From: a virus | Length of the DNA: 28,583 bases | Virus record (IMG/VR): IMGVR_UViG_3300009593_001592 | Span: 1 to 28,583 of that record | Reading direction: 5' to 3' (one strand) | Shown: piece after piece, positions 1 to 28,583 of the stretch | How the letters are laid out: every line of letters starts with the position of its first letter | Numbering within the stretch: position 1 is the stretch's first letter | Position numbers and translations under genes: made by a program | Notes under the pieces: generated by a model | Database searches by the model: none | What the model saw: the letters and a program-made list of their open reading frames with translations, nothing else | Told to the model about the DNA's origin: nothing

Positions 1-851
1 AAGTATTCGATGCACCAATAACAATTACAACATGGCAATCATTTAGTAAAGCACCTAAAGAAGTAATGCAAACATTCGATATGGTTGTCGGAGATGAAGC
101 ACACTTATTTAAAGCAACAACACTCAAAGGTATCTTAGAGAAGATGAAGAAGACTGCAATTAGAATAGGCACAACAGGAACATTAGATGGTTCAGAAGTT
201 CATAGATTACAGTTAGAAGGTTTGTTTGGACCTGTTAAGAAAGTTATATCATCTTCTGAACTCATGGAACAAGGAACAATCGCACAAATTAATATCGATT
301 GTTTGATACTTGAACACCCAAAACAGAAGAAAGGAACATATCAAGAAGAGATGGACTATCTTGTTAGTTGTGATGCAAGAAATAACTTTATAACTAATCT
401 AGTCGCAAGTCTAAAAGGTAACACACTCGTATTGTTCCAATATGTTGAGAAACATGGTGAGGTTCTATACCCAATGTTGGAGAAGAGAGTAAAGGATTTA
501 CATTATGTTTATGGTGGAACAGATACAGAAGATAGAGAGTCAGTTAGAGAGTTAGTAGAGAAAGGAAAAGATTCTGTTATACTTGCATCATATGGAACCT
601 TCTCAACAGGAATTAATATCAAGAAGATTGATAATGTAGTATTTGCATCGCCATCAAAATCTAGAATAAGAAACTTACAGTCTATTGGTAGGGGTCTTCG
701 TAAGGCAGATGGTAAAGATAGTATGAGGTTATTTGATATCGCAGATGACTTAGGATGTGATAATTATACCCTTGCTCACTTGAAAGAACGCATAAATATA
801 TACAACGAGGAGAACTTTCCTTACGAACTTAAACAATTTGAGTTAAAGTAA
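1..851 (+). CDS. uvsW: UvsW-like DNA/RNA helicase, C-terminal part (5' partial)
   Basis: This is the C-terminal part of a superfamily 2 helicase of the T4 UvsW type, which unwinds branched DNA and R-loops and helps shift replication toward recombination-dependent initiation. The frame is open from base 3, so the gene starts upstream of the window; the first internal ATG at 66 is not the true start. Visible helicase motifs are TTWQSF, the DEAH box (GDEAHLF), the TGTL motif III, the SYGTFSTGINI motif V region and the IGRGLRKADGK motif VI with its arginines. T4 UvsW is about 587 residues, so roughly half is present. The stop is directly followed by the ATG of the next gene, which suggests translational coupling. 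The family call is firm; the activity is inferred from the family. Confidence 0.93.
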   Translation, partial: VFDAPITITTWQSFSKAPKEVMQTFDMVVGDEAHLFKATTLKGILEKMKKTAIRIGTTGTLDGSEVHRLQLEGLFGPVKKVISSSELMEQGTIAQINIDCLILEHPKQKKGTYQEEMDYLVSCDARNNFITNLVASLKGNTLVLFQYVEKHGEVLYPMLEKRVKDLHYVYGGTDTEDRESVRELVEKGKDSVILASYGTFSTGINIKKIDNVVFASPSKSRIRNLQSIGRGLRKADGKDSMRLFDIADDLGCDNYTLAHLKERINIYNEENFPYELKQFELK

Positions 852-1367
852 ATGACAGGACCAATAGACCTAATTCCAGAAAGATACGAAGTTATCAAAC
901 TAAAGTCCGGAACAGAAGTAGTCGGTATGACTAGAGATTTAGGTGAGACTATTGAGATTACATTACCTATGATTTGCCAATTGTCTTTAGTTCCAGGCAC
1001 ACCAAGAACAAACGCAGTATTTTATCCCTATGCACCATTGAGTGCTGAAGAGAAGGTAAGTATACCTAAGTTTGAGATAGTTCATAGAAATCTAATGAAC
1101 GAGCAATTCGTTCCATATTATGATAACGCATCTAGTAAATGGATGGAGATGATTGAGAATAAATCTATACCATTGGCGAATGAAGAGGACTTAAAAGTTC
1201 AAGAAGTGATGAGAAGACATTTGGATAGAATGTTAAATGAGAATCGGTTTCTAGATGCACCAGATGAAGAATTTATAGAAGATATATTAGAAGACATGTC
1301 AGATAACCGAGAGGCTGAAGAATTCAAATATGCTGTGGCACCAAAAGATAAAAAGAAGTTTCACTAA
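852..1367 (+). CDS. Conserved hypothetical protein, possible Sm-like N-terminus
   Basis: The product is 171 residues of unknown function. Its ATG directly abuts the uvsW stop codon (TAA then ATG), so it is probably translated by coupling. The N-terminal stretch around residues 13-26 (YEVIKLKSGTEVVG) has the strand pattern of an Sm/LSm-type barrel, where a 'KLKSG..V.G' sequence is common. The C-terminal half is acidic and helical (EEFIEDILEDMSDN), and the tail is lysine-rich. It has no signal peptide or membrane span. An RNA-binding role would fit the Sm-like start but is only a weak inference from a short pattern. It is the last gene before the late promoter at 1380. Confidence 0.8.
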   Translation: MTGPIDLIPERYEVIKLKSGTEVVGMTRDLGETIEITLPMICQLSLVPGTPRTNAVFYPYAPLSAEEKVSIPKFEIVHRNLMNEQFVPYYDNASSKWMEMIENKSIPLANEEDLKVQEVMRRHLDRMLNENRFLDAPDEEFIEDILEDMSDNREAEEFKYAVAPKDKKKFH

Positions 1368-1379
1368 GATTAACTAGTT

Positions 1380-1387
1380 TATAAATA
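1380..1387 (+). promoter_or_regulatory. T4-type late promoter TATAAATA
   Basis: TATAAATA is a perfect match to the T4 late promoter consensus recognised by RNA polymerase with gp55, and gp55 is encoded about 1 kb downstream. It lies in the gap after the 171-residue gene and before the lipoprotein gene at 1441. A perfect hairpin, GTATTAC-TCAG-GTAATAC (1394-1411), starts about 7 nt after the box, close to the expected transcription start. The late transcript would therefore begin with a stem-loop, which could stabilise its 5' end. Confidence 0.72.
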
Positions 1388-1440
1388 TCAGGTGTATTAC
1401 TCAGGTAATACAGCGTGTTTAATCTATAAACAAGGAAACA

Positions 1441-1605
1441 ATGAAATTTTTAAGTATAATATTCTTAGTAATCTTTGCAGTAAGTTGTGCTACAACAGAA
1501 ACAGTTGTGACATTAGAAAAGAAAAAAGAAATGAAAAGAGATACTATTGAAGTTTGCACAGGCACTTCACCAAGACATTTAATTTGTCATGAAACAATCA
1601 GATAA
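1441..1605 (+). CDS. Small putative lipoprotein (54 aa)
   Basis: This is a 54-residue ORF with a clear RBS (AAGGA, 1431-1435) in front of its ATG. The N-terminus is a lipoprotein-type signal: MKFLSIIFLVIFAVSC, a lysine followed by a hydrophobic run ending in a lipobox-like AVSC, then ATTE. The mature peptide would be about 39 residues with two further cysteines (VCTGTS and LICHE) that could form a disulfide in the periplasm. The stop overlaps the next start (TAATG). Position behind a late promoter and next to a one-span membrane ORF is reminiscent of i-spanin/o-spanin lysis pairs, but the lipoprotein lacks a recognisable spanin signature and this is only a suggestion. The gene itself is well supported by RBS and signal. 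Confidence 0.72.
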   Translation: MKFLSIIFLVIFAVSCATTETVVTLEKKKEMKRDTIEVCTGTSPRHLICHETIR

Positions 1606-1691
1606 TGGATAAGATTCCATTTTGGTTAGTATCATTACTAGTCTATACGATTGGTGGTGCTCTTATGATATTAGTTTTAATGTATTTTTAA
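1605..1691 (+). CDS. Tiny single-span membrane protein (28 aa)
   Basis: A 28-residue ORF begins inside the stop codon of the preceding lipoprotein gene (TAATG), so it would be translated by coupling. After MDKIPF, nearly all of it is one hydrophobic segment (WLVSLLVYTIGGALMILVLM), enough for one membrane span. No family is recognisable. The tight overlap with the lipoprotein gene and the membrane character support it as real, but its size leaves doubt. A role in membrane disruption or as a lysis partner is possible but unproven. Confidence 0.5.
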   Translation: MDKIPFWLVSLLVYTIGGALMILVLMYF

Positions 1692-1786
1692 AAAAGATTT
1701 TACATTAAGCATACAAACTTACTAAATAGATTGTGTATCATTCTTAGTGATACAATTATATAATTATTATTAATAACGGAGAAACC

Positions 1787-1951
1787 ATGACGACTGCAAT
1801 TATTGAGATTGCGAAGAGCATGGTGGGCAGATTCGAAGACCTAAGAGAAGTTCTACCAAGAATCATTGAAGCAATTGAGTTCCTAACACTACTGACTCTT
1901 CCAATATTATTACCATTTGGAGTAATGTTCTTAGCTACCTTGGCCTGGTAA
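1787..1951 (+). CDS. Small membrane protein (54 aa)
   Basis: This 54-residue ORF has a strong RBS (CGGAGA, 1777-1782) within the element TAATAACGGAGA that also precedes genes at 13224 and 17645. The N-terminal half is amphipathic and charged (IAKSMVGRFEDLREV); the C-terminal half is a hydrophobic span (LTLLTLPILLPFGVMFLATL). A stem-loop (GTATCA/TGATAC, about 1735-1753) lies in the leader behind a CTAAATA sequence that resembles a degenerate late promoter. No homologue is recognised. The amphipathic-helix-plus-span layout fits small phage membrane or holin-like proteins, but no function can be assigned. Confidence 0.65.
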   Translation: MTTAIIEIAKSMVGRFEDLREVLPRIIEAIEFLTLLTLPILLPFGVMFLATLAW

Positions 1952-1969
1952 CAGACCAATTTTTATATT

Positions 1970-2071
1970 ATGTCTAAAGAACGCAAGATAGAAAACTTAA
2001 GAGATAAGGCAGAGGTAACTATACTGTGCCTTATCTTTTTAACTAGCGTGTTGTCGATGGTCGCACAATGA
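1970..2071 (+). CDS. Tiny membrane protein (33 aa), tentative
   Basis: A 33-residue ORF with a charged N-terminus (MSKERKIENLRDKAEV) and a hydrophobic C-terminal segment (TILCLIFLTSVLSMVA). Its stop (TGA) overlaps the ATG of the next ORF in an ATGA arrangement, as is common elsewhere in this genome. There is no good Shine-Dalgarno sequence in front of its ATG (preceded by TTTTTATATT), which weakens the call. Function unknown. Confidence 0.38.
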   Translation: MSKERKIENLRDKAEVTILCLIFLTSVLSMVAQ

Positions 2072-2181
2072 AAGAGTTTTTAGACTATTGGGCTAATGTA
2101 TGGGAGTTCTGTAAGATATATCCTGGATGGGCAGCTGCCTTTTTCTTATGTGGATATATGATAGGAGTAGTATACTTCTAA
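2068..2181 (+). CDS. Tiny membrane protein (37 aa)
   Basis: A 37-residue ORF starting in an ATGA overlap with the preceding ORF. It is rich in aromatic residues at the N-terminus (FLDYWANVWEFC) and ends in one hydrophobic span (AAAFFLCGYMIGVVYF). It is followed after about 45 nt by a rho-independent terminator, so it closes this small-gene late operon. No family is recognised. The aromatic-rich interfacial start plus span is typical of small membrane-inserted phage proteins. Confidence 0.45.
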   Translation: MKEFLDYWANVWEFCKIYPGWAAAFFLCGYMIGVVYF

Positions 2182-2227
2182 TAATAGCTATCCTGACCGC
2201 TGGCACAAAGCTATTTTATCACATGGA

Positions 2228-2252
2228 CCTTGGTTCTCACAAGGGGTTTTTT
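2228..2252 (+). terminator. Rho-independent terminator
   Basis: A short stem, CCTTG/CAAGG, with loop GTTCTCA is followed by GG and a run of six T. It lies after the last small membrane ORF and about 75 nt before gp55, so it separates the small late operon from the gp55-47-46 operon. The stem is only 5 bp, so termination may be partial. Confidence 0.6.
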
Positions 2253-2310
2253 AAAATAAATAAATAAAAGAAAGGTGAAAAACCACCTATCAATATCAAC
2301 TAAACCCTAG

Positions 2311-2316
2311 TATAAT
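2311..2316 (+). promoter_or_regulatory. -10 box TATAAT upstream of gp55
   Basis: A perfect TATAAT lies 10 nt before the gp55 ATG, with no good -35 match at the expected distance. There is no Shine-Dalgarno sequence between it and the ATG, so the message from this box would have a leader of only a few nucleotides, or gp55 is read from an upstream transcript. It is a plausible promoter but rests on one hexamer. Confidence 0.4.
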
Positions 2317-2325
2317 AACTACATC

Positions 2326-2868
2326 ATGGCAAAAAACGCAAAACAAGGTGAACACTATGTCAATAACAAAGAGTTCACAGCCGCAGTCGCCGAACACAAC
2401 GCCGCCGTTGTGCTTGCCGAGGAAGAGGGCAGAACCCCACCACAGATGTCTAATTACATAGGAGAGTGCATATATAAGATTGCAACTCGACTATCTACAC
2501 GACCAAACTTTATAAATTACACCTACAGAGATGAAATGATATGTGATGCAATTGAGAATTGTATTCAGTATATCAAGAACTTCAATGTAGAAAAATCAAA
2601 CAACGCATTTGCATATATTACACAAATTTGTTATTACGCCTTTCTAAGAAGGATACAGAAAGAGAAGAAACAAGTTTTCATTAAGCAACAAATCATATCA
2701 GATATCACTCAAGAAACATTCGAAACAATAGATGGTGACACTACTGGTATGACTAATACTAATGTTGAGTGGATGCAAGACAACATGAATCATGTTCAAT
2801 ACGAACCAAGGAAATCAAAAAGAAAAAAGACAACTACGACTAAGGGTCTAGATAAATTTACTGAATGA
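2326..2868 (+). CDS. 55: gp55-like late-transcription sigma factor
   Basis: This encodes the sigma-like factor that directs host RNA polymerase to phage late promoters (TATAAATA) together with the sliding clamp. Length is 180 residues against about 185 in T4. Recognisable family blocks include YVNNKEF near the N-terminus, MSNYIGECIYKIA, RPNFINYTYRDEMICDAIENC and AFAYITQICYYAFLRRIQKEKK, the last corresponding to the region 2-like core-polymerase-binding segment. The tail is basic and Thr-rich. No Shine-Dalgarno sequence precedes the ATG; a TATAAT box sits 10 nt upstream, so initiation may be leaderless or nearly so. The stop overlaps the gp47 start (ATGA). Matching TATAAATA and CATAAATA boxes exist at 1380, 17593 and 18310. 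Confidence 0.95.
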   Translation: MAKNAKQGEHYVNNKEFTAAVAEHNAAVVLAEEEGRTPPQMSNYIGECIYKIATRLSTRPNFINYTYRDEMICDAIENCIQYIKNFNVEKSNNAFAYITQICYYAFLRRIQKEKKQVFIKQQIISDITQETFETIDGDTTGMTNTNVEWMQDNMNHVQYEPRKSKRKKTTTTKGLDKFTE

Positions 2869-3839
2869 AAATAGCGATACTCAACGACACCCATGCAGGT
2901 GTTCGTGGAGATATGTTAGAAATGTCCAAATATCAAGGACGATTCTATGAAGAAGTATTCTTTCCATATCTTGATGAACACAACATTAAACATATTTTAC
3001 ATCTTGGAGATTACTTCGACAGAAGAAAGTATGTCAACTTCGCAAGTCTAAAAGCAAATAGAGAACACTTTATCCAACCTATGTTAGATAGGGACATTTC
3101 TATGGATTTGATTATAGGTAATCATGATACCTATTATAAGAATACCAATGAAGTAAACTCACCAGACTTATTACTGTTTGAACATGATAACATTCAAGTT
3201 ATAACAGAACCCATAGTAAAGGAATTCGATGGAGTTAATCTCGCACTTGTTCCTTGGATTAATAATGAGAACTATGCAGATAGTATAGACTTTTTATTAA
3301 GTGCTAATGCAGATACATGTTTAGGTCATTTCGAGATAGAGGGCGCTTTAATGATGCCTGGAATGACATGTCAACATGGTCTAGACCACACATATCTAAA
3401 ACGATTCGACAAAGTTTATAGTGGTCACTTTCATCAAAAATCAGAAGTTAAGAACATCAGATATCTAGGTTCTCAAATGCAATTCACTTGGTCAGATTAT
3501 GGAGACGAAAAATACTTCCATATATTTGATACAGATACTAGAGAGATGTTACCAGTTCATAATCCATTAACTATGTTTGAAAAATGTTTCTACGATGATA
3601 CAAAAGAATCATTCGAAACAATATCAAATAAAGACTATTCAAAATTCACAGGCAAATTTGTGAAGATGATAGTAGTCAATAAAGAAAATCCATATTGGTT
3701 TGATTCTATGGTAGACAAACTACATGCCGCTAATCCGTTGCATGTTGTTGTAGTAGACGACCATAAACATATGGACTTAATGGACGATGATGATATAGAA
3801 GGAGTAGAAGACACTCTTACTATATTAAAAAGTATATAG
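2865..3839 (+). CDS. 47: gp47-like recombination nuclease subunit (SbcD/Mre11 type), frame-broken near C-terminus
   Basis: This is the nuclease subunit of the gp46/gp47 complex, which resects DNA ends for phage recombination and degrades host DNA. It has calcineurin-like metallophosphoesterase motifs: NDTHAG (residues 8-13), LGDYFDRR, IGNHDTYY, GHFEIEG and SGHFHQK, containing the metal-binding Asp, Asn and His residues. The ATG overlaps the gp55 stop (ATGA). The in-frame product is 324 residues and stops abruptly at TILKSI. The expected family C-terminus continues in the -1 frame from about base 3830 and ends in an ATGA overlap with gp46; a -1 shift would give about 355 residues, against about 339 in T4. 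See the entry for the displaced tail. Confidence 0.93.
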   Translation: MKIAILNDTHAGVRGDMLEMSKYQGRFYEEVFFPYLDEHNIKHILHLGDYFDRRKYVNFASLKANREHFIQPMLDRDISMDLIIGNHDTYYKNTNEVNSPDLLLFEHDNIQVITEPIVKEFDGVNLALVPWINNENYADSIDFLLSANADTCLGHFEIEGALMMPGMTCQHGLDHTYLKRFDKVYSGHFHQKSEVKNIRYLGSQMQFTWSDYGDEKYFHIFDTDTREMLPVHNPLTMFEKCFYDDTKESFETISNKDYSKFTGKFVKMIVVNKENPYWFDSMVDKLHAANPLHVVVVDDHKHMDLMDDDDIEGVEDTLTILKSI

Positions 3840-3931
3840 ATGGTCTTGAAATACAAGGTCAGAAAAAACCACTATTCGAATTGATGACTTCCTTATATAA
3901 TGAAGCATTAGACGAACACAATTATCTATGA
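3830..3931 (+). other. 47: Displaced C-terminal tail of gp47 in the -1 frame
   Basis: Reading on in the -1 frame from the A-run TTAAAAAG (3825-3832) gives 33 codons beginning KYIDGLEIQGQKK, continuing through LFELMTSLYNEALDE and ending in a stop that overlaps the gp46 start as ATGA. From memory, the T4 gp47 tail has the same pattern ('TLMEEYINAIPD...QLYVEA'), so this is the true C-terminus. It has no start codon or RBS of its own at its upstream end. A hairpin, GGTCTTG-AAATA-CAAGGTC (3842-3860, two G-U pairs), lies 9 nt after the A-run, as expected for a programmed -1 shift. A natural indel or an assembly error would look the same. Confidence 0.7.
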
Positions 3932-5646
3932 TTAATTTTAAAAAGATACGATACAAAAATTTGTTATCGTCAGGAAATACCTTTACTTCCATAGAACTCG
4001 ATAGAGCTCAAACAACTCTTATTGTTGGTGACAATGGCGCCGGCAAATCTACTTTATTAGATGCATTATGTTTCGCATTATATGGAAAAGGATTTAGAAA
4101 CTTAAAGAAAGACCTGTTGGTTAACTCTATCAATAGTAAAGAATTGATATGTGAGGTAGAGTTTCATATTGGAAGAAAGAAGTATAAAGTTATTCGTGGA
4201 GCAAAACCAAACAGATTTGAGTTGTATGTTAATGATGCATTAATAAATCAAGATGCAACCATGAGAGACTATCAAGAACACTTAGAGAAAAATATTCTTA
4301 AGATGTCTTATCGTTCCTTTACACAAGTTGCAGTATTAGGTTCTGCTAACTTTACTCCATTCATGCAGTTAAAGTCAGTAGAGAGAAGGAGACTAGTAGA
4401 GGACTTACTAGACATATCTATTTTCTCCACAATGCAGGACATATTAAAGAAGAAAGTCACACAACATAATATAGATGTGAGAGAAACAAACCACGAGATA
4501 GAGTTATTAGAAGAAAGAATAAATGGTTTGAATGAACAGATGAATCTTTTACAGAGAAACCGTGATAAGAAGATACAGAAATATGAAGGCACTATTACAG
4601 AAACACAAGACAACATAGAAAAGGTTATGAGAGATGTCGGTCTAGAAAACAAAGAGATTGATAAAAAGAAAAAACTTATAACCAACAAGAAATCAAACGA
4701 AGATAGATTAAGTGAAACACTAGATATAGAAAGGCAATTGGAACAAGCTAGAGCTAAAGCTGACCAAGATGTCTTATTTTATCAAGAGAATGATGATTGT
4801 CCAACATGCAAACAAGGTTTAGATGAAGAACACAAGAAGAAACATATTAAAGAAAGAAAGGCTAAATCGAATGAAATCCAGACGGCGCTCAATGATATTA
4901 CAAAAACAATCGACTCATGCCACGATGAAATCCAAAGAATAAATCTTATTCAAGATGATATAGAAGAACTACAAAGAAAGATTGGTTTACATCAAACAGA
5001 GATACTATCTAATCAGAAATACATAGACAAATTAAACCAGGAAATCAAAGACTTACAAAATGAAAATTCTGGTGATGCTAATGTTCATGATAAGTTGACT
5101 ACAGCAGAAGATGACCTAGATGCATTACATATAAAGAAAGAAAACTTAACTGATAGACAACACTATTTCGACCTCGCAACAACCTTATTAAGAGACCAAG
5201 GTGTGAGACAAAGAATTATTAAACAATATGTTCCAGTTATGAATAAGATGATAAACAAGTATCTGGCCAATTTAGAATTTTATGTTGGATTTGAATTGAA
5301 TGAATCTTTTGAAGAGACAATCAAATCCAGATTTAGAGATGTATTTAAGTATGATAACTTTTCACAAGGTGAGAAGATGAGAATTGACCTTGCATTACTC
5401 TTCACATGGAGAGCTGTCGCAAGAATAAAGAACTCAGTAAATACAAACATACTTATACTGGATGAAGTATTTGATAGTTCTTTAGATTCACAAGGTACCG
5501 ATGACTTCTTAAAGTTATTGAACTCATTGAATGAGAAAACAAATGCTTTTATTATATCCCATAAGGGAGACCAATTATACGATAAGTTCGAAGAAGTAAT
5601 TCGTTTCGAAAAATATAAGAACTTTAGTCGTATAGCAATTTCATAA
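3928..5646 (+). CDS. 46: gp46-like recombination ATPase subunit (SbcC/Rad50 type)
   Basis: This is the ATPase partner of gp47. Length is 572 residues against about 560 in T4. The Walker A motif is GDNGAGKST (residues 34-42). Long heptad-rich coiled-coil arms run from about 165 to 420 and are interrupted by the zinc-hook motif CPTC (291-294). The ABC signature region FSQGEKMRIDLAL and Walker B ILILDEVFDSSLD lie near the C-terminus, followed by the ISHKGD switch histidine motif. The ATG overlaps the end of the displaced gp47 tail (ATGA), so translation of the tail and of gp46 would be coupled; this supports the view that the tail is normally translated. All domain landmarks are intact. Confidence 0.95.
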   Translation: MINFKKIRYKNLLSSGNTFTSIELDRAQTTLIVGDNGAGKSTLLDALCFALYGKGFRNLKKDLLVNSINSKELICEVEFHIGRKKYKVIRGAKPNRFELYVNDALINQDATMRDYQEHLEKNILKMSYRSFTQVAVLGSANFTPFMQLKSVERRRLVEDLLDISIFSTMQDILKKKVTQHNIDVRETNHEIELLEERINGLNEQMNLLQRNRDKKIQKYEGTITETQDNIEKVMRDVGLENKEIDKKKKLITNKKSNEDRLSETLDIERQLEQARAKADQDVLFYQENDDCPTCKQGLDEEHKKKHIKERKAKSNEIQTALNDITKTIDSCHDEIQRINLIQDDIEELQRKIGLHQTEILSNQKYIDKLNQEIKDLQNENSGDANVHDKLTTAEDDLDALHIKKENLTDRQHYFDLATTLLRDQGVRQRIIKQYVPVMNKMINKYLANLEFYVGFELNESFEETIKSRFRDVFKYDNFSQGEKMRIDLALLFTWRAVARIKNSVNTNILILDEVFDSSLDSQGTDDFLKLLNSLNEKTNAFIISHKGDQLYDKFEEVIRFEKYKNFSRIAIS

Positions 5647-5660
5647 TAGAGGAGAAGAGT

Positions 5661-6836
5661 ATGGATTTAGCATATTCATTAAACACATTTTACTTTTTAA
5701 TGAGTGGAGTCTTAGTCATGTGGATGGCTGCAGGTTTCACTATGTTAGAAGCTGGTTCAGTAAGAAGTAAGAATGTTATTGAGATACTTCTAAAGAATGT
5801 TGCACTTTATAGTGTTGCATCTGTAGGGTTCTTATTAGGGGGTTATTCCCTTATGTATGGGTGGGGAGATATAGAAACACATTCGGTGTATTCTGATTTC
5901 TTTTTTCAAGTAGTATTCGTTGCAACTGCAATGTCAGTAGTATCTGGTGCAGTCGCAGAACGAAAGAAGTTATGGACATTCTTATTGTTTGCCGCTATCT
6001 TCACTACAATCATATATCCAATCCAAGGTTCTTGGACATGGGGTGGTGGTTGGTTGAGTCAGAGAGGGTTCTTTGACTTCGCAGGTTCTGGTATAGTTCA
6101 TATGGCAGGCGCTTCAGCCGCACTCGCAGGAGTCATGATTCTTGGACCAAGAAAGGGTAAATACTTAAAAGACGGAACACCTAGACCAATACACGGTTCC
6201 AATGCGGCTCAAGTCGCATTAGGCACACTTATTTTATGGATGGGATGGTTTGGATTCAATGGTGGTTCACAACTCGCAATCACCGGTATAGAGAACGCAG
6301 ATGCAGTCGCAAAGATATTCGTAAACACTAATACTGCCGCTGCTGGTGGTCTTATATCTGCAATGATATTATCTAAATTATGGTTAGGAAAGACTGCCTT
6401 AAACGCCACAACGAATGGTGCATTGGCAGGTCTAGTAGTCATAACTGCTGACCCCTTAACACCTTCACCAGCAATCGCATTACTATATGGTTCACTAGGC
6501 GGATTAATGATGCCTGTTATCATGAGTTGGATAGAAAGAAAAGGTTGTGATGATCCAGTTGGTGCAATATCAGTTCATGGTGTCGCAGGTATTTTAGGAC
6601 TTATGTTAGTTCCTATACTAAATTCTGATGCAAGTTTCCTTCATCAAGCATATGGAACAGTCACGATATTTGGTTTTGTATTTGCATCATCATATCTATT
6701 ATGGTGGGCATTAGACAAGACTGTAGGTATAAGAGTCGGTGAACAAGAAGAAGTTGGTGGTTCAGATATGTGGGAAGCAGGTTCTAAAGCTTATCCATAC
6801 TTCATGAAAGGTCACGGCGAAGAATCAGATAAATAA
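5661..6836 (+). CDS. amt: Ammonium transporter (Amt/AmtB family)
   Basis: This 391-residue polytopic protein belongs to the Amt/Rh family, which moves ammonium across the inner membrane as a trimer of 11-span subunits. Family landmarks are MLEAGSVRSKN after span 1, TWGGGWL, DFAGSGIVHMAGA and ISVHGVAGILG. The pore twin histidines are H147 and H306, and D139 sits eight residues before H147, matching the E. coli D160/H168 spacing. Length is close to the family's mature size, and the protein lacks an obvious cleaved signal. The RBS is AGAGGAGA just before the ATG at 5661. The gene sits between gp46 and deformylase on the same strand, as a host-derived metabolic gene. All key pore residues seen are intact, so it is probably functional and could raise nitrogen uptake during infection. 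Confidence 0.95.
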   Translation: MDLAYSLNTFYFLMSGVLVMWMAAGFTMLEAGSVRSKNVIEILLKNVALYSVASVGFLLGGYSLMYGWGDIETHSVYSDFFFQVVFVATAMSVVSGAVAERKKLWTFLLFAAIFTTIIYPIQGSWTWGGGWLSQRGFFDFAGSGIVHMAGASAALAGVMILGPRKGKYLKDGTPRPIHGSNAAQVALGTLILWMGWFGFNGGSQLAITGIENADAVAKIFVNTNTAAAGGLISAMILSKLWLGKTALNATTNGALAGLVVITADPLTPSPAIALLYGSLGGLMMPVIMSWIERKGCDDPVGAISVHGVAGILGLMLVPILNSDASFLHQAYGTVTIFGFVFASSYLLWWALDKTVGIRVGEQEEVGGSDMWEAGSKAYPYFMKGHGEESDK

Positions 6837-6839
6837 GTT

Positions 6840-7475
6840 ATGATGTATAAACTCATAGAAGAAGCTTCAAAAGTATTAAGAACTCCGCCACCGGAGTTTG
6901 ATTTCGAGAATCCACCAGAAGACCCCAAAGAGATTGCTAAGAACCTTAGCGAAGCGATGGACAAATTCGGTGGGTTGGGTTTATCTGCAAACCAAGTTGG
7001 TTTGCCATATAGATTGTTTATCATGAAAACTATGCATGAAGGAGATAAAGAACCAGAGAATGTCGCATACTTTAATCCTGAATTGACACGAGTATCACAA
7101 GAGACTGAACTTTTAAAAGAAGGTTGTTTATCTTTTCCAGATATATTCTTAATGATTAAAAGGTCAAAAACAATAGAGTTCAAATATCAAGATGTTGATG
7201 GCAAAGAACAGACAGCAGTATTAGAAGGTGTTGGTGCAAGATGTGTTCAACACGAGATTGACCATTTGAATGGTATACTCTTCCTACAAAGAGCATCCAA
7301 ATTAAAAATAGAACGAGCATTGAAGTCTCGTTCTAAGGTAAGAAAGAAGAGATTAGAATATGAAAAACGAATTGAACTTGCAAGATACTTCCAGCAATTA
7401 CAAGCCAAGAATGATTCAAAATCTGATGTCGATGGAGAGATGTCAGGAACTGATAAAGTTTCACAAGAGTCATAG
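6840..7475 (+). CDS. def: Peptide deformylase
   Basis: This metalloenzyme removes the formyl group from the N-terminal Met of new proteins. The three signature motifs are present: GLGLSANQVG (46-54 region, motif I), EGCLSFP (motif II, metal ligand C96) and QHEIDHLNG (motif III, H138, E139, H142). Length is 211 residues; the catalytic domain ends near 150 and is followed by a basic, helical extension (KIERALKSRSKVRKKR) unlike the short cyanophage forms. It starts 3 nt after the amt stop, with two ATG codons in a row. Its last 116 nt overlap the next gene in another frame, so the extreme C-terminus may be under little constraint. The catalytic residues are intact. Confidence 0.95.
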   Translation: MMYKLIEEASKVLRTPPPEFDFENPPEDPKEIAKNLSEAMDKFGGLGLSANQVGLPYRLFIMKTMHEGDKEPENVAYFNPELTRVSQETELLKEGCLSFPDIFLMIKRSKTIEFKYQDVDGKEQTAVLEGVGARCVQHEIDHLNGILFLQRASKLKIERALKSRSKVRKKRLEYEKRIELARYFQQLQAKNDSKSDVDGEMSGTDKVSQES

Positions 7476-7998
7476 ACACATAGAAGGAGTTGGTGATGGT
7501 TCTGATTACACTGGTATCAGATTCATGCACATACACACTCCACACATAAGAAACTGGATTACAGAAGTAATAGTTAATCTGATAGGAGAAGTCAGAAAGA
7601 CATCAGACCAGATTGTATTTCCAGAAATGATTGCACTCAATGAGTGGCCAATCGGTGGTATTCAAGAACCACATCTAGATACATATTCAAATCAAGAAAA
7701 GAAACATGGGACAAGTCCTGAGAAACCTTCAAGAGAATGGACTTGTATCTTATATCTAAACGATAACTTTAATGGTGGCAGAACTTACATTCCTGGTGGT
7801 GAAACATACGAACCAGAGACAGGTTCAGGCCTACTATTTCAAGGTATCTACATACCACATGGTGTTTCGAAGGTCCGAAGACACCCACGACATACATTAT
7901 CCTTCTGGTTTACTACAGATGTGGACAGAACTATGCCCATATATCCTGTGAAAGACCTAGATGTTGACGAAGATTCCTACCGTCTGCAACAAAATTAA
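7360..7998 (+). CDS. 2OG-Fe(II) oxygenase, prolyl 4-hydroxylase-like
   Basis: The protein has the double-stranded beta-helix fold pattern of prolyl 4-hydroxylase-like 2-oxoglutarate/Fe(II) dioxygenases. Metal ligands are H105 and D107 (EPHLDTY) and H167 (IPHGVSKV), with R177 (RHTLSFWF) to bind 2-oxoglutarate; the CILYLND and FNGGRTYI strands are typical. Such enzymes hydroxylate protein side chains or modified bases; the substrate here is unknown. The longest ATG-started form begins at 7360, 116 nt inside def, behind AAGAAGAGA. An internal ATG at 7411 (MIQNLMSMERC) also fits the usual family start but lacks a good RBS. Either way the overlap with def is unusually long. Confidence 0.88.
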   Translation: MKNELNLQDTSSNYKPRMIQNLMSMERCQELIKFHKSHRHIEGVGDGSDYTGIRFMHIHTPHIRNWITEVIVNLIGEVRKTSDQIVFPEMIALNEWPIGGIQEPHLDTYSNQEKKHGTSPEKPSREWTCILYLNDNFNGGRTYIPGGETYEPETGSGLLFQGIYIPHGVSKVRRHPRHTLSFWFTTDVDRTMPIYPVKDLDVDEDSYRLQQN

Positions 7999-8033
7999 TT
8001 TCTAAATCCTTATACCTATAGGCCTCTCAGAGG

Positions 8034-8063
8034 TTGACAATGGGTCTCACTTTTTGTTATCCT
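8034..8063 (+). promoter_or_regulatory. Phage promoter, TTGACAAT-N7-ACTTTTT class (copy 1)
   Basis: TTGACA (8034-8039), an 18-nt spacer and TATCCT (8058-8063). The blocks TTGACAAT and ACTTTTT, separated by 7 nt, recur at 9005 and 13160 with the same spacing. It sits in the gap after the oxygenase gene and opens the run of small genes from 8104. A weak hairpin (CCTC/GAGG) lies directly upstream. The -10 match is poor, but the three-fold repetition in front of separate gene sets supports promoter function. Confidence 0.65.
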
Positions 8064-8071
8064 ATCCATAG

Positions 8072-8107
8072 ATGAGAAAAGTAATGAAAATAAGGAGAAT
8101 GAAATGA
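8072..8107 (+). CDS. Possible 11-codon leader peptide
   Basis: A mini-ORF reads MRKVMKIRRMK and its TGA overlaps the ATG of the next gene (ATGA at 8104-8107). It starts 9 nt after the -10 box of the promoter at 8034 and contains the Shine-Dalgarno sequence (AAGGAG) of the downstream gene. A second 11-codon mini-ORF with the same geometry lies before the CobS-like gene (13196). It has no RBS of its own, so it would rely on leaderless initiation. It may be chance. Confidence 0.28.
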   Translation: MRKVMKIRRMK

Positions 8108-8328
8108 GTCACTTTAGTAATGACATAATCGTGGACAACATCACTGCTGATGTGTGTGACATGACAGACATGGCAGTTGTAGCTGCTTTAAACCCAACAA
8201 ACTTAACCAAAGTTTCAAAATTCACAGGAGACAAAGCACATGGTGCAAACATCATAGACTTTGCACGAACTGTTTTAATGACACAACTGTTTGACGATGC
8301 AGTCAACATACCAGGTCCCCACGGATAA
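8104..8328 (+). CDS. Hypothetical protein (74 aa)
   Basis: A 74-residue protein of unknown function with a good RBS (AAGGAG, 8093-8098). It is the first full gene after the promoter at 8034. The sequence is soluble and mixed, with NDIIVDNITADVCDM at the N-terminus and a helical centre; it lacks a signal peptide, membrane span or recognisable motif. The next gene starts 3 nt after its stop. Early-type promoter, small size and the cluster of similar genes suggest a host-takeover or accessory role, but that is only context. Confidence 0.75.
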   Translation: MSHFSNDIIVDNITADVCDMTDMAVVAALNPTNLTKVSKFTGDKAHGANIIDFARTVLMTQLFDDAVNIPGPHG

Positions 8329-8331
8329 GAT

Positions 8332-8562
8332 ATGAGATACAGTATAAATTTAACACACATTGCAACAGACATTCCAACGGTAGTTCCAATATCTAAAGAT
8401 GCTTATCATAATATAGTATGGCCGCATCCAACTGATGATGTTGCAGACACTACCTTAACAAATATCTTAGGAACCGATTGGGATAAAGACTTCTTTTATG
8501 ATGGTTGCACTCTTGATAATAGGTTCGACAGAGATTCAAATAAAGGAGTAAATTATGTTTGA
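8332..8562 (+). CDS. Hypothetical protein (76 aa)
   Basis: A 76-residue ORF of unknown function, starting 3 nt after the previous stop, in the same operon. It is acidic toward the C-terminus (DWDKDFFYDGCTLDNRFDRD) and has no membrane span. It has no separate strong RBS (CCACGGATAAGAT precedes the ATG), so coupling is likely. Its last codons contain the Shine-Dalgarno sequence (AAAGGAG) of the next gene, with which it overlaps by 8 nt. Confidence 0.72.
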   Translation: MRYSINLTHIATDIPTVVPISKDAYHNIVWPHPTDDVADTTLTNILGTDWDKDFFYDGCTLDNRFDRDSNKGVNYV

Positions 8563-8776
8563 AGTAGAAGGAATTGCAGAAAAACACACAGTCAATGGTG
8601 GTCTTTATGACAGAGGCACTTGCGACTCTTATTATAGACGAGGTATAAAACCTCACTATTATCCTCATGGAACATACCATGGGAAACGAATAACAGATTT
8701 AACACCATATCAAATAAAGATTTATATGAAAGGTTATAACGATAATGAAGCCGAAGGTTTCTACAAAGAATGGTAA
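8555..8776 (+). CDS. Conserved small protein (73 aa), YDRG...SYY type
   Basis: This 73-residue protein shows a pattern I have seen in small phage and proteobacterial proteins: GLYDRGTCDSYYRRG, then PHYYPHGTYHG, then DLTPYQIKIYMKGYND. Some such proteins are loosely annotated as ribosome-modulation-factor-like, but I cannot support that function from sequence. It is rich in Tyr, Gly and His and has no membrane span. The RBS is AAAGGAG (8542-8548), inside the upstream gene, which it overlaps by 8 nt. The gene is well supported by its RBS and conservation-like pattern. Confidence 0.78.
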   Translation: MFEVEGIAEKHTVNGGLYDRGTCDSYYRRGIKPHYYPHGTYHGKRITDLTPYQIKIYMKGYNDNEAEGFYKEW

Positions 8777-8795
8777 ACAACAAAGGAGAAAAATA

Positions 8796-9002
8796 ATGGG
8801 ACATCCAACCAACACGCAGATTATGAAACAGATAGTCGACACAATAGACAAAGTAATTGAAGTCAATGATGCACTGGCATCAAAACTTGATTCACTAGAA
8901 AGTTCATTGAGTAATTTAGAAAGTTCATTGAACTCACTAGAGTCCGATATATCAAGTATGAGTTCTACTGTAGACACAATAGAATCAAATACTTATAATT
9001 AA
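8796..9002 (+). CDS. Small coiled-coil protein (68 aa)
   Basis: The start is set at ATG 8796 because AAAGGAG (8782-8788) precedes it at proper distance; an upstream in-frame ATG (8745) lies inside the previous gene. The 68-residue product is almost wholly a coiled coil, with the 7-residue near-repeats LESSLSN, LESSLNS, LESDISS from about residue 34 and similar DxxxKxxE heptads before them. It would form a small parallel or antiparallel oligomer. No partner is obvious. It ends the first promoter-8034 unit, and the next promoter follows at once. Confidence 0.72.
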   Translation: MGHPTNTQIMKQIVDTIDKVIEVNDALASKLDSLESSLSNLESSLNSLESDISSMSSTVDTIESNTYN

Positions 9003-9004
9003 AT

Positions 9005-9034
9005 TTGACAATGACCTTCACTTTTTAGTAGGAT
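9005..9034 (+). promoter_or_regulatory. Phage promoter, TTGACAAT-N7-ACTTTTT class (copy 2)
   Basis: TTGACA (9005-9010), an 18-nt spacer and TAGGAT (9029-9034), sharing ACTTTTTAGTAGGAT with the copy at 13160. The ATG of the large VWA gene lies at 9041, the position expected for the transcription start itself, so the message may be leaderless. Alternatively, AGGA within this box serves as Shine-Dalgarno (7 nt before the ATG) and the true transcript starts upstream. Confidence 0.65.
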
Positions 9035-9040
9035 ATACAT

Positions 9041-11452
9041 ATGACATCAGAAAAATTAAGAAATCAGAAAGATAATCTCGCCAGATTAATGGCTACAGAG
9101 AATCTTACCATAGTTCATAAAGCAATACCCACCGCATATTTTGATGTGAAGAATAGGGTTCTTGCTTGTCCTACTTTTAAAGATGATTTATCGCCTGCAC
9201 TTTATGACTTGTTTATGGGTCATGAAGTTGGACACGCATTGAATACTCCATACGAGGGACTTCATTCCACTATCAGTGAGAATAGAACACTTAAAGGATA
9301 TCTTAATGTTGTTGAAGATGTAAGAATTGAGAAGGCGATTAAAAACAAATATCAAGGATTAAGAACTTCATTCTTCAAGGCGTATGATGAGTTAATAAAA
9401 AGAAACTTCTTTGGTATAAAAGGAAGAGACCTTCAAGAACTTTCATTGATTGATAAAATCAACCTCATTACAAAGTGTGGTTCTAAAGTTAGTATCACTC
9501 TTACTGATGAAGAACAAAAGTTCTTAGATATGGCACAAGATTGTAAGACATGGGAAGATGTCGTAGAATGTGCCACTGCAATATATGAATGGTCTAAAGA
9601 AAATGAAAAAAGAGATGAGAATGACGAACAGGTCACATTTCAAATGCCTGAGGAAGAAGAACTTGAAGACGATGAAGAGTCCGAAGAGTTAGAAGAGAAT
9701 CAGTTTGATTATGAAGAGTCTGAGGAAGAAGATGAAGATGAAGAAGAAACTCCACCTCAACTTGAACAAGAATCTGATGAAGAGTCCGAAGAGACTAAAG
9801 AAGAAGAGTCTGAAATAAAAGTCACTGGTAGAGAGGGTGGCAAGTTCGAAGGTAGATATGATGAACCTGAGGGTGCAAGAGAATCAATCACCGAACATGC
9901 GGCTCACAACAACGAAGACCAGTTCGTAGATGAAAACGCCAGAATCGAGACAACTATTCCATTAAGAGAAAGATTTAAAGAGTTTGATATAGATAGTATC
10001 AAATATGATTATAAAGAAGTTCTTCAAGATTGGAGAGACTACATGACTGGTGCAAGATTACTAAAAGAAATTGAAGAAATCAAAAATGCAAAAGATTATG
10101 GTGAAGAAGATGATTGGAAAATCAGAAGAGGCACCGAACAAATTGAAGCGAGAAAACATTATCTTAAACTTGCAACTCACTATAAGAAGTATATTCAAAC
10201 CAAGAACAAAAAGATTGTTGCTCACATGGCAAAAGAATTTGAGATGAGACAAACTGCTCATAGAACTGCCAAGGCATATACAGGCACAAGTGGTGAACTT
10301 GATATGAATAGACTTGCAAAGTATCAGATAGTAGATGATATCTTCAAAAGAGTCACTTACATACCTGATGGTAAGAATCATGGTTTAAATGTTATAGTCG
10401 ACTGGTCTGGTTCAATCTCTAGAGAAGTCTCAGACCTACTTGAACAATCTCTTATTCTTGCTGAGTTCTGTAGAAAAGTTCAAATACCTTTCAGAGTTTA
10501 TTTGTTCTCAGATGCAATAAAAAGAGCTGATGAATATCGTTCAAGTGGTGATGGTAAATTAGTTGAAATACTTTCTAATGAACAAACAGGCAGAGAGTAT
10601 AATGAGATGTTTACATATCTTAGTTCAATACTAGTTTCTAGAATTCATGAAGTTATTACATACACTTGGAGAAACAAAGAAGAAGCTTTGATTGCAGAAT
10701 ACAATAGAATTTTTAGTGGAGTTCAAACTTGGGACAACGATGCATATTATAACAATCGTTATATTCACGACACTCAAATGTATCCACAAAATTACAGATT
10801 GGGTGGCACACCTCTTGACCAATGTTTAGTTGGATTGAGAAAATTCTTACCAGAGTTTAATCACCAGTATCAAATTGAGAAATCTATCTTAACAGTTATT
10901 ACAGATGGTTATACTCATAGTTCAAGATTCTTTGATTCTGGAGAACAAGAAAGAGCAGACCAGAAGGCTCAAATGGGCGAAGATGGTTGGACTGCAAGAT
11001 GGAACATGAAAAGAAGTTTCTTAGACCCATACATTAATAAGAGTTTCACTTTCACCGAGAAAACAGATTACAGAACTGGAATGGAAACAACTCAGAATCT
11101 TTTAGATTGGTTATCAGAAACTTGTAATGTGACCGTGACAGGATACTTTGTGTTCTCTAAGAAAGCAGAATTCAGAAATACTGCATATGAGTTGTTGGGC
11201 GATTGCGCTTACGACCAAATAGATGGAATGTGGAGAGATATGAAAAAGGCAGGACATGTAATTGAAGTCAAAGGTTATAATAAATTGTTCTTGACTTCTG
11301 CAACCAACCTTGGCACCTCAGGCGAAGATGAACTTGATGATGAATACATCGGTGCAAACAAAAACAGAGTGATGGCTGCCTTCAAAAGAAACCAAAAAGG
11401 TAAAACCACTTCAAGATTTTTAACAAATGAATTTATAAAGGAGATTGCATAA
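9041..11452 (+). CDS. CobT-like VWA protein with HExxH metallopeptidase motif
   Basis: This large protein (803 residues) combines a putative zinc-metallopeptidase N-terminus with a C-terminal von Willebrand A domain. The zinc motif is HEVGH (61-65), followed by NVVEDVRIE (89-97), whose glutamate could be the third ligand. Residues about 203-257 are a very acidic Glu/Asp/Ser linker. The VWA domain has a MIDAS site: DWSGSIS (D454, S456, S458), GGTPLD and TDGYTH. It resembles cobaltochelatase subunit CobT and other VWA partners of MoxR-type ATPases; the CobS-like ATPase is encoded downstream at 13224. No cobalamin genes are nearby, so a role in protein remodelling or cleavage is more likely than cobalt insertion. 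This is inference from the pairing. Confidence 0.88.
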   Translation: MTSEKLRNQKDNLARLMATENLTIVHKAIPTAYFDVKNRVLACPTFKDDLSPALYDLFMGHEVGHALNTPYEGLHSTISENRTLKGYLNVVEDVRIEKAIKNKYQGLRTSFFKAYDELIKRNFFGIKGRDLQELSLIDKINLITKCGSKVSITLTDEEQKFLDMAQDCKTWEDVVECATAIYEWSKENEKRDENDEQVTFQMPEEEELEDDEESEELEENQFDYEESEEEDEDEEETPPQLEQESDEESEETKEEESEIKVTGREGGKFEGRYDEPEGARESITEHAAHNNEDQFVDENARIETTIPLRERFKEFDIDSIKYDYKEVLQDWRDYMTGARLLKEIEEIKNAKDYGEEDDWKIRRGTEQIEARKHYLKLATHYKKYIQTKNKKIVAHMAKEFEMRQTAHRTAKAYTGTSGELDMNRLAKYQIVDDIFKRVTYIPDGKNHGLNVIVDWSGSISREVSDLLEQSLILAEFCRKVQIPFRVYLFSDAIKRADEYRSSGDGKLVEILSNEQTGREYNEMFTYLSSILVSRIHEVITYTWRNKEEALIAEYNRIFSGVQTWDNDAYYNNRYIHDTQMYPQNYRLGGTPLDQCLVGLRKFLPEFNHQYQIEKSILTVITDGYTHSSRFFDSGEQERADQKAQMGEDGWTARWNMKRSFLDPYINKSFTFTEKTDYRTGMETTQNLLDWLSETCNVTVTGYFVFSKKAEFRNTAYELLGDCAYDQIDGMWRDMKKAGHVIEVKGYNKLFLTSATNLGTSGEDELDDEYIGANKNRVMAAFKRNQKGKTTSRFLTNEFIKEIA

Positions 11453-11706
11453 TGGGCATAAGAATGGAAGAGGTTCGGTATATCGAATCAGTAAACTTAG
11501 ATAAGTTTCAAGAGGCGATAGTTAGTGTTGGTAAAGGACCATGTGTGAAGTTTGACTGTCCAAGACAGGCGCTTTGTGCTGAAGAAGAAGTTGAATGTAA
11601 GGCATTTAGATTTTGGGTCAATAACGATTCATATACTACAATGCGAAAGGGTCAGAAGACTTCTATTGCAATTGATATGCAGAGATTACTTAAGGACATG
11701 GAATGA
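11452..11706 (+). CDS. Small protein with four-cysteine cluster (84 aa)
   Basis: An 84-residue protein starting inside the stop of the VWA gene (TAATG). It carries four cysteines, C31-x4-C36-x5-C42-x6-C49, within GPCVKFDCPRQALCAEEE, which suggests a zinc or iron-sulfur site. A later in-frame ATG at 11464 (MEEVRYIE) is an alternative start. Its own stop overlaps the next gene (ATGA). No function is recognised; its place between a putative metallopeptidase and a nuclease-like gene suggests a shared process. Confidence 0.8.
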   Translation: MGIRMEEVRYIESVNLDKFQEAIVSVGKGPCVKFDCPRQALCAEEEVECKAFRFWVNNDSYTTMRKGQKTSIAIDMQRLLKDME

Positions 11707-12242
11707 AACAAGCAGAGAAAGGTAAACAAGGAGAACTATTATGTGCCAACATCTTGGCGAGTGGTGGTTGGCTTTGTTTCTTTCCAGAAAATAAGTTTGC
11801 CTCGCAAGCAGACATTAAGGCAGTTCATTGTGTCAGTGATGAAGTAAAAAGAATTGAAGTTAAGACACAAACACCTTATGCATTTAAAAAGATGTTATCA
11901 TATCCATGGTCACCTGCTCAGTTAAAGAAAATTGATAAGGTTGATGAGATATGGTTTGTTTGCACTGTTGATAATAAATCAAGGTCAGACATTAGAGAAA
12001 AAACTAAACAGTGGGAAGGACATGTTTACTCAGTCACTTCTCAAGAAATGAAAGATTACATTAAAAGAAATGAAAAGAATTCTAGTATCTTTAAATTTGA
12101 TGAAAAAACTGGACTACTTTGGTTCAACTATCCAATCGATAGAATGACAAAGGTTGGTGAAGTAGATACAACATCATTAAGAAATGATGGCACTACTGCA
12201 TACACCAGTTATGATTCAAAAAAAGGACAGATGAAATTATGA
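11703..12242 (+). CDS. PD-(D/E)XK nuclease-like protein
   Basis: The N-terminal 60 residues follow the PD-(D/E)XK nuclease pattern found in Holliday-junction resolvases and restriction-type enzymes: GKQGELLCANIL with E11 in the first helix, D37 in SQADIKAV, and the E52-V-K54 pair in KRIEVKTQ. The rest (to 179 residues) has WFV and IFKFDEKTGLLWFNY strands and a Gly/Thr-rich tail. A DNA cleavage or resolution role is a family-level inference. It starts in an ATGA overlap with the cysteine-cluster gene. The residues needed for catalysis appear to be present. Confidence 0.82.
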   Translation: MKQAEKGKQGELLCANILASGGWLCFFPENKFASQADIKAVHCVSDEVKRIEVKTQTPYAFKKMLSYPWSPAQLKKIDKVDEIWFVCTVDNKSRSDIREKTKQWEGHVYSVTSQEMKDYIKRNEKNSSIFKFDEKTGLLWFNYPIDRMTKVGEVDTTSLRNDGTTAYTSYDSKKGQMKL

Positions 12243-12267
12243 ATATGCAAAATATAGGAGTAAAAAT

Positions 12268-12606
12268 ATGAGTATATCTATAGATGGCTACAAAGGCCTT
12301 CGTATTGCTTCGGCGACTGGCAATATGCAAATTAAATTGAATAACAAAGAAGTTCTTGGTCATTCAAAAGGCGTCACATTAGCTCTAGGAGTCAAAGAAG
12401 ACGACTTCGAATTCAATGATGATTATGAAAGACAAGCAATTGCTTTCTATATGAAACATGCAGGCGAATCTTGGAGCAAATATCTCAATGAAGAAGATTC
12501 AAAAAACTTGAGAGAACTAAAAGGTCTATTCGAAAGAAAAATGGCTAGATTTAAAACGAAAGCAAAAATTAGAGCCATGGCAGAAATCGATAGAGAATTT
12601 GCATAA
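12268..12606 (+). CDS. Hypothetical protein (112 aa)
   Basis: A 112-residue ORF with RBS TAGGAG (12254-12259). The N-terminal half is strand-rich (MSISIDGYKGLRI, GVTLALGVKED) and the C-terminal half is a charged helix (LRELKGLFERKMARFKTKAKI). It has no membrane span or recognised motif. It lies between two nuclease-like genes, and its stop overlaps the start of the next (TAATG). I do not recognise the family. Confidence 0.72.
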   Translation: MSISIDGYKGLRIASATGNMQIKLNNKEVLGHSKGVTLALGVKEDDFEFNDDYERQAIAFYMKHAGESWSKYLNEEDSKNLRELKGLFERKMARFKTKAKIRAMAEIDREFA

Positions 12607-13163
12607 TGAACAGCGATGTTCTAAAAGGATATACTGCATATGCTATTGGTGAAAGAATAGACGATGCAATATATCCTTATGTTCAAGACATTCTAGAGAA
12701 CTTTGCATCTGGTGAACTTAAAGAAAAGATAGTCACTAATGTATTAGGTTATGAACAATCAAATGAATCAATCCATGGCGAAGACGCTTTAAACAACAAA
12801 AGACCTGTTGAAATTAAGTGTGAAACTGCTACACCTTTGTGTGGTGCAGCTTCATGGACCTCTACTGACTGTTATGAGAAATTAGAAAAACTTGAAAAAT
12901 CAGACCAGGAGTTTGTTCTCGCTGGGTGGTCAAAGAAGGGAAGAATAATTTATATATTATCTTGTAATCTAAATGACACAATGATAATTCCAAAGATAGA
13001 TGAGACTATCAATAGAAACAGATTAAGAAGTAAAAATGTGACCCCAAAATCAACTCACACTCAATTGGGTGATGCAGAAATTACATTCAAATATATTAAT
13101 GAGAAGTATATTAATGGTAACTTTAATAGAAATTTCTTAAAAAGATTTCCTCTAAATGGTTGA
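12606..13163 (+). CDS. Second PD-(D/E)XK nuclease-like protein
   Basis: This protein (185 residues) contains HGEDALNNKRPVEIKCE, in which D60 and the E69-I-K71 pair fit the PD-(D/E)XK catalytic core; following strands (EFVLAGWSKKGRIIYILSC) fit the fold. It shows no close likeness to the upstream nuclease-like protein. The start overlaps the preceding stop (TAATG). The last bases of the gene (TTGACA at 13160) form the -35 box of the next promoter. A restriction-like or repair endonuclease is the best guess, less sure than for the gene at 11703. Confidence 0.75.
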   Translation: MNSDVLKGYTAYAIGERIDDAIYPYVQDILENFASGELKEKIVTNVLGYEQSNESIHGEDALNNKRPVEIKCETATPLCGAASWTSTDCYEKLEKLEKSDQEFVLAGWSKKGRIIYILSCNLNDTMIIPKIDETINRNRLRSKNVTPKSTHTQLGDAEITFKYINEKYINGNFNRNFLKRFPLNG

Positions 13164-13189
13164 CAATAGGCCATACTTTTTAGTAGGAT
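13160..13189 (+). promoter_or_regulatory. Phage promoter, TTGACAAT-N7-ACTTTTT class (copy 3)
   Basis: TTGACA (13160-13165), an 18-nt spacer and TAGGAT (13184-13189). TTGACAAT and ACTTTTTAGTAGGAT match the copy at 9005 at identical spacing. It drives the CobS-like gene and probably the clamp operon behind it. An ATG lies 7 nt after the box, as at 9005. Confidence 0.65.
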
Positions 13190-13195
13190 GGACAC

Positions 13196-13231
13196 ATGAT
13201 GAAAATAATAACGGAGACAAATTATGAGTAA
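13196..13231 (+). CDS. Possible 11-codon leader peptide
   Basis: A mini-ORF reads MMKIITETNYE and overlaps the start of the CobS-like gene by 8 nt (ATGAGTAA). It begins 7 nt after the -10 box, with AGGA 7 nt upstream of its ATG, and it spans the CGGAGA ribosome-binding site of the next gene. Its geometry mirrors the 11-codon mini-ORF at 8072. The peptide has no recognisable attenuation signature. Confidence 0.28.
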   Translation: MMKIITETNYE

Positions 13232-14474
13232 ATGGACATATGACCCAACCGAGTCAATCGACATAGGTGGTCAAAACTTCCACATGACGCCTGATAGAAA
13301 AGAATTTATCACGGCATTGAAATCGAAATATCCTAATCAATTGCAGTTCACTAAAGAACAATTCAATGATTTGGGACATTTTCCTTACTGGTTGAAATCA
13401 AACAGATACAATTTTAAAGATGGTGCTGTTTTCAATCTTCAACCGATTCTCGCAGTAGATAATAATGGCACAACTGTTGCAGTTCAACAACCTGAAACTG
13501 TAAAAGTTGCCACTGTTCCTCAACCACAAGTTGCGAACATGCCTGTTGCCGCTGCTACTCAATCAGTGAATCTGATTGACGATAATGTAAAAATTATTCC
13601 TGAGAAGATGATTAATTATGTTCCTTTTGGACATGCTAAAGATGTTAAAAACATTCTTAAATCTAAACTCTTCTTTCCAGTTTTCGTGACTGGTCTTTCA
13701 GGAAATGGTAAAACTCTTATGATTGAACAAACATGTGCTCAATTAAAAAGAGAACTTTACAGAGTCAACATTACCATTGAAACTGATGAAGATGATTTAA
13801 TGGGTGGTCACACTCTTCAAAATGGAAACATTATCTTTAGAGAAGGCCCTGTTATCAAGGCGATGAGAAAAGGCGCTGTCTTACTTCTAGATGAAGTTGA
13901 CTTAGGGTCAAATAAAATGATGTGCTTACAATCAGTTCTTGAAGGGAAAGGATACTTAATCAAAAAGACTGGTGAGTGGGTGACACCAACACCTGGGTTC
14001 ACAGTCGTTGCGACTGCAAACACCAAGGGTCAAGGTTCAGAAGATGGCAAGTTCATAGGGACTCAGATTATGAACGAGGCGATGCTTGAAAGATTTGCAA
14101 TTACAATGCAACAAGAATATCCACCAGTGACTACTGAAAGAAACATTCTTAAAAAAGAAATGGCTTTGAGTGGCGAAGTTGATGAAGATTTTGCAAAGAA
14201 ACTTGTAGATTGGGCTGACATAATCAGAAAGACTTATTATGAAGGCGCCATTGATGATGTGATAACAACCAGAAGGTTAGTTCACATAGTTAATGCTTAC
14301 AGAATGTTTAACGACAAACTTAAGTCAATTACAATGTGTATCTCTAGATTCGATGAAGAAACTAGGGCTGCTGTTCTTGACCTTTACACCAAAGTTGATG
14401 AGGGAGTTCATTTAGAAGAAGAAAACCCCATTGACGATCCAGAGGTTGAAGAGTATAATGGAACAGATGAGTAA
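13224..14474 (+). CDS. cobS: MoxR/CobS-like AAA+ ATPase
   Basis: This 416-residue AAA+ ATPase is of the MoxR/CobS type. Walker A is GLSGNGKT (157-164), Walker B is AVLLLDEVD (D223, E224), and the sensor region is VVATANTKGQG. MLERFAI followed by a helical lid completes the module. Residues 1-75 form a small extra domain (DIGGQNFHM...NLQP), joined by a Pro/Val/Ala-rich linker. CobS is the ATPase of aerobic cobaltochelatase, and CobS-like genes are common in marine T4-like phages, but the general MoxR-VWA chaperone model fits as well. The VWA partner is at 9041. The RBS is CGGAGA within a repeated TAATAACGGAGA element. Symbol used by resemblance only. Confidence 0.9.
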   Translation: MSKWTYDPTESIDIGGQNFHMTPDRKEFITALKSKYPNQLQFTKEQFNDLGHFPYWLKSNRYNFKDGAVFNLQPILAVDNNGTTVAVQQPETVKVATVPQPQVANMPVAAATQSVNLIDDNVKIIPEKMINYVPFGHAKDVKNILKSKLFFPVFVTGLSGNGKTLMIEQTCAQLKRELYRVNITIETDEDDLMGGHTLQNGNIIFREGPVIKAMRKGAVLLLDEVDLGSNKMMCLQSVLEGKGYLIKKTGEWVTPTPGFTVVATANTKGQGSEDGKFIGTQIMNEAMLERFAITMQQEYPPVTTERNILKKEMALSGEVDEDFAKKLVDWADIIRKTYYEGAIDDVITTRRLVHIVNAYRMFNDKLKSITMCISRFDEETRAAVLDLYTKVDEGVHLEEENPIDDPEVEEYNGTDE

Positions 14475-14766
14475 AAACATAGACTACAAATATAACGAGA
14501 GAGCTCTAATTAAAGAGTTCTCTTCTTATGTAGATAAGACTTATGAACAACACTACTCAAAAGAAAGATTTCAGGCCACAGAGTTCATTATGGATGGTGG
14601 TCATGGAGAAGGATTTTGTATTGGGAATATTTTGAAATATGCCCAACGATACGGAAAGAAGGAAGGTTATAATCGTGCCGACCTGTTGAAAGTTATCCAT
14701 TATGGATTTCTTGCTTTATATAATCACGATACATTTAAGGAGACTGAAAGTGAAAATTTCAAGTGA
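14458..14766 (+). CDS. DUF3310-like small phage protein
   Basis: The product is 102 residues. The start at 14458 overlaps the CobS-like gene by 17 nt and is preceded by GAAGAG; ATG 14467 is an alternative. The block FCIGNILKYAQRYGKK followed by NRADLLKVIHYGFLALYNH matches the pattern of DUF3310-like phage proteins ('GNaiKYl.Ry..K......dl.Ka..y'), of unknown function and often found near nucleotide and replication genes. It is probably all-helical and cytoplasmic. Its 3' end overlaps the gp45 start by 17 nt and contains the gp45 RBS (AAGGAG). Confidence 0.78.
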   Translation: MEQMSKNIDYKYNERALIKEFSSYVDKTYEQHYSKERFQATEFIMDGGHGEGFCIGNILKYAQRYGKKEGYNRADLLKVIHYGFLALYNHDTFKETESENFK

Positions 14767-15415
14767 AACCAAAGCGATATTAAAAAACTTCGCTACAATT
14801 AATTCGGGTATCAAAGTTGGTGAAGGTAATCAACTTAAGACGATATCTAATATGAAAAACATTCTTGCTGTCGCAACTGTTCCAGAAACATTCGGACAAG
14901 AATTTAGTATATACAACCTAGTAGAATTTCTAGGTGCAATAAGTTTGACGGAGAATCCAGACTTCAATTTCAATGAGAATTCATTGACTATTGCAGATGC
15001 AGATACATCTCTAACTTATTTCTATGCATCTGAGGGCATGGTCACTACTGTAGAGAAGATGATTACAATGCCTGACTCAGAAATCAATATAGATTTATCA
15101 TCAACATTACTAACTGAATTACAGAAGGCTGCTTCAGTTCTAGGTGTCAATGATTTGATTATGACATCTGATGGTACCAAAATTGATATGCAAGTCACAG
15201 ATAAAAAGAATCCAACTTCTAATACATTCTCTAGAACTGTAGGAGAAGGAAATGGTAATTCATTTACAATGAACTTCAAGATTGAGAACTTGAAAGTTTT
15301 AGATGGCAACTACTCAGTTGCTGTATCATCTAAAGGGATATCTCATTTCAAAAATAAAGATATCGACTTAGAGTATTTTATTGCGTTAGAACCTGATAGT
15401 TCTTACAACGCCTAA
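14750..15415 (+). CDS. 45: gp45-like sliding clamp
   Basis: This is the trimeric DNA sliding clamp that tethers polymerase and, with gp55, activates late transcription. Length is 221 residues against 228 in T4. The N-terminal KISSETKAILKNFATINSGI and the FTMNFKIENLKVLDGNYSVA block near the C-terminus are characteristic. I chose the GTG at 14750 because AAGGAG (14737-14742) lies 7 nt before it and the homologous sequence begins there; an upstream in-frame ATG (14702) would add an unrelated 16-residue leader inside the previous gene. Next come a structured leader and gp44, in T4 order. Confidence 0.94.
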   Translation: MKISSETKAILKNFATINSGIKVGEGNQLKTISNMKNILAVATVPETFGQEFSIYNLVEFLGAISLTENPDFNFNENSLTIADADTSLTYFYASEGMVTTVEKMITMPDSEINIDLSSTLLTELQKAASVLGVNDLIMTSDGTKIDMQVTDKKNPTSNTFSRTVGEGNGNSFTMNFKIENLKVLDGNYSVAVSSKGISHFKNKDIDLEYFIALEPDSSYNA

Positions 15416-15433
15416 CATATATAGGATATAACA

Positions 15434-15535
15434 ATGTGTGAAAAAGCGCCAGTCTCCGCTCTTTTCATGGGAGTATTAGAGTCTCATCATCATTGGTCTA
15501 ATACACGAACAATCGGAGGGGTTTGTTCTTTTTAA
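15434..15535 (+). promoter_or_regulatory. Structured RNA leader between gp45 and gp44
   Basis: The 121-nt gap between gp45 and gp44 folds well: an outer stem CTCCG (15454-15458)/CGGAG (15514-15518) and an inner perfect 8-bp stem GTATTAGA (15473-15480)/TCTAATAC (15497-15504). The outer right arm contains the only Shine-Dalgarno-like GGAGG before gp44, so folding would hide it; a U-rich stretch (TTTGTTCTTTTT) follows. It could act as a translational control site or weak terminator that lowers gp44 relative to gp45. A 33-codon ORF (15434-15535, MCEKAPVSALF...) also fits here but has a weak RBS and may be incidental. Confidence 0.5.
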
Positions 15536-15536
15536 T

Positions 15537-16478
15537 ATGAGTCAAGAATTTTTATATGTAGAAAAGTATCGACCACAGACAGTCATCGATACAATATTGC
15601 CTAAGGGAGTTAAGAAAACCTTTGCAGAGTTCGTAGATAATCAAGAAATACCGAATCTGTTATTGTGTGGAACTGCCGGAACAGGCAAAACAACCATCGC
15701 TAAGGCGTTGTGTAATGAGTTAGGAGCTGATTTTATTGTCATCAATGGCAGTGATGAGGGCCGACTTATCGACACTTTGCGAACTAAAATCAAAAACTTT
15801 GCATCAACAGTATCACTTTCTGGTGGTTCTAAAGTAGTTATTTTAGATGAGGCAGATTACATATCTGCTGAATCAGTTCAACCTGCATTGAGAAACTTCA
15901 TAGAGGAGTTCTCTTCAAACTGTAGATTCATATTCACCTGTAATTATAAGAATCGTATCATTGCACCACTTCATAGTAGATGCACTGTTATAGATTTTGC
16001 GATACCTAATAATGAGAAACAAACTCTTGCTATGGGTGCATTAGATAGATTAAAACATATCTGTAAAGAAGAGAATATAGAATATGACGAAAAGGTTCTA
16101 GTAGAACTTATTATGAAATTCTTTCCAGATTTCAGACGATGTATCAACGAAGTCCAGAGATATGGTGCGAGTGGTGTAATAGATAGTGGTCTACTAGCGA
16201 CATTATCAGAAGAAAAGCTTACACCTTTAATTGATATGATTGCAGATAAGAATTGGTCTGGTATGAGAAAATGGGTCGGACAGAATTCAGATAATGACTT
16301 CAATACTCTATATAGGAAGGTATTCAACTCATTAGAACAAAGACTTGAACCAAGTTCAATACCTGCCGCTGTATTATTCATTGCTGATTATCAATACAAA
16401 TCTGCATTTGCAATGGACAGTGAAATCAATTTTGTTGCATGTCTCACTGAGATTATGAGTGAGTGTAAATTCAAATGA
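15537..16478 (+). CDS. 44: gp44-like clamp-loader ATPase subunit
   Basis: This is the AAA+ clamp-loader large subunit that, with gp62, opens gp45 and loads it on primed DNA. Length is 313 residues against 319 in T4. Walker A is GTAGTGKT (45-52), Walker B is VILDEAD (D104, E105), and the clamp-loader SRC motif is HSRC (S147, R148, C149). The N-terminal YVEKYRPQ is typical of RFC/gp44 proteins. The ATG sits 17 nt after a GGAGG that is paired in an upstream hairpin, an unusually long gap; a short U-rich spacer lies between. Confidence 0.96.
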   Translation: MSQEFLYVEKYRPQTVIDTILPKGVKKTFAEFVDNQEIPNLLLCGTAGTGKTTIAKALCNELGADFIVINGSDEGRLIDTLRTKIKNFASTVSLSGGSKVVILDEADYISAESVQPALRNFIEEFSSNCRFIFTCNYKNRIIAPLHSRCTVIDFAIPNNEKQTLAMGALDRLKHICKEENIEYDEKVLVELIMKFFPDFRRCINEVQRYGASGVIDSGLLATLSEEKLTPLIDMIADKNWSGMRKWVGQNSDNDFNTLYRKVFNSLEQRLEPSSIPAAVLFIADYQYKSAFAMDSEINFVACLTEIMSECKFK

Positions 16479-16527
16479 GAACACTATGGTTAATCTTTTG
16501 GTGTTTTTTTAGTAGAGAGGGAAAATT

Positions 16528-16803
16528 ATGACTCAATTTGATGATAGAGTTCAATTTCAAAGAGACTTATTGGCCGCTGAGGAGTGGGCATGGGGTTTTA
16601 AATCAATTCATATCCACAGTTTACAATCGTGTTGGTATGACGATAGACCAGAAGACACAGCAGATGGAACTAATGTCACCGACATTCAATACAATAACGG
16701 TGTGATTGTCAGGTCAAAGAACGGCAAAGAGATTCATAGATTCGGTGAAGCGAAGAAAGGACAAGAACTTGTCTATTCATATATAAGAAATCAACAAAGA
16801 TAA
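16528..16803 (+). CDS. Hypothetical protein (91 aa) between gp44 and gp62
   Basis: A 91-residue ORF with RBS AGAGAGGG (16514-16521), inserted between the two clamp-loader genes, which are adjacent in T4. The N-terminal part is helical with aromatic residues (LLAAEEWAWGFKS), then strands (NNGVIVRSKNGKEIHRFG). There is no membrane span and I recognise no family. gp62 follows one base after its stop. Its place inside the clamp-loader operon suggests a replication-linked role, or simply an inserted accessory gene. Confidence 0.72.
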   Translation: MTQFDDRVQFQRDLLAAEEWAWGFKSIHIHSLQSCWYDDRPEDTADGTNVTDIQYNNGVIVRSKNGKEIHRFGEAKKGQELVYSYIRNQQR

Positions 16804-16804
16804 A

Positions 16805-17197
16805 ATGGGTAAAAGAAATCCATTCGATTTTGTTAAGTCGGTCTCTTACGACAAAAAAGATATCATGGTTGATGATATCGAAGAGAAAGCCTATCAACCA
16901 TTCTTAATCAATAAAGCATTATCTTATCATCAAGATTCTGTTTTTCTAGTAAACGAGATGAACATCAGACATGGTGCTGATGGTCGTCTTCAATACTTGT
17001 TTTTCATAAATACTCTTAGAAAACGAAAGAGATTTTCGAAATGGCATAAACCTTACGAGAGTAAGAAATTAGATACAGTGAAGAATGCCTTTGGTGTATC
17101 GACACAAAAAGCCAAAGAATATCTAGAGTTGTTAAATGATAAACAGTATCGTGAATTGAAAAACAATATGAATATTGGTGGCAAGAATAATGGATGA
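16805..17197 (+). CDS. 62: gp62-like clamp-loader small subunit
   Basis: This is the small, non-ATPase subunit of the clamp loader. The N-terminus NPFDFVKSVSYDKKDIM matches the gp62 family opening, and FLINKALSYHQDSVFLVNEMN follows. Length is only 130 residues against 187 in T4, so the C-terminal part is reduced; short forms occur in marine T4-like phages. It begins one base after the previous stop and overlaps regA by 8 nt (ATGGATGA). Confidence 0.9.
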   Translation: MGKRNPFDFVKSVSYDKKDIMVDDIEEKAYQPFLINKALSYHQDSVFLVNEMNIRHGADGRLQYLFFINTLRKRKRFSKWHKPYESKKLDTVKNAFGVSTQKAKEYLELLNDKQYRELKNNMNIGGKNNG

Positions 17198-17597
17198 ATA
17201 CGATTTAGTAAAAGAACTAATAGAAATCACATTTCCTGAAAAGGACGACTTCCTAAAGATAAGAGAAACCTTATCTCGTATAGGTGTGGCATCCAGGAAA
17301 GAAAAAGAACTGTTTCAATCATGTCACATACTACACAAAAAGGGCAAGTATTACATTGTCCACTTCAAAGAACTATTCAAACTAGATGGTAAACCAACCA
17401 ACTTCGATGAGTCGGATGTAGGTAGAAGAAACACTATTGTTGACCTACTAAGACAATGGAATCTAGTATCAGTAGTTATTCCTACTGCAATCGCAGAACC
17501 AAGAGCACCACTTTCTCAGATAAAAGTTATACCTTATAAAGAGAAAAGCGAGTGGAAACTCACCCAAAAATACTCAATTGGGAACCCTATTTCATAA
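17190..17597 (+). CDS. regA: RegA-like translational repressor
   Basis: RegA binds start regions of many phage mRNAs, including the clamp-loader messages, and blocks translation. The core LIEITFPEKDDFLKIRETL followed by GVASRKEKELFQSCHIL and GKYYIVHFKELFKLDG is a strong family match. The ATG at 17190 is chosen because it overlaps the gp62 stop and precedes the conserved core; the product is 135 residues, slightly longer than the 122 of T4. In T4, DNA polymerase gene 43 follows; here it does not. Confidence 0.95.
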   Translation: MDEYDLVKELIEITFPEKDDFLKIRETLSRIGVASRKEKELFQSCHILHKKGKYYIVHFKELFKLDGKPTNFDESDVGRRNTIVDLLRQWNLVSVVIPTAIAEPRAPLSQIKVIPYKEKSEWKLTQKYSIGNPIS

Positions 17598-17600
17598 ATA
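17593..17600 (+). promoter_or_regulatory. Late-promoter-like CATAAATA with leader hairpin
   Basis: CATAAATA differs from the T4 late consensus only at the first base. It overlaps the end of regA and precedes the small membrane gene at 17645. A 6-bp stem CCGTTA (17605-17610)/TAACGG (17631-17636) in the leader takes in part of the CGGAG ribosome-binding site. The same octamer occurs at 18310. Confidence 0.45.
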
Positions 17601-17644
17601 CCAGCCGTTAATAATAATTAACTATAATAATAACGGAGATAAAT

Positions 17645-17821
17645 ATGTTAGAATTTCTTACATGGGTAGTCGGTTGGCTACAATTGATCCCTTGGTTAGT
17701 AGCAGGTGCATCTTTAATTGCAGCTCTTACTCCAACTCCAATAGACGATGGTCTAGTTAAGAAGGCTTATGGCATCCTTGATTGGTTCGCATTGAATGTT
17801 GGTAAAGCAAAGGACAAATAA
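17645..17821 (+). CDS. Small membrane protein (58 aa)
   Basis: A 58-residue ORF with RBS CGGAG (17634-17638) in a TAATAACGGAGA element also seen at 1771 and 13206. The first 30 residues are strongly hydrophobic and aromatic (FLTWVVGWLQLIPWLVAGASL), forming one or two membrane segments; then PTPIDDG, an amphipathic stretch (AYGILDWFAL) and a basic tail (GKAKDK). A small hydrophobic protein with a basic C-terminus behind a late promoter is compatible with a holin-like role, but no family is recognised. Confidence 0.68.
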   Translation: MLEFLTWVVGWLQLIPWLVAGASLIAALTPTPIDDGLVKKAYGILDWFALNVGKAKDK

Positions 17822-17835
17822 ATCTAAAAACCCCC

Positions 17836-17864
17836 TTGTCAATTACATCAAGCTCTGATACCAT
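17836..17864 (+). promoter_or_regulatory. Promoter, AAAAACCCCCTTG class (copy 1)
   Basis: TTGTCA (17836-17841), a 17-nt spacer and TACCAT (17859-17864), preceded by CTAAAAACCCCC. The same upstream block CAAAAA(A)CCCC(C)TTG occurs before the promoters at 26593 and 27421. It drives the membrane HeH-domain gene at 17895. Confidence 0.5.
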
Positions 17865-17894
17865 GGAGTTTCATAATTGAAATAGGAGTATATT

Positions 17895-18227
17895 ATGGAA
17901 TACGCAATTGCAATTGTAGTGTTAGGAGTTATTATTTACTTCGCTTTCTTTGCAGATGACAAAGGATCAAGTGGTAAAACTAGTTCAACACCAGCACCTA
18001 GACCGAAGCCAACACCGGCACCGGCACCAGTAGTCGCTGACAAGAACGATAATGGAATTACTTCCAAAGCTGAACTGAAAACATTAACCAAAGTTCAACT
18101 TCTTGACCTCGCTGATAAAAACTCTCTTAAAATTAAGAAGAGTGGAACAAAAGCGCAAGTGATTAATGAGATACACTCTCAATTGAAAAACGATGATTCT
18201 GATGGCAACGATGCTGATGAATTATAA
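17895..18227 (+). CDS. Membrane-anchored protein with SAP/HeH-like domain
   Basis: This 110-residue protein has an N-terminal membrane span (AIAIVVLGVIIYFAFFA, residues 4-20), a proline/alanine-rich linker (PAPRPKPTPAPAPVV, about 33-47) and a C-terminal domain at about 58-97 (LTKVQLLDLADKNSLKI followed by GTKAQVINEI). That last block has the helix-extension-helix pattern of SAP/HeH/Rho-N-type domains, which often bind nucleic acid. The domain would face the cytoplasm if the N-terminus is outside. It may tether DNA or RNA to the membrane; the function is unproven. RBS ATAGGAG precedes the ATG; a strong terminator follows. Confidence 0.78.
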   Translation: MEYAIAIVVLGVIIYFAFFADDKGSSGKTSSTPAPRPKPTPAPAPVVADKNDNGITSKAELKTLTKVQLLDLADKNSLKIKKSGTKAQVINEIHSQLKNDDSDGNDADEL

Positions 18228-18251
18228 TTAATCCTTACGGATTTTAAAGAG

Positions 18252-18274
18252 GGGACCTTCGGGTCCCTTTTTTT
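18252..18274 (+). terminator. Rho-independent terminator with UUCG tetraloop
   Basis: A perfect stem GGGACC/GGTCCC with the very stable loop TTCG is followed by seven T. It lies 25 nt after the HeH-domain gene and separates it from the membrane/curli operon. This is the strongest terminator in the window. Confidence 0.92.
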
Positions 18275-18309
18275 ATGGCCTAAATTTATAAAACTGAATG
18301 GCCGATTTA

Positions 18310-18317
18310 CATAAATA
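18310..18317 (+). promoter_or_regulatory. Late-promoter-like CATAAATA before the curli region
   Basis: CATAAATA, one base from the T4 late consensus, lies 15 nt before the ATG at 18332 and just after the strong terminator. It is the only promoter candidate I see ahead of the membrane-csgF-csgG operon, which would make that operon late. A single near-match is modest evidence. Confidence 0.42.
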
Positions 18318-18331
18318 AGGGTGTAAATATT

Positions 18332-18625
18332 ATGAACTGGATAGAATTTTTAGCTGAAGTCGGAGCGCCAATCTTTGGTTCTCTTGTTATGGCGTTCTTC
18401 ATATTCTTAACCTTGAAGTATATCCTTGAGGGTGTGCTTGACAATGTTAAAGGTCTAACAGGTATTATTACCATGCTAGAAGATAGGGCAAGAGTTATGA
18501 ATAATGACATATTAAAAATCGACTTACTCATTTCACAAACTCTGGAGTTAAGACCAGATTTGGACAGAGTAGCACGGTCTGAAAATTTTGTAGAGGATGG
18601 AAACATAGATGCAAGAAGAGATTAA
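18332..18625 (+). CDS. Single-span membrane protein, paralogue of the next gene (97 aa)
   Basis: A 97-residue protein with one membrane span at about residues 12-30 (PIFGSLVMAFFIFLTLKY) and a helical, probably coiled-coil tail. It shares the aligned pattern L-x-E-x-G-x-P-I-x3-L-x-M-x2-F-I-x4-K-x3-E (from L7) with the gene at 18609 (from L29), so the two are duplicates. The layout (glycine-rich span, then charged helix) recalls BhlA/UviB-type holin-like proteins, without firm identity. It overlaps the next gene by 17 nt and lies directly upstream of csgF. Confidence 0.78.
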   Translation: MNWIEFLAEVGAPIFGSLVMAFFIFLTLKYILEGVLDNVKGLTGIITMLEDRARVMNNDILKIDLLISQTLELRPDLDRVARSENFVEDGNIDARRD

Positions 18626-18950
18626 CAGCGCAAGCGAAATAGAAGATATAACAGATTTAGAACTTGATTATCTTTCTCCTGTTGCAGACATGCTCAATGA
18701 GTTTGGATTCCCAATTATAATTGCTCTTGCAATGGGATATTTTATCTACTTTGTCTGGAAATTTGTGACGGAAGAATTAGAACCGCAGTTGGGTAAACAA
18801 CAAACGGTCCTTGTAAGACTTATCGACCAAATGAGAATGTTAGACCAAGACCAGATAAGATTGCAAGAAAAATTAAATACAGTGTTAGAGTATAAACAGG
18901 CTCTTGCACTTAGGGAGAAACCAAATGAAGATGATACTAAAGACAACTAA
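18609..18950 (+). CDS. Single-span membrane protein, paralogue of the previous gene (113 aa)
   Basis: A 113-residue protein with an acidic N-terminal extension (EINSASEIEDITDLELD), one span at about 34-52 (PIIIALAMGYFIYFVW) and a long heptad-like helix (LVRLIDQMRMLDQDQIRLQEKL). The span region aligns residue by residue with the preceding protein at an offset of 22. The two may form a hetero-oligomer. It overlaps its neighbours by 17 nt upstream and 26 nt downstream, so it is translationally tied to csgF. Confidence 0.78.
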   Translation: MQEEINSASEIEDITDLELDYLSPVADMLNEFGFPIIIALAMGYFIYFVWKFVTEELEPQLGKQQTVLVRLIDQMRMLDQDQIRLQEKLNTVLEYKQALALREKPNEDDTKDN

Positions 18951-19440
18951 TTTAGTCTTATTAACATTAATACTAGTAGCACCTTTGAGTGCATCACCAA
19001 TCAAACATGAGTTCAAGAATCCATCGTTTAGTGGAAAAGGAACTGCATCTCATTATCTTACCGTTGAGAACCAAGAGTTCACTCGTAAGAAAGAAATTGA
19101 AGATGCATTAGAGTCTGCTAGAAAGTCAGCTGAAAGAGCTGAAGATAATACAACCCTTGCTAAATTCATTCGTAATTTAGAGTCAAGAATATATGCACAA
19201 ATGGCTAAACAATTAGTCGAATCTATGTTTTCAAATGATACTGGTGTTCGTTTTGGTTCATTTGTATTAGAGGGTTCAACAGTGACATATGAAGTAATCA
19301 CCAACGCTGATGGTTCTGAATTTATTCGAATGACTATTATTGGAGAAGATGGAACAGAAACTATCTTAGAAATACCAATAGGATCAGGAAACTTTGGACA
19401 AGATTCTGATGGAACAGGTGAAGGCGATGGGTCTGGCTAA
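18925..19440 (+). CDS. csgF: CsgF-like curli assembly protein
   Basis: CsgF caps the CsgG outer-membrane pore and helps anchor curli nucleation at the cell surface. The start at 18925 is preceded by AGGGAGAAA and gives a signal peptide (NLVLLTLILVAPLSA) cleaved before SPIKHEF. The mature start HEFKNPSFSG matches the CsgF hallmark 'FxNPxFGG' that inserts into CsgG. A helical neck (LAKFIRNLESRIYAQMAKQL) and a strand-rich C-terminal part (TYEVITNADGSEFIRMTI) follow. Length is 171 residues against about 138 in E. coli, with an extended helical insert and a Gly/Asp tail. It overlaps csgG by 14 nt. Confidence 0.9.
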   Translation: MKMILKTTNLVLLTLILVAPLSASPIKHEFKNPSFSGKGTASHYLTVENQEFTRKKEIEDALESARKSAERAEDNTTLAKFIRNLESRIYAQMAKQLVESMFSNDTGVRFGSFVLEGSTVTYEVITNADGSEFIRMTIIGEDGTETILEIPIGSGNFGQDSDGTGEGDGSG

Positions 19441-20422
19441 GTATTTCATACTAAGTCTACTTCTCTTATCGGGTTGTGCATCAATACCGAAGTTCTCCTA
19501 TGAACCACAAGATTGCACATACTCAGAAGGATTCAACAAAGATATACTCACAGGCATTAATAAAATTATGTCTAGGAAGTATATTTGTGTTGACATGCCA
19601 GAAGTAATAAGACTTCCTGCCCACCTAGAATTATTAAACTTACCACCTGCTGAAACTATGCCAGTGGTTGCAGTCTATAAGTTCTTAGATAAAACAGGTC
19701 AAAGAAAGTCAGAAGATAATATTGCATCATTCTCTACCGCAGTCTCACAAGGTGCTGAGGCAATGGTAATTGATGCACTTAAAACCGCCGGTGGCGGGAA
19801 ATGGTTTAGAGTTGTCGAGAGAGGTGGTATAGACAACTTAGTTAGAGAGAGGCAGATTATTCGTTCTGCCAGACAAGATTTTGCTGCTGCTACAGAAACA
19901 GAAGCACAAGGCATCCAACCTCTGCTCTTCGCAGGTATTATAATAGAGGGTGGTGTAATTGGTTATGATTCTAATCTACTAACCGGAGGTCGAGGCGCAA
20001 GAACTCTCGGGATTGGATTTAGTAAACAGTATCGTCAAGATGCTGTGACAATTTCTATGAGGGCTGTTAGTGTTCTCACAGGAGAAGTATTATTGAATGT
20101 CCAAACAAGAAAGACTATTCTTTCTTATGGTGCTGGGGGAGATGTATTCCGATTCATTGAAGAAGGAACACAACTAGTCGAGTTTGAGGACGGCGTGGGT
20201 AATAATGAGAGCGTGACATACGCAACACGGTCAGCTATTGAAGCTGCTGTGTTGGAATTAATATACCAAGGACACGATAGAGGTTTTTGGGTATTGGCAA
20301 AAGAACATCAAGACGAAGATGACGAAGAAGAACGATTAGATGAATGGTATGAAAATGCCAATGAAGTTATCGGTGGAGATGAACTAAAACCAATAGAAGA
20401 AAAGGAAAAAGAAAATGAATAA
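19427..20422 (+). CDS. csgG: CsgG-like outer-membrane secretion channel lipoprotein
   Basis: CsgG forms the nine-subunit outer-membrane pore that secretes curlin subunits. The product is 331 residues (E. coli about 277), with a lipoprotein signal MGLAKYFILSLLLLSGC and lipid-modified C17. Family blocks include VVAVYKFLDKTGQRK, KWFRVVERGGIDNLVRERQII and AGIIIEGGVIGYDSN, then the strand-turn region GIGFSKQYRQDAVTISMRAV and VLTGEVLLNVQTRKTI. A Glu/Asp-rich C-terminal tail extends beyond the usual end. The ATG at 19427 was chosen because it starts the signal directly. It overlaps csgF upstream and the curlin-like gene downstream, forming one operon. Confidence 0.95.
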   Translation: MGLAKYFILSLLLLSGCASIPKFSYEPQDCTYSEGFNKDILTGINKIMSRKYICVDMPEVIRLPAHLELLNLPPAETMPVVAVYKFLDKTGQRKSEDNIASFSTAVSQGAEAMVIDALKTAGGGKWFRVVERGGIDNLVRERQIIRSARQDFAAATETEAQGIQPLLFAGIIIEGGVIGYDSNLLTGGRGARTLGIGFSKQYRQDAVTISMRAVSVLTGEVLLNVQTRKTILSYGAGGDVFRFIEEGTQLVEFEDGVGNNESVTYATRSAIEAAVLELIYQGHDRGFWVLAKEHQDEDDEEERLDEWYENANEVIGGDELKPIEEKEKENE

Positions 20423-21161
20423 ATTTTTATTAAGTATATTATTACTTTGTGGAATGTCGACATCATTCGTTTTCGCCGCTGCTACTGATGATAACGAAGT
20501 TATGATAACACAAACTGGAGACACTTTGAAGTTATATGTTGACCAAGTTGGTTTTGGTAATAAAATGGGACTGAACAACTTTTCAAGTGGTTCAGGTTCG
20601 AACATGACTATTACTGGTGTCACTTTGGATTTCAACATCGACATGATAGGTAACCAGAACTTGTTATTCGGAACAGTTGTCGCAGATACATCAGACTACA
20701 CTTTATTAATGACTGGAGACGAGAACTCAATAAACTGGACTATAGGCGCCAGTGGATCATCTGATGACTCAGACATTAATTTTAACATGACTGGAGATTC
20801 TAATGTCTTTGACTTAGACCAAGGTTCTGTTGCAAGTGCGGAAAGATTAAATGCAGACTTAGTGATAATCGGCGGAAGTAATGTATTCGATGTAGATTGG
20901 GAATCAGATGATGTCACATGGAACTTTGACATAACTGGTGATTCAAACAACATTAACACTTTGCAGAAAGACGGTTCACAGACATTGAATTTTGATTTAA
21001 CTGGCGATGGCGCTGATGTAGATATCAATCAACTATCCGGTTCATGTGTATCAGGTGCAGGCAATGGATGTGCAACACCAAATTCACATATTACATTGGT
21101 TATAGACAGTGATAACTCAATTATTCAAATTAACCAGAAAGACGCTGCTAACGACAGTTAG
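20415..21161 (+). CDS. Exported curlin-repeat-like protein (248 aa)
   Basis: This secreted, Asp/Asn/Gly/Ser-rich protein looks like a curlin (CsgA/CsgB-type) amyloid subunit. It has a signal peptide ending near FVFA-A and a start 8 nt inside the csgG end (ATGAATAA). The first repeat DQVGFGN matches the curlin 'QxGxxN' core. Later units are degenerate, about 20-28 residues, built as alternating hydrophobic strands plus a GDxN turn: MIGNQN, MTGDEN, MTGDSN, IGGSN, ITGDSN, LTGDGAD, IDSDN. A CVSGAGNGC loop (CX7C) interrupts the last units. It would be exported through CsgG. A major versus minor subunit cannot be told apart. Confidence 0.85.
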   Translation: MNKFLLSILLLCGMSTSFVFAAATDDNEVMITQTGDTLKLYVDQVGFGNKMGLNNFSSGSGSNMTITGVTLDFNIDMIGNQNLLFGTVVADTSDYTLLMTGDENSINWTIGASGSSDDSDINFNMTGDSNVFDLDQGSVASAERLNADLVIIGGSNVFDVDWESDDVTWNFDITGDSNNINTLQKDGSQTLNFDLTGDGADVDINQLSGSCVSGAGNGCATPNSHITLVIDSDNSIIQINQKDAANDS

Positions 21162-22272
21162 TCTAGTCTTTCTATTATCATTCAGTGGGTTCGCTCTAAG
21201 TGAACCCATTGGTGGTATTGTAGAAAATAAAGGTGTCACATCTGTAAAGAGAGGCGATGAACGATTAGATACTGATGTCGGAACAGACATAGTTTTATAT
21301 GATGAAGCAGAAACTGCCAACGGCAGAATGTTAATAGAGTTTCTTGACGAAGAGAAACTCTCATTAACAGAAAATAGTCTTGTCTACATTGACGAGGCGT
21401 ATTACGATCCAGACCCAAGTTTATCAAAGATGTCTATCAGAATGGTAAGAGGAACATCTAGATTTGCCTCGGGTGCTGGTAACAGAATTAAGAAAGCAAA
21501 TGTTGATGTAGCCACACCTACGGCGAACATCACAATGAGAGGGACCGATTTCACCACAACCATAGATGAGTTGGGTAGGACAATGGTCATTCTTTTACCT
21601 GATGAAGAAACAGGCGAATCATCAGGAGAAATTTTAGTTTATAATGATGGTGGCGAGACAGTTTTAAACGAGGCATATCAGGCAACTACAGTCGCCTCTT
21701 ATGATTCACCACCAACAAGTCCAGTGACAGTGCTGGGCATATCACCTAACTTGATTGACAATATGTTCATTGTGAATCCACCACCTGCAATACGACAGGC
21801 GATGGAAGAATCATATGCAGATGAACAGAACTCAGACCAAGGCATACTAGATGTTGACTTCTTAGAATTCAATGAACTAGAATCAGATGCATTGAGTGAC
21901 ACCATGGAAGGAGATTTTACAGAATTGGATATTGATTATCTAGATGTAGACTTCTTAACCGATTTACTAGATGTCGTAGAAGCACTAGTTAAAACTAAAG
22001 TGGTGTTAGCAGATAAACAGGCAGGTACCGGCGCTGGTGATATCGGAAGTTTCACCATTAAAGGCGCAGTAGCGGGATTCAATAAAGACTCGCAGTATAA
22101 CATCTTCGAACAAGACGGAGACTTAGTCCTTTACAGAAATGTAAATGGAACTATAAATATAATAATAGCAGCAGGAGGTTCTGGATTTATAGACACCACT
22201 GTAGATGGTTATGAAGGTATCATAACATTCGGTGATGGAGACGGAATTGAAATTGTTATTAGACAAAACTAG
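21109..22272 (+). CDS. Exported FecR-domain protein
   Basis: This 387-residue protein has an N-terminal signal (KTLLTTVSLVFLLSFSGFALS) and a FecR-type periplasmic domain: GGIVENKGVTSVKRG, then a strand series and VDVATPTANITMRGTDF, whose 'TP.a....RGT.f' block is the family hallmark. A long acidic middle region (about 235-290) repeats LD(V/I)DFL-type units, and the C-terminus is strand-rich with Gly/Asp turns. No inner-membrane anchor beyond the signal is seen. The only start allowing the signal is GTG 21109, which overlaps the curlin-like gene by 53 nt. FecR domains usually sense or scaffold in the periplasm; here a link to fibre assembly or to the CHASE2 cyclase is likely from context. Confidence 0.85.
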   Translation: MITQLFKLTRKTLLTTVSLVFLLSFSGFALSEPIGGIVENKGVTSVKRGDERLDTDVGTDIVLYDEAETANGRMLIEFLDEEKLSLTENSLVYIDEAYYDPDPSLSKMSIRMVRGTSRFASGAGNRIKKANVDVATPTANITMRGTDFTTTIDELGRTMVILLPDEETGESSGEILVYNDGGETVLNEAYQATTVASYDSPPTSPVTVLGISPNLIDNMFIVNPPPAIRQAMEESYADEQNSDQGILDVDFLEFNELESDALSDTMEGDFTELDIDYLDVDFLTDLLDVVEALVKTKVVLADKQAGTGAGDIGSFTIKGAVAGFNKDSQYNIFEQDGDLVLYRNVNGTINIIIAAGGSGFIDTTVDGYEGIITFGDGDGIEIVIRQN

Positions 22273-22279
22273 GAGAGAT

Positions 22280-22435
22280 ATGAACATCAATATTGATTTT
22301 GAAAGATTAAGGCAGTGGCACGAAAACGCAGTTTGGGAAGTTGCTGACTGGTTCAACTTAGATGAGTATCAAATGTTATGGGTGGCATGGGCCGAAGGCC
22401 TCATATTAGGATTATTATTGTGGTGGATATTTTAA
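22280..22435 (+). CDS. Small membrane protein (51 aa)
   Basis: The ATG at 22280 has an RBS (AGGAGAG, 22271-22277) and gives a 51-residue protein. The N-terminal part is amphipathic and tryptophan-rich (FERLRQWHENAVWEVADWF), and the C-terminus is a single span (MLWVAWAEGLILGLLLWWIF). It overlaps the second curlin-like gene by 13 nt. No family is recognised. Placement inside the curli region suggests a membrane role in export or lysis. Confidence 0.72.
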   Translation: MNINIDFERLRQWHENAVWEVADWFNLDEYQMLWVAWAEGLILGLLLWWIF

Positions 22436-23262
22436 AGAAAACATTAAGTAGCATATTCATATTGGGTGTATTGTATGCACATGCATCCAATGTTTATGCT
22501 GGTGATGATAATACTATCAATATTATCCAAGTTGGAAAGGGAGATGATTTAGAACTTACAATCACTCAAGAAGGATTCAATAATGATATCTTCTTCTCTA
22601 TTGGAGATGGTGATGATTTAACCATTGACCTAAAACAAGTTGGTAATTATAACGAACTTGGTTGGACAAATGATTCTCCAGGTTGGGGTTCTGGTGCATC
22701 TTGGGGTGGTGATATAGATTACGATGACCAAAATATTAAACTCTGGCAGAACTGCACCAAAAATTCTTCTTGTAATAAGAATGATATTCAATTTCATATA
22801 TCATATGGAACAAACAATAAGTTCCATTGGGCTCAAGGATTCATAATAGATAGTAGAACCGACACTAACTGGTCAAAGGATAATACAGAAGGTGGTGGAC
22901 ATTATATTACCGCAGACATACATGGTAGTAATAATTCAATAATAGGGCATCAAAGAAACTGTTCAGCAGGAACATGTTCAGGACATCAAGCAAGAATTTA
23001 TTTGTATGGTGATAACAATGATGTATTTGGTCAACAACAAGCAGACGGCGTAAAAGAATTCTATCTAACTATTAACAATGATGACAATACAGTAGACTTT
23101 CTTCAAGATGGTTCAGGCGAACACAATGCAACTATAACCTTGAATGGTAATTATGGAACTACTCTTGACCTAACACAACACAGTAATACAACACAAAATT
23201 ATTCACTAACACAGAACTGCCAGACATCTGGTGGTTGCACAGTCACAGTGACACAAAACTAA
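22423..23262 (+). CDS. Second exported curlin-repeat-like protein (279 aa)
   Basis: The GTG at 22423 gives a 279-residue protein with a signal peptide (TLSSIFILGVLYAHASNVYA) cut before GDDN. Two units fit the curlin core closely: ITQEGFNNDI and LKQVGNYNEL (QxGxxN). Further repeats are looser, with strand-turn units around YGTNNKF, HGSNNSI, YGDNNDVFGQQ and NNDDNTVDFLQ. Three short cysteine-bracketed loops occur: CTKNSSC, CSAGTC and CQTSGGC. It ends in a Gln/Thr-rich repeat (LTQNC, VTVTQN). The sequence differs from the first curlin-like protein, so the two could be a major/minor pair exported by CsgG. It overlaps the small membrane gene upstream. Confidence 0.85.
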   Translation: MDILKKTLSSIFILGVLYAHASNVYAGDDNTINIIQVGKGDDLELTITQEGFNNDIFFSIGDGDDLTIDLKQVGNYNELGWTNDSPGWGSGASWGGDIDYDDQNIKLWQNCTKNSSCNKNDIQFHISYGTNNKFHWAQGFIIDSRTDTNWSKDNTEGGGHYITADIHGSNNSIIGHQRNCSAGTCSGHQARIYLYGDNNDVFGQQQADGVKEFYLTINNDDNTVDFLQDGSGEHNATITLNGNYGTTLDLTQHSNTTQNYSLTQNCQTSGGCTVTVTQN

Positions 23263-23322
23263 CATGACACTCAAGGCGAAAGTAATAAGATTTCTTGAAT
23301 GGTGTCTCACTAAGGTAGTATC

Positions 23323-23592
23323 ATGGAAGTAGAATGTCCTGAAAATAATATCTGTTTCACTGAACAAGAGTGGTCAGATTTCTTAGTTGAATATGAACTT
23401 GATATCGTAAACGAAGTTGGTAGTATGCCAGACTCATCAGGTGATGTTCAGGCCGCCACAGACTTTGCATGGGAACTTTTATTCTTATCTCCATGGGAAC
23501 TTGCATACATATCAATCCCTATGGGAGTTCTCGCATTTTATGGTCTAACAATCTACGCACTTTTTAAATACATTCAAAAGAAGTTCTCATAA
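23323..23592 (+). CDS. Small membrane protein (89 aa)
   Basis: An 89-residue ORF with an acidic N-terminal half (CPENNICFTEQEWSDFLVEY) and one C-terminal span (AYISIPMGVLAFYGLTIYALF) ending in a basic tail (KYIQKKFS). The acidic half would lie outside the cytoplasm. The RBS is weak (TAAGG). No family is recognised. It continues the curli-region gene string, on the same strand and with a 60-nt gap before it. Confidence 0.7.
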   Translation: MEVECPENNICFTEQEWSDFLVEYELDIVNEVGSMPDSSGDVQAATDFAWELLFLSPWELAYISIPMGVLAFYGLTIYALFKYIQKKFS

Positions 23593-23607
23593 AGGAGTAA
23601 GTTTTGA

Positions 23608-23838
23608 ATGCCAAAGAAAGAATTCACATCGAAGAAGAAGTTTTCAACTTTAGTTCGTATGCCATATCAAGAGGCGATACGAATAATTCTAAGGACAATA
23701 GACTACCACAATAGAATGGCATTAGAGGACAGTGACAACAGAGATTTTCATATGCAACAATCTGTAAGACTCAGACAATGGATGGTAGATATGAAAGATT
23801 TCATACACAAAAATGAAGAAGATATAAATTATGAATGA
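23608..23838 (+). CDS. Hypothetical basic protein (76 aa)
   Basis: A 76-residue cytoplasmic-looking ORF with RBS AAAGGAG (23592-23598). The N-terminus is lysine-rich (PKKEFTSKKKF), followed by helices (YQEAIRIILRTIDYHNR, RLRQWMVDMKDFIHK). It has no motif I recognise. It overlaps the next small membrane gene by 8 nt (ATGAATGA). Confidence 0.72.
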   Translation: MPKKEFTSKKKFSTLVRMPYQEAIRIILRTIDYHNRMALEDSDNRDFHMQQSVRLRQWMVDMKDFIHKNEEDINYE

Positions 23839-23968
23839 AAGAATAGTCAGACTCAAAGGCGAATGGAGAATCAAGAAGAGAAAAGAATTACAGAAGAGAA
23901 TTCTTAATTGGGTTCTTATGATTGCACTTATTGGTGCCGCTGTTTATGTTTATCTCAATTGGATGTAA
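23831..23968 (+). CDS. Small membrane protein (45 aa)
   Basis: A 45-residue ORF with a highly basic N-terminus (RIVRLKGEWRIKKRKELQKR) and one C-terminal span (VLMIALIGAAVYVYLNW). It overlaps the previous stop and its own stop directly abuts the ATG of the adenylate cyclase gene (TAA then ATG), so the three are probably translated together. Function unknown; it could assist the cyclase in the membrane. Confidence 0.65.
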   Translation: MNERIVRLKGEWRIKKRKELQKRILNWVLMIALIGAAVYVYLNWM

Positions 23969-25855
23969 ATGTATAATTGGAAGACTGTATTAATAACCAT
24001 AGTTGCACTAGTCGGTGTTAAGATATGGTCGCCTTATCTAATAGATAATGTTAGATGGTCTTACTTCGATGTTCTACATTCATCAAAAGAAAAAGTTCAA
24101 GTAGAAGACATTCTTCTAGTAAATATAGATGAAAAGTCGATAGACGCCCTAGGTCAATACCCATTCCCTAGAGAGATATATGCCGATACTCTATGGGAAA
24201 CTCATCATTCAAACACTCATGTATTCAATATACTATTCTCAGAAGAAGATAGATTTGGTGGAGACGAAGTCTTTGCAAACGCATTAGAGAATAGATTAAC
24301 CATATTATCATCTGCACCAACAGTTCAAAAAGAATCAGGCAACGCACCATTTGTAAACACATCTGTATTTGGAGATGGTGATATACAAGACCATGTATGG
24401 AACTTTCCAGGTTTGGTGAGTCCCCTTCCCGGATTACAAAGTAAGACATGGGGTATGGGAGTCACAGTTGCCACACCTAGTGTGGCGAAAACCCCTAACT
24501 TCGATGGTACCATCAGGTCAGCTCCGCTGGTCATCCAGGCCAATGGTCAGCTCTATCCTAGTTTAGGGTTTGAAACACTTAGAGCTCTGTATGACCAACC
24601 TAACTATCAAACTAGAGTCACGAAAGAAGAGGGTATAGTATGGGTAAAAATGGGGAGAGACTCGCCAATCGAAACCACATCAAGTGGTGACTTAATGATT
24701 TCATACTGGAATCAATTTGAATCTATATCGTTTTCAGATTTAAAAGAATCAGATATAGAAGGAAAGATTCTAGTCTATGGTCTTACTGCTGAAGGGTTAG
24801 CTAATCCAATTTCAACCCCAGCGGGTGTAATGTATCCCCACGAAGTTCAAGCGAACCTAATCCAAACCGTCTCGACAGGAGTTCAAATACAACAATCCGA
24901 CTTTCTTGAATTTCTTGAAGTCGTTGTTCTTTTGATAGTCCTTCTATTAATATTGGTATCGGTTTACAAACTTCCCACAGCCGTCTCGGCGATAACTTGT
25001 TCCAGTATCGTGTTAGTTCAGGTGGGTGGGGGTTTCTACTTATGGTCTTCATCTCTCGTTCTATTCGATATTTTCTGGTCATCGATTTCCTCCATAGTTG
25101 TTTTCGGCCATGCCTCTTTCAACCAATACTATACGACCTATCAACTCAAAGAACAAATTAAGAAGCAGTTCCAGAAATATTTATCTCCTGACATGATTGA
25201 AGAACTACAGAAAGACCCAAGTAAACTTAGACTTGGAGGGGATAGAAAAGAATTATCCTTCTTATTCGCAGACATAGTTGGATTCACTCCCATATCAGAA
25301 GCCTATATGAAGAATGATGATCCGGAAGGATTAGTATTACTTATCAATAGATTCTTAGATGGTATGACAAAGGTGGTAATAGAGAATGGTGGAACAGTAG
25401 ATAAGTATATGGGCGACTGTTTAATGGCATTTTGGAATGCTCCGTTAGATTGTCCTAATCATGCACAGATGGCTTTAAAGACTGCAATGGAAATAGAACT
25501 ACTCACAGAGAGAATGAATCAAGAAATTAAAGATGAGGGTTTAGATTTACCACCAGTAGTCATCGGCACAGGAATTAACACAGGTCCTTGTATAGTCGGC
25601 AACATGGGTTCTGAATTGAGATTCGATTACTCAGTAGTGGGTGATGCAGTTAACCTGGCCGCAAGGTTAGAAGTTCAAACAAGACAATACGATACACCCA
25701 TTCTAATGTCAGAGTTCACAAAGAAACAAGTTGATTGTGAATGGCAGTATATGGATGAAATAAATGTAAAGGGTAAATCAATACCTGTTAAGATATACGC
25801 ACCAATGTTTACAGATGAGAGTGGAAGTAAAGTGGTTCGTAAACTCAATAAATAA
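23969..25855 (+). CDS. CHASE2-domain class III adenylate cyclase
   Basis: This 628-residue membrane protein has the CHASE2-cyclase layout: an N-terminal span (about 5-20), a large extracytoplasmic CHASE2 sensor (about 30-300; ILLVNIDEKSIDALGQYPF and RSAPLVIQANGQLYPSL are typical), C-terminal spans between about 316 and 382, and a class III nucleotide cyclase domain (425-600). Catalytic residues are intact: metal-binding D435 (FADIVGFT) and D483 (YMGDCLM), N562 and R566 (GDAVNLAARLE). K479 with S555 (FDYSVVG) fits adenylate rather than guanylate specificity. It would make cAMP in response to an envelope signal. It follows the curli region on the same strand. Bases about 24410-25130 use more G/C-ending codons than neighbours. 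Confidence 0.93.
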   Translation: MYNWKTVLITIVALVGVKIWSPYLIDNVRWSYFDVLHSSKEKVQVEDILLVNIDEKSIDALGQYPFPREIYADTLWETHHSNTHVFNILFSEEDRFGGDEVFANALENRLTILSSAPTVQKESGNAPFVNTSVFGDGDIQDHVWNFPGLVSPLPGLQSKTWGMGVTVATPSVAKTPNFDGTIRSAPLVIQANGQLYPSLGFETLRALYDQPNYQTRVTKEEGIVWVKMGRDSPIETTSSGDLMISYWNQFESISFSDLKESDIEGKILVYGLTAEGLANPISTPAGVMYPHEVQANLIQTVSTGVQIQQSDFLEFLEVVVLLIVLLLILVSVYKLPTAVSAITCSSIVLVQVGGGFYLWSSSLVLFDIFWSSISSIVVFGHASFNQYYTTYQLKEQIKKQFQKYLSPDMIEELQKDPSKLRLGGDRKELSFLFADIVGFTPISEAYMKNDDPEGLVLLINRFLDGMTKVVIENGGTVDKYMGDCLMAFWNAPLDCPNHAQMALKTAMEIELLTERMNQEIKDEGLDLPPVVIGTGINTGPCIVGNMGSELRFDYSVVGDAVNLAARLEVQTRQYDTPILMSEFTKKQVDCEWQYMDEINVKGKSIPVKIYAPMFTDESGSKVVRKLNK

Positions 25856-25873
25856 AAGAATAAGGAGTATATT

Positions 25874-26110
25874 ATGCCACCAGTGAAATTCAGTGCAACA
25901 TCAAAATCATATAGTAGACAAACAGGTAAGACTACATTGGTCTACGACTATATGAAATGTAAATCAAATGCAGACTTAATCGAAGCATACAACAAAGACG
26001 GTATCAAGCCCAAACTTAAACAAAAAGTTAGAATTGAAATAGACCGTAGAAACAAGATAGGTCAAGCAAACATAGTCTTTGTCGATAAACCGTCTGATGA
26101 AATTATCTAG
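25874..26110 (+). CDS. Hypothetical protein (78 aa)
   Basis: A 78-residue basic protein with RBS AAGGAG (25861-25866). It has a KFSATSKSYSRQTGKTTLVYDYMKC start and a central basic helix (KPKLKQKVRIEIDRR). The 'GKTT' is not in a P-loop context, so no ATPase is claimed. It overlaps the next gene by 14 nt. Proteins of this kind occur in T4-like phages, but I cannot name the family with confidence. Confidence 0.75.
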   Translation: MPPVKFSATSKSYSRQTGKTTLVYDYMKCKSNADLIEAYNKDGIKPKLKQKVRIEIDRRNKIGQANIVFVDKPSDEII

Positions 26111-26567
26111 ACTGGATGATTATACAGTCAATACTGATAAACTTGTAGAAGAGTTTTCTACTATAAGTAATAATAAGTTTGAATTAGTTTTCAATCGAAC
26201 CAATACTGTATTGGTTCAGAAAAGATTTCATTTACTATTTAAAAATGAGAAGATAAACGATTTTAAGACTAAAGACTTTCCCTATACTTTTGAAGTTTCA
26301 AAACATGTAGCATCCTTATTTGATTTTAATAGTATAACATATCGAATTGTGGTACCAAACACTGCGTATTATTGGCATAAGGATAGTGGTAAAGTTTCTT
26401 ATCATATACCTTTAATAACTAATCTCGGTTGTTATTTTATATACGATTCAGAGTCATATCATATGCCAATCGATGATTGTATATACACAGCAGACACCGA
26501 ATCCTTCCATACATTTGTTAATGCAGGTGATAAATCTAGAGTGCATTTAATATTCGAAAATTTGTAA
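26097..26567 (+). CDS. 2OG-Fe(II) oxygenase, aspartyl/asparaginyl beta-hydroxylase-like
   Basis: This 156-residue protein has the AspH-like cupin pattern: H94 and D96 (YYWHKDSG) and H138 (ESFHTFVNAGD) as iron ligands and R148 (KSRVHLIF) for 2-oxoglutarate, with the SYHIPLITN strand between them. Such enzymes hydroxylate Asp/Asn side chains or related substrates; the substrate here is unknown. The ATG at 26097 overlaps the previous gene by 14 nt. It is unrelated in sequence to the prolyl-hydroxylase-like protein at 7360, so the window holds two distinct 2OG oxygenases. Confidence 0.85.
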   Translation: MKLSRLDDYTVNTDKLVEEFSTISNNKFELVFNRTNTVLVQKRFHLLFKNEKINDFKTKDFPYTFEVSKHVASLFDFNSITYRIVVPNTAYYWHKDSGKVSYHIPLITNLGCYFIYDSESYHMPIDDCIYTADTESFHTFVNAGDKSRVHLIFENL

Positions 26568-26592
26568 GGTGAAAATAAATTCAAAAAACCCC

Positions 26593-26622
26593 TTGAAAAA
26601 CCAGCGTTATGCACTATATAAT
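26593..26622 (+). promoter_or_regulatory. Strong promoter of the structured RNA (AAAAACCCC class, copy 2)
   Basis: TTGAAA (26593-26598), an 18-nt spacer and a perfect TATAAT (26617-26622), preceded by TCAAAAAACCCC. Expected transcription start is about 26629. It is the best sigma-70-type promoter in the window and points into a 350-nt region with no ORF. Confidence 0.75.
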
Positions 26623-26628
26623 GGACTA

Positions 26629-26952
26629 AGTTTATAAGAAGAGCTTGCGAAAGCGCTTAGTATTATAGACTTAATAAAAAGGGGTGGACCTATCAGAGAA
26701 GAGAAACCACACCGATAGAGTAAGTCGGACTAGACAGTTTACTGAAACTTGCCTAACGAACTTTATCACTGAGGATAGATTCCTTTCCGTGTTCGAGTCG
26801 GGACAATCCTCAATATAGTATGAGATGTTGGCTCTTATTATCTAACAGAGCTTTGTTAGACAATCATTGGAATATGTTCGCTCGAGGAAGATGACTCAAT
26901 AAGAACTCCAACATCCCATACGCCCTAATGCTCATTTGAGGTTAGGTATTTT
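26629..26952 (+). ncRNA. Putative novel structured non-coding RNA (~320 nt)
   Basis: The 413-nt gap between the oxygenase and hsp20 has no credible ORF but is dense in paired elements. 1: CTAAG/CTTAG (26625-26660) around GCTT-GCGA-AAGC, a GNRA-type tetraloop. 2: a pseudoknot-like order GTGG, CTATC, CCAC, GATAG (26684-26718). 3: AGTTT-ACTG-AAACT (26736-26749). 4: GAGGAT/ATCCTC (26771-26811) enclosing TTCCG/CGGGA. 5: a long-range stem GATGTTGG/CCAACATC (26824-26915), extended by TATG/CATA, enclosing TCTTATT/AATAAGA and the perfect hairpin TCTAACA/TGTTAGA. A terminator-like hairpin ends it. A strong promoter starts it. It matches no tmRNA, RNase P, 6S or tRNA signature I can see. It could also act partly as an hsp20 leader. 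Confidence 0.68.
26924..26952 (+). terminator. Terminator-like hairpin ending the structured RNA
   Basis: CCTAA/TTAGG encloses CTC-ATTT-GAG and is followed by TATTTT. It lies 29 nt before the hsp20 start and would end the structured RNA, while some read-through could feed hsp20, which has its own RBS but no other clear promoter. Confidence 0.5.
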
Positions 26953-26980
26953 AACAAACAGTCGCTTAAGGAGGACTATT

Positions 26981-27406
26981 ATGACAATCTATGACGATGT
27001 CTTCGGGAAATCATTCCCATTCGCAATCGGGTTCGACAGAACCATTCAACTATTAAATCGTGCTGAACATTTGCACGACACATCCAATTACCCACCTTAC
27101 AATATTGTAAAGATTGATGCTGAGAATTTCAGTGTTGAAGTTGCAGTTGCTGGGTTCGGTAAGAAAGATATATCTATCACAAAAGAAAAAGAAGTTCTTT
27201 TGATTGAAGGTAGTAAGAAAGATAACTTAAATGAAGATACAGAGTATGTTCATCGTGGGTTATCTGGAAGAACTTTCAGTAGAAAGTTTACACTCGCAGA
27301 CGATATTATCGTTAAGGGTGCAGACATGAAAGATGGTATATTGAGTGTATCTTTAGAAAGGATTATTCCAGAAGAAGATAAACCAGTTGAAATTAAAATA
27401 AAATAA
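26981..27406 (+). CDS. hsp20: Small heat-shock protein (Hsp20/IbpA family)
   Basis: The product is a 141-residue alpha-crystallin-type holdase that keeps unfolding proteins soluble. The N-terminus FGKSFPFAIGFDRTIQLL is IbpA-like, followed by the alpha-crystallin domain with YNIVKIDAENFSVEVAVAGF, LLIEGSKK and the closing HRGLSGRTFSRKFTLAD and DGILSVSLER blocks; IPEEDKPVEIKI is the usual C-terminal I-x-I-type tail. The start at 26981 has a perfect AAGGAGG (26968-26974). Hsp20 genes are common in marine T4-like phages. It lies behind the structured RNA. Confidence 0.95.
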   Translation: MTIYDDVFGKSFPFAIGFDRTIQLLNRAEHLHDTSNYPPYNIVKIDAENFSVEVAVAGFGKKDISITKEKEVLLIEGSKKDNLNEDTEYVHRGLSGRTFSRKFTLADDIIVKGADMKDGILSVSLERIIPEEDKPVEIKIK

Positions 27407-27420
27407 TTTCAAAAACCCCC

Positions 27421-27449
27421 TTGTAATTTTGCTACAAGGCTAGTAATAT
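27421..27449 (+). promoter_or_regulatory. Promoter (AAAAACCCC class, copy 3) overlapping a hairpin
   Basis: TTGTAA (27421-27426), a 17-nt spacer and TAATAT (27444-27449), preceded by TTCAAAAACCCCC. It stands just before tRNA-Gly and the peroxiredoxin gene. The same DNA forms a perfect stem CCTTGTA/TACAAGG (27419-27439) with the A-run on its 5' side, so it looks like a terminator when read on the minus strand; no minus-strand gene is nearby to use one. Confidence 0.5.
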
Positions 27450-27461
27450 GGATCCATCAAA

Positions 27462-27534
27462 GCGGAGTTAGTTTAAGGCAAAACACTTAAATTCCATTTA
27501 AGAGTCTCTAGTTCAAATCTAGAACTCCGCTCCA
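27462..27534 (+). tRNA. tRNA-Gly (anticodon TCC)
   Basis: A complete cloverleaf: acceptor GCGGAGT/ACTCCGC, D arm GTTT/AAAC, anticodon stem CTTAA/TTAAG with loop ATTCCAT (T33, anticodon TCC, A37), a 4-nt variable loop, T arm TCTAG/CTAGA with loop TTCAAAT. The discriminator is T followed by an encoded CCA. U73, C35 and C36 are the expected bacterial glycine identity elements. It would read GGA codons, which are common in these AT-rich genes (GGA and GGT dominate). It is the only tRNA gene seen in the window. Confidence 0.95.
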
Positions 27535-27555
27535 GTTTCAAATAGAGGAGAAAAT

Positions 27556-28086
27556 ATGTTTAGAGAAGGACAACAATTAACTGTAGGTGATTTATTTCCT
27601 ACTTTCGAATTGCAAGGAGTTAATCCTGCAAACGACATAGCAGAGGTAAGTTATTCTCATGCTGAAAGAAATGATTGGAGTGTGTTTTACTTTTATCCAA
27701 AAGACTTCACATTCATATGCCCAACAGAAATTTCCGCTATGGACATTCTCAACAATGAGGCCAGAGTAGTTGGTCTCAGTGGTGATAATGAATTCTGTAA
27801 ACAGGCCTGGAGAAATGTAAATGGAATGATTAGAGAAATCAATCATGAACTTGCAGCTGACACTGGACTATACTTATCTTCTGAATTAGGAATCATTGAT
27901 GTTGACAATGGTGTTTGTTTTAGAGCAACATTCATTGTTGATCCTGATGGAGTAATTCAAAGTGTTTCAGTCAACGCATTAGATACAGGAAGAAATGCAC
28001 AAGAAATCTTAAGAACATTACAAGCATTAAAAGCTGGTGGTCTTACAGGTTGTGAATGGAATCCTGGCGATGACTTCGTAGCATAA
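27556..28086 (+). CDS. 2-Cys peroxiredoxin (AhpC/Prx1 type)
   Basis: This thiol peroxidase (176 residues) reduces hydrogen peroxide and organic peroxides. The peroxidatic cysteine C55 sits in DFTFICPTE, preceded by FYFYPKD; the resolving cysteine C166 is in the C-terminal TGCEWNPGDDF, so it is a typical 2-Cys enzyme. The conserved ATFIVDPDG and GRNAQEILR blocks are present. The RBS is AGAGGAGA (27546-27553). It stands 21 nt after tRNA-Gly, probably on the same transcript. An AhpF-type or thioredoxin reductant is not encoded here, so host thioredoxin would be needed. Confidence 0.95.
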   Translation: MFREGQQLTVGDLFPTFELQGVNPANDIAEVSYSHAERNDWSVFYFYPKDFTFICPTEISAMDILNNEARVVGLSGDNEFCKQAWRNVNGMIREINHELAADTGLYLSSELGIIDVDNGVCFRATFIVDPDGVIQSVSVNALDTGRNAQEILRTLQALKAGGLTGCEWNPGDDFVA

Positions 28087-28100
28087 TTTCAAAAAGTCAC

Positions 28101-28130
28101 TAGACAATTATACCCACCTTCGTTTATAAT
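28101..28130 (+). promoter_or_regulatory. Promoter TAGACA-N18-TATAAT inside a terminator hairpin
   Basis: TAGACA (28101-28106), an 18-nt spacer and a perfect TATAAT (28125-28130), preceded by TTTCAAAAA as in the promoter before tRNA-Gly. The -10 box lies in the loop of the terminator-like hairpin at 28113-28145. Expected transcription start is about 28137, within the hairpin's right arm. Confidence 0.5.
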
Positions 28131-28145
28131 GGAGGTGGGTTTTTT
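28113..28145 (+). terminator. Terminator-like hairpin holding the next gene's RBS
   Basis: A stem CCCACCT/AGGTGGG with a 13-nt loop is followed by six T, directly after the peroxiredoxin gene. Its right arm contains GGAGG, the only ribosome-binding site for the ORF at 28146. Read-through RNA would thus terminate or hide that site, whereas RNA started at the loop promoter would not form the stem. Confidence 0.7.
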
Positions 28146-28583
28146 ATGTTAATACTATCAAAACAAGATGCGGAATATGTAGCGAGAATCTTTATCGAAT
28201 ACTATGCAAACTTCGATAGGATAGATGACTATCTACGCAAAGTAAAACTAGAAAAAATGGCAGATAGACCTGCACCATTACTTGGTATGGGTCCAGAAGA
28301 TGACATGTTTCAAGACTTTACAATGCATCCAGAAGACATGGAGTTCGCTTGTAGAGAACTTCCTATATATGATGACTACATTGATATAGTCGCATCTCAA
28401 ATGATACAGAAATCGATACCAGGCAAAACTCTTAAGTGGGTTGTCTATGAAACTAATACTAATAAGATTGTTGGTTTCATTCGTTTTGGTTCACCTACTA
28501 TTAACTCTAAACCTCGTAATGAATTTCTAGGCAAACCTTTAAACACATTAGATAAAGAAGTAATGAAAAGATTTAATGATTCA
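28146..28583 (+). CDS. Hypothetical protein, 3' partial
   Basis: An open frame of 146 codons runs off the window end, so the C-terminus is missing. It starts with LILSKQDAEYVARIFIEYYAN and includes an acidic MGPEDDMFQDFTMHPEDME stretch and a strand region KWVVYETNTNKIVGFIRFGSP followed by TINSKPRN. The 'vGFIRFGSP' strand-turn recalls acyltransferase-like folds, but I do not recognise the family with confidence. The RBS GGAGG (28131-28135) lies in the upstream hairpin. Codon use matches its neighbours. Confidence 0.78.
   Translation, partial: MLILSKQDAEYVARIFIEYYANFDRIDDYLRKVKLEKMADRPAPLLGMGPEDDMFQDFTMHPEDMEFACRELPIYDDYIDIVASQMIQKSIPGKTLKWVVYETNTNKIVGFIRFGSPTINSKPRNEFLGKPLNTLDKEVMKRFNDS

Follow-up and report, generated by a model that had tools for sequence, protein, structure and literature searches.

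Organization of the curli cassette

The window analyzed here, a 28,583-nt stretch of viral DNA (IMG/VR record IMGVR_UViG_3300009593_001592), contains on its + strand a single operon at positions 18332-25855, which encodes two small membrane proteins (TM1 and TM2), CsgF, CsgG, a first curlin repeat protein (curlin 1), a FecR-domain protein, a second curlin (curlin 2) and a CHASE2 adenylate cyclase, in that order, together with three small ORFs. All of the named genes were found on this strand and most of them overlap, as an initial annotation made from the DNA sequence had described, and we observed that each of the components listed there (CsgF, CsgG, two repeat proteins, FecR, one-span proteins and CHASE2 cyclase) is present. 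The small ORFs encode a 67-aa product with a C-terminal hydrophobic segment (22232..22435, +; in 31 loci), an 89-aa one-span product (23323..23592, +; in 12 loci) and a 76-aa soluble product (23608..23838, +; in 18 loci).

Comparison of the neighbourhood in phage relatives showed that the gene order is identical in 32/32 complete cassettes, and the order CsgF-CsgG-Cur-FecR-Cur-AC is that of the window as well. Every cassette gene is under purifying selection (dN/dS 0.01-0.27, for close pairs), and at least 382 viral stretches carry CsgG relatives. These numbers, the fixed gene order and the expression reported from metatranscriptomes in passages of PMC9599517 argue against the idea that the cassette is a decaying passenger from bacteria kept by chance, a reading that draws on reports that curli genes are missing from the hosts of the two cultured relatives (PMC9004378, PMC9599517). 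Because of the selection data, this reading is already disfavoured and we regard it as scarcely credible. We conclude that the curli cassette of the window phage is confirmed as real and intact, and our confidence in the molecular identification of a phage curli operon is high.

The secretion pore and its putative substrates

CsgF (18925..19440, +) has a signal peptide and the sequence HEFKNPSFSG and matched Pfam PF10614 with E 1e-11 (45.6 bits against a cut-off of 25.8), while its comparison with solved structures gave no meaningful match. CsgG (19427..20422, +), an outer-membrane lipoprotein pore with the lipobox LLLSGC, matched PF03783 with E 2e-51 and the E. coli CsgG structures with E 8e-49. 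Hence HMM searches, which the initial annotation had named as a possible source of refutation, instead related both proteins to their namesakes, and the two hallmarks of curli (T8SS) systems, a CsgG lipoprotein and CsgF, are both found in the window. A change in the CsgG constriction loop was considered as a phage-specific trait and rejected, as bacterial CsgG from outside the enterics shares the altered loop.

The absence of CsgE, also noted initially, was borne out in that a search with PF10627 of 9 cassette phages and of 2 Caulobacteraceae genomes gave no match above cut-off; a weak match in G412 (E 0.005) fell below it. The E. coli csg operons have CsgG, CsgF and curlin repeats in common with the window; they contain CsgC, CsgD and CsgE, and neither FecR nor a CHASE2 cyclase. 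The CsgE gate of gammaproteobacterial curli was, then, not found in the phage set. Yet CsgE does not define the curli family overall, and according to passages of PMC3521004 the Alphaproteobacteria all lack csgC, csgD and csgE, so that their absence is normal for alphaproteobacterial curli and is no sign of incompleteness.

Both curlins are retained in every complete cassette. Curlin 2 (22378..23262, +), the faster evolving of the two and variable in length, matched PF07012 above cut-off (E 2e-9), and its profile matched the solved curlin fibres 8c50 (5e-10) and 8enq (4e-5). Curlin 1 (20415..21161, +), a putative secreted repeat protein with a beta-solenoid form whose length hardly varies, scored just under the cut-off for the same family (E 8e-4; 19.7 bits against 20.7), and its profile matched none of the solved structures, curlins included. 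Its predicted model is all-beta (pLDDT 79, pTM 0.76). Used on its own, Foldseek found nothing significant with this model; alignment in a second look placed it with parallel beta-helix proteins over most of its length (Z 10-17), and the solved curlin fibres were missing from both lists of structure matches. The initial annotation had held that models of the repeat proteins showing no solenoid would speak against its proposal, an outcome that the curlin 1 model did not produce. We therefore assign both proteins as secreted curlin repeat subunits, curlin 2 by Pfam and profile matches, and curlin 1 by its model and family link.

The FecR-domain protein and the cyclase

The exported FecR-domain protein (21109..22272, +; the protein may in fact begin downstream of 21109) matched Pfam PF04773 with E 7e-8, and its fold is that of the PupR periplasmic signalling domain (Z 15.8). 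A separate C-terminal beta domain ends in a curlin-like strand, EIVIRQN. This terminal strand is common to 65/65 complete phage FecR proteins and to two bacterial cassette homologues, and is absent from the other complete alphaproteobacterial FecR-domain ORFs. The signal segment leads directly to the periplasmic domain, and the sequence has no anti-sigma part. In an anti-sigma iron regulator, a membrane span would connect the periplasmic domain to an anti-sigma domain in the cytoplasm, and that assignment was rejected; reading the protein in this way could misdirect future work. It may instead be a third periplasmic or extracellular part of the fibre system, acting as an anchor, cap or load sensor. 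The missing anti-sigma part also leaves no link to iron uptake for the suggestion, made in passages of PMC7029224 and PMC9599517, that the pore admits nutrients or cofactors during infection. Although the window also encodes an ammonium transporter, such an uptake aid leaves CsgF, the two conserved secreted curlins and the late timing described below unexplained, and we consider it very improbable.

The last gene (23969..25855, +) encodes a CHASE2 and class III adenylate cyclase with retained catalytic motifs (Pfam CHASE2, 4e-31; Guanylate_cyc, 6e-17). The motifs FADIVGFT, VDKYMGD and VNLAARLE align with those of CyaB (3r5g), and the catalytic metal, lysine and N/R residues, as well as the CHASE2 sensor, are all found in the sequence. 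A cAMP receptor was detected in 2/60 genomes of SAR11, which may not be the host of the window phage. A cNMP-binding effector encoded by the phages themselves was rejected as the cAMP reader, there being none in the 9 cassette phage records. The cyclase output is thus without an obvious receptor, since SAR11 rarely has one and none was found in the 9 cassette phages.

A membrane protein pair restricted to the phage cassette

TM1 (18332..18625, +), a 97-aa one-span membrane protein with a predicted N-out/C-in topology, belongs to phrog_18771; TM2 (18609..18950, +) is its 113-aa paralogue and has no histidine kinase domain. At this position upstream of CsgF, for which the description of a pelagiphage T8SS module names a histidine kinase (PMC9599517), the phages HTVC008M and Melnitz carry the same pair of small genes. 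Searches of 16 members of the pair against Pfam and NCBIfam matched no kinase family. Given the sizes of the two proteins, the published label seems doubtful for this position and could misdirect future work; it is the label that fails, and not the membership of these genes in the module.

The pair occurs only alongside the curli cassette. It was absent from 6/6 bacterial csgG genomes examined, and a search of 289 alphaproteobacterial genomes gave a single weak match (E 5e-4), on which grounds a bacterial source was rejected. TM1 and TM2 may be phage-specific partners of the curli system.

A putative late promoter

A T4-type late promoter (-10 box), CATAAATA, precedes the operon at 18310..18317 (+). 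The motif [AT]TAAATA occurred at most 70 nt to the 5' side of the first gene, TM1, in 43/53 distinct loci (81%), against a background of 2.65%, and upstream of the remaining cassette genes in 0-13%. In Melnitz, the capsid, sheath and baseplate genes are preceded by the same motif and most replication genes are without it. As judged from this promoter motif, the cassette looks like a late gene cluster.

Timing bears on 2 proposed functions. Wittmers et al. (2022; PMC9599517) proposed, in the passages considered, that a fibre coat on the infected cell stops competing phages, and curli are indeed surface coatings. However, a coat made from a late promoter would not be in place until the infection was well advanced, so that an early block to superinfection becomes less likely, and we hold this explanation to be rather improbable. 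To a similar degree we doubt that CsgG-CsgF has been turned into a lysis or release device, a gated pore in the outer membrane by which lysis is timed or assisted, as has been proposed for Melnitz. The late promoter would suit such a device, as would the failure to find a CsgE gate in the 9 cassette phages, the holin-like size of the two small, late one-span proteins and the report that Melnitz cultures did not clump (PMC9004378). Yet the curlins, FecR and cyclase, none of which a bare pore needs, are kept in 32/32 complete cassettes and are under purifying selection; the TM pair, occurring only with the cassette, does not serve these phages as a general holin; and the altered constriction loop is no different from that of non-enteric bacterial CsgG. 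The initial suggestion of a pore for lysis alone is accordingly disfavoured, because both curlins are retained in every complete cassette.

Relationship to known phage and bacterial systems

The initial annotation had argued that a phage supplying its own amyloid subunits has more than a borrowed channel. That the phage encodes such subunits is right, but it is already published: CsgF, CsgG, CsgA/B, FecR, a second CsgA/B and adenylate cyclase are described for podo- and myo-type pelagiphages (Wittmers 2022, PMC9599517), and GenBank MZ577097 (Melnitz) has both curlin repeat proteins annotated in the same gene order. The novelty is mostly in detail. The published module (Wittmers et al. 2022, PMC9599517; Zaragoza-Solas et al. 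2020, PMC7029224) agrees with the window in its genes and their order, with one or two small genes ahead of CsgF and no CsgE; in the window the upstream genes are two one-span paralogues of ~100 aa, in place of the histidine kinase named in print. Melnitz EXVC044M (MZ577097) and HTVC008M (NC_020484) agree gene-for-gene with the window, which differs in its three extra small ORFs, in a curlin 1 only 31-34% identical to theirs, and in a CsgG that clusters apart from those of cultured phages in the tree (~50% identity over the matched part).

A bacterial curli operon that includes FecR and the cyclase does exist. In freshwater Caulobacteraceae MAGs (loci L091 and L092), csgF-csgG-curlin-curlin-fecR-AC (CHASE2) stand together as in the phage set, and their FecR has the terminal strand seen in the phage proteins; this operon differs in lacking the TM pair and in having fecR after both curlins rather than between them. 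In the tree, Caulobacteraceae CsgG falls within the phage CsgG sequences (99/83), so that transfer may have gone in either direction. A simple acquisition of the phage operon from Caulobacteraceae was rejected for this reason, and also because fecR and cyclase are missing from the other bacterial csgG loci examined. Of the bacterial MAG contigs that carry the cassette, most (L084-L090, L093-L100 and L105) look like mis-binned phage DNA: the phage-only TM pair is present wherever the DNA reaches upstream, except in L095 and L099, where it was not found (L095 begins just before csgF). In the published passages considered, we found no account of the fixed order, the late promoter, the kinase-less TM pair tied to the cassette, the strand shared by FecR and curlins, the Caulobacteraceae operon with FecR and AC, or the near-absence of cAMP receptors from SAR11.

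Proposed function

The homology, intactness, order, selection, late promoter and linkage reported above were shown by computation. On this basis, we think it likely that the operon is a complete, alphaproteobacterial-type curli (T8SS) system of a T4-like marine phage, functional and expressed late, that coats infected cells with fibres. For secretion, fibre formation and purpose, we infer the following course. Transcription of the operon by the late RNA polymerase (gp55/gp33/gp45) would start from the 18310 promoter, and CsgF, CsgG, both curlins and the FecR protein would be exported by the host Sec system. CsgG and CsgF would form a pore in the outer membrane; by this route the curlins would exit, to stack into beta-solenoid fibres on the surface of the infected cell, and the inner-membrane CHASE2 cyclase probably senses conditions in the periplasm and produces cAMP.

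The role in fibre coating or aggregation suggested initially still stands as a candidate, the variant of it that blocks superinfection being less likely given late expression. Among the purposes considered, we tentatively rank sibling capture first: infected cells or lysis debris might adhere late in infection to one another or to new hosts, so that progeny meet targets. This is possible, but we would not count on it, and passages of Buchholz et al. (PMC9004378) report no clumping in cultures infected with Melnitz, although that phage carries the same cassette. It seems unlikely that all parts of a fuller proposal hold jointly, namely a late organelle refitted by the phage, as opposed to an operon borrowed from bacteria, with FecR as a cap or anchor of the fibre that has the curlin terminal strand, a TM pair of phage invention in the inner membrane, and a CHASE2 cyclase that reports the condition of fibre or envelope through cAMP to some other target in hosts without cAMP receptors.

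Aggregation, lysis and superinfection block are 3 competing ideas with differing predictions. The late promoter, the invariant curlins and pore, and the phage-only TM pair narrow the choice among functions and permit direct tests. By growing amyloid fibres, phages that infect the most abundant bacteria of the ocean may alter the surface of the infected cell.

Gene content and conservation of the cassette

All genes named in the initial annotation are present in the cassette (18332-25855, plus strand). CsgF, CsgG, one of the two curlins, the FecR-domain protein and the CHASE2 adenylate cyclase (23969-25855) pass their Pfam cut-offs; curlin 1 (20415-21161) falls one bit under its own, and it and curlin 2 (22378-23262) fall in one HMM family. 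The CsgG matches the E. coli pore, and the cyclase retains its catalytic motifs. The AlphaFold2 model of curlin 1 is all-beta (pLDDT 79, pTM 0.76), with parallel beta-helix proteins aligning at Z 10-17 across most of its length, and the curlin 2 family profile matches the cryo-EM curlins 8c50 and 8enq; the proposed curlin-like nature of the two repeat proteins was thus borne out. Three small ORFs inside the cassette, 22232-22435, 23323-23592 and 23608-23838, were found in 31, 12 and 18 loci, respectively, and two of them encode a hydrophobic segment.

Our scan of IMG/VR detected at least 382 stretches encoding a CsgG relative, from which 80 loci were kept. The order TM, TM, CsgF, CsgG, curlin, FecR, curlin, cyclase was observed in 32/32 loci, including the cultured phages HTVC008M (NC_020484) and Melnitz (MZ577097), a count limited to loci long enough for the whole cassette and containing several near-identical ones, so that fewer are independent. 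Curlin 1 hardly varies in length (most proteins are 242-250 aa), and curlin 2 spans 216 to 441 aa. Among close pairs, dN/dS was 0.01-0.27 for all cassette genes, with curlin 2 reaching 0.46 in more distant pairs.

The module has been published, and both Melnitz curlin repeat proteins are already labelled as such in GenBank; the main claim of novelty, a phage set supplying its own amyloid subunits, therefore does not hold. CsgF and CsgG were first reported from pelagimyophages, beside genes left unidentified, and sibling capture was proposed (Zaragoza-Solas 2020, PMC7029224); the complete module, curlin repeats, FecR and adenylate cyclase among its parts, was then described in pelagiphages of both podo- and myo-type (Wittmers 2022, PMC9599517). 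Alphaproteobacteria are normally without CsgC, D and E (PMC3521004). What is new here is a further member and several useful corrections.

The TM pair upstream of CsgF

The ORFs at 18332-18625 and 18609-18950 encode paralogues, each with one hydrophobic segment, acidic on its N-side and basic on its C-side, which suggests a probable N-out/C-in topology. The published module has a "histidine kinase, sometimes two" at this position; from position, number and size, we infer that this is the TM pair gene. The kinase label is doubtful, as 0/16 pair members matched a kinase family and a kinase core would not fit into their 84-127 aa.

The pair occurs in every viral cassette with DNA reaching upstream. 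In a reverse search with the pair alone (best 80 matches, outside which rare free-standing copies could fall), cassette genes adjoin it in 73/75 further loci; in the remaining two, the DNA stops immediately beyond the pair. Thirteen of the 73 have a rearranged order in which the pair faces the other curli genes on the opposite strand (L134, L135, L136, L138, L142, L143, L146, L147, L160, L169, L171, L174, L175), and its persistent adjacency there argues for functional linkage. Within the phage collection, only HTVC008M and Melnitz strains carry the pair; it was found in 0/6 bacterial csgG genomes, and 289 alphaproteobacterial genomes gave nothing but one weak match. The TM pair is therefore a phage-specific part of the curli system.

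Late promoter motif

We searched the 70 nt upstream of each gene for the T4-type late promoter motif [AT]TAAATA; its form in cyanophages is NATAAATA (PMC2984593). The T4-type motif precedes TM1 in 43/53 distinct loci vs 2.65% of random 70-mers, and the other cassette genes in 0-13%. In Melnitz it lies before structural genes, among them gp23, gp22, gp18 and gp5, and also before gp32 and hsp20, and not before gp43, gp41, gp44, gp45, gp46, gp47 or gp55. Its total count in the window is not above chance; the evidence is the motif's place, not its number. From this placement, the cassette looks like a late transcription unit starting with the TM pair.

The FecR-domain protein

In the model of the FecR-domain protein (21109-22272), the N-terminal domain resembles the periplasmic signalling domain of PupR (Z 15.8), and a linker modelled at low confidence leads to a distinct beta domain at the C-terminus; no anti-sigma domain was found in the window's protein. 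A C-terminus of the form hydrophobic-x-hydrophobic-x-Q, followed by 0-2 residues, is present in 65/65 complete phage FecR proteins and in the two from Caulobacteraceae. The curlins encoded alongside phage FecR share this terminal strand motif (the tail is longer in curlin 1); it is absent from CsgG, CsgF, TM and cyclase and from the remaining complete FecR-domain ORFs of Alphaproteobacteria that we examined. This predicted strand, common to the curlins, ties FecR to the fibre system. An alphaproteobacterial FecR domain (G008:C2:181835-182131, L222) lies inside an open frame of 6,679 aa that contains adhesin-like sequence, and phage FecR matches the domain that anchors an adhesin to the cell surface (5ix9, Z 7.0), which together hint that FecR domains anchor surface fibres.

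Genome setting, cyclic AMP and bacterial relatives

IMG/VR lists the 28,583-base record as a fragment. Its T4-like genes include SbcCD-type recombination genes, clamp loader, Hsp20, peptide deformylase and tRNA-Gly, and its gp46 homologue, which has thousands of T4-like matches, shares ~45% identity with the Melnitz and HTVC008M proteins. OM43 and SAR11 are hosts of the two cultured phage groups with this cassette. A full-length ammonium transporter gene (5661-6836; PF00909, E 2e-86) adjoins gp46/47-type genes, and, as 268 viral stretches in IMG/VR encode relatives, phage carriage of Amt seems widespread. AhpC/TSA-type peroxiredoxin (27556-28086) and Hsp20 (26936-27406) genes near the tRNA-Gly gene (27462-27534) are possible phage-carried stress genes.

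Among 60 Pelagibacter-family genomes, 2 encode a cNMP-binding domain and 2 a class III cyclase, one of these on a phage contig; 0/9 cassette phage records encode a cNMP-binding protein. If the host is SAR11-like, the cAMP made by the phage enzyme would have no obvious receiver.

In two freshwater Caulobacteraceae contigs, csgF and csgG occur together with two curlins, fecR and a CHASE2 cyclase, without the TM pair, contradicting the statement that the cyclase is absent from bacterial curli operons; judged by eye, the flanking ORFs resemble genes for glycosyltransferases, peptidases and TonB receptors. The CsgG tree places both contigs within the phage sequences (99/83), and HTVC008M and Melnitz fall outside the group that contains the window. 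Phage curli contigs also seem to be binned into GTDB bacterial MAGs (L084-L090, L093-L100, L105) labelled Synechococcus, Flavobacteriales, Planctomycetes, Rhodobacteraceae and Pelagibacter; such contamination could be mistaken for curli genes of bacteria. The record named "Salmonella phage S.Kent 1-2-1" (L234, OR851715.1), an unverified contig of 1.5 kb assembled at low coverage from wastewater, encodes a CsgG 44% identical to the window's and is probably not a Salmonella phage.

Function of the cassette

Homology, intactness, gene order, linkage, selection and promoter are shown by computation, and the cassette is best read as a functional curli secretion system that is expressed late. Export, fibre assembly and the ecological purpose are inferred. 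Cells that clump or capture new hosts as infection closes would be in keeping with late expression and with the conservation of the two curlins, but the single published look for clumping, in Melnitz, saw none, and its authors proposed a role in lysis (Buchholz 2022, PMC9004378).
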